Assembly: GCF_030463535.1 (NCBI RefSeq)
Contig: NC_132900.1
Location: 30,628,721 to 30,692,720 of the forward strand
Length of the DNA stretch: 64,000 nucleotides
Source of the DNA: Salminus brasiliensis
Lineage: Eukaryota; Chordata; Actinopteri; Characiformes; Bryconidae
Direction of reading: 5' to 3'
The position numbers and the translations under genes were made by a program. The notes below the pieces were generated by a model. It was not told where the DNA came from. It saw only the letters and a list, made by a program, of their open reading frames with translations, and made no database searches. Of this stretch, positions 1 through 64,000 are shown one piece after another (within the stretch, counting starts at the first letter, position 1; each line of letters starts with the position of its first letter).

Positions 1-166
1 GCCTTCGGGATCTGCCCTTTATTGCCAAGCGAGTTAAGAGGAACCTGAGAAGTGGAGATGAAAGGAGATAGTGAGGATTACAGGCGACCGATTCGTTTAA
101 GAGAGTGCCGAGAGTGGTTTGACAGTAATGGAGCAGATTGATGAATCCATGAATCCATTGTGTATG

Positions 167-219
167 TGGTGTGCAGTGGGTGGTGTGCAGTGGGTGGTGT
201 GCAGTGGGTGGTGGGCGGG
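167..219. repeat. 14-bp tandem minisatellite, about 3.5 copies
   Basis: The unit TGGTGTGCAGTGGG repeats exactly at 167, 181 and 195, with a partial, diverged fourth copy. It lies upstream of SPTSSB. Confidence 0.9.
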
Positions 220-728
220 TCAACAGTTATTTGCCCTCAGTAGTTGATTGCCCCCACAGGGCATTGCCACAAGCTGGGAGATGTTTAGAAGTGACACCTC
301 TAATTGCCCATGGGGGTTCTCTGCATTAGCAAGTGTATTTACCTATGTTGCTCACAATCCTCCACCCATCCCTCCACCTCTTTCACTGAATTTATTTTTC
401 CAGTGCAAAGATTACATCCATGGCCATGAGCTAGACCTTCTAACCAAAGCCTGGTCTTCAGAGATGCATGTTTAGAAGATAAGGGGGCTTCAGCTCCGGG
501 CCTTCCTGTCCATTCTTCCCCTTTGGGAATACTGCACCCAGATGAAAATATTCCTGTGGGACAAAGGAGACAACGTTCTAGGCAAAATCCCTCCACCAAC
601 TCCTCCTTACATTAACGTGTTGTGTTTTTTTTTTATTGTCTCCTTCCATGCTGCATCTGGGTCCCCGCCGACCTCCAGCCTCCTGCTGACCACTTCTTCT
701 TACCCGTGGGGTGGACTGAGACTGAGGC
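220..728 (+). other. Upstream region of SPTSSB; probable 3' splice site and 5'UTR
   Basis: No conserved coding sequence is seen. A T-rich tract at about 625-640 followed by CCGACCTCCAG near 668-678 could be the acceptor of the exon carrying the SPTSSB start codon. The small ORFs here look like chance ORFs. Confidence 0.4.
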
Positions 729-971
729 ATGGATGTGAAGAACATGCGAGAGTACATGGGCTGGCTCTACTACCAGTACCTCCTGATCACGGGCATCTAC
801 GTCCTGGAGCCCTGGGAGAAGTCCATCTTCAACACGGTCCTTTTCACCATGGTGGCCATGGTGGTCTACACCTCCTACGTCTTCGTGCCCATCCATGTCC
901 GTCTGGCTTTGGAGTTCTTCTCCGGACTGTGCGGGGAGCAGCCTGAAAGCACGGTAGCGCTGATGAACTAA
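729..971 (+). CDS. sptssb: Serine palmitoyltransferase small subunit B
   Basis: An 80-residue protein encoded in one exon. It matches vertebrate SPTSSB (ssSPTb, about 76 aa in mammals) along its length: the N-terminal block with [10 protein letters not shown], the [11 protein letters not shown] motif at about 26-36, and the [16 protein letters not shown] block at about 50-65. The family activates the SPTLC1/SPTLC2-3 heterodimer in the ER membrane, the first step of sphingoid base synthesis, and ssSPTb favours longer acyl-CoA. Val25, the residue reported to set this preference in ssSPTb, is present. Two hydrophobic stretches are visible, residues 12-26 and 36-57. The start has a good Kozak context (GAGGCATGG). 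The C-terminal end after FFSGLCGEQ is a few residues longer than in mammals and diverged. The next gene downstream, NMD3, is on the opposite strand, tail to tail with SPTSSB apart from the inserted zinc-finger gene. Confidence 0.96.
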
Positions 972-1414
972 ACGCAAAGGGGAACGTGGGTAGCGATGGT
1001 GGGGGTCTGGCTTTTTTACTGCCTTCGTTTGCGTTCAGAGTCATTGCAAAGGAGCAGAAATGAGCTCTCCACCCACACGTTGATCGTGAACAGCCCCTCA
1101 AGTCGTAATTGCAAGTTTTGATTGCCTAGTTTACCTATTCCCTTTCAGTACGGTGAAGGAAAGAATGGTTTCAGGGGTTGATGGATGGTAATTCTTTGTT
1201 ATTTAGGTGTAATCATCTCAGATCAGGTCAGATCATCGGCATTTGCTTACGTCTGTAACGGTAGCTGCTTTAGGTACCTGTTTGCAATGGAAGGCAATGC
1301 TTGGGAGAAACCGAAAGATCGGGTAAACGACCCAGATGTTAGTGTTGATCTTTGCATTTAACTACTTACTTCGCGGGTAGGAAACAAGCCTCTTCTTACT
1401 CTTAAAAGGCCTCG

Positions 1415-1705
1415 ATTAGGAGCTCTGAGTGGTTCAGAGCCATGCCGCTTTGCCATCAGCATTTAGAGTCAGAGGGAGCACAATTGGCAGTGTTCTCTCC
1501 AGGTGGGAGAGCGATGCTGGCCGGCACAGGTGTTGTTAGCTGTTAGCTGCTGTGGAGGAGCACATTGCCAGCACTTCGAAAAAAGAGGCGGTGGCTGGCT
1601 TTGCATGTATCACAGGAGTCCTTACTCTCCTAGTGTCGGGAGCATTGCCAGTTCTAGGGGGAGCTAAGAACGGGTGGGTTTATTGACAGTACCGAATTGA
1701 GGGTA
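1415..1705 (+). mobile_element. tRNA-derived SINE copy (family A) inside the SPTSSB 3'UTR
   Basis: It shares the body blocks GAGCACAATTGGC, CTCTCCAGGTGGG, GGAGCATTGCCAG and GGGGGAGCTAAG with copies at about 14270 (reverse), 18915, 25240, 27445, 43600 and 45655 (reverse). The tRNA-like head (GAGTGGTTCAG) has lost its B box. Confidence 0.75.
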
Positions 1706-2791
1706 AATTAAAAGACTATAGCTGATATGAGCGTTCCTTCTCAGGAGCGTTCTAGAGGAATGTTCCAATGATCCGAAGGTCAAAAAGCCATGCCCAACTT
1801 CTCCTCTCCTTGTCCCAGCTTCTGGCCTCTCTCAGGTCCCTTTCACAATTCCGTAGTTGTTTTCGTTTTTTGCATGATGGTGCAGGATGGGTTCCTGGGT
1901 GACTGCACATGGCTGATGTTTTGCATGACAGGACCAGTCCCGCACTTCGCATTTGCATGCGAGAGCTTCCCCAAAGGTTTTTCCCATCAGTCTCTTCCCC
2001 GTCATCACTGGTTGAGTTGGTAGAAAGTCCTGACGAGATCACTGCTGAATACTTGCTGCCGGTTGGCACGGCAAACAGGCCAGATCGTCTTAGGTCAGAC
2101 TGGGTCAGTGTCAGGTGATTTGCAAAGTGGGGGAAGTCACGAAATTTCCTTATTCCCTCATTTCCGTTCTTCTTTATGATCACAATGTTGTTTAATGACT
2201 GAATTGCCATGTCCTATGCAACAAGGCTGCTCCCAGTAAGGGGAAATTGTGGCTGCTGAACGGTCAAAGTAAGCTCCATTGCATTTGTACAAATATTGAT
2301 AGTCCTCGCTCTATCTCTCGCACCTGACACGAGTTCAAGCCTGACTTCTGGAAAGTAAACTGCTCTCAAAGAAAGCTGGAATGAAAAGAACTCTCTTGGA
2401 TCAGCCAGTCAGTCTTCCTTCCTGCCAAACGTACTGAACAATGCATGCACTCCCATTTACACCGAGCGATAAATACCTTGTTCTTCCGATCGATACGCGT
2501 CGCCCTCGCCAAAACGCTGATCACTCTGTTTCAGGTTTATCATTTTGTCTGTATTTATCGAACATGTTTATATATATATTTATGTACTGGATACTGGAAC
2601 TTTGGCTGGTTACAATGGTCAGTTACCAAACATGTTTTGCACTTATTTGTCTGTGTTTTGTTATTGCCATACATGTATTTCTGCAAAAAAAAATTCATTT
2701 GAAAATCACGTCATATTTTTGTTGAGACTGAATATGTACGAGATATGTTTATTCATTCAAAGTTGCTTTTTTATTGGTTGATTTTTCACTA

Positions 2792-2797
2792 AATAAA
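2792..2797 (+). promoter_or_regulatory. Poly(A) signal AATAAA, probably for SPTSSB
   Basis: Canonical hexamer about 1.8 kb after the SPTSSB stop. It is the best signal seen before the MITE at 3023. Not proven. Confidence 0.5.
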
Positions 2798-3022
2798 GTA
2801 ATTTTACAAGGATATCCAGACTAACCATGCATGTTTTCAAAATGGTAACGTAAAAAAAAAACTACTTTACAGGAGAAGGAAAAAACCTTCTTCACTTTCA
2901 ATGGAAGTCAATGTAAAAAGATTCTATTCCGGGTCATTCTGAAGCATTTCTATTGATCATCATGAAATTTGGGTACAAGGTAAAGGACAACTGCCAGACT
3001 CACATTATGTCAAAAAAACTAT

Positions 3023-3440
3023 ATACACTATATGGACAAAAGTATTGGGACACCTGCTAATCATTGCATTTCCTGCAAAATCAAGGCAATTAAAAAGAGT
3101 TGATCCTACTTTTGTTGAAGGAATTGTCTCCACTGTGCAGGGAAGACGGCTTTCTAGTAGATTTTGGAGGAGCATAGCTGTAAGGATTTGATTGCATTGA
3201 GCTAATGAGGTCAGGATGTTGAATTTTGCTGGATGGAGCACCATCCATCATTCCAGAGAACACAGTTCTTCCACTGCTCCACAGCTCAATGCTGGGGGGC
3301 TTTATACCCCTCTACTAGCCCACGCCTGGCATTAGGCAGCATGGAGCCAATAGGTTCATGATGTTTATTATTTGCTCCAGAGAGTCCTATTCTATTGGCA
3401 GTACTTCTCTACAAAGATAAGCCAAAACAAGTGTCAGCAA
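3023..3440 (+). mobile_element. Tc1-type MITE (family M), copy a, 3' end diverged
   Basis: It starts CACTATATGGACAAAAGTAT after TA and carries the family's internal blocks: TTTTGGAGGAGCAT, CTCAATGCTGGGGGGCTTTA, CTAGCCCACGCCTGGCATTA, CTATTGGCAGTACTTCTCTA. The 3' terminal repeat is not recognisable, so the end is approximate. Confidence 0.85.
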
Positions 3441-5261
3441 TATGTGCAAATTCATACTAGAAACAGTTGCTGATGAAAGCGGCTACGTGGAAACCAGGAT
3501 CTACCAGACTAGTGACCAGACCAGTTTCTCCAGCTCAGTGTTATAGGTGTCCTGAGGGCCTGCAAAAAAGGGCCCGTTAGTTCACTCCCCACCCCCCAAC
3601 CTTTCTGAAGGCTCACAAACACCACTGTATTTGCTTAGTCTTGTTGCTGAGCCCTGCACCATTGAGCACCATCGGCGGTCTTGTGGAGTCCATGCCTAAA
3701 TGGGTCAGAGCTGTTGTGGACGCACAAGGGGGACCTTCTCAACGTTCATTCACTCAACATGTTTTGCTAATACTTGCTAATGAACACTTTTTGCTTATTT
3801 GCAATGCACCTTGTAGTGAAACCATGCCCTCAGGACTGCGGCCCATCCCAGGTGTTACTTTCTAATGGTTTTTAATGGTAGCAGACTGCACTGGCAGCTG
3901 TGTTTATACCGCTGATGATGGAAAAATCACACTTCTGATGTAACACTAGGCCCCACTTTTACTTTTGGAGGGCTCCACCCATCTCTGGCAGCACGTATCT
4001 TTCTTAGCTGGCTTGTTCACCAGACCTTTCTCTGGGTATTGTCCTGAAATTGCATCAGTTGCATCTCCAAGACCCCACTAGTGCTTACAGCTTTTTATGT
4101 GTTTTTTATGTCCTTTTTTTATTGCGTGTAACTCAACACCTATCCCAGTCTTTCTCCAGGATGCGGCAACACAATACCTGCATTCTCAAACAGTTGTGGT
4201 GGAGATCAGATTTCGCCAACTAGGTAACAAATGGACTCTGGCTCGGGTCCACAACAAACACAAACACTACGGGCCTCCAAAACAAACCAAAAAAAAAAGC
4301 GAAGGTGACAGTGGGGACAGCGCCGCCTCGACAAACCCACCAATGCAAAGTTTGCCCAAGTGTTTAAAGGTCATTTAAATGCTCTTGCTTATGAACTATG
4401 ATCCTTATCAGTCTTACAAATGACTGTAAACAAGCGGACAGCGCCACAAATGCTGACTGAACAGACTCTCTGAAAAAACAGGCATTGTCTGGCAACCTGT
4501 GGATCTTTTTAGGCCCTGACCCCCAACCCACCCCTTCCTATGATCACGGCATGCAGCAGAGGACCTTTTTTTTCATCATCAGCACCAGGCTACATTGATA
4601 CAGTAGGTGTTTACCATGTCGTAGCAATACAATGTAACACTGACAGTTTATTAGGTACTGACAGTATTATATATGTATCTCATACCAAATGCAAATGCAG
4701 TGGGGGTCTATTTATCATCTATTTATCATCTATTTTCCATTGATTTCTACTCCGAAGTCTAACTGGAGTCCACCCTGTGTTCTCCTCCTTTCCTATTAAT
4801 CAGGACATTTCCATTCGCTCTGACCTGTGGCCTGTGCTCCCTGCCATTGTTGTCTTGAGTTATCAGGTAAATAATGGTCTATTCTTTTGTCTATGGATAA
4901 TATCTGCTCTGCATTGTGCAACGGCACTGAACACATTTAGATACGGCACATAATCCACACCGGCCATATCTACGCCCCATTCTGTGGTGTCAGTCTACTG
5001 GTGTATTTCCCATAGGCATCATAGGCACTGAAGTCAGAAGTCAGAAGTCCCAGAGCAGAAGTAATGTCTCCAGGTCTGAGCACTCTGCCACATCTATGTA
5101 CTTTGAATTTGGAGCTCTGGTGGCACTCCTGAGTAATGAGCTGTATTTAAAATAATTAATATTGGCTAAATATTGGCTTGGTGACTCCCCTGGGTCTACC
5201 TAGACTTCTCACAGTGCTAGCTGTAGCTCCCTGTTTGCTGCAGGCATCAAGCTAGTGTACA
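3441..5261. other. Intergenic, no gene recognised
   Basis: The ORF at 4097-4378 (93 codons) has no family resemblance that I recognise and ends in a low-complexity K/S-rich tail. No further features are supported here. Confidence 0.5.
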
Positions 5262-5671
5262 TATGCTATATGTCCAAATGTTCGTGGACACCCCTTGTGA
5301 TGAATGCATTCAGCTACTTTTAAGCTGCACCCATTGCTGAGAGACACACACATACATTTAGCTTGACTAGTCCCTGTAAAGACGTACAGTCCATAGAATC
5401 TCTTAGGCCCCATGTCTAATGCCAGATGTGGGCTAGTAGAGGGGTATAAAGCCCCCCAGCATTGAGCTGTGGAGCAGTGTTTACTCCATCTAATACTTTT
5501 GGACCTCATTCACACTCTTGTTGCTGAATGCAATCAATTCCTCACAGCTAAACTTGCTCCAGAATCTAGTAGGATGCCTTTTTCCCTAGTAGAAACAGTT
5601 GCTCCCCAACAAAAGCAGGATCAGCTCTTTTTGATAGTCTTTAATGGCCCGGTAGTTTTGTCCATATAGTG
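5262..5671 (-). mobile_element. Tc1-type MITE (family M), copy b, near full length
   Basis: Reverse orientation: 3'-type end CTATATGTCCAAATGTTCGT at 5266 and 5'-type end TTTTGTCCATATAGTG at 5656. The internal blocks (AAAGCCCCCCAGCATTGAGC and others) are present, with a deletion around the centre. Confidence 0.88.
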
Positions 5672-6147
5672 TCAGGAAGAGTTTGTCGCCCAGTCTCAGA
5701 ACAGCTTTACTTCCACCAGCTTATCAGACTGAGGGAGTGGAGGATATTCCGGTCCTCGCTGGTTTGCAGTCGTACAGTATGCGGCCATCTCAAATATCTT
5801 ACTTCTCCCTCTTTCTCTCACTGTTGACAGAAGGTACACTGCTGAAGGAATGCGTTTAATATGTAAAATATTGGAGAGGGTGTGGGGTAGAACAAAGGGC
5901 TGAGGCACTTTGTGGTCAAGGGTTTATGCGCATAGATCAGACTGCCCGTCAAATTCATGTTGACAGCCCTGACAATGGGTTGGCGCTGTAGACCAGACTG
6001 TGTGACAGCTTAATGCGGCCTGACTTAAAACAAAGTCTAGTTTAAACAGCCTAAAGGAAGACGTGGGACAGAGAGAGACGGAGAGAGACTTGATTTGGAC
6101 GTCAAAAAGTCCTTGATTTAACCACCGGTAAGTCATTTCTGAGAAGA

Positions 6148-6430
6148 AAAACATTTAGCAGATGTTCTTCTCCAGAGCGACTTACAAAAGTGCTTCATTG
6201 TTCACTCAGAAAATACCCTTAGCTAGTTTATATCCCTCTAAGCTTAGATACTAGTAAATACAGAAGTCAGTTTGGAGACCTAGATACATAATACTCTACT
6301 TATACTCTTGGCTTTGTAGACCAGAGTCAGAGTTCTGAATCTGATGACCTGGGCAGCAGCTATAGGAAGCTACAATGAAGAGAGAATGCAGCAGAGGAAG
6401 AGCTGAACATGGCTGAACTTAGAAATGTTG
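6148..6430 (+). repeat. Dispersed fish repeat with a CATTTAGCAGA..GAGCGACTTACA core, copy 1
   Basis: The core at 6152-6187 matches 11710-11752, 48720-48760 and 54953-54990. The longer tail (AAGTGCTT..CTAGTT..CTAAGCTT) is shared with 11753-11830, so these two are the same subfamily. The class is not determined. Confidence 0.7.
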
Positions 6431-6469
6431 AAGACGACCCATCTTTTACAATTTCTTCTGAAACCAAGC

Positions 6470-6710
6470 CTTGGTGAACTTGGTGAGATATGCTCGGGAT
6501 CATTGTCCTGTTAGATGGTCCAATTACGCTCAAGCTTTAGCTTCCTCACAGAAGGCATGATGGTTTTCTCTTTGGATTTCCTGAAACTTGATTGGATGTA
6601 TCTTGCCGTCCCTCCACACGCTGCAGGTTTCCAGTGCCAGAGGAAGCAAAGCAGCCCCAGAACATCACAGAGTCACCACCATGCTTCACTGCAGGAAGGG
6701 TGATCTTTTT
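6470..6710 (-). pseudogene. Tc1/mariner-like transposase fragment, decayed
   Basis: On the minus strand this encodes the middle of a Tc1-type transposase. The sequence before the second catalytic Asp is recognisable (HGGDSVMFWGCFASSGTGNL), followed after a frame shift by the DNDPEH motif that usually carries the second Asp of the DDE triad. Stops and shifts break it, and neither the N-terminal helix-turn-helix part nor a terminal repeat is seen. Only about 240 bp of a roughly 1-kb gene remains. It could be the remnant of an element related to the source of the MITEs, but the link is not shown. Confidence 0.75.
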
Positions 6711-7093
6711 AGGGATTATTATTAAATGTATACAAATAAAACACAGGGAATGTCTTTTACAAGTTTAAAATGGACAGAAAATGCACATATTGCAGTAGTA
6801 TTAGCATTAACATACTTTTAGAATTCCTATTAGGGAAATAACAGTTTTTCATGATTATAAAATATTAGAGTCAACATATATGGTTTGAACTGAAGGCCCA
6901 GCTCTGTCTAATAGCTGTGGTCCTCAATTGGCAGTAATTTCATAATTAATTACATTTACATTCCAAGGCAACAGGACATCTCTTATGTTCTTATAGGGGT
7001 TAAACAAGTTCAAACCATTTGTGTCCAGTCCTTCAGCCTCTAGCCCACAGGGACTGTGAGTGCCTGCAGCAGAAAGGGGCCAAAATAGTGGAA

Positions 7094-7096
<3 letters not shown>

Positions 7097-7133
<37 letters not shown>
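7097..7133. repeat. (GA)n microsatellite
   Basis: Perfect AG dinucleotide run of about 37 bp. Confidence 0.95.
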
Positions 7134-7135
<2 letters not shown>

Positions 7136-7325
7136 AATCAAGCATAAATCAAACAGAATATGCCCCTAGACTGTCGTCTAGTAAGTGCGGCTGCTGACAG
7201 GCTGATTTTACTGGCGCTCATCACACCCTGGGTAAACTCCAGCACATTACAATAACAGCCCTAAGTGCAGGAATCAAAGACAGGCACAGTGCTGTAAACA
7301 GAGAACTGCCCAGATACAGCCCTGA

Positions 7326-7350
7326 ATGTGTGTGTGTGTGTGTGTGTGTT
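7326..7350. repeat. (GT)n microsatellite
   Basis: Short perfect TG run. Confidence 0.95.
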
Positions 7351-7497
7351 TCTACCGTACAGAAACAGATATAAAAGTGACTCAGAATAGTTGAAAAAGT
7401 CAAATAATAAATAAAATTATAGTGCACCTAAAAACCTAAAAAGAAGAAACCAAAAAGCAGAGATGTCATGATATTGGTGGGTACCTGCCCAAAATAT

Positions 7498-7765
7498 CAG
7501 CAAGTTTAACTAGTTAACTAGTTGAGTTTACATAACCAAGCTAATTGACCAGTATGATTAATCTGAATGGGCTAATCAATTAGCAAAATCAAGCTGGTCA
7601 ACCAGCGTAACCAAGCTGGTCAATAACCATAATCAGCATGATTAATTTGACCAAGCTAGTCAACCAGTATGACCAAGTTAGTTGACCAGCATAACTAAGC
7701 TGGTCAACCAGCATAACCAGCATGACCAAGCTGGTCAGCCAGAATAAGCAGCATGATCAACCTAA
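7498..7765. repeat. Degenerate minisatellite built on a GCTGGTCAACCAGC-like palindrome
   Basis: Motifs such as AAGCTGGTCAACCAGC, CATAACCAGCATGACC and AGTCAACCAGTATGACC recur about every 20-30 bp. The core is an imperfect palindrome, so each unit can form a short hairpin. Similar arrays are common in fish. Confidence 0.8.
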
Positions 7766-8904
7766 ACGAATTTGATCACGAATTTGGTCCCACAGGGCTC
7801 GGTTTTAGGGTTTCTGAAACTGATGCTAATGCAGTGAGGGCCTACTCTCAGGGCTGAAGGAGTTTAACCTCTTGACTTCAAGCTGAAAGTCAATCACACC
7901 TTGATTGCTCCTCCTGGCACTGTCCGAATACTTATGGACCTAACTGCAAAAGTAAGACAGTGGCATTGAAACAGAAATGGAATTTCCTTCACTGCAGCTG
8001 GGGTAAAATGATAGGCTACTTGAGGGGCAAGGCAAAGGTCAGCGCTGTGGCCCGCTGTGGGTACGCGAGACGGGACACAGCAGCGCTTTTGAGCTGAGCT
8101 TATCTGCCGTCGCCCAAGAGCAAGTCAGAGGGTTCATAGACCAAAAAGTCCTTTACCTTCCTCTGCTTTTAAAAGAAAAACAAGAGACAGAATAGGGAGG
8201 ACAAAAAAGAGAGGGTAAAGCAGGGACGGTGCGCCGAGGGGGGGAAAGAGGCAGGGACACATCCCCCCCCCAGTCATTGTTTCTTCGTGTTTCAAAAGGG
8301 ACCCCTTGGTCACTTTCCCAAGTGGCTCTGGTTTCTCCCGTATAGGGACAGATCGAATTCCCAAAAACACGATCCAGCGCCGCCTTCTCCTTTACGAAGG
8401 TACGAGAAAGTGTCACAATAACACTCCACACCTCCCCATCGGCCCCCTTTCACCCCCTAACAACGAAATACTTGGCAACACCCATATCCACCTCACCCTA
8501 ACTGCACTGAAGGTGCCAAACAATCGCCCTTGCCCCACTCGCTTCTGTTACCAGGGGTTCTTTCATATTCTACATTATTTTGGTCATCCCCCCCACTAGT
8601 AATGTTAGGGGCCCTAAAATGGAAACGCTACTTAGCTTAGCATAGTTAAGTGTACGGAAGCGACAAACTGTGAACCTCACTGCTGGTCCAACCAAAAAAA
8701 ACTGTTACTGGACACTCTTGACCCGCTAATTACACCCCCTAAATGTACATACACCCGCCCACAAGAGAGAGCCTTACGAGAATTTGGAAGCTAGGCTGAA
8801 AAGCTAAAAGCTAATGCTAAACAGACCAGAGCAAGCACCGCTGTGTTGTCATCCGGTGCGCTAAACCCTCTGGAGCTGAAGGCTAATCCAATCTCATCTA
8901 GCTA
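7766..8904. other. Intergenic, no gene recognised
   Basis: Two overlapping minus-strand ORFs at about 8134-8431 and one on the plus strand show no recognisable domain. Nothing else is supported. Confidence 0.45.
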
Positions 8905-8945
8905 TGCTATATGGACAAAAGTATTGGGACACCTCCTCTTTCACT
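8905..8945 (+). mobile_element. Tc1-type MITE (family M) 5' end only, copy c
   Basis: The terminal sequence CTATATGGACAAAAGTATTG and GGACACCTCCT is present, then the similarity stops. Confidence 0.75.
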
Positions 8946-10229
8946 GTCTCTTCTGATGTGGGGAGGACATGCCATCAAGCCACCCCTGAGAGAGCAAGGC
9001 CGACTATGAACCCGTCAAGCCATTAGCCCACAGCTAAGCGTATTAAACCCCCAAGTTCCAGTGCGGCTTTGGATTTTAGACGGGATTACGCCTCCTAAAC
9101 AGGCAATCAAATAGCCCGATATCAGAGTTTAATCCAATCCAGAAATCAGAACCTGATCAGATGACATTTAGTGACCCCAGAAGATTAGCTGATTAGCATC
9201 AGCCTTTTTAGGACTGATGTACCACACTGGACCCAGTTTGCTTTGCACTTATGCACCTTCTTAGTCTAAACCTACATTCAGATCTTTATGATTAATAATT
9301 CTCCATATTCCTAGCATACGTTTCAGCAAGTCCTAAGAACCCAGTCGCTGGTTTACGTGCAGTCAGGTGTACAGAATGAGCTAATCTCACGTGAGGCCTG
9401 TACATGTAAACGAATAATAACCGCTCTGGTGGAAACATGAGCGGACGTCATTTATCATGTTCAGCTGTCGGACGCAAAGTATATATCTGTCAGTCAGGCT
9501 GAGGGCTGAAGGTAAAGCACAGCAGTCAGGTTTGATGCATAGCTGAAGGTTCTAGAAGCTCCATGCTGAAGCAGGACAGCTCACTGCTGCCTCCTGCTGG
9601 GCATAGTGTTACTGTCCACTAGTAAAGGCCAAACCTGTCATCTTGGGGCCAAAGTGCAATGTTTAGTGGGCCAAAAAAACAAAGTGCAAAAGTAATAGAT
9701 AGGATAGATATTAGAAATACTTACAAATACAAAAATTTACATAATTGGGGAAGTTATATTAGTTATATATATAGGGCACAAGTTCTTAAAATGCTGAGAA
9801 AGAGGGCTCAGGCTCTTTTCCTTATTAATAAGGATTTGACACCCAATTTTAAATTGAAATATTGTAATAAATATAACAATTGCAATGTTTGATTTAATAA
9901 CCATATATTTATTACAGTGTTTATTTTGATCTGGTGTCTTGCAGCCCACTAATGGATATGCTCTCCTCCATCCTTACATCATCTGAAAAATTCAACACCA
10001 TTATAAAACCACTCTATTTTATCAGCAGGGAAAACATGAGCATCTCACAGGAAAAACAACAACAAATCTTTACAGTTAAATGAGGAAATGAAAGATCCTT
10101 AAAATCCTAAAGTTTAACAGTGGACTGAACGGTGAGGTGGAACTAATATGTGCAGCGTTTCCTTCGTTCTGCTGGACATGCTGCTCTTTTTCCTGAACAG
10201 GTCCTTGGTGGTCCTACAGCCCACCACTA
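8946..10229. other. Intergenic, AT-rich, no gene recognised
   Basis: A short piece at about 8985-9005 (CACCCCTGAGAGAGCAAGGCC) resembles the SINE at 23117-23375. The rest, including the AT-rich stretch at 9660-9960, holds nothing I can name. Confidence 0.45.
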
Positions 10230-10392
10230 CTCTGGGGTAGCCGGCAGTAGGGCGAGTGCTCCACGTGAACGCGCATGAACGCGCAGACGGGGGCGGAGTA
10301 GTGGAGAGCGAGCAGGCCGAGGGAGGGGGCGGAATGAGACTGGGGGGGATCGTGTTGCTGGTGGGAGAGAAATAGAAGCTGCACGACTGAAG
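10230..10392 (+). promoter_or_regulatory. GC-box, CpG-rich promoter and probable non-coding exon 1 of the zinc-finger gene
   Basis: This CpG island-like patch has two GC boxes (GGGGGCGGAG near 10290 and GGGGGCGGAA near 10325) and ends with a donor, GAAG|GTATGG, at 10392/10393. Both ATGs in the patch are closed by stops within 15 codons, so exon 1 would be untranslated. It is the only promoter-like patch upstream of the zinc-finger exon. This is inference. Confidence 0.45.
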
Positions 10393-10608
10393 GTATGGTG
10401 TTTACATGTTTGTCCAGTGAGAGTTTATTGCTCATTTTGTAGCTTTTTAAAAACTTTCACTGTTTTTACAAGTAAAGAGAAAAATATATGAGATATATCA
10501 GAGCTGTCCTGAGTGAAGTTAGCTGTAGGTCGATGGGTTTTGTTCGTAAATGATGGAATCTGAGAGGGGTGGGCAAATGTAGAGCGGTGTTTGGGATTTA
10601 TACGATAT

Positions 10609-10609
10609 A

Positions 10610-10644
<35 letters not shown>

Positions 10645-10672
10645 GTCTGTCTATCTGTCTATCTGCCTATCA
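10609..10672. repeat. (GTCT/ATCT)n tetranucleotide microsatellite
   Basis: A run of CTGT/CTAT units, degenerate at its 3' end. Confidence 0.9.
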
Positions 10673-10746
10673 GCATACCTATCTGTGTATTTATCTGTCG
10701 ACATGCCTCTATACAGACATCTATATAGCGCTACCTGTCTATCTCT

Positions 10747-11120
10747 ATTATATGGACAAAAGTATCGGGACACCTGCTCATTCATTGGTTCTTTCAAAAT
10801 CAGAAGTATTAAAAGAGCTAAGAGTAACTGTCTCTACTGATGGCTTTCCACTAGATTTTGGAGGAGCATTGCTGTGAGAATTTGATTGCATTTGTTAGCT
10901 AGGTCAGGGTGTTGGATGATCATCACCCCACCTCATTAGTACTGGATGGAGCTCCACCATCCATCCATCATTCCAGAGAACCCAGTTCTCCCACTGCTCC
11001 ACAGCTCCTCAATGCTGGGGGGCTTTATATATACCCCTCTACTAGCCCACACCTGGTATGTTTATCTTCTCCAGAAAGTCCTATCCTATTGCCAGTGCTT
11101 TCCTACAGGGACTAGACAAG

Positions 11121-11161
<41 letters not shown>

Positions 11162-11449
11162 AAATCAAATCAAATCAAATCAAATTTTATTTGTCATACA
11201 CAGTATAACTTGCAGTGAAATGCTTTTATGACAGTCTGCCCACATCAAGCTATACAATAAAAATCTACATTTAAACTTAACTAAACCTTAACTTAATGAA
11301 GTAAAGTGCAAAAGTGCAAAATAAAAATAGAATGTTACATTTAAGTTAAAGAATAAAATATAAAAATATGAAAATATAGAAATATAAGCAAAAAAAAATA
11401 CAAAATATAAATATACAAATATATATACACAGATGAAATAGTGCGTGTC

Positions 11450-11481
<32 letters not shown>

Positions 11482-11650
11482 CACATATGTACATATTTAT
11501 CTGTATGTGTGAGTTAAAAAGAAATGTGTGTGTGTGCGTGTGCGTGTGTGTGCATTTGCACAACTGTGTCAGCAAGTGGTGCAATTTAAAGTAAATCAGT
11601 GCCTTCATTAGATAGAGTGTCCACAAACATTTTGACATTTCCATAATATA
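10747..11650 (+). mobile_element. Tc1-type MITE (family M), copy d, split by an insertion
   Basis: The 5' end (TATGGACAAAAGTATCGGG) is at 10751, with internal blocks to 11120 and a GT run at 11121-11160. The 3' part (GCAATTTAAAGTA .. GTGTCCACAAACATTTTGAC) resumes at about 11540-11650. Between them lies a LINE-type 3' tail in reverse orientation. Confidence 0.8.
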
Positions 11651-12540
11651 TAATTTATACTACATATAAAATACCCAATATACAGAGAACAATAGTAAAC
11701 ACTGTACATTTACGGCATTTAGCAGACGCTCTTCTCCAGAGCGACTTACAAAAGTGCTTTGCTATTTACTCAAGAAAAACCTCAGCTAGTTAGAATAGAC
11801 TAACAGTTCAAAGATACCTCTAAGCTTTAGACATTACTAAACACAAGACAATAAGGTGACCATAGTACTCTGCTATTCGCCCAAGTACTCTCAGAAGAGG
11901 TGGGTCTTCAGCCTGCATTTGAAGACAGCGAGCGAGCGACCCAGTATACATAGACCATACCAGGACATTTCTATACAGTATGCTTTACAGTGTTATTCAC
12001 AGAACAGCAGCTGTATGCAGCTCTATACAGATTAAATATTGTATAAACACAGCAGTGAACATGTGTGTGAGGTGAGTAATGGTGCAGGGATGCAGTAACT
12101 GTAGAATAAGAGTGATAATAAGAGTCTATCAGTAATATCTATGGCCTGTGGCTGATGATGGTGATCAGCTGTTGAGGATGGTGATGGCGTGAGGGTGAAA
12201 ACTGTTCCTGTGTTTGACAATCTTAGTGAACGTAGTTCTGTAGCGTCCGCCAGACGGGAGCAGCTGGAAGAGGTCGTGACCAGCTTGCGAGGAGTCCGTA
12301 ATGATTTTCTCTGCCTGTTTTCTGCTTCTTGATTCTCTCAGCTGTCCTCACTGTTCACCTCAGTCTGTTCCTGTCCTGCTTTGTGGCTGCTCCAAACCGG
12401 CCTGTGATGGATGTACACAGGATGGATTCAGTGACTGCAGTGTAGAACTGGCTCAACAGCTCAGCTGACAGAAAGTGCATCCTCTGCTTGTGCTTGGTGA
12501 GGATGTTGTGGCCTGAGGGCTTCATTGTATGGTATCGCCA
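11161..12540 (-). mobile_element. 5'-truncated L2/Rex1-like LINE, interrupted 3'UTR
   Basis: On the minus strand, 12290-12180 encodes the C-terminal end of a non-LTR reverse transcriptase: FQLLPSGGRYR, then HRNSFHPHAITILN. This is the usual L-P-S-G-R-R-Y-R .. N-S-F ending. The 3' end at 11161 is a (TTTGA)n-type tail after GACAAATAAAATTTGAT. The 3'UTR is broken by the MITE 3' piece at 11540-11650 and by a CATTTAGCAGA repeat at 11705-11940, so the order of insertion is unclear. Confidence 0.7.
11705..11940 (+). repeat. Dispersed repeat with a CATTTAGCAGA..GAGCGACTTACA core, copy 2
   Basis: The same core and flank as at 6148-6430, here lying inside the LINE 3'UTR. Confidence 0.7.
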
Positions 12541-12605
12541 TAAGTACTGAAAGCCTGTGCAGTACTGTTGTATGATCTCATACTTCTGTTGTTCTTCACA
12601 TTTGA

Positions 12606-13532
<927 letters not shown>

Positions 13533-13715
13533 GTTTGTCAAATCAGAAAGTACACATGGGTTTTATTTGGGTCGTTGGCCACTTCTTAGCTTTTAATGCA
13601 AGTCCAAGTTACATGTAGAAACTTAGTATAGGTTCACTAGTTGTTTTGTATAGTATTTTACATATATTTACATACATATATTTATATTTAAGATATAAAT
13701 CACCACCAATCTGAA

Positions 13716-13900
13716 TCAGTATGTTTTCCCCTATTTTTACCCCCAAAATGTAGCCCAGCTCGGGATTCGAACTCATGATCCCCGGGCCTTAGTGGTAGCG
13801 CCTTAGACCACTGAGCCACTTGGAGTCTCTTGCTACAAGTGCTTTTTTCCCTCCCTTTGAGGATTGCCATGGTACAATGCATCCTTAAATACTTACTTAC
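13716..13900 (-). mobile_element. SINE-head unit, isolated copy of the 171-bp repeat
   Basis: On the minus strand it has a pol III A box, TGGCTCAGTGG, and a degenerate B box, AGTTCGAATCC, followed by GGGGGTAAAAATAGGGG. It is the same unit as the array at 14480-15420 and lies in the intron after the finger exon. Confidence 0.85.
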
Positions 13901-13996
13901 TTACCCCCCATTTTTGACACTTTTTCCAAAATGCTTCATTTAACGCAAACGCTAGCTATGAAATATGATTGAAAATCTGAGAATTTCTGTTTTCAG

Positions 13997-14106
13997 GTTA
14001 CCTCAAGAAGCTAACATGGAACAACCTCCAACTTATAAAGATGAAGGCAAAGACTCACAATCGCCATCTACTACCGCACCGGTTAGCTGTAGTGTTAGAT
14101 ACTGTT
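13997..14106 (+). CDS. Probable second coding exon of the zinc-finger gene
   Basis: The acceptor TTCTGTTTTCAG (13985-13996) is strong. If spliced from the donor at 13528, the split codon AC|G gives Thr and the frame stays open through LPQEANMEQPPTYKDEGK and a Ser/Thr/Pro-rich stretch. A donor GT at 14107 (TGTT|GTAAGG) leaves one base, which fits the acceptor at 16019. Without this second splice the frame ends in a stop at about 14121. The sequence resembles no domain I know. Support is splice-site quality and phase only. Confidence 0.5.
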
Positions 14107-14269
14107 GTAAGGAACTCATCTGAAGGGGCAGCCTCCATTACTTAGCCATTCTCCTCATATAACATGTAACCTTACTTAAACTAAAATGTTTAACCTGTAA
14201 CATGAATGAAAACAAACTTTGTTAAATTGTCTTTCTTCCAATCATGCACCTGTTCATAACTTCCTCTAG

Positions 14270-14560
14270 CACAACCAATCCTCCTGACACTACAAGGGTA
14301 AGGACTTTCCCCAAAGTGCCAGCAGGAGGGGTAGCCCCACCCCCCCAGCTATCAGCATCTGCTGTGCCAATCAACATCATTTAAGAGATGAATGGGGAAA
14401 GAATGCCATCTACACACCCGGAGAGAGCACCTTCAACGGTGCTCTCTCTGACTCCAGCTGCCGATGGCGAAGCAGCTTGCCTCGGGATTCGAACTCATGA
14501 TCCCCGGGCCTTAGTGGTAGCGCCTTAGACCGCTGAGCCACTCGGAGTCTCTTGCAACAA
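14270..14560 (-). mobile_element. tRNA-derived SINE (family A), full, reverse orientation
   Basis: On the minus strand: tRNA-like head with A box TGGCTCAGCGG and B-box-like AGTTCGAATCC (14545-14484), then the body blocks CAGCTGGAGTCAGAGAGAGC and CTCTCTCCGGGTG. Its head is the first unit of the tandem array that follows. Confidence 0.8.
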
Positions 14561-15420
14561 GTGCTTTTTTCCCCTTTGAGGATTCCCATAGTGTAATGCA
14601 TCCTTAAATATTTTATTTGCCCCTATTTTTTACCCCCAAAATGCAGCCCAGCTCGGGATTCGAACTCATGATCCCCGAGCCTTAGTGGCAGCGCCTTAGA
14701 CCGCTGAGCCACTCGGAGTCTCTTGCAACAAGTGCTTTTTTCCCCTTTGAGGATTCCCATAGTGTAATGCATCCTTAAATGTTTTATTTGCCCCTATTTT
14801 TTACCCCCAAAATGCAGCCCAGCTCGGGATTCGAACTCATGATCCCCGAGCCTTAGTGGCAGCGCCTTAGACCGCTGAGCCACTGGGAGTCTCTTGCAAC
14901 AAGTGCTTTTTTCCCCTTTGAGGATTCCCATAGTGTAATGCATCCTTAAATATTTTATTTGCCCCTATTTTTTACCCCCAAAATGCAGCCCAGCTCGGGA
15001 TTCGAACTCATGATCCCCGAGCCTTAGTGGCAGCGCCTTAGACCGCTGAGCCACTGGGAGTCTCTTACAACAAGTGCTTTTTTCCCCTTTGAGGATTCCC
15101 ATAGTGTAATGCATCCTTAAATATTTTATTTGCCCCTATTTTTTTACCCCCAAAATGCAGCCCAGCTCGGGATTTGAGCTCATGATCCCCGGGCCTTAGT
15201 GGTAGCGCCTTAGACCGCTGAGCCACTGGGAGTCTCTTGCAACTAGTGCTTTTTTCCCCTTTGAGGATTCCCATAGTGTAATGGGTTCTTAAATACATTG
15301 TCAGATTTTATTTTCCCCTATTTTTTACCCCCAAAATGCAGCCAAGCTCGGGATTCGAACTCATGATCTTGCAACGTGCTTTTTTTCTCCTTTGAGGATT
15401 CCCATAGAATAATGCATCCT
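14480..15420 (-). repeat. Tandem array of a SINE-head unit, period 171 bp
   Basis: The motif GGGATTCGAACTCATGATC recurs at 14484, 14655, 14826, 14997, 15169 (one variant) and 15350, giving spacings of 171, 171, 171, 172 and 181 bp. Each unit holds a complete tRNA-like promoter (A and B box, minus strand), a short tail and a shared 3' flank. Units 2-4 are almost identical, which suggests recent unequal exchange. Confidence 0.92.
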
Positions 15421-15439
15421 TAAATACATCTGATTTTAA

Positions 15440-15530
15440 AATCACTGTATTTGACTCTGTAGGGATTCGAACCAGCAACCCTCCAGTCATAATGACAGCA
15501 CTTTATACCACGGAACCACTCAGTAGCCCA
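15440..15530 (-). mobile_element. Second tRNA-like SINE head next to the array
   Basis: On the minus strand, ACTGAGTGGTTCCGTGGTAT and the B box GGTTCGAATCC are spaced as in a tRNA. It differs from the array unit in the region between the boxes. There is no mature tRNA acceptor-stem pairing that I can support, so it is called a SINE head, not a tRNA gene. Confidence 0.55.
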
Positions 15531-15683
15531 TAAATGTGTTATTTAATGAGCAGTGCTAATAAACTCTTAAACACTACTGCTTTTATCATTGTTGATATAC
15601 AGATGTTGGATCTGTTGAACTTGGATTTCAGAACTCCATTCTGATTGTGTACCCTGTAGTGTGCCTTATTCAATAAGCAGTCC

Positions 15684-15935
15684 AGGCAAATGTTTGTGGA
15701 CACCCCTTCTAATGAATGCATTGGTGCAAACACACAAACATGAACCTATTGCCAGGTGTGGGCCAGTATTGAGCTGTGGAGCAGTGGAACTGCTCCATCC
15801 AATACTTTTGGGATGAGGTGGGGTGGTAATCATCTAACATCCTGACCTCACTACCTCACTCCTGTTGCCGAATGCATTCAAATCTTCAAAGCAAAACTTT
15901 TCAACATCCCCTCTGAGGATATCCATATAGTGCAT
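15684..15935 (-). mobile_element. Tc1-type MITE (family M), copy e, internally deleted
   Basis: AAATGTTTGTGGACACCCC lies at one end and ATCCATATAGTG at the other, with short internal blocks (ATTGAGCTGTGGAGCAGTGG, GGGGTGGTAATCATC) in between. Confidence 0.8.
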
Positions 15936-16019
15936 CCTTAAACATGACATCTGTTTTGTTTGTTAGGTTTTTTTTTTTTTTACTGATTTTAAAATCAGTG
16001 TTTGACTGGGGTGTTCCAG

Positions 16020-16252
16020 CTGACATTTCCTACTTGAAAAATCTGACATCCCAGTTCAAATGGAAAACAGCATTAGTCATCATTGTACTAATTTACATAT
16101 TTAAATGCTCTTTAAAAAGATTAATGATTTCCTTTAACACTACAGAGCTGGGGAATCTGGGCAAGCTTATTCTTTACACTGCATTAACACACTACCACAC
16201 AAACACACTCTCAATCTGCAAGATGATGACTTGCATCTTGTGTTTTTTTTAA
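16020..16252 (+). CDS. Probable last coding exon of the zinc-finger gene, with a transmembrane segment
   Basis: The acceptor GGGGTGTTCCAG ends at 16019, and the exon begins with two bases that complete the codon left by the donor at 14106 (T|CT, Ser). The frame then runs 76 codons to a stop at 16250. It holds a hydrophobic segment (ALVIIVLIYIF) flanked by basic residues (KWKT .. KCSLKR), as in a single-pass or tail anchor. An AATAAA at 16513-16518 would end the transcript. I do not recognise the family. It could instead belong to an unrelated transcript, or be non-coding. Confidence 0.42.
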
Positions 16253-16512
16253 TGTGTTTCCAAAGATAAAACAGTTAAATCATGTAATATCTTGGTAACA
16301 TGAATTTATTTTCCCCTCTTATATAAAAACAAAACACACACATATATATATATATGTTGTTTATATTGTACATATACAGAATTTCCTAATTTTTCCCTCC
16401 ACTACTCCAGTTGTAATTGTTTTTTTTTTGGCTGTTATGTTGCCATTCTGCCATCTTTGTGATTCTATTTATACTGGTGCTTTATTTTCTTTTCGATGTT
16501 GAAAACCTCTGT

Positions 16513-16518
16513 AATAAA
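16513..16518 (+). promoter_or_regulatory. Poly(A) signal AATAAA, probably for the zinc-finger gene
   Basis: Canonical hexamer 260 bp after the stop of the last predicted exon. Confidence 0.45.
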
Positions 16519-16865
16519 TGTTGTCTATTTGAAAATGAACTAATAGTTCTGTATCTATTTAAGGGTTAACAGTGTTGTAGGAACATCACCTTCCATAATC
16601 GATATCAAGTAATAAATGATGGCATAAGCAGGTCATCAATTCTGTCTGGGCTCCAAAAGCCTCCCTGTTTATGTTATGTAGGCTTATTACATGACCACTC
16701 TTACCACCCCTTACAATTCAACAGGTTATCTTGTCACTGTGCCTTTAAGAGTTATGTAAATGATCTCCATTCTGATTGGGTCCCTGTAGCACGCCTTATT
16801 CAACAAGCAGTCCAGGCTGGAACACTGCTTATAACTTCCGCACAAACGGGGCTGTGTTAAGTCGA

Positions 16866-17344
16866 TTTATGTCCAAATGTTTGTGGACACCCCTTCTAAT
16901 GAATGTATTTAGGTGCAAATGCACAAACAGCTTGTCTAGTCCCTGTAGAGAAGTACTGCTAATAAAATAGGACTGTCTGGAGCAGATGAACATAAAGCTA
17001 TTGGCACCATGCTGCCTAATGCCAGGGGTGGGCTTGAGTCCCCCAGCATTGAGCTGTGGAAGAACTGTGTTCTCTGGAATGATGATGGTGCTCCCTCCAA
17101 TAATTTTTGGATGCAGTGTGGTGGTGATCACCTAACATCTTGAATTCACTACCTCACTCCTGTCGCTGAATGCAATCAAATCTTCACAGCAATGCTCTTC
17201 CAAAATCTAGAAGAAAGTCTTCATCCCTGGACAGCAGAGACAATTTACTTCAACAAAATAAGGATAAACTCTTTAGGCACTTGATTTACGATGAAACAAT
17301 GAATGAGGGAACAGATGTCCCAATACTTCTGTCCATACAGTGTA
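16866..17344 (-). mobile_element. Tc1-type MITE (family M), copy f, near full length
   Basis: TATGTCCAAATGTTTGTGG at the left and ACTTCTGTCCATACAGTG at the right are imperfect inverted ends. The internal family blocks are present. Confidence 0.9.
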
Positions 17345-18478
17345 TGTTAATGCATTGTTTTTCACAATTCCTGTTTCTCTCTAGGATGTTTTTAAACCAT
17401 TTATAAGACAGCCCTACACCATTATCCCTCCGCCAAATGTTAGCTGGCACTGAACATAGAGGCAGGTAATGGATGACAGGAGGATACCATCAGACCGCCA
17501 GATGGTGAAGAGCAATTCACCACGGTAATTACATTGCTCACCCCAGGTATAACTGGCCCCAAGTGTTTGCAATGGCAGGGGATTTTTTAATATAGCAGTT
17601 CAGCACTCTGCAGTCCTGCTCCGTGAGCTTGCGTGGCCTAAGGTTTTGCGGCAGAGGTGATGCTGCTCCTAGTCTTATGTACTTCCCAGCCACAGCACCC
17701 TTAGTAGACCAGGATAGACAAACGGTCAGTGTGCAAAGCATTGGACAGGTGCCTGCTACAACAGTGCCACGTTAAAAGTCCTGGATCCTCAGTACAGCCC
17801 CTGTCTACTGCCAATGCTGGTCTATGGAGATTGCATGGCTGACAGCCTGATTTTATGCAGCTCTTAGCGATGGCTGTGAAACGGATCAGAAGTAAAAAAA
17901 CAAACATTATGAACAAAGTGTTTAAGGAAGCTGCTTAAGCAACACTGGCTCTTCAGGAATGGATACATTATTTACCCAAACACTAATTATTACCATGACA
18001 TTACTGCCATGTTAAAAATAATACATGAAAATATGTCAGGACTTTTTTTTTTATTGTTATTAATTGTTAAGTTAAAGCACTTAACATCATTACAGCACTT
18101 TAATGAGTCCTTCACGTTAATAATTCAATAGTATCGGATTAGTAAAGATTTTTGTATCATCATCATAATAATAAGAAACCAAACATACTGTGCCCTGTAG
18201 AAGAAGGACTCTACTGCATCAGTGGCTGTCTCCCCTGCTCACACCTCATTCAATTCACCAGCTAATTACTTATCAGAGCAAGGGAATAAAAAACACAAAC
18301 AAAAACCTGCAGTGAACGGTTCCTCCAGTAATGGGACAAACCAGCCACAGCCTGGGATTCACCGCTTAAACCCACTAATGGCTGAACAACAGGACGACCA
18401 GCTACTCTGAGAGAGAGAGAAAGCTTGCGAAGACTGCATGTGTCCTTTCTCTCAGAGCTCAGTTAAGGGAGGTCTAGT
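17345..18478. other. Region downstream of NMD3; probable NMD3 3'UTR near the gene
   Basis: A minus-strand AATAAA (plus-strand TTTATT at 18050-18055) lies about 430 bp past the NMD3 stop and could end that transcript. No other gene is seen. Confidence 0.4.
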
Positions 18479-21400
18479 CTAATCGGTCATCATGTCCGCC
18501 CCCTCTCCTCCGGTGGCATCGTTGAGACTCAGGTCTTCGAGCATTTCAGCCAGAGAGATCCGGGGAGCACCCTCGTCATCTGTGTCGCTCTCCACAGGAA
18601 TCTTGGAGGCATCTGAACATGCAAAAACACACAAACAGCGCAAAGAGAGTAGTGTTAGGTCAACAGGCTTAACGGAGTGCAATCTGTGGAGAGCAAAATC
18701 CACTGAACTCTGTATTAAAGTTCAAAGCAGACTATTTGGGCGGAATCAGTTTTACATGCGGAGGTGGAGAAGTGATGGAAAGTATATATATATATATATA
18801 TATTTTTTTTTTTTAAGTTTATGACCGAGTGGCTACTTAATTTACATTCTGCTGTCACCTCCAAAAAAAAGAGATGATACATTTTAATATTTTAGAAGGT
18901 TGAGTTATCCCAGTCATGCTGCTAGTCATCGGCACAATTGGCCTTGCTCTCTCCAGGGTGGGTAGATGGCGCTTTTTCCCCACATCATTACAGTGTAGTG
19001 CTGGCTGGCACTGGCGTCTGCTGGCCAATGCATCAGAGCCGCATACACAGCGCTTTCCTCAGAGGCGCTTGACCCTCCAAGTGTCTCACATCAATTGTGA
19101 TAAGCAACGTGTATGTATGGGTTGGGTAATTGCCAATCCAATTTAAGGGGGGGGGGGGAGATGGGTAAAAATCTTAAAATAAAAAAAAAACCTAAAACTT
19201 AGCAGCTACATGTTCCTAACATACATGTAGTCTGTTGGCTATGTTACACAGAAGCGTAGTACCTCTGATAAGTCCTTGGGTTCTCTTCTGGATTGAAGGT
19301 TGTAATCCATACAACACCTGAGGTTTGCCACAGACTTAAACGGCCCAAAGTATCTGAGCCACGCACAACAAAACAGCTTCTCAAGCTTGAGAAAACCCAC
19401 AAAAATTTTTTTTCCATAGGATATGAAAGAATATTTACTCTCATTCCAATTCACATAAGATTAATAGACCCTGGGGTCTAGGTTAATAGAGCGTGGGGTT
19501 ATTATTAGGGCTTGTTTTTCAGAAGGTGTCAGAATCTTGACGTGGCAGCGCACACACACACATGGTGCAGCATTCAGACAGGACTAAAATCACTCTGGTA
19601 ATAAGTACATTAGCTCTCCTCCCCATGTAAAACTAATCCCATCCCGAACAGGGCTTTATAATCCATTTCTACATCACATGACAGAATAAGTGTGTATCAG
19701 GCCTCTCTAGCTTACTAGATGGCCTCCATACCTCTGAAGATGTTGACATTCTTTCTCAATGCCTCATCCTCTTCAAGGTCCTCCAAGAAGTCCTGGTATT
19801 GCCTAAAAAGGATCATTAAGCACAATAAGGTTATTTAGAGATTCTAGATGTACAAATCTGCCTGGATACAAGCGGAACCTGAAACTAAACCCGGACCAAA
19901 ACATCAGCTCAACTTTAAACTGCGCTCAAACCTAAACGAGCCATCAGAGGACACTTTGCTCCCTTACTTCTCATTATCGGAGTCCATGCCTTCTCTCTCC
20001 CGGTCCAGTTCCTTCAATTTCCAGTTCCTGCGCTTCATCCTCTTTACCCTGTCATAGCTCTTCTTAATCAGAACCTGAACACAGAAAGATCTGACAGTTA
20101 GCCCCCAGAAATAGTGAAACACATACATAATTATTAGTTAGTTTAAAGAGACAAATATGGTATTTACTAGTATTACACTATTACAGTTAGAACAAGCAAA
20201 GCATGTTATTAAAAGCTTCTCTTGTTTCTGAGCTTCTCATCTTCTGTTGATCTCATGTTTTCTGATGGGCCTTCATGGATTTGTTTTCTGGCTTTCAAGT
20301 CTGAATTTATGAGCCGTCGCTTATTTGCATGAAACCTGTTTTGCATTTAAAATGCTTGTGTGTGAGAGAGAGAGTGTTTCCATGTTTTAAATAAGCCACT
20401 CCAAGCTGTTCCATGAGACACAGAGAAGACATTCTTCTTATGACCAGAACAAGCAGAAATAGGTTACCCAATGGGCCACTAGGGGGCAGTATAACTTAGG
20501 CTACAAATAAGCATCAGCAATGATTTCATTACGTGGATTATGAGCTTTTCTTACCACGTCAGGAACGTGATGGGGATTCATCTTGTTCAGAAACTCGTCG
20601 TTGATGTTGGCATTGGCAAAGTCATAGCTGGAACATAAGAACCGGAAAGAAATATTAAAAATAAATAAATAAATACCACACACACATTTTACATTTTATG
20701 TACACTATTTGGACTAAAGTATTGGGACACCTGCTCATTCCTTGTTTATTTAGAAATCAAGGGTAGAGTTAGAGTTTCTCCTGCTTTTGTTGGATTAACT
20801 ATCTCTACTGTCCAGGGAAGCAGGCTTTCCACTAGATTTTGGAGAAGCATTGCTGTGAGGATTTGATTGCATTCAGTGACTAGAGCGTTGGTGAGGTCAG
20901 GATGTTGGATAATCACCACCCCACCTAATAAGCATTGGACGGAGCACCATCCATCATTCTAGTGAACACAGTTCCACAGCTCAATGTTGGGGGGCTTGAT
21001 ACCTTCTCTAGAGAGTCCTATTCTACTGGCTTCTCTATGTACTTCTCATCATAATGGGTGTTAAAGCTACTGAATGCAGTCATTAGAAGGGGTGTCCACA
21101 AACATTTGGACATATTGTGTATCTACTTGAAGTATGCAAGAGGCCTGGGTAAGGAAGTGATGTAACTGGAGATCAGCACTGATGGACAAGTAACTTAGGG
21201 AAGCTTTGGCACTCTTGTTTGAACTTCAACAACCTCTAGCAGGATTATTATATGCATATTTTACACTAAATACAAACATAAGGCTTGTTATTGAACCAAT
21301 AGCTGGTAGGAAGTATTTATGAATCAAAAAATGTTTCTTAAACAGATTATGGTCATGTGATAAGGGGACCCAGAGGTCCCAATATAGACAGGACACTGAC

Positions 21401-24400
21401 TACAAAATGATGCATCACTCCAACATTTTAACTGATAAATCAAGAACACAAGCAGACCAGAAACAAACAAAACAAGGTCAGATGTGATGTGATTGACCAG
21501 AGAGGAGAGATGTAGAAAGCAGAACAAGGTTCCCAGTACTGGAACTGAGACCCACTCATATAAACGATGTTGAAGCTTCAATAGCTCACCCTAACACCAG
21601 GTCGCCGATGTTGAGCAGGTGGCCCATGAAGGTGCGGCAGTGGTACTGCTGGCTGGTGTTCATCTCCGAGGTCTTCTGAACCCACACCTCAGCCAGCGTG
21701 TGCTGTGAAAATCCACATAAATACACCCATTTATCATCTGCTGGTGAGATATGCCATTACAGGGTACAGAAATGTTCGTAGATCAGAGGAATGAGGATAG
21801 TAACAGCTAAATGTTTGTCCCATTGAGGCAAAGTTACGAGCTGTTTGTCTGCATTTACTGATTCTCATGAACTTTTCTCTGAATGTCCTACTTCTCCTCC
21901 ACCCCCCTCCACCACCATCTCTTCAAGATGTTCTTTCTGTCCTAGGTACAAACCCCCTGCTTACTCGATTGGATCTCAGACCAGCTCCTGCTCCCAATTT
22001 CTGGTCCCTGATGATATCGATATCCATGATGATAAACTCCTCCAGCTGCTTTGGACTAAAAAGGCTGTTGAAAGGGTAGCGCCAGTAAGTGTTGGCATCC
22101 ACTTCTGCAACTGCAAGGAAAAAGTAATGGGATAAAGTGATGAGCTACAAAACTGAGCACTTCTGGTTTTAGATGTCAGATGATGACCACATGGGAACTA
22201 AGCAGCAGAGACAGATACTGTATGTACTGTATGTAAATTATGCTAAATTAAATAAATATTATGAGCTATTATATATCAGTTACTAGCCCAGAGGCAGAGT
22301 AAGGTAAAATGCATCAAATGATCATTCCAGCCTGATATGCACAAGAAATAACCAGCTGCAAAAAATCTGTGCTGGGGTAATGAACGGTGTCCAAAACTGA
22401 CCACCTGAAGGAAGCGTTCCAGTTTTTTTTTTTTCCCCTTTACGAAAAATAGGAACAGGTGGTGACAATGTGTGCAGAATGGCTGGTAATACAACATGAA
22501 GAAATTCTCCTACTGATGTCTGATACAGTACGAAAAACATAGCATAGCCTTTATTTTATTTTTTTTTTTTATGTCAGTTTTAAAACCTTCCCATCTTGTC
22601 CTTCATCTAAAGGACTATGCATTTACCCCGTTTATGCATTAGCTATAAAGGATGTAGCTGGCCTGTTTATGTGCCAACTGGAAAAAGTAACCCCAGCAGA
22701 TGCTGTGTAATACTGTATATACGGCATGTGCAGTGTAATTCTAGTACTACTCACGCTGCAGGGTGTTTGGATCGATGAGGTGGACTGTGCTGGTGACCTG
22801 GATGCACACGCACACCTGGCCCATGTTCCCTAGACTCTGGGCCAGACGAGGGGACATACAAACCACGTTGTCCTGGGAGACACACAAACACATTTTTATC
22901 AATTATACTGTATATGGAGTTAGAAACAAACACATGATCATCAGTTATTGCTGATTCTGATCTCAGTGTAGTGCAAAACACAGAGCTCCTACTAGGAGTC
23001 TAATGGGATGTTTATTTATATATATACACATCAAAGCATCAGAACAGACTTTGTGCGACTAATACTTTTTAAAAAATAATTTATTCTTAAATTTTACCCC
23101 AATTTCTACCCACTCCAGAAAGCAAATGACCAATCCCCAACAACGTGAACTCCCCAATCACTAGCGATGCCTCACGTGAAGGCGACCAGTGCGCTCAGAG
23201 GACAACACGGCTCCCCAGCGCCGACACCACAGACGCCTGTGCTGACCAACATCACACCATCAACCCACCCCTGAAAGAGCAAGGCCTATTGTGCTCTCCC
23301 TGACTCTGGCTGCTGATGGCAAGCAGCATGACCTAGGATTTGAACTAACGATCCTCTGATCATAGAGGCAGCGGAGTGGGTAGAAATTGGGGTAAATTTA
23401 AGAATAAATTATTTTTAAAAAGGTCCACTGGACCTCTCAGTTTTCTTATCTTTCTTTATTCTCATTCTCTCGCTGCCATGAAATTAAAATATTGGAAAAT
23501 AAAAAAATATTTCCAATATTCTGGTCTCAATCCTTTTTATTTCAACTCATGAAATCATGGTGCTCTGGATGACAGTTGAGCAGAAACACATTAAACATGT
23601 GAATATTTACATTATACTGCGTAACACTACAACTACAGGCTGTCGCAGTTACCCCAAAGTAGGGGTAATATAAATGGAAAGGAAGCTAGCCTCATGCTTT
23701 TGGGGGGGGGGGGGGGGGGGTTGGTGCTTTGGTGCTTTCCTGCTGTTGTAACAAACTCGTACCAAAGTCCAAACTGCATTAGGGCTTCATGATATTGGGA
23801 GAAGGGGGAAAGCAATGATATTGGGCAGATATAATCTGCCTCTGGTAGATTAGTCATAGAGGACGAGAACAGTGAAATGCTCCTTTTGCAAAAATGCAAC
23901 AAGCACGCTGAACACATTCAGGGTATATTGTGGAGCCAAATCATGAGAGTTACACCTCTAGCTTCCACAAAAAATGTGTGTAAAGGTTGACAGGCCTGGA
24001 AAGGATTATTTTCGTACTGCATACACTCCCATATATTTACTCAGGCAAGTCAGAGCCAAGTATTCTCACACTCACATTCACCCTCATACACGCCCAGCCA
24101 AAGAAATCACTGCCAGAGATGATAATGCTCCCCAGACACTGCAACACCGTGATTTACTTTGAAACGTGCATCTGTAAAAACTCCACTGATAAGCTTGTGT
24201 AATGATGCATACCTTACAGATGGGCACAATCTCCACCGAGAAGGTGCTTTTGTAGTTGTAGGTGTTGGAATGCACATCGTGAGAGATGAGACGCTGGGAA
24301 GCCTTTGATCTTCACAACAGAGATAAAAGTTAATTCATTAGCTTGTTTCATAATCATCTAAATGCAGCAGAGGAAACATTTTTTTTTATCTGTGATGGAA

Positions 24401-27400
24401 AAAAGAGCTTTTCAAAAAAAAAGGCAGAATTTATTGTGGAGTGAAAAATTCTGATTAAATGCACATGTGAAGTGAAGCCCCACTGAATCAGGTGAACCCT
24501 AATTCATTTTTTACCGTCTGCTCCTGACACATTTTTGTGAGGGGGAACGGGTAGAGCTTGCAAAATAAGGTTGAATCCCTGAGCCTCATACCTGCAGGGC
24601 ACAGTGCACTGAAGAAAATCCACCATCTTTTGGGCATGCTGCTTGGTGCCATAGTAAAAATCGATGCCCTCTAAAAGGAAGGAAAGGGGGGGGGGGGGGG
24701 GGGGGGGGGTTAGAGAGCATAAAAATGAAGCAATTTAAAAATAGAGCTGTGCACTGTTCAATCTGCCAACTGTCGCGCTTCCAACATGAGAGCGTACAGA
24801 ACGTTCTCCTGTAACACGGTCCAGATGGAGGGGTTGCCAATATGGCCGCCACATGTCAAGCATTCAAAGGTTTAAATCTATTTTCACACCCGTAACCCAA
24901 CCTTGTGTGTTGGACCCTCGATCATCAGCAGCTGAAATTTTGGAGCTCTTTCTACTGTTCCAGAAATAGTGAGAAGCAGGAACTGTTCAGGAGATCTGGA
25001 ATAGTGAGCTGGTCTTAAGGAGAAACTGGATACTACAACTAAGAGGGCTGGTTCCACCTTTGGGGTTCACCTCGATATCTTTTTAAATGGATGCTAAACC
25101 AGCCCTGACGTGTGTTATGAGCTGTAACAGAATAACAAATATACTAGATCCTAAAATAGTCCATTTATTTTTACACAACCACTTTCCAACCTCTCATTTC
25201 TCTCATAGAACTAAATTGAATTCTAAGAACAACAACAAGAGGTATCCCAGTGGTTCAGCGGTCTAATGCACTAGCACTATGGCCCGGGGGTCGGGAGTTC
25301 AAACCCAAAGTCATACTGCTTTGCCATTAGCAGCCAGAGTCTGCAGGAGCACACTCTTATAGCGGTGTTGGTCGGCACAGGCGTCTGTTAGCTGGTGAGA
25401 TGGAGCTAGGTACCCGCCGCCGGCTTCACATGCATCAGAGGAGACCTGTGTTTAGGCCTTACTGGGAGCATTGCTAGTGCTGGGGGGAGATAGGAACAGG
25501 TGGCTTTACTGGCGGTACCAAATGTGGAGAAAGAGAAAAACCCAGGCAGACATGAATATGAATGGGCGGAGCTAATCTGTGGTTGGCTGATTAGTTGAAG
25601 ATATGTAAATGAGATGTTTCTTGTGACATCAGAGAACCAGTGAACTGAAAACAGGCTTTCAACCCATGGTAGTTTTCATATGTTGGCTGGGGGGTGATTT
25701 GTACATTAAGCATTATAATGTTTACACGCTTGACATTTTAACTTTTATTTTATTTTTTAAATTAATTAATTTTTTCCATTAGGGGTCCTTTAAAAATAAC
25801 ATACCATGGATCTCCTTGATGCGAAGAGTGTTCTGGTGCACCCGGTGTTTCAGAATTAGCTGTTCCAAATAGTAAAAGGTCTTCTTGTGAACAGTCTACA
25901 CAAAAAAATAACAGGTAAAAAAATGACATATTAATACAGATAATACAGTCAGATATAGACTGGCTGACCGCTTTTCCCCCTGGTAACCACATCTGGATGT
26001 GTACTGAAAATATTTATAAGGCTGGACTGAAAGAACACCCTGGGAACTATTAAACTTGGCTGTTTTATTATATTTTACTTCTGTGGTAGACCACAGCTGA
26101 CTAAAGTACAACCAAGCCAAGATTATGCCCTGGATTTAAAGTTGTGTCCAAGCTCATGTTCAGCAGGTCCTTACCTTCTGTCTCACTTGCACAACCGCCT
26201 TCCAAAAGTCTTTGGCTTCAACTCGATGGCAGTCATCACACATCTGCGGCTGTATGATGTACTCCACCACGAACACCTGCTGCAAGATTGCTCCATTCAT
26301 GACCTGTAGAGAAACCAGATAGATATAGATTTCAAAACAAGAGCTAGAAGAGCTTCTACTATTCTATCAATGCTTAACAGCCAGCAAAAGCACCTCTTTC
26401 TGAATGGTCAGCTTCAACTTGATTCTTTTAGAATGGGGTTCTGTCCATAAGAAGCCTGCATCAATGAGCCGGACCTAGGCAGAATAAGGAACACAGTTCA
26501 GAGACCCAACCACAGTATAGGATCAGTGCAGCTGGTTATGCTGTTGGCACTATTTTCTTACCTTAGTCATTGAGCTCTTAAGTTTCTTCAGACAGAGAGC
26601 GAGTAGCTCCCTGGACTCCAGGGCACACTGCACCCATGTGCCTGGGGGCTGCAGGTACCTATTGGAACAGATAAGGGAAGCTGTCAGTCAGGCAAAAGAA
26701 CCGATTCACTCACGAAACACCAAGACTACTACAGCCTGGAATAGATGTGCATGGCCTCAAGCCCTGAGCTTCATAACAAGTAATTTGTTGTCAAAATGCC
26801 TTTAGCAACTCAATCCTGCTACAATTTTATTAAATGAATGGTTCAGATAAAAGTCACATGCTTCTCTACCCTTCAATGACTGGTGTGTAGTGACTTAGCT
26901 TGTCCAGAAATGCATGTGTAAAGTGTGTCCTTTAGTGGTGGTTAAAAGAAATCTAATAAAGAGAGCTGGATTTTAATTTCTCAGTGCATGTATGCTCCTT
27001 TACAACAGTTCTCTGGACTCTCTTCACTGTAAGGTGACTCCAGGAGCAAGACATACAGATTCTCATATACCAGTGCTTATTGATGTGGTTTAGGACACAT
27101 TGGGCCAGTCATTAAAAATCTTTTCTAGTTTTGATTATTATTCAGTTAATTTTTGGTACATTAGCATGATTAAAACCTCTATGTGCAAACTAATGTAGAC
27201 AAATGGCAAGATTGTTAATGTGCCATTTAAAGACTCACTGCAGTGTTTTTGCTTTAAATAATTACAGCCCAAAAACACTGCTTATCTAGTGCAGGGGGAT
27301 CCATCTTATATACTGCAGTAATTTAATTCCAGCATAAATAACATCAAACAGCTTATTACGTTAATTAAAACTTATGGAAATGTTACTGTTTCATTTTAAT

Positions 27401-30400
27401 TAAATTTTCTAAAATACGTTTTGAAAACAATTTTAGCTCTCGTAAACAGGGTGGGTAGATGGTGCACTCTCCCCCCACCAATCACTTATCAGCAACGCTG
27501 GCCCAAACAGGCGTCTGATAGCTGCTTCGTGGAGCTGGAAATCCAGCCTTTTCCGCAGAGCACGTTGGCTGCCGGGCAATGCCCCATCAGGGGTAGTTTA
27601 AAAAGAGGCAGCAGCTGGTTTTGCATGTATTTGAGAAGGCGCGTGTTAAATCCCTACCCTTCTAATGTTTGGAGAATTGCTAGCGCTAGGGGGAACAACA
27701 GACAGGTGGGTTAACTTGCAGGGGAAAAAAATAAAAAATAATAAAATAAAACTCAACCTTTGGTGAAGCTGCACAAGACCTCTCACCAGATCTAAATAAC
27801 CTGAGTCATATTAATGTAAAATCCTGTAGTATTACTCTACCGCCTTAGTCCACATTTCTCTACCCAGTGACACTTCTGCATCTCTCAGCTTGTCCAGAAA
27901 TGTACACGTACAGGCGGCGCATACATCTATGTGTATTTATGGCAGTAGTGAATTTCACTCCCCAACTGTAGTGGGAGCCAAGGAGTGACAAATATCAAAT
28001 ACCATGAAAAATGCAGAGCTTAAACTAAAGAAGACACTCCACTCAATGTACCTCCAGGCTTTTATTTCAGTCATTTAGGCTCCATGTGAGAACATCAAAT
28101 ACAGAAGAAATACAAAAACAACTTATTTTTGTGGTTTACGATGTGCGTATGGATTCTGGAAACAAATAACGCATCAGTCATACTCCACATTTCCATGATT
28201 TGCTGGGAGCTCGCAAGACAAAGTACAAAATATCAAGCAGACACAAAAATAAAAAAGATAACACCGCTAACAGTATTTTCCACAAGGCGTCTCCAACGTG
28301 TCCATAACCTCTCCAAATACATGCATATCATGCCATTTAAGTAATTAGGAGGTAGGCTCCAAAATACACTATATGGACAAAAGTATGTGGGACATCCAAA
28401 CAACACCTACTATGACTTTTCTAAACTCATAGGCATTAATATGGAGCCGGTTCCCCTTTGCTCTAAGCTCTACCAGCAGCAGCAGGTCTGGAGCTCTGCT
28501 GCAGTTATTGAGTCAGTTGGAGGCTTTTCTGCACTCTGCTCTGAGCTCAGCACTCGGCCCTGACCCCGCTCTGTAACTTCACATGGTCTGACTCTTGGCA
28601 GCGGAGGAGTTGCTTGTCCTCAGAGCTCCATTAACGTAAGGTTAACTGTAGTCTCTACAGCAGATCTCTTTGGTCGCTTTAGCAGTGTCGAATGTCGCAC
28701 CCATCATAATGTTCTACATGTCGTTCAAATTCTCCAACGACAATTAGGTCCCGTATACAGTACACTAGATTGTTATTCAAAATACAACATAAAACCGAAA
28801 ACCAAACCAATTAACAGAACTTTCGGGCAAACAAACCAACCAATTCGGTCAACATTTAAGTAAAAACAACAACTAAGCTGATCAGGCAACTGTAAGTGCT
28901 CTACTTAATACAAAAAATAAGGTTACAGTGTTTTGTTCGTTGAATAAGCAGTTTTACAAACTGTAGCCTAAAGTTCTAACTACTGAACAAGTTCTAGCTA
29001 CATAGAGAGTTAGTGACGATTGTAGTTAGTTTTTTGCTCCCTTTGCTATTAAAAAAAAAAAAGTGTGATTAATTAAAAAGGTAATTAATGGATCCACAAT
29101 GATGTCTGCACAAAGAACAAGCATCACTGCTGGAGGTAGCCTCCGTTACTCATCTCCACTTTTCCATTTCAGTAGTTTGAGAACTGTTTAGCTTATTTAA
29201 GGTTCAGGAGCATGTTTACACTAGGCAGTAACATGCGTTAGTGGTGATCGGATCACCCCCAGGAAGCACCGTGATCGGATTGCGTCCGGATCACTCAAAG
29301 CCCATTCGGAGGTGGGCAGAGATCAGTACATTTAAGACAAGTGTAAACAGTTCAGTTGGGAGATATATATATATATACACACACACACACTTTTTTCACA
29401 ACGTTGTACTATCTCAAAATAATACAGCTGGACTGCAGTTTGCAGAAACTCCACTTATGAATGTCTAGACGAGGCCGACTCGAGCATCCGGTGTCTAATG
29501 AACGAGTAACTGCTGCTGAAAGAAAGAACAGAAGCTGAATTTAAAGTTTTGGATCTGTAGCCACTCGCTAAGCTAGCCTTTGCTTAGCTAACTCAGCTAC
29601 AGCTCCACCGAGTCTCAACCAGCCCAGGGCAGCTGCTGCTGACTAACTGCTGACCCCGACACAAGTGCTGACCGTAAAATCTCCGGTCTGAAAGAGCGAA
29701 ATGGAGCGACTGGTGTTGGGAAGAACAGAAAGGAGAAAGGAGAGGCCGGTTCTGCTAGGTTTGGACTCATAGCCGGCTATCTAGGCTTAGATAAGTTAGC
29801 TAGCAGGCTAAACACCACAGCACAGGCCGTGTTCCAGATAACCGAGGCTCAAATCCATCTGTTTAGAGGATAAAGCCTCGTATCTGAGAGCGCAGAGTAG
29901 AAGGAATGATTTTAGGAGTGTTTTCAGACTAATTTTGTAGACCGGATCATCCAGGTTAGCTTGCTCTGTCCTTCAGTGTCACCAAACACGTAACTTGGGC
30001 CTTGGTTTTCAGAGCCTCACTAGTCAGTGAGCAACCACAGAACCACCCACCCTGTGGCTCTTTATTTGGACATGTACTAGATACAGACACACAACAGCAA
30101 TTTAATAGACGTCCCAACTTTGAGATTCAACATTTTTTTAATACCAAAGTGCTACGATAGTACCGTTATACGGTCCAAGACCAGTAAATGCACTTTCTGG
30201 GATCAAATACTGTAGTCAAGCGTCAAAAGGATCTGTCGAATGCTGCCAAAAAACGTGAATAATTACACGAGTAATTATTATTGTGGATATTGACTTCACT
30301 CGCTCCCTCTGTATTTGTGCACTTATTTACCAAACAGCGACGGCGGTATTAAGAGTTCGTTCCCTTGCATTTGGGATTTGCTTGGTCCTTTGATTTTTTT

Positions 30401-33400
30401 TTTCTTTTATTATAGAGCCATTACAGGAATGTGAGAACCATCTATTTGGTCCCCCGTGTTGTAGAAGAACCCCCACCATTGCTCTAACCAGTTTACAGTC
30501 TCCCGAAGCTGTGATGAGAAACGGTTGTTTACAGGACATTTACGGGAACTTAAGTCCTTGAGTTTTTTTACGCTGTAAAGTAAATCCAGATCTCATCTGG
30601 TCACACTAGGAATGCATTTCAGTAACAAGTGAAAACAGGATCCAGTCAAACTAGGTCCAGATACTACACGCATGTGCTTTAGGATTCAAATCTAGCCAAC
30701 TCACAGACTGCTTAACACGTTCCACAGACAGTCTATGTGCCTAAAACCTCTTCTGGTCATGCCAGTCTGTAAAGCACATCCGGTCCACAACGACGCAGAG
30801 TGGAACGCCGCAAGATCTGCACATGAATATTGTTTTCATCTTGCAGTGCGCACACTTCCTCCTCCCTTGCGTGGCCTTCAGGCGAGGATCAGCGGATAAC
30901 GCGCACACTGGGACAGGGAAGCACCCCTGTGGTTTGCGCTCTAGAGCTTTAGGGGGCTTAACGGGAGATGCAGAGGATGTCTCAATGGCAACCGCTGCAG
31001 GTGTAGACACTTGTGGCTTCCCGACATCAGCCAGCTCCATGCACAACACCTCCCTGAAGCGCTTCTGGGTGAGGGGCTTCTGCTGCTTTGCCAGTGCCAT
31101 CTCCTTGTGGATGATAAAGCTGTTCACCACTGCAATATCAATAAAGTGGAGAAACAGCTTCACAAACCAACGCCTGGTCTTCTGAGTAACAGAGAAGTAC
31201 TTAATGAGAGCGTCGGATAGGTCAACTCCTCCCATGTACCGGTTATATTCCTTCACAGGCTCGGGCACGGGGATCTGGTGGGTGCACCAGGTGCCATCTT
31301 GACTTCTGATTCGACGATGCACAGACTGCCCGCCATAAGCTTTGTGGACAGTGGAGCACAGAGCGACATCCCGCGCGTCCCTCCACTTTACGAACAGCAA
31401 CGGACCATCCCTAATCCATCGCATGTCACCACGGCCCACGTTCTTTGGCAGGGCATTGACTGTCGTTTTCGGGAAGCCTATCCTGTTCTCACGGATGGTG
31501 CCACAGGCCCCAAAACCAAGTTTGTGCAGGTGCCGGAAGAGCAGCGTGCTGGTGTAAAAGTTGTCGACATACACCGTGTACCCTGTGCCCAGAGAGGGCA
31601 CATGGAGCAGGTGGACAACAACGTCAAAGCTAAGGCCATTTCCTGACGGTTGCTTAGCCTTGCCCTCATAGACGCTAAAGTTATAGGTGTAGCCACTGGT
31701 GCTGTCGGCCAGGACGAAGAGCTTGTAGCCCCACTTGGTGGGCTTGTGCTTCATGTACTGCTTCATCCCGATCCTCGCCCTGGTGGCCACCATGCGTTCG
31801 TCTATAGAGAGGTTCTGGCGGGGGTGGTAGTAGGCCTTGCAGGCAGCCAAGATCTGATCCTGGAGAGGCTTGAGGCGGAAGAGACCATCATATTCAGGCT
31901 TACCTCGGAGCTGATCATTCTTGGCGCTTTCCTTTGGGTCGCTCATTTGCAGGAACGCAATGATGGCGGCATACCGGTAGCCAGGCATCACAGAAATAGG
32001 AAATGGGAAGCTGTGCAAGCAGTCCTTCCTCCAGAGGTCCACGAAAGATGAAGGTCTCACAAGTCCAAGATAGAGGACTATGCTAAAAAAATGAAACATT
32101 TCATCAGGCGTCACGTCCGTCCACCGCCTCTTCATGCCCTCTGCGTGTTTCTGTGCCGCGTAGTTGTTGGTATTGTTGCACAAGGTTCGCATCACCTCTT
32201 TACTAAAGAACAGCTGAAAGAGATCAGAGGGGCTATAGTTTGCCGTAAAATCCAGCTGAACTCCTGGGGTCTTCCTGGGGCGAAACGGCAACGGAGGAGG
32301 CTTCTGGTCTTCCTCCGAGGGATAACACCACCTGTCCTCAGGTGGTGGTGATACTGTAGACATCTCCACGTCAACGCTAGGTTGTTGCCCAGCTGAGCTT
32401 TGTGAATGGCCTTTGGGTGCCGGAGACGACGGTATGAACATTCTTCTCTTTGCTAGAGTTGGCGATGCTGTGCAAGTCCGCTTTTTGACACCAGGTTGTC
32501 GCCTAGGTGAGGTACGTGAGGGGCTTCCAGACGTTGGAGACAGTGGTATGAACATTTTCTTAGTAGGAGATGGTGATGTGCACATCTCCACTTTGACACT
32601 GGGTTGTTTGCTTCCAGATGTTGGAGATGTTGGTGGTATGAGGCTTGTGCTTCTGGTGTCTCCAACATTAGCCTGTCCTCTAGCATAAGTATAAGGAGTG
32701 TCCACAGAATAAGGAAGGGTCGAAGCTGAAGTCCCTGGGAGTGGGTCACAAGAGGTAGGACAGACGCCATGTTGGGGAAGGTTGGATGGATCAGCTTCAC
32801 TGCAAGAAAAAGATAGGACAACAAGACCAAATGGATAAAACAGGCAACATTAACAGCGGACCTCTTCTCATCCTGGACTTCACCTCTTCCAGCCACTTCC
32901 CTCTGGTAGAAGATTCAGGGCCATCCAAACCACGTCAACCAGACATGCTAACAGCTTTTCACCCAAAAGAGCTGTAGAGCTCATTAAAGGGGCGCAACGA
33001 CTAATCAACTTAGTCGACCAAAATCAATGACCAAATTAGTTAGCATTTAATTTAATAGTCGATTTGCTGGCGAAGTCACCACACGTTTTTTGTTTTTTTT
33101 TGTGTGTTTTTTTTTTTACACTAACTAGGAACTAGCACATGCATCATGAATTAATTGCTGTTACTTTTTACAGTAATTCCCTGAATCTGGACGCAGAGAT
33201 GCAATGAAGACGTACAGAGCAGCTGTCCGTCACGTGAACAGAGCGGGTGGATAAAACTGGTACGGTCTGTAAACACTGAGCCACAAGAGCGGCAAGGCCT
33301 CACACACCTTTAGCGGCATCACAGTGGTGTGTGTGAGCGTAGAGCAAAGTTCTATTAGTGGGAGGCGTGGGAGTCTCAGATGGACTCAGACTAAATGGGG

Positions 33401-36168
33401 AAAAAAAGGAGAACTCCCGCAGAACCACAGACTCCACTATTAACCTTTACTGTGAAACAGAACAGGGGAGTTGGGGAAATAATAAATAAATAAAAAGTCA
33501 CAAATAGACAATAATCAGGCCATGTCAAAAAGTCATTAATACAAACAACAAAAAAATACAATAAGAATAAACATCATTAATACAAACAGAACAGTAACAA
33601 AATACAATACGAACATTTTTTTAGTTGTAAGTTGTTATATTTTATTGCTGCTACTTTACACATTCTGGGTTTTAAACTTAGACAGGAAAAACATATTGGG
33701 AGTTTTGTGTATATATTAGCATATTAGTCCATTAAAACAGTAACGTTTAACGTATTGTCTTCACTGTTAGTAAGTAAGTGTGAAAGCAGAACTTCTGCTG
33801 CTTTGCCAGTGCCGTCTCCTTGTGGATGATGAAGCTGTTGGTGAAGCTGTTCACCAGCGCAATATCAACAAAGTGGACAAGCAGCTTCACAAACCAACTC
33901 CTCGTCACAGAAATGAGCTTTGAGACCATCACACAAGACAACTCCACACAAGCTTTTTGAACTCCCTGACGGGCTCCGGATCGGGGATTTGTTGGATAAA
34001 CCAGACGTCATCTTGACTTGCTGCACTGTCTTCCCACTATAAGCATTGCGGACAGCAGAGCACATCACTTCACAAACAGCAATCGGCCGTCTCACATCCA
34101 CTGCCTGTGACCAACGTCCCTTTTGTCTTAGCAAGGCACTGATTGTTGTTCTTGGGAAGCCTATCCTGGTCTCACGGCCTCATGGCCCCATGAGCCACAA
34201 CAAATAGAGTGCGCATCAAGGACCGACTGATTTACACATTCCCCAACCTCATTCAGTAGGTGACCAATCAAGGCAAGTGACCCATCTGCGTTTTCATGTG
34301 AGTGGGTACTATTTGTTGGGCCCATCACTTCTGGGACATCTGGGATTTAATTGGACACCTTTAAACACCCCTGTGATCCAGTTTTCATGCACTACAGATG
34401 CAAAAGACTGTCCCTCATACAGTTCTCCATAAAACTTTACATTGCCTGGTCAGTGAGAGCTTGAGAATATTATATTAATATTACAATAGAATTGTTTCTT
34501 CATGGTTTGTGTGATTTCAGCAAGCAAATAAGGAACTTTACAGACATTTCATTTACTTGTTTCAACATGTGAACAGGGGTGGAATTTGCAGAAAGTTAGA
34601 TTAGGGAGGAGGGGCTTCAGGCACATTCCTCCTCCTCCCCTCCTAAACCAGTTATTTCATGAACTGAGGTTCGTGTGTATTTGCATATCTGTGGCAGCAA
34701 TGGGTGCAACTTACAGTAGCTGAATGCATTAATCAGAAGAGGTGTCCGTAAACATTTGGACATATAGTACAGTTTAAAAAGCTGTGTTTTTGGGAATGCA
34801 CACCCCATGTTTAAACATTTAGGAAAGGCAGGGTGTATGCAGTATGAGATTTCTGGCAAACAGTCTAAAAATTGGTATTACTATTTCTAAGAAATTTGAG
34901 CGTCTGTGCGATAATATTCCACATTATGAAATATGACCCATTAGATAGCCAGAACAGTCCACTTCTGCTTTAAAACAGGTTAATGAAGACCTGGATGTGA
35001 GCTGAGAGAAAAATGTGTGGGCATGCATGTACAGGTATTTTTGTTGACTTTTGGCTTCTCTTTTTGTAAGCAACATTAGCCTCACTGCTTCAGTTTAGAA
35101 CTGTTTAAAGAAGCTGGACTTCCAACATGGTCTTGACTGATCAAATACGTTTTAATTGTGTACCTAATTGTGTAGGTGTGATTTTAATAGGGTGGCAAAA
35201 CAATATATAGAAAATAATGAAGTACCTTTCACACTGCTTGCAGAAATGTACAGAGACTTGTTTTGGGATTCCCTCAGAAATGTCCACCTGGGTCCTCAGG
35301 CACGAGACACACATGTTGGCTGGATTTGGAGGAATGGGGACGCCACACGTGCAGCAAAGGCTACAGAAAGAAAGCAGGTTAGTTCATAATAACAATAATA
35401 ATAATAATAATAATAATAATATAAGCTTCATTTTCATGGGAGGTGTGCAATGAGGGACCTCTTGCTTAACCACCCATGTAGGTCAAACTTGTGCAGTCTC
35501 TTTCCGATGGCAAGAGATGTACTTTGACATCACCTGTGGCAGTTGTAGCTACTTATAGGTCCCATGATGACTTCTTTCATCATCTGCTCTGTTCTGCTCT
35601 TGGGCTGAACTTGCTAGGACAGCCTGACCTGGCCATGTTGGTCAGCTGTTCCACTTGTAAATAATTTAGCGGACAGTGGAACGGCTGATTTTTAATTCTT
35701 CTGAGAGCTTTTTAAACCCCTTCCCAGACTCCTCTGTATCTACACTCTTCTTTCTGAAGGACTCAGAGAGCTCTTTGAGCTGGCCATGGGGATCTTCACC
35801 ACTCACTTAAAAGATCAAGAGCAGAATATTCCTGCAGCTGATGTTCAGAACCAGATTTCAGATTCTTCTCCTACACTCCTCACCTTTCAATTTGCAAATG
35901 ATTAAACTGAACTCTTTTCAGTGTGTTTGATTATATCAGCTCCATCTCCTAATACGGCTCAAATAAAGATCTAATGGTCATATGTTTAAATATGTTAAGA
36001 AACAAAGGTTATTCATGGGGTTTCCAAATTGGTTACGGATCCTACTGACAGTTAGTAGCAAATACTGGGAAAACTAATGACAGTGTAAATACGAGTGGAG
36101 CTTGTAGACCCCTGCAATACTCACATATTCCCTTGACTGCTGGTGGCTGGGGACTGCATGTACTCCAT
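18479..36168 (-). CDS. nmd3: 60S ribosomal export protein NMD3, complete gene, 15 coding exons
   Basis: Coding exons in transcript order: 36168-36125 (ATG), 35360-35226, 26658-26562, 26474-26394, 26303-26175, 25895-25805, 24670-24592, 24309-24213, 22872-22755, 22110-21965, 21702-21590, 20627-20555, 20074-19968, 19802-19732, 18612-18479. All introns are GT-AG and all phases join. The sum is 1515 nt, or 504 residues, against 503 in human as I recall it. The protein follows vertebrate NMD3 throughout. The N-terminal zinc ribbons have CxxC pairs at C17/C20, C32/C35, C55/C58 and C141/C144. A basic stretch lies at about 405-422. The acidic tail ends in a leucine-rich nuclear export signal (ISLAEMLEDLSL, 479-490). 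NMD3 is the adaptor that joins nascent 60S subunits to exportin CRM1/XPO1. Odd points are a piggyBac in the intron between coding exons 2 and 3, a huge pyrimidine array before the ATG exon, and a weak donor (GTGCTT) after exon 4. Confidence 0.96.
18782..18815. repeat. (TA)n followed by a T run
   Basis: AT dinucleotide run, then ten or more T, in the last NMD3 intron. Confidence 0.9.
18915..19160 (+). mobile_element. tRNA-derived SINE (family A), headless copy in the NMD3 intron
   Basis: It starts in the body at GGCACAATTGGCCTTGCTCT, then TGGGTAGATGGCGCT and GCGCTTTCCTCAGAG, ending in a G run at 19148. Confidence 0.7.
20699..21122 (+). mobile_element. Tc1-type MITE (family M), copy g, in the NMD3 intron
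   Basis: The 5' end TACACTATTTGGACTAAAGT and the 3' end AACATTTGGACATATTGTGT surround the internal blocks. Confidence 0.9.
23065..23422. mobile_element. SINE flanked by a near-perfect 50-bp inverted repeat
   Basis: The left arm, 23065-23116 (ending ACCCCAATTTCTACCCACTC), is the reverse complement of the right arm, 23373-23422, apart from a few single-base differences. Between them is a reverse-oriented SINE related to family A, with GCTGCTGATGGCAAGCAGC and a B-box-like GATTTGAAC. The whole can fold back. It lies in an NMD3 intron. Confidence 0.85.
23701..23720. repeat. Poly(G) run of about 20
   Basis: Uninterrupted G run on the plus strand, in an NMD3 intron (C run in the transcript). Confidence 0.95.
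24686..24709. repeat. Poly(G) run of 24 abutting an NMD3 3' splice site
   Basis: In the NMD3 transcript this reads as 24 C, followed by TTTCCTTCCTTTTAG and then coding exon 7 (starts 24670). The run therefore lies 14 bp from the acceptor AG and is part of the pyrimidine tract. Confidence 0.95.
25240..25540 (+). mobile_element. tRNA-derived SINE (family A), full copy in an NMD3 intron
   Basis: Head with A box TGGTTCAGCGG and degenerate B box AGTTCAAACCC, body with GCTTTGCCATTAGCAGCCAG, GGCACAGGCGTCTGTTAGCT and GGGAGCATTGCTAGTGCTGG. Confidence 0.82.
26660..27440. other. NMD3 intron, no feature seen
   Basis: AT-rich unique-looking intron sequence with no exon-like or repeat-like block recognised. 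Confidence 0.5.
27445..27730 (+). mobile_element. tRNA-derived SINE (family A), headless copy in an NMD3 intron
   Basis: The body begins at GGGTGGGTAGATGGTGCACT and runs through AGGCGTCTGATAGCTGCTTC and GAATTGCTAGCGCTAGGGGG to an A-rich tail. Confidence 0.75.
28367..28740 (+). mobile_element. Tc1-type MITE of a second family sharing the family M terminus
   Basis: It begins ACACTATATGGACAAAAGTA followed by TGTGGGACATCC, but the interior (CCGGTTCCCCTTTGCTCTAA, TGGAGGCTTTTCTGCACT) is unlike the other copies. The right end is not defined. Confidence 0.6.
28741..30740. other. NMD3 intron and probable 3'UTR of the piggyBac exon
   Basis: No exon-like blocks of NMD3 are present. A minus-strand AATAAA (plus-strand TTTATT at 30406-30411) lies about 330 bp past the transposase stop and could serve as its poly(A) signal. 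An AT/CA microsatellite is at 29365-29391. Confidence 0.45.
30741..32799 (-). CDS. piggyBac transposase-derived protein, intact ORF, inside an NMD3 intron
   Basis: The open frame runs from a strong 3' splice site (CTATCTTTTTCTTGCAG, AG at 32801-32800) to a stop at 30741. From the GTG at 32705 it is 654 residues; the frame is open for 31 more codons back to the splice site. There is no in-frame ATG in the first 70 or so codons, so the start must come from an upstream exon or lie far downstream. The DDD triad of the RNase H-like domain is present: D302 (SIDERM), D381 (VYVDNFYTS) and D495 (MGGVDLSD). The C-terminal cysteine-rich domain is complete, with C618, C621, C629, C632, C637, C644 and H649. 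The N-terminus has three imperfect Ser/Pro-rich repeats of about 36 residues (around QPSVKVEMCT, QPGVKKRTCT and QPSVDVEMST). piggyBac enzymes cut and paste at TTAA. I could not find convincing TTAA-flanked terminal repeats. It is on the same strand as NMD3. Confidence 0.93.
32820..32992 (+). pseudogene. Fragment of a LINE reverse transcriptase C-terminus
   Basis: In the plus strand the frame around 32900-32990 reads LPSGRRFRAIQTTSTRHANS and then FSPKRAVELIK, the common end of fish L2/Rex1-like ORF2 proteins. It lies just upstream of the piggyBac exon. Confidence 0.65.
32985..33080. mobile_element. Possible hAT-type transposon end
   Basis: The sequence GGGGCGCAACGACTAATCAA and CTTAGTCGACC resembles the starts of fish hAT elements. 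No transposase is seen. The assignment is from memory of the motif. Confidence 0.35.
33775..34190 (-). pseudogene. Second, decayed piggyBac transposase copy
   Basis: On the minus strand it matches residues of about 405-540 of the intact copy: RIGFPRTTINALL, then VRNAYSGKTVQQ, and, after a gap and frame shift, SWFVKLLVHFVDIALVNSF with HKETALAKQQK. It carries frame shifts, a short in-frame duplication (NSFTNSF) and a deletion over the third catalytic Asp. It has the same orientation as the intact copy, about 1 kb upstream of it on the minus strand. Confidence 0.88.
34675..34772 (+). mobile_element. Tc1-type MITE (family M) 3' end only, copy i
   Basis: GCAATGGGTGCAACTTACAG, GCTGAATGCATTAATCAGAA and the terminus AACATTTGGACATATAGT. 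Confidence 0.8.
35391..35420. repeat. (AAT)n microsatellite
   Basis: Ataata run about 30 bp upstream, in the transcript sense, of NMD3 coding exon 2. Confidence 0.93.
35650..35985 (-). repeat. Possible dispersed DNA-transposon-like repeat
   Basis: The block around CAGTGGAACGGCTGATTTTT and CAGAGAGCTCTTTGAGCTGG resembles a repeat I have seen in other fish genomes, but no second copy lies in this window. Weak support. Confidence 0.3.
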
Positions 36169-36176
36169 GACTGTGG

Positions 36177-37473
36177 AGACAGACAGAGAGAGAGAGAGAG
36201 AGAGAGACACACACGGAGAGAGAGAGAGAGAGAGACACACACGGAGAGAGAGAGAGAGACACAGAGAGAGAGAGAGAGACACAGAGAGAGAGACAGAGAC
36301 AGACACACAGAGAGAGAGACAGAGACAGAGACAGACACACAGAGAGAGAGACAGAGACAGACACACAGAGAGAGAGACAGAGACAGACACACAGAGAGAG
36401 AGAGACAGACACACAGAGAGAGAGAGAGAGAGAGAGACAGAGACAGACACACAGAGAGAGAGAGACAGACACACAGAGAGAGAGAGAGACAGACAGATAG
36501 AGAGACAGATAGAGAGACAGAGACAGATAGAGAGAGACAGAGACACAGATAGAGAGAGACAGAGACACAGATAGAGAGAGAGACAGACAGACAGAGAGAG
36601 ACAGACACAGAGAGAGACAGATAGAGAGACAGAGAGAGAGACAGAGACACAGATAGAGAGAGACAGACAGACACAGACAGAGAGACAGACACAGACAGAG
36701 AGAGAGAGACACAGACAGAGAGAGAGAGACACAGACAGAGAGAGAGACAGACACAGACAGAGACACAGACACAGAGAGAGACAGACACAGAGAGAGACAG
36801 ATAGAGAGAGACACACAGATAGAGAGACAGAGACACAGACAGAGAGAGAGACACAGACAGAGAGAGAGACAGACACACAGAGAGAGAGAGAGAGAGACAG
36901 ACACACAGAGAGAGAGACAGACACACAGAGAGAGAGACAGACACACAGAGAGAGAGACAGAGACAGACACACAGAGAGAGAGAGACACAGAGAGAGAGAC
37001 AGAGAGAGAGGCAGAGAGAGAGGCAGACAGATAGAGAGACAGATAGAGAGACAGAGACAGAGACACAGATAGAGAGAGAGAGAGACAGAGACACAGAGAG
37101 AGAGACACAGAGAGACAGACAGACAGAGAGACAGACAGAGAGAGAGACACAGACAGAGAGAGAGACAGAGACAGATAGAGAGAGAGACAGAGACAGATAG
37201 AGAGAGAGACACAGACAGATAGAGAGAGAGACACAGACAGATAGAGAGAGAGACACAGACAGATAGAGAGAGAGACACACAGACAGATAGAGAGAGAGAG
37301 ACAGACAGATAGAGAGAGAGAGACAGACAGATAGAGAGAGAGAGACAGACAGATAGAGAGAGAGACAGACAGATAGAGAGAGAGACAGACAGATAGAGAG
37401 ACAGACAGAGAGAGACAGACAGATAGAGAGACAGACAGAGAGAGACAGACAGATAGAGAGACAGACACACAGA
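36177..37473. repeat. 1.3-kb CT/GT-type pyrimidine (GA-rich) array in NMD3 intron 1
   Basis: The plus strand is almost only A, G and C in GAGA, GACA and GATA units. Local higher-order units are visible (for example GACAGACAGATAGAGAGAGA at 37300-37450). In the NMD3 transcript it reads as a pyrimidine-rich CTCT/CTGT tract ending TGTCTCCACAG directly before the start-codon exon. The very long minus-strand ORFs here are produced by the repeat. Confidence 0.97.
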
Positions 37474-37708
37474 CATGTAACGTTACAGAATAAACACAAT
37501 AATAAAAATAAACAGTTTAATTCCCCCTCTCTCACACAGCTGCTTTTTGTTTGGTAAAATAAAGAAACTACAGTGTATATAAAGCGTTTCTGGATCATTA
37601 AGCGTCTCTATAATAAAAACATTTGAGAACAAAATGATGTTTAATATGCTCTGTAACCCGCAGGCGCGCGCTGATGCTAACCAGCTTTAGCAACATAACG
37701 TTACTCAC

Positions 37709-37765
37709 TTCACGGGGTTTTCGGCTCTCTGGAGAAGATGTTAACGGCGGTAAAAGCGTGCCTGT
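37709..37765 (-). other. Probable non-coding first exon of NMD3
   Basis: A donor (GTGAGTAACG) starts at 37708 on the minus strand after CCCCGT GAA. Joined to the acceptor at 36171 it gives a 1.5-kb intron. The 5' end is not defined, and there is no ATG before the known start. Confidence 0.45.
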
Positions 37766-38769
37766 TGGGTTAACGCGTTGTTCCAGGCATCCCCGCTGAC
37801 TGACAGAGATTATTATTATATTAAATCTGAAGAAATAAACACAATTCTGTCAGAAAAGGGGAAAAGCTCCCACACGTGCGCTCCTCCTGCTGGTGACGTA
37901 ACTGTGGAGAGCCTAGGCAGAGGACCCAGAGGGTTGCCCGCAGCGCGCCTGATTAGACACAGCTACACATTTCTGTGTGTATTTCAATTAATTTAATCTA
38001 ATTGTTGGTTTATTAGATCTCTTCTTTCTAAATATAAAGGAATTAAATAGGATTTTGTATTATATCGCCTGCACTGACTATCTCTTGTCGTCAGAAATCG
38101 TCAGTTTTGTGAAGAAATGAAGAAAACAATTTAACATTGAACTGATGTGTGCTGGTTTTAGTGCTGATTATATTTTAATTATAATTTTATTTTTAACGTT
38201 TTAGGATACAATATAATATAGATAGCTGTTACAGAAGTAGTGGAAGAAAAAAAAAATACATAAAAAAATATATAATTATAATTATTATCCCTGAAGAGTT
38301 TAATCATCTAATATTGTTATATATGTTAAAGTTGCATTATTTTTTTTTTTTACATTTTTTTGAGCAGTCAACTGCATAAAAGTACAGTATATGAAGCTGT
38401 GCGTTACAATGTCCTGACCTAACACTCGTAGGCCTAAGCTAATTTACACCCATGCCAGCTAATCACAATGCAATATTATTCTTACTTTCTTGATATAAAC
38501 AATAACATTTAAGTCTTTTTACATTGACGTCTACTAAAAGTTCTACTAAATATATTCTAAAATTGACATTTTAGACATACTAGATTTTAACTATAATTAA
38601 CTATAATTAATTAATTAGATTATAACTATAACTATAACAGTATCAGTATAGAACCAACTTCAGAAGTGTGAAGAACCCTTTAATCATAATAATAATAAGT
38701 TATAATAATAAGTTCTCATGGTTCTTTTAATGAACCCTTGAAGAACCCTCTTTACATTAATAGGGGGTT
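37766..38769. other. NMD3 upstream region
   Basis: It contains scattered CpGs near 37660-37950 and then AT-rich sequence. It probably carries the NMD3 promoter. No TATA box can be singled out with confidence. Confidence 0.35.
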
Positions 38770-39095
38770 TGTCCTGCTCTGCTGCATTGACAGCCTTTAT
38801 TCCCCAGGAAGGTGTTACACAAGATTTGGGAACATTGCTGTGAGGATCTGATTGCATTCAGCCACAAGAGCATTAGTGAGGTCAGGTACTAACATTGGGT
38901 GATTAGTTCTTAGAGCGCTACAGCCAACTCACCCCTCCCCAATGCTGGGGGTGTTATATCCCTCTAGCCGACACATGGCATTGGGCATGGTGACCTTGGG
39001 CTCATGCCTTGCAGCTCCTTTAAAGCATCCCATTCTATTAACAGTGTTTTTCTATGGAAATTATACAAGCTGTGTGCCAAACCTTATCGTACACC
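38770..39095 (+). mobile_element. Tc1-type MITE (family M), copy j, decayed and without ends
   Basis: The internal blocks ATTGCTGTGAGGATCTGATT, CAATGCTGGGGGTGTTATAT and CCATTCTATTAACAGT are recognisable. No terminal repeat remains. Confidence 0.7.
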
Positions 39096-39205
39096 CCTGG
39101 TCTACAGTGCACCACTTACACCAAACTACTCATGACTTTGTTTACAATTTTTTAATCATGTCGTAAATGTCATATGAGTGATTATAGTGAATGTATGTAA
39201 AAAGG

Positions 39206-39428
39206 TAAAAAGGTAAAGGTGCACGTATTTGTCACTGTACACTGTACAGCGAAATGTGTCCTCCGCATTTAACCCATCTGGTAGTGAACACACACTCACA
39301 CACACACATGTGTTAGGGGCAGTGAGTACACACACACACACACCCAGAGCGGTGGGCAGCCAACTCCAGCGCCCGGGGAGCAGAGAGGGTAAAGGGCCTT
39401 GCTCAAGGGCCCAACAGTGGCAGATGTA
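39206..39428 (-). mobile_element. tRNA-derived SINE (family B), headless, reverse orientation
   Basis: Near identical to 55825-56055 in reverse: GGTAAAGGTGCACGTATTTG, GTACAGCGAAATGTGTCCTC, AGGGCCTTGCTCAAGGGCCC. The tRNA head is missing. Confidence 0.9.
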
Positions 39429-39509
39429 GATGCTGTACATGCACAGGCGATTTTGTACTACATCAGTATTTGAGTGTACCGTGAGCTAAAGTGAACTAAT
39501 TCTAGGAAT

Positions 39510-40095
39510 TTGTGCTCAAAACTCCTCACAGCTGCTGAGCGGCAGGAGGTGCGGGAGCATGAAGTACAGAACCAGCCGGTTCTGAGACAGCTCCTTCCCC
39601 CAGGCCAACAGGCTGAGAACTGCCAGTAGCACAGTGTACCACTCAACAGCCCAACACACACACATCTCACCTCAATCAGAACCACTATGGATCTCTATAG
39701 ACACCCCACACCACACCCTTACCCGCCCTAACACACACACTCTGCACCCTGCTGCACCCTACTGCACCCTGCTGCACCCTACTGCACCCTGCACTTTACT
39801 AACTGGACTAGCAGCCCAGTGACAATGCACACCACTATATATTTATGCATATATGCCTATAAATGTATAGCAGTGTGTTACATCTGTATATTTCATAATT
39901 TATTTGAATAGCTTTTACATTTTAAGCAGTTCAATACTGCATGTATAGTGTGTGCTAATATCTGTATATTCTGTATTAATTGTGCATACATTTTTTATTA
40001 TTTTGACTGGATTTGACAAAACATCCTGAAAAACATTCAACAGATAGATAGAGAGATAGAAATGTTCAAATTTGTTGTCATTGTTCAGTATAAAT
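39510..40095 (+). mobile_element. 5'-truncated L2/Rex1-like LINE end
   Basis: At 39545-39610 the frame reads CGSMKYRTSRF, a stop, then DSSFPQANRLRT, the end of a non-LTR reverse transcriptase. A long 3'UTR follows with a 10-bp repeat (CTGCACCCTA, about 39745-39790) and a tail GTCATTGTTCAGTATAAATA. Confidence 0.65.
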
Positions 40096-40255
40096 ACAAA
40101 TAAATGAAATATAGCTAGTTAGCATGTAGCTATTTAGCATTAGCATAACTATGTAGCATTAGCATACATATGCATATTAATATCATGATAAAGCGCTTTA
40201 AAATAAAAATATTTCATAAAAATATTTTATTATGTACAATTTATTCTCATCATAT

Positions 40256-40257
<2 letters not shown>

Positions 40258-40291
<34 letters not shown>
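40258..40291. repeat. (AT)n microsatellite
   Basis: Perfect AT run of about 34 bp. Confidence 0.95.
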
Positions 40292-40292
<1 letters not shown>

Positions 40293-40924
40293 TGTGCAAT
40301 ATATTAAATGGCCTAAAAAAGTAGCTAGCTGTTAGCTATCTAGCTAGCTAATTTAGCTAATCTGATATATTTCATGTATTTAATATTGAATTGTTCATAT
40401 ATTTTAAATGTACTTATGTAGCTATATATATTTGGAATAATATATTTAACATTTGAAAGTTTTTAAAAAACAATATATATCAAATAATCCAACTGCATAT
40501 TTAGCTACTGTAGCTAGATAGCTAACCTAGCTAGCGCTGTATCTGCACCTGGAAAAGGTGTTAATGTTAGCTATGTGAAATGTATAAAATAAATTGTATT
40601 TATTTTTTATTATTTAAAAATAGTGTATATGTATATTTTAGTGTGGAGAAAATGTGTTTGTGAAATGTAAATATTCATAAATTTCGCCAAATGGGGCGCT
40701 AGCAGCTAGGAGCTAGCTAGCGATTTTATCGGTGTAGACAAGCCAGTTTTGTCACTCTGCCGCGGACTGTGATTAATATATATATATTAATCATATATAT
40801 ATAAATATATCCCCACACTGACTCTTTATAATAAACCTTTATTCTTAAAAAACGAGTTAAAATGCTGCTGGTGTTTAATAAACAATAATAAACACTAGTA
40901 AACACTTGTTTGTTTACTAGCTAG

Positions 40925-41362
40925 CTGCCCGCGGCGGTGCGGTGCGGTGCGGTGCGGTGCGCTGTGTTCACATTTCGGGACGGTGTGTGTCACTGTTGTG
41001 ACCTGGAGAGGAGGGTTTCCCTCCGGCTGACATTAGCCTCCCTCTCCCCCTCTTTCTCTCTGTGATATGGAGAGGCAGAGCTGCGTGTGGCGAGAGCACT
41101 TCTCTCCAGCTCCCTTCGCCGCTGCAGCTTCTTATTTACGCCACAGCAAGGCGAGCCAGCCGGGGAGGCTGCACCGATGCTCTCAGGCTCCGGAGGAGAG
41201 CCTCTAGTGCGGGTAATTCGTTGAATAACAGCCGTTCGCTCCTCTCGTTCGCACCGAGGATGGAGTGAGACCTGCTCGTAGACCAGAACCAGCCAGCGAG
41301 CCAGCCAGCAGGTCAGCGGGGGTGGGGGTTCGGAGCGGGTGTATGTTTGTTGGTGTGGCTAA
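40925..41362 (+). promoter_or_regulatory. PPM1L promoter and 5'UTR, CpG-rich
   Basis: GC-rich sequence replaces AT-rich sequence at about 40925. It includes five GGTGC units in tandem (40935-40961) and many CpGs up to the start codon at 41363. The transcription start is not defined. Confidence 0.6.
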
Positions 41363-41761
41363 ATGCTTGGAGATACGATGACCCTGCTGTCTCTTCTGGG
41401 CCGGATCATGCGTTATTTCTTGCTAAGACCGGAGACCTTGTTCCTGCTGTGCATCAGCCTGGCTCTGTGGAGCTATTTCTTCCACACGGACGAGGTGAAG
41501 ACCATCGTCAAGTCCAGCCGGGACGCCGTGAAGATGGTGAAGGGGAAGGTGGCCGAGATCATGCAGAACGACAAATTCGGGGGGCTGGACGTGCTGGACG
41601 CGGAGTTCTCCAAGACCTGGGAGTTCAAGAGCAACAACGTGGCCGTGTACGCCATCCAAGGCCGGAGGGAGCACATGGAGGACCGCTTCGAGGTGCTCAC
41701 CGACCTGGTCAACAAGAGCCACCCGTCCATATTCGGGGTCTTCGACGGGCATGGAGGGGAG
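41363..41761 (+). CDS. ppm1l: Protein phosphatase PPM1L (PP2C epsilon), coding exon 1, partial
   Basis: These 133 codons match vertebrate PPM1L nearly residue for residue apart from the first four positions. Residues 20-40 form the N-terminal membrane anchor (LLRPETLFLLCISLALWSYF). The PP2C metal-binding motifs are present as MED (105-107) and DGHGGE (128-133). The exon ends GGG GAG|GTAAGG at 41761/41762, matching the mammalian exon boundary, and the rest of the gene is beyond the window. The enzyme is an ER-anchored Mg/Mn-dependent Ser/Thr phosphatase, known to act on ASK1/TAK1 signalling and on the ceramide transporter CERT. The ATG at 41363 was chosen because LGDTMTLLS lines up with the known N-terminus; the in-frame Met6 is also possible. 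It is divergent to NMD3, with about 3.6 kb between the first exons. Confidence 0.97.
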
Positions 41762-42092
41762 GTAAGGCTGACCGTGATGCCTGGTGGGGAGGTGTGGAGC
41801 CTGCCGTGGGGTCGCACTGCTCACAGCCTCACAGGACTGCCCTGAACAGGTGTAATGTCCCCACCTGGGCAGAGGTATCTGAGATAACGGCCATGGCTGG
41901 GAGCATGGGGTCCTGGGAGGGGGGAGGGGGGGGTGTTGTTGTTTCAGGGGGTGCAAATAGTGGTGTAATAAAAAATAATTAAATAAACAAACCCAAATTG
42001 AAATATACAGATGCATGGATAGTTATTAGAGGTCATGGCTGTGACCATGAAGTCCTGAAGCACATGTTTTGGGGGGATTGGAGGAGGTTAAA

Positions 42093-42232
42093 AATATATA
42101 TATATATAAACATATATGAACATATATATATATACATACACACATATACACACATACATATGTGTGTGTATGTGTGTGGATATTGGCTTTTTTATTATAT
42201 ATATATATACATAAAGCCTCTATATATATCCT
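42093..42232. repeat. (TA)n/(CA)n microsatellite cluster
   Basis: Alternating TATA, CATA and TGTG runs. Confidence 0.9.
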
Positions 42233-42792
42233 AGTCCTAGTCAAGTCTGTCATTTCTTACCAGCACTATGTAAAGCAGTATTTCATCAGTTCATCAGTTA
42301 ATAAATTAAAATGAATGAAATTAAGATGAAAACTTAAGAACTGAAGTCTTTTAAGAATGCTCTGCTAACTCTGGAGAAACCCCTCAACTCCTCCAGTGCT
42401 CACAGTGGTGCTGCTGGGAACCAGATGTGTGAGGAGTCTTACTAACCGCTCAAAGCCCTTGTTTTATGATCACATCTGAAAAAAAAAACATACCTATAAA
42501 ACATTACTTAGAAAGACTCTTGTAGGTTCACTGGAGGTGTTGGGTAGTAAATGAAGTGGTTATATTTGTGCTGTAGGGTTTACGACCCCTGGAGGCCTTT
42601 CAAAAAGCAGGCGTTCTCAGTTCAGCCCGAAAACTTAAGCCCCAAGTCTAACCCGTCTAATAGGAGACGAGCCGAGGGACAGTCCTGATATTTTGGCTTG
42701 AGTTAGCTGGCTTGACCATTAAATATTTCACAGTAAACCGGTTTGAATGTGCAGAAGGTTTGACTAATTGGTTAAATGTCCCTTCAAATATA

Positions 42793-42990
42793 GATTAGAT
42801 TAGATTAGATTAGATTTCAATTCACTGTCATTGTGCAGAGTACAGGTACGAAGCCAATGAAATGCAATTTGCATCCAACCGGATGTGCAAAATACCAGTA
42901 TTATTTACATTACAAGTACAAAATAGTGATGACTAACAATGAGGTGTTATTGTGCATGTGGTGGTACATATAAAATATATACATATATAC
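42793..42990 (-). mobile_element. LINE 3' end with a pentanucleotide tail, reverse orientation
   Basis: The tail is (ATTAG)n at 42793-42812 (plus strand), then CACTGTCATTGTGCAGAGTA and CCAACCGGATGTGCAAAATA. This type of end is common in fish non-LTR elements. The coding part is absent. Confidence 0.6.
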
Positions 42991-43087
42991 AATGTATGTA
43001 TACATATATGTGGGCTGTCCTGACTAAAAATAATTATTATTATAATGTATTATGACTTGTAGCAGTAGAAGGACATATGTATATATA

Positions 43088-43131
43088 TGTGTGTGTGTGT
43101 GTGTGTGTCTGTGTGTGTGTGTCTGTGTGTG
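43088..43131. repeat. (GT)n microsatellite, interrupted
   Basis: GT run with CTGT interruptions. Confidence 0.93.
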
Positions 43132-43340
43132 TCGAACCCTTGCAGTTTCATGTGTTCATGTATAAAGGTCTTGATACTGACCCGATGAGCGTGAAGTGGC
43201 GTGAAGTCAAAAGTAGGCAAAACTTTACGGTTCTCTTAAGGGTCACTTTAAGAGGAGCTTCGGTATTTATGTCTGAAAGCTGTGGGATAATAAGTGTCAT
43301 AAGTGGCCCTAAAAAGAGCTAGAGCTACTGTGGTCTTTTA

Positions 43341-43343
43341 TTA

Positions 43344-43375
<32 letters not shown>

Positions 43376-43376
43376 T
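43341..43376. repeat. (ATT)n microsatellite
   Basis: ATT run of about 12 units. Confidence 0.93.
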
Positions 43377-43419
43377 TAATATTTCAATTCTGATGAGTGA
43401 AATGAATCCATCATGTACT

Positions 43420-43560
43420 GAAAGCTCAGGCTTTCACTCGAGTCTCATCTCTTCCCCACAAACTGTTCATGTTCAGAAGATCTGCTTGCAGATCACTTGT
43501 AGAGGCTGTGCTGTCATTAAGCTGAAGTGGGACACGCCACCAAATATTAAGAACTTCGAA
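43420..43560 (+). repeat. Unclassified local repeat, copy 1
   Basis: It shares GAAGATCTGCTTGCAGATCA, CTTGTAGA and CACCAAATA.TGA with 44780-44908. Not assigned to a class. Confidence 0.75.
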
Positions 43561-43573
43561 AAAAATTCATGTA

Positions 43574-43880
43574 AAAAAAAAAAAAAAAAAAAAAAAATTG
43601 TGGCTCTGATTGGCTCAGCGTTCTAATGCTCTGCCATGCTGCTTTGCCATCAGCAGCCGGAGTCTGGGAGAGCACAATTGGCCGTGCTCTCTCCGGGTGG
43701 GTAGGTGGCGCTCTCTCTCCCCTCATCATTCTAAGGCAATGTTATTCAACTCTGTCTGTTAGCTGGGGGCCCAGCGCTTTCCTCTGAGCGTTGAGTGTTA
43801 AGTGTTAGCCTCCTAGTTTTGGGAGCATTGCTAGTGCTAGGTGGAGCTACAAAGGTGGGGGGGGATTGGCAGTACATGAT
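43574..43880 (+). mobile_element. Poly(A) run followed by a tRNA-derived SINE (family A)
   Basis: About 24 A, then a head with TGGCTCAGCG, the body blocks GCTTTGCCATCAGCAGCCGG and GAGAGCACAATTGGCCGTGC, and the end TTGCTAGTGCTAGGTGGAGC. The B box is lost. Confidence 0.8.
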
Positions 43881-44339
43881 ATAATTATATTAAAAATATT
43901 ATTTTTTACTTAAATTGTCCTTTTGTAATGGGGGGAAAAGGTTTTAATTAGAAAGAATAGACAACAGAGGCATTCTTATTACTCGGCCCCTGATTGTTTG
44001 GACCCCGCTGTATATGCAGTGCTTTAATAAACATCATCATCTTTCAGTCATGGGGTCATGGGGGCGAGAGCTGGAGTTCCTGCTGATGCTCTGGTGGCCT
44101 CAATGGTGACTTTGTGCTTAGTGTTGCAGCTGTTGTGCTGCGTGATCTATAGAGGCAGCTTTGTCTTACCCGAGCCGGGCTGGGTTCCTCCTGCCTGGTG
44201 TTTCTCTTGCTTAGTTTAGTGGGTTTTCTTCAGGATGTGCTGAACCCTGTCCAATTAACCAGCACTAATTACACTCTGAGTAATGAAGCACTGACAATTT
44301 CCACAATACGTTCAGAGAAAACCTATAAAATCACATGTA

Positions 44340-44672
44340 TACACTATGGACAAAAGTATTTGGACATCTCGTCATTCATTGTTTCTTCCGAAATCAAGGA
44401 GGGTGTTAAAAAGAGCTGATCCTGCTTTTGTTGGAGTAACTGTCTCTACTGTCCAGGGAAGAAGATTTTCCACTAGATGTGGGAGGAGCACTGCGCATTG
44501 CTGTGAGGATTTCATTGCATTAGTGAGGTGAGAGTGTTAGTGTTGTCAAGATGTTGGATAATTACCACCCCACCTCATCATTTACAACAATTTCTTCTTC
44601 CACAGCTCCTCAATGCTGGGGGGGTTTATTATACCCCTCTACTAGCCCACGCCTTGGACATGTAGTGTATTA
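44340..44672 (+). mobile_element. Tc1-type MITE (family M), copy k, shortened
   Basis: The 5' end ACACTATGGACAAAAGTATT is at 44341. The 3' end TGGACATGTAGTGTA follows directly after CTAGCCCACGCC, so the usual last 100-150 bp are deleted. Confidence 0.88.
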
Positions 44673-44779
44673 CTGTACTCATCTGGCCTCAAATGAAACA
44701 TGTAGGCCAGGGTTTGGCTGTATTTGGAGGTAAACGGGTCGGTTCACACACGTTTGTGACCATATTAAGATCTGTGTAC

Positions 44780-44908
44780 TGAAAGGTCAGATGTGTTGAG
44801 TCTCATGTCTACCATTGAAACCTGTGTTTAGAAGATCTGCTTGTAGATCACTTGTAGAAGCCAGGGTGTCAGTAAGCTAGAGGGACACACACCACCAAAT
44901 ACTGAGCG
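44780..44908 (+). repeat. Unclassified local repeat, copy 2
   Basis: Matches 43420-43560. Confidence 0.75.
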
Positions 44909-45654
44909 GCCACAGCTAGTTTTTCTGGGTCTCTGTTCCCCGGCACTCGGAGACGCAGCTGATCGAGGTGAGGTTGTAAAACGCTGGAGTCTTCAGACTG
45001 CGCATCCGAGCCAGGAACCGTGCGGGAGCCTTTGTTTTTACGAGCGTATCTCATGTTCTCGCTTCGTTCTCGGAGTGAATCTTTGATGTTGTGTGAATGG
45101 CCCTGAAATTGTGGATTCCCTGAGGGGGTCATCATGCAGTGAATATCTCCTACCATTCCCTCTCGTCCATCAAAGCATCAGAAACAGTCTGTCCTCCAGA
45201 GTCTTTCTCTCTCTCACACCCCGACTCTCTTTGCATCACCCTTCCTAAGGATATCACGAAGGGCTGGGCAATATGATGATATTTTATCGTATCGTGATAC
45301 ACGATATTCTTCTCTGATCATATGGAGGAGACTGTTAGTGCTAATAAACTCTGATCAGCTGCAGGTTTCATTACTAACAGTGTAATTAGACTGAAGGCTT
45401 CATTAGATGAAGAGCAGCAGATGTTGAGTAGAAATCACTGTGTTCAGTACAGGAGAGGATCTGAATAGTCGTTTATACGAATCTGATACTGATGTGTTTA
45501 GTCTGTGATTATATGTATTATGATAAATATCGCAAAAAAAGTCTTTAAATATCATGATATAGTAATTTTACCATCTCGCCCAGCCCTAGTATCAGGTGTC
45601 GCTATATGATTGTGATTATGTTTTGTAATGTTTTTTTTGTAATGTTTTTGTAAT

Positions 45655-45990
45655 TTTCCCCTTGTTCTCCTGATTTGATGCTGCCAGTTCCGACCTACCT
45701 GTTCCGAACTCCCCCAGCACTAGCAATGCATCCGACACTAGGGAGGTAAGGACAGGTAAGGTCTTCTCCGGCAGCCAACACAAAGTGCCGGCTTCCCAGC
45801 TGCACCACCCCAGCTTACAGATTCCTGTGCTGGCCAACATTGCTGAAGAGTGATGAGGGGAGAGAGCGCCATCTAGCCAACCGGGGAGAGCATGTCCAGT
45901 TGTGCTCTCTCAGACTCTGGTTGCTGATGGCAAAGGGATTCGAACTCGTGACTCCCAGGCCATAGTGGTAGCACATTAGGCCACTAAGCC
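45655..45990 (-). mobile_element. tRNA-derived SINE (family A), full, reverse orientation
   Basis: The body is at 45700-45900 (reverse of GGGAGTTCGG.., AATGTTGGCCAGCACAGGAA). The head at 45925-45985 has the B box (plus strand GGGATTCGAACTCGTG) and CCATAGTGGTAGCACATTAG. Confidence 0.8.
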
Positions 45991-46153
45991 TCACAATTTC
46001 AATTTTTACATATTTTTGTTTTGTTTTTATATTTTATTTTCCTATTTTTTCCTTCTGAATTTGAATTTGAGAACTCCCCAGAGGTGTAAGAAAGTATTGA
46101 TCTAGGAAAGTATCAATATATATATATATCTGATGGAATCTTGTGAATCTTGT

Positions 46154-46289
46154 GAAAAGTTGCCCACCTATCAATTTTTTTATATTTATTTTATAATATA
46201 TTGTATAATAATATTGTGGCAAATTGGCAAAAATAATATCAAATTATTATAAAAGATATATAAAAATATTGATAGGTGGCCAACTTTTC
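46154..46289. mobile_element. Small foldback element with 32-bp inverted arms
   Basis: The left arm, GAAAAGTTGCCCACCTATCA.. (46154-46185), is the reverse complement of ..TGATAGGTGGCCAACTTTTC (46258-46289), with two or three differences. The spacer is AT-rich. Confidence 0.85.
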
Positions 46290-46614
46290 TCTTACTCAGA
46301 TTTCATGCAGACTATGACTCACTTGCTTTGGAGGGGTTTAGGGGTTGGAGTCTGGCAGCTGGAGCTTCAGCAGGACATCAGATGGGTCTGTTACTTTTAT
46401 TTAAGGAGGACTTTAATTCGTAGTGAAAAGCTTCCTCTAGGAGAAAGTGCTTTCCCAAAGCATCGGTGGGAAGATAAGGATGGGATGGGGTTTGGGGGGG
46501 GGGGTTCTTCTTCGTAGCCACAGGCGACAGTTCGGGGGATGCATTTTTATTTTCTTCACAGTCCTTTGAAGTATGCAAAGCGGTTGCCAGATAGCAGCTT
46601 TTTAAATGGCCTTG

Positions 46615-46617
<3 letters not shown>

Positions 46618-46708
<91 letters not shown>
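46618..46708. repeat. Long (GT)n microsatellite
   Basis: About 45 GT units with one GC interruption. Confidence 0.97.
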
Positions 46709-46710
<2 letters not shown>

Positions 46711-46789
46711 ATACAGCATGGAGAATCAGTGGAGTGATGCAGAGTGGCCTCAGGTCATAGTAAAATTAAGCTCACTGGTTAGTAATAAG

Positions 46790-46792
<3 letters not shown>

Positions 46793-46851
<59 letters not shown>
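46793..46851. repeat. (GT)n microsatellite
   Basis: About 29 perfect GT units, 85 bp after the previous run. Confidence 0.97.
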
Positions 46852-46852
<1 letters not shown>

Positions 46853-47167
46853 CCTTTAGTGTTCTGAAATCCCAAATTCACTGGAACTGTGGTAATGCAG
46901 GATTGATCCTATACTACAGCAGATCTGTTGGGCCTAATCGACTTCACCACATTTCTTGGACATCAAGTGTTACAGGAAGTTGATGGTGGTCTCATCGTCA
47001 TCATCTTCCTCATCATCGTTCTTTATTTAAGCTTGGGGTTACGTTGTATGGGACCCTCATTTACAGTGTAGCCGAGAGCCCAACATAAGAAATTCTTATA
47101 TTCAATTAAAACGGCTGCAAACGTCCCACATCACATCAGCAGCAGCCAGTTGCACCAAATGTCCATA

Positions 47168-47791
47168 CGCTTAATGGACAGAAGTATTGGGACACCTGCT
47201 CATTTACTGTTTCTTCTGGAAGCAAGGCTGTTAAAGAGCTGATCCTGCTTCTGTTGGAGTAACTGTCTCTACTGTCCAGAGAAGAAGACTTTCTACTAGA
47301 TTTTGGAGGAGCATTGCTGTGAAGATTTGATTGCATTCAGCAACAAGAGCTTGAATTAGTGAGGTCTGGGTGTTGGATGATGATCACTACCCCACCTCAT
47401 CCTCCCTAGCTCCCCAACTCATCTCAGAAGTATTGGATGGATGGAGCACCAGTTCCACTGCTCCACAGCTCAATGCTGGGGGGCTTAAGACCCCTCAAGC
47501 CCACACCTGGCATTAGGCAGCATGGTGCCAATAGGTTTAATGATGTTTATCTCCTCCTCCAGCCATCTTTGCAGTGCCATCATCTTTGGGCAGTTGTTAT
47601 CAGTCATATTCAAGGCGGGATGGTGGTGGTGCTGGTGGTGGTGGGTGGGGGGGTGGATTCAGGTCCTCTGCTTCCAGTCTAACCAGCAAGCTGATTGGCT
47701 CATTTTGTTGAAAGCAATGGGTGCAACTTTAAAATAGCTGAATGCATTCATTATTAGAAGGGGGTGTCCACAAACATTTGGACATATAGTG
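47168..47791 (+). mobile_element. Tc1-type MITE (family M), copy l, longest copy
   Basis: TTAATGGACAGAAGTATTGG at the 5' end and AACATTTGGACATATAGTGG at the 3' end. A (GGT)n-rich insertion lies at about 47620-47655. Confidence 0.9.
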
Positions 47792-48704
47792 GGTGTATGT
47801 AATCCCCCACTAGATAAGGTAAAGCTGTTCCACAGCGTGCAGTGAGTGTCGCTCCAGCACACCCTTCCTATATGGTAATCCAAAAGACCCCAAAAACCCA
47901 CACTCATGTAAGCAAGCACCAGTAAAGGGGTGTGTGACGGCCTCCGTGGCACCGGGACATTTGCATATAAATAACGTCATTTTGTGAGCGCATGGAGCTG
48001 CTGATTATGCCAGAGCAGAAATGGCATGAGATCAGACTGCAATTAGTGGTGTCTCTGGTTTGCGCCGCACCTTGTGGGAGCTTCCATTGATTCTGAAGCC
48101 GCCCACTGCCTTCTGTGTGGGAGCCGGTCCGATGTAATGATCCAGAGAGCGAGAGATGGAGATGCTAATGGTATTGTTTGCGAGTTGGTGGAAAAAGGCT
48201 AAAGTGGAGCACTTCCTGCTTGATATATCTGTGTTGTTTATTGGACAGCTGGCAATTAACGCTGCAGTATGGGCTGTGGAATGGAGATGGCATGAGGCCA
48301 CGTTTCCTTGAACTGGAAGTGGAAAATTAAGGAATTTAACTCGAGTTAAAAGAAAGGTTTGGTGAAACATCATTACATTTACATTTAGCGACTTACAGAA
48401 GTGCTTTGCTATTTAAAATGTTTTGGTGGAGATGTTCTGACACAGTCGTTTATCTAGAACATCACAGTCTGGATCTTGTCAAAGTGTCTCCGATTTTTAC
48501 GCTTGTCCATTTTTCCTGCTTCAGCACCTTCATCACCTTCAAGAACTGACTGTATAATCACCTGCTGTCTAATACTGTACATCCACCCCTTGACAGGAGC
48601 CACTGGAACCAGATCTGGCTGATTCTGAGGTGTAGTTTGCAGTGTTAGCCCTGACATCGGGAGGTCGCAGGTTCAATCTCAGGTGATGCCACAGCCATAC
48701 GTCT

Positions 48705-48790
48705 GTTAGTTTACATTCATGGCATTTAGCTGACGCTCTTATCCAGAGCGACTTACAAGGTAACCCGTACGTGTAGATGTACGTGACTGA
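48705..48790 (+). repeat. Dispersed repeat with a CATTTAGC..GAGCGACTTACA core, copy 3
   Basis: Core GGCATTTAGCTGACGCTCTT, then ATCCAGAGCGACTTACAAGG. Confidence 0.75.
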
Positions 48791-49221
48791 TCCCTGACCC
48801 CAGACAGAGTTTAATAGCCAATAGCCAAATCAGCCAAGGTATGTTTAATATCCTGGTGTTTGCTCCTTTCGTTTACAATGAGATGCAATGCTAACGTTGC
48901 CAACAAACACTGGACTCGGACCGTCACCGATCTCGTCTCAAAATGAGCAAATGTCAGATATTAAACACTTCCCTGGCTGATGGACTGCACCTGTCTGATC
49001 AATGTGATCGATCACGTTCATCAATGACTATTTCTTTACAACCACCATGTAAAAGAAAGCCATCAGCACACAGCTAGCATGTTTGCTATACCAAATTCCA
49101 ATGATATTCACATTAAATTACCTGCATTAAAGGTGCCGTAGCACTGCCGTCCACCTGGTCAGTATTTTAAGTTATTTGATGTATAAATAGCAAGCGTGTG
49201 ACTTTGTTCGTTTGAAAAATG

Positions 49222-49340
49222 CTTTACAGGCTTATTTACCACCCTGTTATTTTATCTCTGAATAAAATGCACTGATTTTGTGGCAGTTCTGCTTGTGTTG
49301 GTGGGTTTACGGCCCTGTCTCGGCCTACAGAATTGTAGCA
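49222..49340 (+). repeat. Unclassified local repeat R1, copy 1
   Basis: Shares TTTACCACCCTGTTATTTTA and the GGTTTACGGC and GTCTAGC blocks with 50322-50460 and 50489-50650. Confidence 0.75.
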
Positions 49341-49454
49341 AAGTCTAGCGTAGCATTGTCTCACCAGAAAGTGTTTCTGTCCTCTCTGTCCTCTCTGGGA
49401 GTCCAGTCGACACAGCGAGCGAGCTGTTTGCTATCTGAAGAGATTGTAGGAGGG

Positions 49455-49545
49455 TCTGGTAGGAATCGAACCCCAGTCTTCCACGTGGTGTGGTAGCTCA
49501 CCACAGGCAGGTAGTGGTGTTATCTGTTACGCCACACCAACATGA
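49455..49545 (-). mobile_element. tRNA-derived SINE head (family C)
   Basis: On the minus strand it has the A box TGGCGTAACAG and the B box GGTTCGATTCC at tRNA-like spacing. The same block, with the CATTTAGC core upstream, is at 54935-55152. Confidence 0.65.
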
Positions 49546-50321
49546 TAGTAAGAGCCACCTGTAGGCCCCATGATGGCATTTTAGGAGTGTTGGAGACGAC
49601 GTCACTCATCCTGTGGTCTTCTTCTTTTGGCCTGAACTTTGCTGCGATGGTCAGTTCTCAGTAGTGACTTTGTGCCCCTATGATGGTGGCAAGTCTAGTC
49701 CTGTGATATGAGTTCATATAAGACAGAGGTGGAATTTGTCTGCAGTTGATGTTGGCAGTGAAAAGGCCCTCCGTACCTTGTTTATTTGGGCTGGCTGTTT
49801 AACTAAGCCCGCTGTGTTGGCGCTAGACATTTTAAAGGGTCACACTGACTTGGCACAGGTCCTGCGTGACTGGGTTTAGAAACACACACACACACACAAA
49901 CGCTTACACGTGCATGCACTTACTGAGCAGGACCAAAGCTGCTGACGTTTCTGACCTTCCGTCAGCATTGGGAATCGATCCGAACGTGAACCTCGCCTCT
50001 GCTTTTCCTTCTGCTAAACCCAGACGCTCGAGTTTTGCTGCGAGCTGTCAGAGACGCGCCTGTCTGTCCAGTTGTGCGCACCGTTTGGCAGCTCGACAAA
50101 AGAAGTGAAATGTTGGGATTTTCTTTGCCAGCGCTGCTGCATTTAATACCGCTGCCCTCCGTCTTCCACCACTCGACACCAACGAGAGCCCTTGGGCGAG
50201 ACTCCCTTTTTTTTTTAATACCAGTAAAGGCAACCTGACCCCTAACTCTGCGCTCTCCTACCTGTGTAACAGGATTAGGGGGGGGTTCAAATAACAACTT
50301 GTGACCTTGGTTGGGATAAAA

Positions 50322-50460
50322 ATGCTCAGATGCAGTTTTACAGGCCTGTTTACCACCCTGTTATTTTACACCAGAATGGAAAAACACTGATGTTGTGTTG
50401 AGAAATGAGCTCCGCTTCGGTTGGTTGGTTTACGGCATCGCCGCAGCCCATACAGGGTCT
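50322..50460 (+). repeat. Unclassified local repeat R1, copy 2
   Basis: Matches 49222-49340, with AAAATGCTCAGATGCAGTTT added upstream. Confidence 0.75.
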
Positions 50461-50488
50461 AGCCTAGCACTGTTTGGGTAGGGTGCAA

Positions 50489-50650
50489 AATGCTCAGATG
50501 CTGTTTTACAAGCCTGTTTACCACCCTGTTATTTTATATCTGAATGAATCAGGCTAATTTCATTTTTTAAGGAGGGCTCATCTGAAACAGGAAAGCTTTT
50601 ATTGGCTGGCTTACCATGTGACTTCCCATGTTAGCTGCAGAGCTTAGCCT
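50489..50650 (+). repeat. Unclassified local repeat R1, copy 3
   Basis: AAAATGCTCAGATGCTGTTT and TTTACCACCCTGTTATTTTA as in copy 2, about 165 bp on. Confidence 0.75.
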
Positions 50651-50671
50651 AGCCTAACCCTTACCGATCAG

Positions 50672-50862
50672 TCGGCACTGATCACCACCCCAAAAGTACT
50701 GGATGGAGCTCCACCACCATCATTCCAGAGAACACAGTTCCTCCACTGCTCCACAGCTCCTCAATGCTGGGGGGCTTTATACCCTCTACTAGCCCACGCC
50801 TGGCATTAGACAGCATGGAGCCAGTAGGGTCATGATGTTTATTTATCTGCTCCAGAGATTCG
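50672..50862 (+). mobile_element. Tc1-type MITE (family M), internal block only, copy m
   Basis: Starts at GATCACCACCCC and ends at ATCTGCTCCAGAG. Neither terminal repeat is present. Confidence 0.85.
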
Positions 50863-51587
50863 GCAGTTAGCTATCTGTAGTAGGGTTAGCTTGTAACCTA
50901 GCACCTGGCTTGCATTTGCTCACTTCACTGGCTCTCCTATCCACTGATGGCCACAGTGGTGCTTCCTCCCTCTGGTTGACCCTTCCTCAAGCAGTGCTTC
51001 AACCGGTCAGCTAGCATGTAGTTTTTAGGCATTTTAGCCCTGTTCCCGTAATCTCCTGAAGTAGCCGTTGTGTTAAGCCTAGACAGTCTTCCTCTGGTCA
51101 GCGAGGTTTATGTTAATTATGGGGTGGAAATAGAACAAGTCAAGACTGTGATGTAACAGTTCTGGGGCTTTTGGAATCGGCCTGTTTTACACGGTTTGTC
51201 GCTTCATGTACTGAAGGATAGATGGGCACAGTTTAGCTTTCTAGGGCCTCTTTAAAACCATAGGCTTTCCATGTCTCCCTCAAAAGAAGTGGGATCTTTT
51301 AGAATTTTTTTAAATGTAAAAAAATGTTTAATTAAATAAAATAACCTTTTATTGTATTTTATTTTTTAATAAAATGAGAATATCAAAGTAAATGTATACA
51401 TTTCATACACATTTAGATAGATATTTTTAATGTGTTTAATTGTTTTGAGTCAGAATTGAATTGAAAATTTGTTTGAGACCCCCAAACTCCTCGCCCCTCC
51501 AGGCCCAACTTTCCTTGAAGTGTAAAGAAGCGTTAAGCCTGAGTCATGTGGGTGTCTTTGCAGACCGGCCGATGAACGTGACCGTTC

Positions 51588-51589
51588 AT

Positions 51590-51637
<48 letters not shown>
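51588..51637. repeat. (GT)n microsatellite
   Basis: About 25 GT units. Confidence 0.96.
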
Positions 51638-51638
<1 letters not shown>

Positions 51639-53314
51639 CCTTATGTGTGTCTTGGTGGTAAAGCTTCAGGGAGTGCTGATAGGAGAGAGCCGTGCAGACG
51701 GGAGGGGTAGGGGTTTGAGGGGGTGGGGGTTGAATCGATTAGTTCCGCTGGCTTGGCTCCGGAGTTGGAGGACAAGGTTGCTGTGACCTGCGGCTAATGG
51801 AGCGTCACTGTGCTCCTCGACCTGCTCTCCTCTACCACTCCCCTTCCTCCTCCTCTTTTTCCTCTTCCCTCCTTTTTTCTTTTCTGCCGCTTCAGGTGTT
51901 GAATGATGCTTCATGTCAAGTGTACATATTGTATTACACTCCCTGACTCAGGACGGAGGTGCTCTCACTGGGTGTTTGATTACTATGTAGTTCCAGATAC
52001 TTAGAGACAGTAGTCCAGCTGAAGACGATCCACCACCCAAAAGCCTGCTGAAGTTGGTCAGTCAAAGGGAAACATGATTAACCCTTTAACAGGCATTGTA
52101 ACCGCATGGTAGACCTTTTATTTTTTTTTTGATCGATTGATGCTATAACAAAAACTCAGCAAAGTTGTAACCCTAACTGGGCAAGTCAACCAGCTGGTTG
52201 ACTTGTGTGTCAGCTTCTTGAATAGGTCATCTGGGGAATGAAAACGGCAAAAGTTGCTAAATTAGCCAAATTTTACAATTTGGGCCTAAATTAACAAATT
52301 ACTCCTACAGAAAGTGGTGGTGGAGGTTCTCCATCACTGTGTTCATCATTAGAACATCTCCAAAGTTCTCCTCTCTCATGGAGTCTAGTATTATTTAGAG
52401 TTCTCCTCAGATCAACACCTGGTTTGGTGGTAAATCAGGGCTTAATGATGGTAAATCAGGTGAGCTGCTGCTGCTGATGATGCTGATGGAGTTGAACACA
52501 TCCTCCACGCTGTGCTGGCTGGACTGGGGGGTGTCCAGGAAAAACCTGGAAGAACCGAGCTCTGTTCTTCAGACTAGCTCACCGACAAGATCTCACTACT
52601 TTCTTTCTTCAGAATGAGAAGCTCTTGTTTCTCCTTTTTACTGGATTTATCTTCACCTGCTTTATCTGCTTTATCTTTATCTGTTCTGATCAGATCTGGA
52701 GCTTCTGCAGTAGAAACCCTCTCACTGCTGAGAGACAGGGGTTAAATGGTGGGATTAGGGGATTAAACCTTGGTGCAGTTCTGAATATTTGTAGACGGTT
52801 TATTCCTTTGCTGGGAAAATTAAGAGATGAAGGAGATGACCGGCACTTCACCTGACTCGACATGTGAGGAGAGAAGGCGTAGGTTAAGCGTACGTGTTCC
52901 TCTAAATCGCAGTGGAACGCTGAGAAGCGGTGATATGAAGGGCGATGACGCACGATTACGCCTGCCTCGCCGCTATTTCTGCCGCTCTGCTTCTACAGCA
53001 CTGAGCGCATAATAGCCACAACAGCCACATCCGAGACACCGCCTGTTCACCGCCACGCTCTCAGGTTCTTCTTTCTTAAAGAGCAGCCAATGAGAAACGG
53101 AGAGCTTGGTTGAGTAACTGCTCCAGAGCAGCAGAAATGATGCCGTGAAGAAGGGAAGTGCTCACTCTTTCGTCTGCAGCTCGGTTGTCTGCCTCGCTTT
53201 CATCCCCTGGAATCTCCTGCTGTGGATTCTTGCCTGTCTTCTTCACTTTGCTCATCCTTTTTTTCTCTGTATACAACAAAGCCTTTGGTAGGGTAGAAGG
53301 GATGTGTGTGCACA

Positions 53315-53604
53315 TACAGTATATGGGCAAAAGTATTGGGACACCTGCATTTGTTGAAGTACCTACTGTATCTCTACTGTCCAGGGAAGAAGGAAGGCTT
53401 TCTCCTAGATTTTGGAGGAGCATTGCTGCAAGGAGCTAGAGTTAGGGTCCTATTCTATTGGCAGTACTTCTCTAAAGCGACTAAACAAGCTGTGTGTGTG
53501 TGTGTGTGTGCATTTGCCCATCTGTGTCAGCAATGAGTGCAATTTAAAGTAGCCGAATGGGTTCATTGGAAGGGGTGTCCGCAAATATTTGGACATACAG
53601 TGTA
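53315..53604 (+). mobile_element. Tc1-type MITE (family M), copy n, internally deleted with both ends
   Basis: The 5' end CAGTATATGGGCAAAAGTAT and the 3' end AATATTTGGACATACAGTGT. The central block with CTGGGGGGCTTTA is missing. Confidence 0.9.
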
Positions 53605-53794
53605 CCAATATATATCCGTTCCAGTCGTTTAAAAGCCCAGTAAAACCGGCTTTTAAATTGTCACAAACTACATTTTATATTAATTTATTAACAATCTCGT
53701 TCTTCTATTCCAGAGTATCCAGCAGCATTCCGAAGAAAATTCCGAATTTCGGAATTTCTAAAATGACCATCAGTACATCCTTAACAGTTTTGGC

Positions 53795-53930
53795 CATCAG
53801 CAGCCAGAGCCCTAGAGAGCACAATCGACCATTCTCTCTCTGGACGGGTAGATGCCGCTCTCGCCTCGCCTCTCAGATCCGGCGCTTTCCTCAGAGCGCG
53901 TAGGATGACCAGTGATGCTGCGTTGGCCTG
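53795..53930 (+). mobile_element. tRNA-derived SINE (family A) fragment
   Basis: GGCCATCAGCAGCCAGAGCC, GAGAGCACAATCGACCATTC and GGCGCTTTCCTCAGAGCG. Confidence 0.7.
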
Positions 53931-54784
53931 CGGCAGTATCAGAAAGAGTCATGTGCTTGTCCTCAGCCTTCTAGTGAGTGGTATGGGAAGTGAGTGGGTT
54001 AATTGGCTCAGCTACACTGAGCAGACAAAATGGTCAAAATTCCATTTCAATAAAATAAGTAAATAAATACATAAATATATTTAGAATTTAATTAGTTGAA
54101 AAAAAATCGCAAATGTGTTTTTCCGATTTTGGAAGCTAATTTGCATATTTAACTGCAATATCGGTGCTGGGAAGGCCAACACGCCGCAGTGATGATTAAC
54201 AAATGATTTAGTGTGCAGCCCGGGCCTTTAATCTTTGTTTGGGGTAAACAGACGTGCTGACGGGTTTATTATCATTCAGGAATAATTGCCTACTCAGACG
54301 AGGCAGACGCGTGTTTGAGAGAAATGGACGTGTGCGAGTTGGGAGGGTGGTTTACGGCCATATTGCGTGGAGGGGTTTGCCTGCGGTGTATTATACAGTG
54401 TGTCAGGTTTATGGAAAAGTGTATGTACGTGTTTATGATGGCTGTAAATAAGTGTGGTGTGTGTGTGAAAGAGATGACACTGCATAAATCCAGCTTGTTT
54501 GTGCAGCAGTGGAATAGAATCAATTTAGTGCGTAGTAAAGCAGTCACCCCGCACACACACACTCGCACGCACACACACACACACATATACAGTGCAGTAT
54601 GTATAGAGCTGAAGCACTAATGCCGCCTGTAGTCTGTGGGGAACACTGTGTGCTTGCTAAAATTATACTGTTGTGTCCCGACACAGGAGCGATGAGCTGT
54701 CTACGAGCCGGTGACTAGCTGGAGTCTGGCTTTGCGACCCAAAGTTATTTATTGCATGATGTGTTGTAACGTCAATCCACTCTG

Positions 54785-55482
54785 TCACACACAGCTCGCC
54801 TAGCCCCTGTAGAGAAGAAGTACTGCCAATAGCAGTGTCATCTCTCCAATAGAATAGGACTCTCTGGAACAGATCAATAAACGTCATGACCCTATTGGCA
54901 CCATGCTGCCTAATGGGCTAGTAGAGGGGTTTACATTTACATTTACATTTATAGGATTTAGCTGACACCCTTATCCAGAGTGACTTACAAGGTTACTCAT
55001 ATTACAGAGGAGGGCCAATGTAGTGTTAAGAGTCTTGCCCAAGGACTCTTATTGGTGTAGCGCAGCATAGTCACCCAGACTGGGAATCAAACCCCAGTCT
55101 CCCACATGGTGTGGTAGCTCTGTGGCAGGTAGTGGTGTTATCTGTTACGCCTCTGTATCTGTAAAGCCCCCCAGCATTGAGGAGCTATGGAGCAGTGGAA
55201 GAACTGTGCTCTCTGGAATGATGGATGGTGGTGGAGCTTCATCCAGTACATTTGAGATGTGAGGTGGTGGGGTGGTGATCATCATCCAACATCCTGACCT
55301 CACTAACTAACACTAGCTCTTGTTGCTGAGTGCATTCAAATCCTCACAGCAATGTTCCAGCCTCCAAATTTTAGTAGAAAGCCTTCTTCGCTGAACAGTA
55401 GAAACAGTTATTCCAACACCCTTGATTTCAGAAGAAACAATGAATTAGCAGGTGTCCCAATACTTTTGTCTTTACAGTAGCC
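54785..55482 (-). mobile_element. Tc1-type MITE (family M), copy o, carrying an insertion
   Basis: The reverse-oriented MITE runs from CTAGCCCCTGTAGAGAAG to CCCAATACTTTTGTCTTTAC. Its CTAGTAGAGGGGT..GTAAAGCCCC block is split by the repeat at 54930-55152. Confidence 0.88.
54930..55152 (-). mobile_element. SINE (family C) with CATTTAGC core, nested in a MITE
   Basis: (TTTACA)n, TAGGATTTAGCTGACACCCT, then the tRNA-like head in reverse (GGGAATCAAACCCCAGTCTC, TGTGGTAGCTCTGTGGCAGG, TATCTGTTACGCC). The single unit links the CATTTAGC core with the tRNA head, so the two are parts of one SINE. Confidence 0.75.
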
Positions 55483-55754
55483 GTGCTCTTATTAATCACA
55501 GTTTATCATATCATAATATTTTAAACAGCAAACTTCTTGATTCCATCGAAATACACTTGGCCTCATTCTCCAGAATCTTCCCAAGAATGTTCTTCAGTGG
55601 GTTCTTGAGAACGTCCTGTAGAAGGTTATGGTCAGATTGATGATGATGATGATGTGTTTGGAAGAGCAGGCTTAATTATCTTCTGATTATTTGATGCCAT
55701 CATGCACCAGTGGGTGGGGAAAAATAATATTAACCAATGACACCACCACTGAGT

Positions 55755-56055
55755 AGGGGCAGTGGTGGCTCAGCGGTTAGAGCGCCGGGATATCGATAAC
55801 AGGGTTGTGGGTTCGATTCCCGGGCTCGGCAAGCTGCCACTGTTGGGCCCTTGAGCAAGGCCCTTTACCCTCTCTGCTCCCCGGGCGCTAGAGTTGGCTG
55901 CCCACCGCTCTGGGTGTGTGTGTGTGTACTCACTGCCCCTAACACATGTGTGTGTGTGAGTGTGTGTTCACTACCAGATGGGTTAAATGCGGAGGACACA
56001 TTTCGCTGTACAGTGTACAGTGACAAATACGTGCACCTTTACCTTTACCTTTTAC
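55755..56055 (+). mobile_element. tRNA-derived SINE (family B), full copy
   Basis: Perfect pol III boxes: A TGGCTCAGCGG (55766-55776) and B GGTTCGATTCC (55810-55820). The body has GGGCCCTTGAGCAAGGCCCT, an internal GT run and GCGGAGGACACATTTCGCTG, and the tail is (ACCTTT)n. The high match to 39206-39428 suggests a young family. Confidence 0.92.
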
Positions 56056-56164
56056 ATTTTACCTTCGCCTCTCAACCCTCCCCATCCACACCTCACCTAT
56101 TATCCAAGAAACAGGGCTCTGAAGGATTAGAGGAAACACTGATACTGTGTTTGACTCTGAAATA

Positions 56165-56445
56165 TGTTCTGCTATTCATTGATTCATTGATTCATCCATT
56201 CGAGTCAGTCACATAGTCTCTCAGCCATTCATTCATTCAACGACTTATTCCCTTACTAATTCAGATGTCTAAGAATTGACTCACTCAGACACTGAATCAG
56301 TCAGTCATTCACTTACCAGTTCTGTCACTGAATCAGTCAGTCATGTAGCCACTGACTCACTCATTCACTCATTCATTCAGTGATCCATTCACTCATTCAT
56401 TCACTCACTCAGCCACTGATTCACCCACCACTCAGTCCTTTACTA
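56165..56445. repeat. Degenerate (ATTC/ACTC)n tetranucleotide repeat
   Basis: Recurring CATTCATTCACTCACT-type units. Confidence 0.85.
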
Positions 56446-56748
56446 ATCCAGTCATGGAATATCTTGCTATCTTGCTTGGCCTTCTGGTGGTCCAGGTGTG
56501 TGTGTGTGTGTGTGTGTGGAGTAATTCCCGTTCACCTGTGCTTGGAGCTGATTGACTGTTTGGATGCTGTCCAGCTCTGCTGCTGGAGTGTCCAGATGTA
56601 GCTGCAGGTTGGCCGGCTGGCTCAGAGGAGGCTCTTAGACATTCAGCAGATGTTCTGAGATGAAGATACAGATCAGACAGCAGATGAAAGGATGCTGCTC
56701 AAATTATTTGCGGCATCGTCAGGCAGGGGATTGCTTAATTTGAAATTT

Positions 56749-56750
<2 letters not shown>

Positions 56751-56811
<61 letters not shown>
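56751..56811. repeat. (GT)n microsatellite
   Basis: About 30 perfect GT units. A shorter run lies at 56497-56518. Confidence 0.97.
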
Positions 56812-56812
<1 letters not shown>

Positions 56813-57311
56813 TCAAATCGTCAGCAGTGTTTTAGTTTCACTTTTCGGACAGTTTAAACTTTTTTTCTAGAATCAACACTTTTTTTAGAGTAGGAATAAT
56901 AATACTTAATAATAATAATTATACATAATAATAATTTAAATAAATAAAAAAACATTTTATTTGAGCACAAAATCATTTCAGTTGAGTGAACGGCGGACCA
57001 CCACTGCAAAATATATGCAGCGGAAATGATATATTATTGATATATAACGAGTCAAGACTGTGATGTAACAGTTTGAGGGTTTTCGAATTGGCTCGTTTTA
57101 CAGCTCTGCTCTGGATGTTCTTCTTGTCGCTTCCATGCACTAAAACTCTCCGATAAATACAGAGTTTAGCATTCTAGAGCCCCTTTAATAAAATCTGAGT
57201 AGTACTTGGGTCAGAGTAGTACCCTCAGGGCCTATAGCGTACACTTAACACTTAACACACCCTCCTACCCCTGTTACCTGTCTAATGACCATGTTAAAAC
57301 CTAAATGGACT

Positions 57312-57482
57312 CAATCTGCCACTATTAACTAATATCACCACTATTAACAATCTGACACTATTAATATCACCACTATTAACTAATATCACCACTATTAACA
57401 ACCTGCCACTATTAATATCACCACTATTAACTAATATCACCACTATTAACTATCTGCCACTATTAATATCTCCACTATTAAC
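57312..57482. repeat. Tandem repeat built on CCACTATTAAC
   Basis: CCACTATTAACTAATAT and CACTATTAATATCACC units repeat about ten times in two alternating forms. Confidence 0.9.
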
Positions 57483-57539
57483 AAAAATCTGTTGTATGTG
57501 GTTTGGTAACTTGTATCAATAATTTATTAATAGTTCTGA

Positions 57540-57785
57540 TCAGAGGAGGACGGGTCGGGTCCCCCTTGTGAGTCTTGGTTCCTCCCAAGGTTTCTTCCTC
57601 CAGCTCTGAGGGAGGTTCTCCTTGCCACTGTCGCCGTTGGGGCTCACTGGGGGTCTTTGATCCTTCATGTCTTGCGTTATTTCTTTCTTTTTTGTCTTTT
57701 ACTAATTACTAATTATGTGAAGCTGCTTTTTGACGACAACAGTTGTAAAAGGCTACACAAATAAATTTGACTTGATTTGACTGAA
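57540..57785 (+). mobile_element. LINE-like 3' end
   Basis: GGTTCCTCCCAAGGTTTCTT, CTTGCCACTGTCGCC, GTGAAGCTGCTTTTTGACGA and GCTACACAAATAAATTTGAC, then a (TTGATTTGAC) tail. This 3' end is widespread in fish genomes. Confidence 0.6.
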
Positions 57786-58574
57786 CCATAGTGTGCACTC
57801 GAGAGCAGCCTGTTATGGCCTGGGAATGGGGCTTTCCCGTACCTTCTTCCTGACTCTAGCTTGAAAATGTTGGGCCGTGTTTTTTTTTTCTACCCTTAAG
57901 ACTCTAAGATGGTTTCCTTTTTTAAATGGAAAATGCAAATTTGTGACATTTCCCCAATCTCTGGATGGGAGGTGGTGCAGAAAGCGCAGCTGATGTTCTT
58001 TTTAAAAAACCTCGGGCAGCTCTAATGTTTCTCTTTCTCTGAGGTTTTTGACCTTTTCGGATATTTTATTCCAGTTCCCCGGCTCTTGTTTGCTTTGCTT
58101 GCCAGAAGGCGGCTGCGATGGCGGAGCGTTTCAGGAGGGGAACGTTCGTATCTCGTAGCTTTAAGCGTCTTCTTTCTCTAGGGACTGCGATTGCGGGTGG
58201 CACACTTTTACAAACACTTTTCTTATGTTTTATAATATTTTTAATAAAATTATTACACTCTGTGTTGATTCCAGTCTGTTTATTCTTCTTAAAACAAAAA
58301 AAAGAGGTACACGATTGGACCAGACCATAGAAATACATATAAATGAGTGTGTCCAGCCCCTGTCCAACTACCTGCCTAATATTGTGTCCCCCTCCCCAGG
58401 TGCCTCCCCAAAAGCATCTCTGACCCATTGAGGCCTGGAATTCACAAGAACTCTGAAGGTGTCCTGTGGTATCTGGCACCAAGACTAATGTTAGCAGCAG
58501 ATCCTTTTAAGTTTTAGTCCTGTAAGTCCTGTAAGTTGGTAAGGTGGGGCCTCCACGAGCCGTGCCTATTAATT

Positions 58575-58968
58575 TGTCACCGGTGCTGTGAGGATTTGAC
58601 CACATTCAGAGACTAGAGTGTTAGTGAGGTCAGGATGATGGATGATCACCACCCTAACTCATTCTTATAGTACTGGATGGAGCTCCACCACCATCATTCC
58701 AGAGAGCACAGTTCCTCCACTGCTCCACAGGTCCTCAATGCTGGGGGGCTCTACACCCCTCTACTAGCCCACGCCTGGCATTAGGCAGCACGTTCATCTG
58801 CTCCAGACAGTCCTATTCTATTGGCAGTACTTCTCTACAGTCACTAGACAAGCTGTTTGTGTGTGTGTGTGTGTGTATTTGCACATCTGTGTCAACAATG
58901 GGTGCAACTTCAAGTAGCTGAATGCATTCCTTATTAGAAGGTGTCCATAAATATTTGGACATATGATT
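58575..58968 (+). mobile_element. Tc1-type MITE (family M), copy p, 5' truncated
   Basis: It begins at GTGCTGTGAGGATTTGACC and keeps the 3' end AAATATTTGGACATATGATT. Confidence 0.88.
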
Positions 58969-60046
58969 TATTTGGCGTATCTTTTCAAAACCGAGCCGAT
59001 CGGCTTCTCCACATTGTATGCTGGTCTGTGGGAGGGCAGGGTAAACATCTTTTAGGCTTCATGGAGCGGATGAAGAGGTATATTTAGCTACACCACTGCT
59101 ACAGCAGTTCGGGTACTGATGGGGCCGGCCAACTTCAGCGTATTTGTGATGTTCCATAGATTCTCCAAACACACTCTCCTAAGAATTCACTTAGACTGCT
59201 GAGTGGTCTCCCGGGACGGGGTTAATTTAAAAGCCCCGCTGTGTGTGTATATGTGTGTGAGTATAGGAAATCCAGTCTAAATTCATCAGCAAACACGGGA
59301 AAGAAGACCTCGCCATTCAATAATTCAGTCCCTCTTTCCCTCCCAGAGAGCCTCATGAAGCTTCGCCTTTAAACATACCTGCCCCATTTTTGTTTTTTTA
59401 GCTGATCACCACAGGAACACAGGATTCTTTTTGCCTTCCTGTCTCCAATCCAGACCAGGGGGGCAGTTTTAACTTCAGGCCCAGTACAGGGGAAGTCTAA
59501 ACACTCCACCGTTTAGTTTGGCTCATCCCCCCCCCTCCTCCTTCATTCCTATGGCATTTCGCTAAAGGCATTTCACTCTGTGTCCTAGAGCGTGTGTCCT
59601 TCCTCTCTCAATAGAGCTATCCAGCTCCTTTGAGCATGTCCCGGACACTCTGGGCCGTTCTTTTATGCACGTTAGGCTCCTTGTCTTTCTCAATGTCAGC
59701 TTGGCTTTCACAAAAGAACAAGGCCTGACGTCTCGGAGTTACATAAGCAGGGCCACTCGCTGAGTAATGCGTTTAGAAGGGTCTCCCGCGTGTCTAAAAT
59801 CCTCAGTAGGACCATTTAGCTGAGAGTTGTTATAGAATTATTAATGTTGAGCGTGTGAAATCTGATCTGTGGTCAGTAGGGCTGCAGCCATGAAGTGGAA
59901 TAAGGTCGATTAGGCGTCAACAGAGAGCCGAAAAGTTCTATGGAAAAAAGTCTGATGCATTATTTACTTAAAGAAATGTGCTTATGAATGCACTCTCTTG
60001 ACAGTCTCTTGTTGACAGATTGCAGTATGCTGCAGGAAGCATAGGG

Positions 60047-60114
60047 GGCTATATATATATATATACACACTTATACTTTTTTTCCCTGTGTGTGTATATG
60101 TATGTATGTGTGTT

Positions 60115-60199
<85 letters not shown>

Positions 60200-60200
60200 C
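60047..60200. repeat. (TA)n then poly(T)
   Basis: A first TA run at 60047-60064, then TA of about 27 units at 60118-60171 followed by about 28 T. Confidence 0.95.
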
Positions 60201-60889
60201 CTTACTGTTGTAATTTCTCAAAATAGTACTGCAGTTTCCGGGTTTTACCAGTGGGTTGATTTTACGGTTACGTGGCTTCTGTTAAATTTCTTTCAACCTT
60301 GTTTTAAAAACTGAAAAATGACCCAAAATATTCAACGTTCAGTTTGCTCACATGGTGACAAAGTGAACACTGCACAGTTTTAAATGAATGATTACATACA
60401 TGTTAAACTCGTAAATAAAATTTAACGGTTAAAATAAAAAATTAAAATGTTAAAGACTGCTATTCATATTAAACTTGAGTTTAACATTAGTTTTAACACC
60501 CAGCCATTAAAAATAATGGAAAATGTGAACATGGCTTAAATCATAAATTCAGAACTTGAGGGAATTTTCATTTAAACTGGTCTAGATTCACATTTTGTCT
60601 GTTCTCAGACCTACACGTCTTTCGCTGAAGGTGAGGGCGGAGTGTTTGTCAGTAACACAAGTGTTACAGATACTGCAAGGTGGCTCGAGATGAGACTCTG
60701 TGAGTACAACAGACTTGGCGACAGTAATTAAGTGATGATTTTAACAAATAGCCGATTTTTTTTTTTCCCGTGGCAAATTATCGCATTTCTTACATACATT
60801 TGTATTTCTATGTGGCTTACTTTATTTTTGCAGTTCGCAAATTAAATAAATGTACTAATAATTAGGGCTGAGCGATATGGTACAAACCC

Positions 60890-61052
60890 TACATCATCAC
60901 CCCAACACACCCTTAAAGTGCTAGATGGAGCTCCACCACCATCACTCCAGAGAACACAGTTCTTCCACTGCTCCACAGCTCCTCAATGCTGGGGGCTTTA
61001 CACCCCTCTACTAGCCCACGCCTGGAATTAGGCAGCATGTTTATCTGCTCCA
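60890..61052 (+). mobile_element. Tc1-type MITE (family M), internal block only, copy q
   Basis: From CATCATCACCCC to TATCTGCTCCAGAGAG, the same limits as copy m at 50672-50862. Confidence 0.85.
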
Positions 61053-61528
61053 GAGAGCTTGTGCATTTTTCCATTTGAATGGTTCTTTGGATTTGGATCT
61101 GTAGCCTTTACTAAAGAATCTCTGAAGAATCCCTTTTCTAAAAGCTGTAGAACCACAATTCTTTTATGAAGTATATTTAGCACCGGTGCCTTATAGGACA
61201 TCACTGAGCCCCCACAAATGGGCCGACCATGTGGAAAACGATGACTGGGTTCCTAATGGCCCCCCAGTTTCTATCACCCACTTCACAAACCGCGTCAAAG
61301 ACAGTGGACCTGAGCAGAAAGACGTCTAACGAGAACAGTGCGCTGAGAACCGAAATGAAGTTTTGTGGATGCCTGACATGCGCCCCCCTCTTAAGGCCTA
61401 CAGAAGCACCAGGGGGCGGATGGGTGAAGCGAAGAGGTCATGACTGCCCCCTGCACCTTCATTGTCTTTTGTACAGGCCCGGAGTTGGACCCTGCTGTGC
61501 TGGCCTCCTCTCTGTTTGTTCTTTCAGC

Positions 61529-61529
<1 letters not shown>

Positions 61530-61573
<44 letters not shown>
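61530..61573. repeat. (GT)n microsatellite
   Basis: About 21 GT units. Confidence 0.96.
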
Positions 61574-61577
<4 letters not shown>

Positions 61578-61900
61578 CAGGGTTAGAAACTGCCATGTTT
61601 CCATGGAGGCCCCAGTGACTCCAACAGAGATGCCTTCCCTAAAGGAAAGGAGAGCTGCCGAGGCTGGCTAGCTACAACTAGTGTGTGTGTGGCGGGACGT
61701 GTGTGACGGTTAGCGGTTTATCTTTGCCTTTTGTTAAAGGAGTTGTGAACTGTAATGAGCTAACGAGCTAAAGCTAGGCTGACCGACAGGCGATGGGGGA
61801 AAATTATGAGGTATTTTCTCTTTAGTAAATGATGGGCAAACATGTTAGTCAGAAAGTTTATTAAATGACTATTTATTGGTTCTGGATCCAGCTATCATCA

Positions 61901-62194
61901 GCTAGAGTGGCTGCCATCTCTCTGACACCGGCTAGAGCGGCTGCCGTCTCTCTGACACCGGCTAGAGCGGCTGCCGTCTCTCCGACACCATCTAGAGCGG
62001 CTGCCGTCTCTCCGACACCGGCTAGAGCGGCTGCCGTCTCTCCGACACCTGCTAGAGCGGCTGCCGTCTCTCCGACACCATCTAGAGCGGCTGCCGTCTC
62101 TCCGACACCGGCTAGAGCGGCTGCCGTCTCTCCGACACCGGCTAGAGCGGCTGCCGTCTCTCCGACACCGGCTAGAGCGGCTGCCGTCTCTCCG
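61901..62194. repeat. 30-bp minisatellite, ten units
   Basis: Units start every 30 bp from 61901 to 62171 with GCTAGAGCGGCTGCCGTCTC followed by TCCGACACCG. Because 30 is divisible by 3, four of the six frames stay open across it, so the repeat-peptide ORF at 61865-62245 is no evidence for a gene. Confidence 0.97.
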
Positions 62195-62705
62195 GAAAGT
62201 TATGCTAGTTGGTGGCTAAAAGCTGTAGCTATATTAGCCTTTTAGCTCAAAAATAAAAAATGCTTGTTAACTTCAGACGTTAAACATGGCTCGAATGATT
62301 AGACCAGCATTTAAGATCTTTTTATTTTTGGACACTTGCTTCCAAACCTGACACCAGCTTTATCAGCGTTAGTCAGACGGATGCTCCTTCTTGGGCTGTT
62401 TGCCGCAGGAGCTTCATACTGGTATGACAGTACAGCAGCTTGCGTTCCAGCAGAGGCCCACATGTTTATTAATGGCAGATTAGGGGCAGAGTAATCAGGT
62501 CATTCACCAGAACCAAAAGGCTTTGCACTGCTGCTTCCAGAGTCGTCAGACGTGCTTTCATTCTTCAGGAGAGCCAGTCTGCAGCACAATAGGATTACAG
62601 TCAGAGTCTGGAGGAATGCAGGTTCTGATTAGGTCTATGGAGCATCACATAACCAGCTTAGGATGGCTTTGCTTTGAGTGGCTGCGATGAAGATAGGAAA
62701 GACAT

Positions 62706-62765
62706 GTCCCATCGCATGTCCCATCGCATGTCCCATCACATGTCCCATCGCATGTCCCATCGCAG
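62706..62765. repeat. 12-bp tandem repeat CATGTCCCATCG, five units
   Basis: One unit reads CATCA in place of CATCG; the others are exact. Confidence 0.95.
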
Positions 62766-62919
62766 TACAGTTCCAGAGAGGCAATGAAAGTCTGCTGAAG
62801 GTGCCATATAATGCCCCATTTATTGAAGATTTAAGACCCTGTTGATCATGTTATTGATCAATGTGTGTCCAAACTTTTGACTGGTCATTCATGTGTTTTA
62901 CAGGTTGGCATTTTATATA

Positions 62920-62922
<3 letters not shown>

Positions 62923-62957
<35 letters not shown>
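62923..62957. repeat. (GT)n microsatellite
   Basis: About 17 GT units. Confidence 0.95.
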
Positions 62958-62958
<1 letters not shown>

Positions 62959-63324
62959 GAGTAAGAGAGAGGTCATGAGGATCTATGCATTAATAGGATT
63001 TGCCCTGTTTTGAGAGACTGCGTTCTTATGAGGATCAAGTGTGGGTGTGGGTATAAGATGGAGACAGAGTCTGCGGGGCACATGTTTGGACTCTGCAGTC
63101 TTATGACATTCTCTAAATTTGGAAGTGTGATCTCTGCAGCTGGTTTAAATCCATACTGCAGAGCTTCGGCTCGCTTTGCTCCAAAACCGCCGGATTGCAG
63201 CAAACAATGAAGAGGTAAACATGTGTTTTAAAGGCGTAGTTTAACAGAGTCCAACACGGACACGTTTCCCTCCTTACCCCAAATGTAGTCCACCAACCAG
63301 ACAAAGTTAGCTTTTTTTTAGTTG

Positions 63325-64000
63325 ATCACTGGAGATAATGAAGGTAATGGAGGTAATGGAGATAATGAAGGTATAGGCCTTCTATAGGCTCTGTTTTCAG
63401 AGTGCCTGTAGGTCTTGGTGGATTGGGTGGAGGAAGGAAGAGGTAGATGATGGATATATAGATTGTGGTGTATACATGTGTGGATGGATGGTTTAATGGT
63501 ACAGTGAAGGATGGATCATTTGGTGGGAATATACAGATTATTGTGCAGATGGATGGATGGTTGGATGAGGAGGGGTGGATGGATGGGTGGATGGGTAGAT
63601 GAGTGTAATGTACAGATGGTTTTATATATGATTGGATGGGTATACTGATGGATGGATGGGTGATTGTGGATGGAGGGATGGTTATATATATGGATGGATG
63701 GTTGGATGGGTGTAATATACACATGGCTGTTTATATGAATGGATGGGTATACTGCTGGATGGATGGTTGGATGAGTATACTAATGGATGGATGGATGAAT
63801 GGATAGTTGGATAATTGTGGATGAAGGGATGGCTATATATATGGATGGTAGTATGAGTGTGGGTGGATGGGTGGGTGGGTAGAATATACAAGTGGTTGGA
63901 TGGATGGGTATACTAATGGATGGATGGTTGGATGAGTATACTGATGGATGAATAGATGCAAGGATAGATAGTTGGATGATTGTGGGTGGAGGGTTGGTTA
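63325..64000. repeat. GGAT-rich minisatellite with higher-order structure, runs off the window
   Basis: TGGATGGATGG units are organised in longer repeats marked by GGGTATACTGATGGATGG, GATTGTGGATGGAGGG and GGTTATATATATGGATGG, spaced about 110-165 bp apart. Confidence 0.9.

Follow-up and report, generated by a model that had tools for sequence, protein, structure and literature searches.

The described system closest to the locus reported here is CSB-PGBD3 of primates, in which a piggyBac element in intron 5 of ERCC6 provides an alternative 3′ terminal exon and for which, in the accounts cited, both the transcript and the protein are proven (PMC2268245, PMC3459987). PGBD3 is described as having an acceptor 7 nt before its own ATG, together with TTAA and inverted repeats, and that description terms piggyBac elements natural exon traps (PMC2268245). 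A separate account reports one D-to-N change in the triad of PGBD3 and places the transposases of PGBD1, 2 and 3 in one 3′ terminal exon each (PMC3902484). Among the titles and abstract starts listed for the literature on NMD3 with piggyBac (20 of 3,832 papers) or transposase, and on piggyBac exon traps, an NMD3–transposase fusion is absent. The work of Cosby et al. in 2021 is reportedly on transposase capture.

The window, that is, the whole stretch of 64,000 nucleotides that was analysed, corresponds to positions 30628721–30692720 of contig C27 within a 1.07-Gb genome. Placement with a human NMD3 sequence, followed by refinement of the exon limits by hand, revealed NMD3 on the minus strand as 15 coding exons that run from 36168 to 18479 and specify an unbroken 504-aa product. 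Coding exon 1 (36125–36168, minus strand) carries the ATG at 36168 and ends in phase 2 at the donor TAT|GTGAGT; coding exon 2 (35226–35360, minus strand) reaches residue 59 and also ends in phase 2, at a weak donor (AAG|GTACTT); and coding exons 3–15 (18479–26658, minus strand) are intact. The CxxC pairs encoded by the first two exons lie at residues 17/20, 32/35 and 55/58, and intron 2 extends from 35225 to 26659 (~8.6 kb). With exon 2 as a query, the genome returned one candidate, NMD3 exon 2 itself, and thus no fusion retrocopy is seen. Elsewhere in the window, positions 36177–37475 are a 1.3-kb CT/GA microsatellite that stops a few bases before the 3′ splice site of NMD3 exon 1 and that reads, on the NMD3 strand, as a pyrimidine tract of extreme length, and positions 14481–15368 hold a tandem repeat with a 171-bp unit in ~5 copies that are 95% matching.

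Between coding exons 2 and 3, on the NMD3 strand, intron 2 contains a transposase open reading frame (ORF) at the coordinates that a sequence-only reading of this DNA had given; the frame is open from 32849 to 30741, 702 codons from stop to stop. The predicted transposase exon (30741–32799, minus strand) comprises 1 base, 685 codons and a stop. That reading had also put the ATG-less stretch at about 70 codons, and 71 codons without an ATG indeed follow the acceptor: with the complete codon at 32798 counted as the first, ATG initially occurs at codon 72. The proposed junction is confirmed as well: NMD3 exon 2 leaves AG, the junction codon AG|T specifies Ser and the frame is open to the stop at 30741, so that exons 1 and 2 with the transposase exon form, as had been calculated, one open frame of 745 aa (NMD3 residues 1–59, Ser and 685 codons). 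Exon 1 alone is likewise in frame with the transposase exon and would give 700 aa (14 NMD3 residues, Ile and the transposase); this exon-1-only join, and a decayed relative of the transposase within the same intron (described below), were both missing from the sequence-only reading. Our main reading, to which we assign a probability of roughly one half, is that the transposase exon is a candidate domesticated alternative last exon of NMD3, with a mechanism like that of CSB-PGBD3.

The identification of the ORF as a piggyBac transposase is borne out by a full-length match to DDE_Tnp_1_7 (positions 1–349 of 349; E 5e-78), at 263 bits where the cut-off is 22.4, which places the catalytic domain at 31116–32234 (minus strand), from residue 206 onwards in the 702-codon frame. 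Among structure chains, the ORF matches the piggyBat chain 9c0f (E 3e-42) and the transposase chain 6x67 (E 4e-36), which we take to be the T. ni transposase. Residues D350, D429, D543 and D546 (numbered in the 702-codon frame), which are presumably the catalytic aspartates DDD(D), are kept in the ORF and are common to 9c0f, 6x67 and a relative on contig C28. The C-terminal cysteine-rich region (30759–30854, minus strand) matches zf-Tnp_2 at 18.3 bits, below the cut-off of 24, and six cysteines are invariant there in four sequences. An AlphaFold model built from four sequences has a mean pLDDT of 53, which is low confidence, with residues 1–192 below 50.

The 3′ splice site of the transposase exon (32800–32817, minus strand; CCTATCTTTTTCTTGCAG, phase 2) has its AG at 32801–32800, preceded by TTTTTCTTGC. 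When splice sites were scored by a consensus matrix, this acceptor reached 10.4 and ranked 5th of the 553 AGs scanned from 35165 to 26700, in keeping with the earlier description of a strong in-frame site at this position. Set among the acceptors that NMD3 itself uses for exons 2–15 (range 4.1–11.5), it would take 4th place out of 15, and the rival acceptor of NMD3 exon 3 scores 6.9 by comparison. The exon-2 donor (4.56) is the second weakest of the 14 NMD3 donors and the exon-1 donor scores 6.52; agreement in phase by itself would arise by chance in 1 case in 3. The AATAAA at 30406–30411, which had been put forward as the end of the transcript, is present on the minus strand but is a weak candidate. 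It lies within an old dispersed repeat and was not seen at that place in ten aligned copies of the repeat (in two of which that place is gapped or dissimilar), and there is no G/T-rich stretch downstream of it: G/T content is 27% after the AATAAA at 30411 versus 67% after both an ATTAAA at 30142 and an AATAAA at 30066.

Relatives of the transposase elsewhere in the genome suggest an origin for the acceptor. The first exon of the C28 gene (locus L086, minus strand from 1154) consists of an ATG, 56 codons plus 2 nt in all, and the donor GC|GTGAGT. The main exon of this gene starts AG|A GAA and that of a decayed relative on contig C1 (L027) starts AG|A ACC, and the C28, C1 and NMD3 copies each leave one base before whole codons. 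The acceptors on C28 and C1 score 5.8 and 7.3, below that of the NMD3 transposase exon. An acceptor of the same phase in C28 and C1 makes it likely that the exon split is ancestral to these elements, and the comparison indicates that the acceptor was probably built into the transposon family. A relative on contig C8 was considered as a third case of this phase and was not counted, its CAG|G GAG sitting in sequence that aligns with C1 coding sequence. The earlier proposal that the architecture of CSB-PGBD3 arose independently in NMD3 holds in one part: the architecture itself (same strand, an intron, an in-frame acceptor and an ATG-less frame) is real, but the words "arose independently" sit poorly with the same-phase acceptor in C28 and C1 and with the ATG exon of C28, which point to an acceptor that came with the element. 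What is novel here would be that the element has lost its native first exon and may have been adopted by NMD3, the inherited acceptor having been orphaned and then, on our main reading, taken up by the host gene.

We looked for a surviving native first exon in two ways. As a query, the C28 first exon gave no minus-strand match in the window better than E 0.6, and across the genome its matches, every one of them on C28, were the query exon, a copy of 98% identity at a distance of 7 kb and one weak match. Paths from an ATG to a phase-2 donor at a threshold of at least 4.5 within 35225–32850 numbered two, both antisense to a LINE fragment. The first exon of the C28 gene and its copy occupy C28:23140959–23141129 and C28:23147886–23148056; this two-exon gene (L086 1154–985, minus strand, plus L022), with its acidic ATG exon, is apparently intact and may itself be domesticated.

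That the 71 ATG-less codons are open is, taken alone, weak evidence of coding: an open stretch arose by chance in 5.7% of 5000 shuffles, and a second frame is also open there. Codon usage gives no support for the coding nature of this stretch, with log-odds that are lower in frame (−14.5) than in either of the remaining forward frames (−2.0 and −2.4), and its GC3 is 0.34 versus 0.67 for the transposase core; the 119 codons that follow are also negative (−25.7), and the codon-usage model may be a poor fit for the N-terminal part of the transposase generally. That N-terminal part contains three imperfect in-frame repeat units of 31–40 codons (32331–32648, minus strand; codons 51–156). Where units align significantly as nucleotides, the gaps span 3 bases, and the start of the first unit precedes the methionine at codon 72 (M72), which together hint at translation upstream of M72. 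Differences among the units, summed over the three pairs, number 32, 31 and 47 at codon positions 1, 2 and 3, a third-position excess that is mild only.

These features bear on an alternative in which the transposase is a domesticated piggyBac gene that is transcribed from a promoter of its own within the intron, with a start at M72 or in a diverged ATG exon that went undetected, and in which no fusion is made. A start at M72 has a purine at −3, precedes the DDE domain (residue 206) and would give a protein of 614 aa with a complete catalytic domain; codon usage upstream of M72 lends no support to coding there, and such a gene would explain the constraint described below equally well. A diverged first exon could have escaped detection, the C28 first exon matching places on C28 only. 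Such a gene accounts less readily for a frame that is open past M72 up to the acceptor, for in-frame repeats that start before M72 and for a strong acceptor that has been kept in the phase of its relatives, and we consider it possible but improbable.

We next turn to the number of copies in the genome. To keep a dispersed repeat from dominating the results, the DNA search used the ORF alone as its query; because the search skips very common words and scores the best candidates only, very old copies could be missed. It gave three candidates, all of which were scored: the ORF, a neighbouring fragment of 68% identity and short old matches on contig C11. No further close copy of the ORF was found by this search of the 1.07-Gb genome, and beyond the decayed neighbour and the C11 matches it showed no sibling or non-autonomous copies, MITE-like relatives being unsearchable without known ends. 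At the protein level, the best-scoring other place among the 65 matches listed is on C28 (48% identity). No relative of the ORF was confirmed in viral contigs (two scans) or in prokaryote contigs (one scan). The transposase looks like the sole intact copy of its kind within the genome. Other open piggyBac frames are present at L003 on C20 (698 aa) and L006 on C5 (576 aa), which are possibly PGBD-type genes. Decayed piggyBac fragments with equal scores recur, many times on a single contig, in C14 (18.6–20.6 Mb), C12 (14.3–21.6 Mb), C10 (23.1–28.4 Mb), C16 and C6 (29.8–31.5 Mb); those on C14 are spaced ~200 kb apart, as if in large duplicated blocks.

The neighbouring fragment (33792–34215, minus strand; genome search match 33792–34177) is the decayed remainder of a closely related transposase, at 68% DNA identity, and lies ~1 kb upstream of the ORF on the same strand and in the same NMD3 intron. 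Its alignment covers 452 bases of the ORF and contains 10 indels, 8 of which are not multiples of three, and it has 1 stop among 131 comparable codons. In a relative-rate test, changes in the fragment and in the ORF were polarised by two outgroups, C28 and C8. With C28 (131 codons), amino-acid changes were 27 in the fragment to 1 in the ORF, the remaining codons being all the same (41), common to ORF and fragment (38) or all different (24); fragment-to-ORF counts were 32:7 at codon positions 1 and 2 and 7:13 at position 3. With C8 (124 codons) the contrast has the same direction and is weaker, with amino-acid changes of 17:4, 26:13 at positions 1 and 2 and 14:11 at position 3. The share of divergence that falls to the fragment is ~0.15 per site, as inferred from 92 differences at 407 sites. 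Simulated as neutral, the ORF acquired stops that averaged 3.7 when divergence was 5% and 10.5 when it was 15%, and 0 of 600 runs stayed open at 0.10 or 0.15. Taken together, the rate contrast and the simulation argue that the ORF was held open by selection while its neighbour decayed, that is, that the ORF appears to be constrained relative to the fragment.

For that selection to have acted inside NMD3, the ORF and the fragment would have to be a local duplication. If instead two members of one subfamily inserted independently, the rate test would report selection on a mobile transposase and not domestication in place, and the constraint could stem from mobile life. This alternative overlaps the other readings, and the odds of the several readings are therefore not additive. 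Homology between ORF and fragment is confined to coding sequence, with no common non-coding flank, as separate insertions would leave it; yet the search of the 1.07-Gb genome gave no equally close match at any other place, and arithmetic on intron and genome size puts the chance that two insertions would arrive in the same 8.6-kb intron in the same orientation at ~4e-6. We hold two insertions to be rather unlikely, and on our main reading the constraint would have acted while the exon sat in NMD3.

The flanks of the ORF are old sequence on both sides. Upstream is a fragment of LINE 3′-coding sequence (32840–32985, plus strand), 79–85% identical to the 39 other places scored, whose homology ends ~30–40 bp upstream of the acceptor; downstream, an old dispersed repeat (30258–30702, minus strand, its far end uncertain) begins ~40 bp past the stop codon and differs by K ~0.25 from the majority sequence of ten others (the best matches listed). 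Over positions 27001–36400 of the window, no pair of TTAA-anchored terminal inverted repeats exceeded shuffles (best 11/16, against 10–11/16 in five shuffles), and the ends of the element thus appear to be lost; the best TTAA-anchored pairs of the C28 relative, scored without a shuffle control, are 9/16 and 8/16. With no ends and no siblings found, the locus fails as a mobile piggyBac transposon. Insertion of the element into the LINE was considered, the homology stopping near 32826–32840, close to a TTAA at 32853–32850, and was rejected, the other half of the LINE not having been found beyond the ORF. Dating by the 3′ repeat was also abandoned, as its far end and a flanking duplication could not be fixed; the ten copies, being the best matches listed, are biased towards young ones.

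The description of piggyBac elements as natural exon traps, in which the ORF is preceded by a 3′ splice site (PMC2268245), and the same acceptor phase in the C28 and C1 relatives mean that the architecture alone needs no host selection. Even so, it is distinctly unlikely that the locus is a late or lucky transposon remnant, of a family kept by mobility, with eroded ends, an unbroken ORF, splicing that is noise and no host function, given that no sibling copies were found by DNA and no terminal-repeat or TTAA pair above shuffles, that only ~40 bp separate the ORF from an old repeat (K ~0.25) on one side with an old LINE fragment on the other, and that the neutral chance of acquiring neither stop nor frameshift, with the frameshift rate scaled from the decayed fragment, is ~0.45 × 0.08 at 1% divergence and 0.21 × 0.006 at 2%.

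We return to the main reading, that of an alternative last exon of NMD3, for which the case has gained, relative to the first account, in copy number and constraint and has lost in the poly(A) signal and in whether the first 71 codons are coding. The ancestral element would have been a split-gene piggyBac, with a native ATG exon, a phase-2 intron and one large transposase exon. Inside NMD3 intron 2 it would have lost its first exon and both of its ends, leaving an orphan phase-2 acceptor that fits the donor of NMD3 exon 1 as well as that of exon 2. The exon of the transposase would then be used as an alternative last exon, with expression driven from the NMD3 promoter and ATG, and the predicted products would be proteins of 745 aa (59 NMD3 residues, Ser and 685) or 700 aa (14 NMD3 residues, Ile and the transposase), made beside normal NMD3. 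We infer that the splice is made and that the fusion protein exists.

The likely consequence would be a DNA-binding transposase that bears the first zinc finger of NMD3. In yeast, this finger is described as docking on eIF6/Tif6, and the remaining cysteines of the second finger are placed near residue 143 (PMC6579518, PMC6393466). An exon-2 fusion would hold the complete first CxxC/CxxC finger and half of the second, and the docking on eIF6/Tif6 may have been passed on to it. The fuller claim, of a catalytically complete, domesticated piggyBac transposase made as an alternative 3′ isoform of NMD3 with an eIF6/Tif6-docking zinc finger, in an independent parallel to CSB-PGBD3 in which the host gene replaces a lost first exon, is one that we advance tentatively and consider doubtful. 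Were it true, a DNA-cutting or DNA-binding enzyme would be tied to the 60S export machinery, and a second independent case in a housekeeping gene would back the notion that piggyBac elements are prone to capture by way of a ready acceptor. The C28 and C1 relatives suggest the route, in which the native phase-2 acceptor, once orphaned, comes to lie downstream of phase-2 exons of a host gene.

Comparison with known systems places the locus as follows. The C28 piggyBac gene has, like the NMD3 copy, a phase-2 junction before its main exon (48% amino-acid identity), but has its own acidic ATG exon, is without the long N-terminal repeat region and lies outside NMD3. The piggyBac–herpesvirus elements of the Teratorn type in teleosts are alike in that they contain fish piggyBac transposases, as described (PMC5822658), but no relative of the NMD3-intron ORF was confirmed in viral contigs. 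PGBD1 and PGBD2 of mammals resemble the NMD3 locus in having upstream exons and an uninterrupted 3′ terminal transposase exon, and differ from it in being, by the account cited, annotated genes with transcripts (PMC3902484). CSB-PGBD3, as far as the reports cited above describe it, shares with the NMD3 locus a piggyBac transposase that occupies one exon inside an intron of the host gene and whose ORF directly follows a 3′ splice site, compatible host and transposase frames, and upstream host exons to supply the ATG. Unlike the NMD3 locus, which is without detectable ends, it keeps its TTAA, its terminal inverted repeats and its MER85 relatives; the first ATG follows the PGBD3 acceptor by 7 nt whereas it is 71 codons in at the NMD3 locus; and the triad has a D-to-N change in PGBD3 whereas the aspartates are kept in the NMD3-intron transposase. 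CSB-PGBD3 is proven by transcript and protein, whereas the NMD3 fusion is predicted from genome sequence; by its mechanism, which would be like that of CSB-PGBD3, the locus is a good candidate for a host–transposase fusion.
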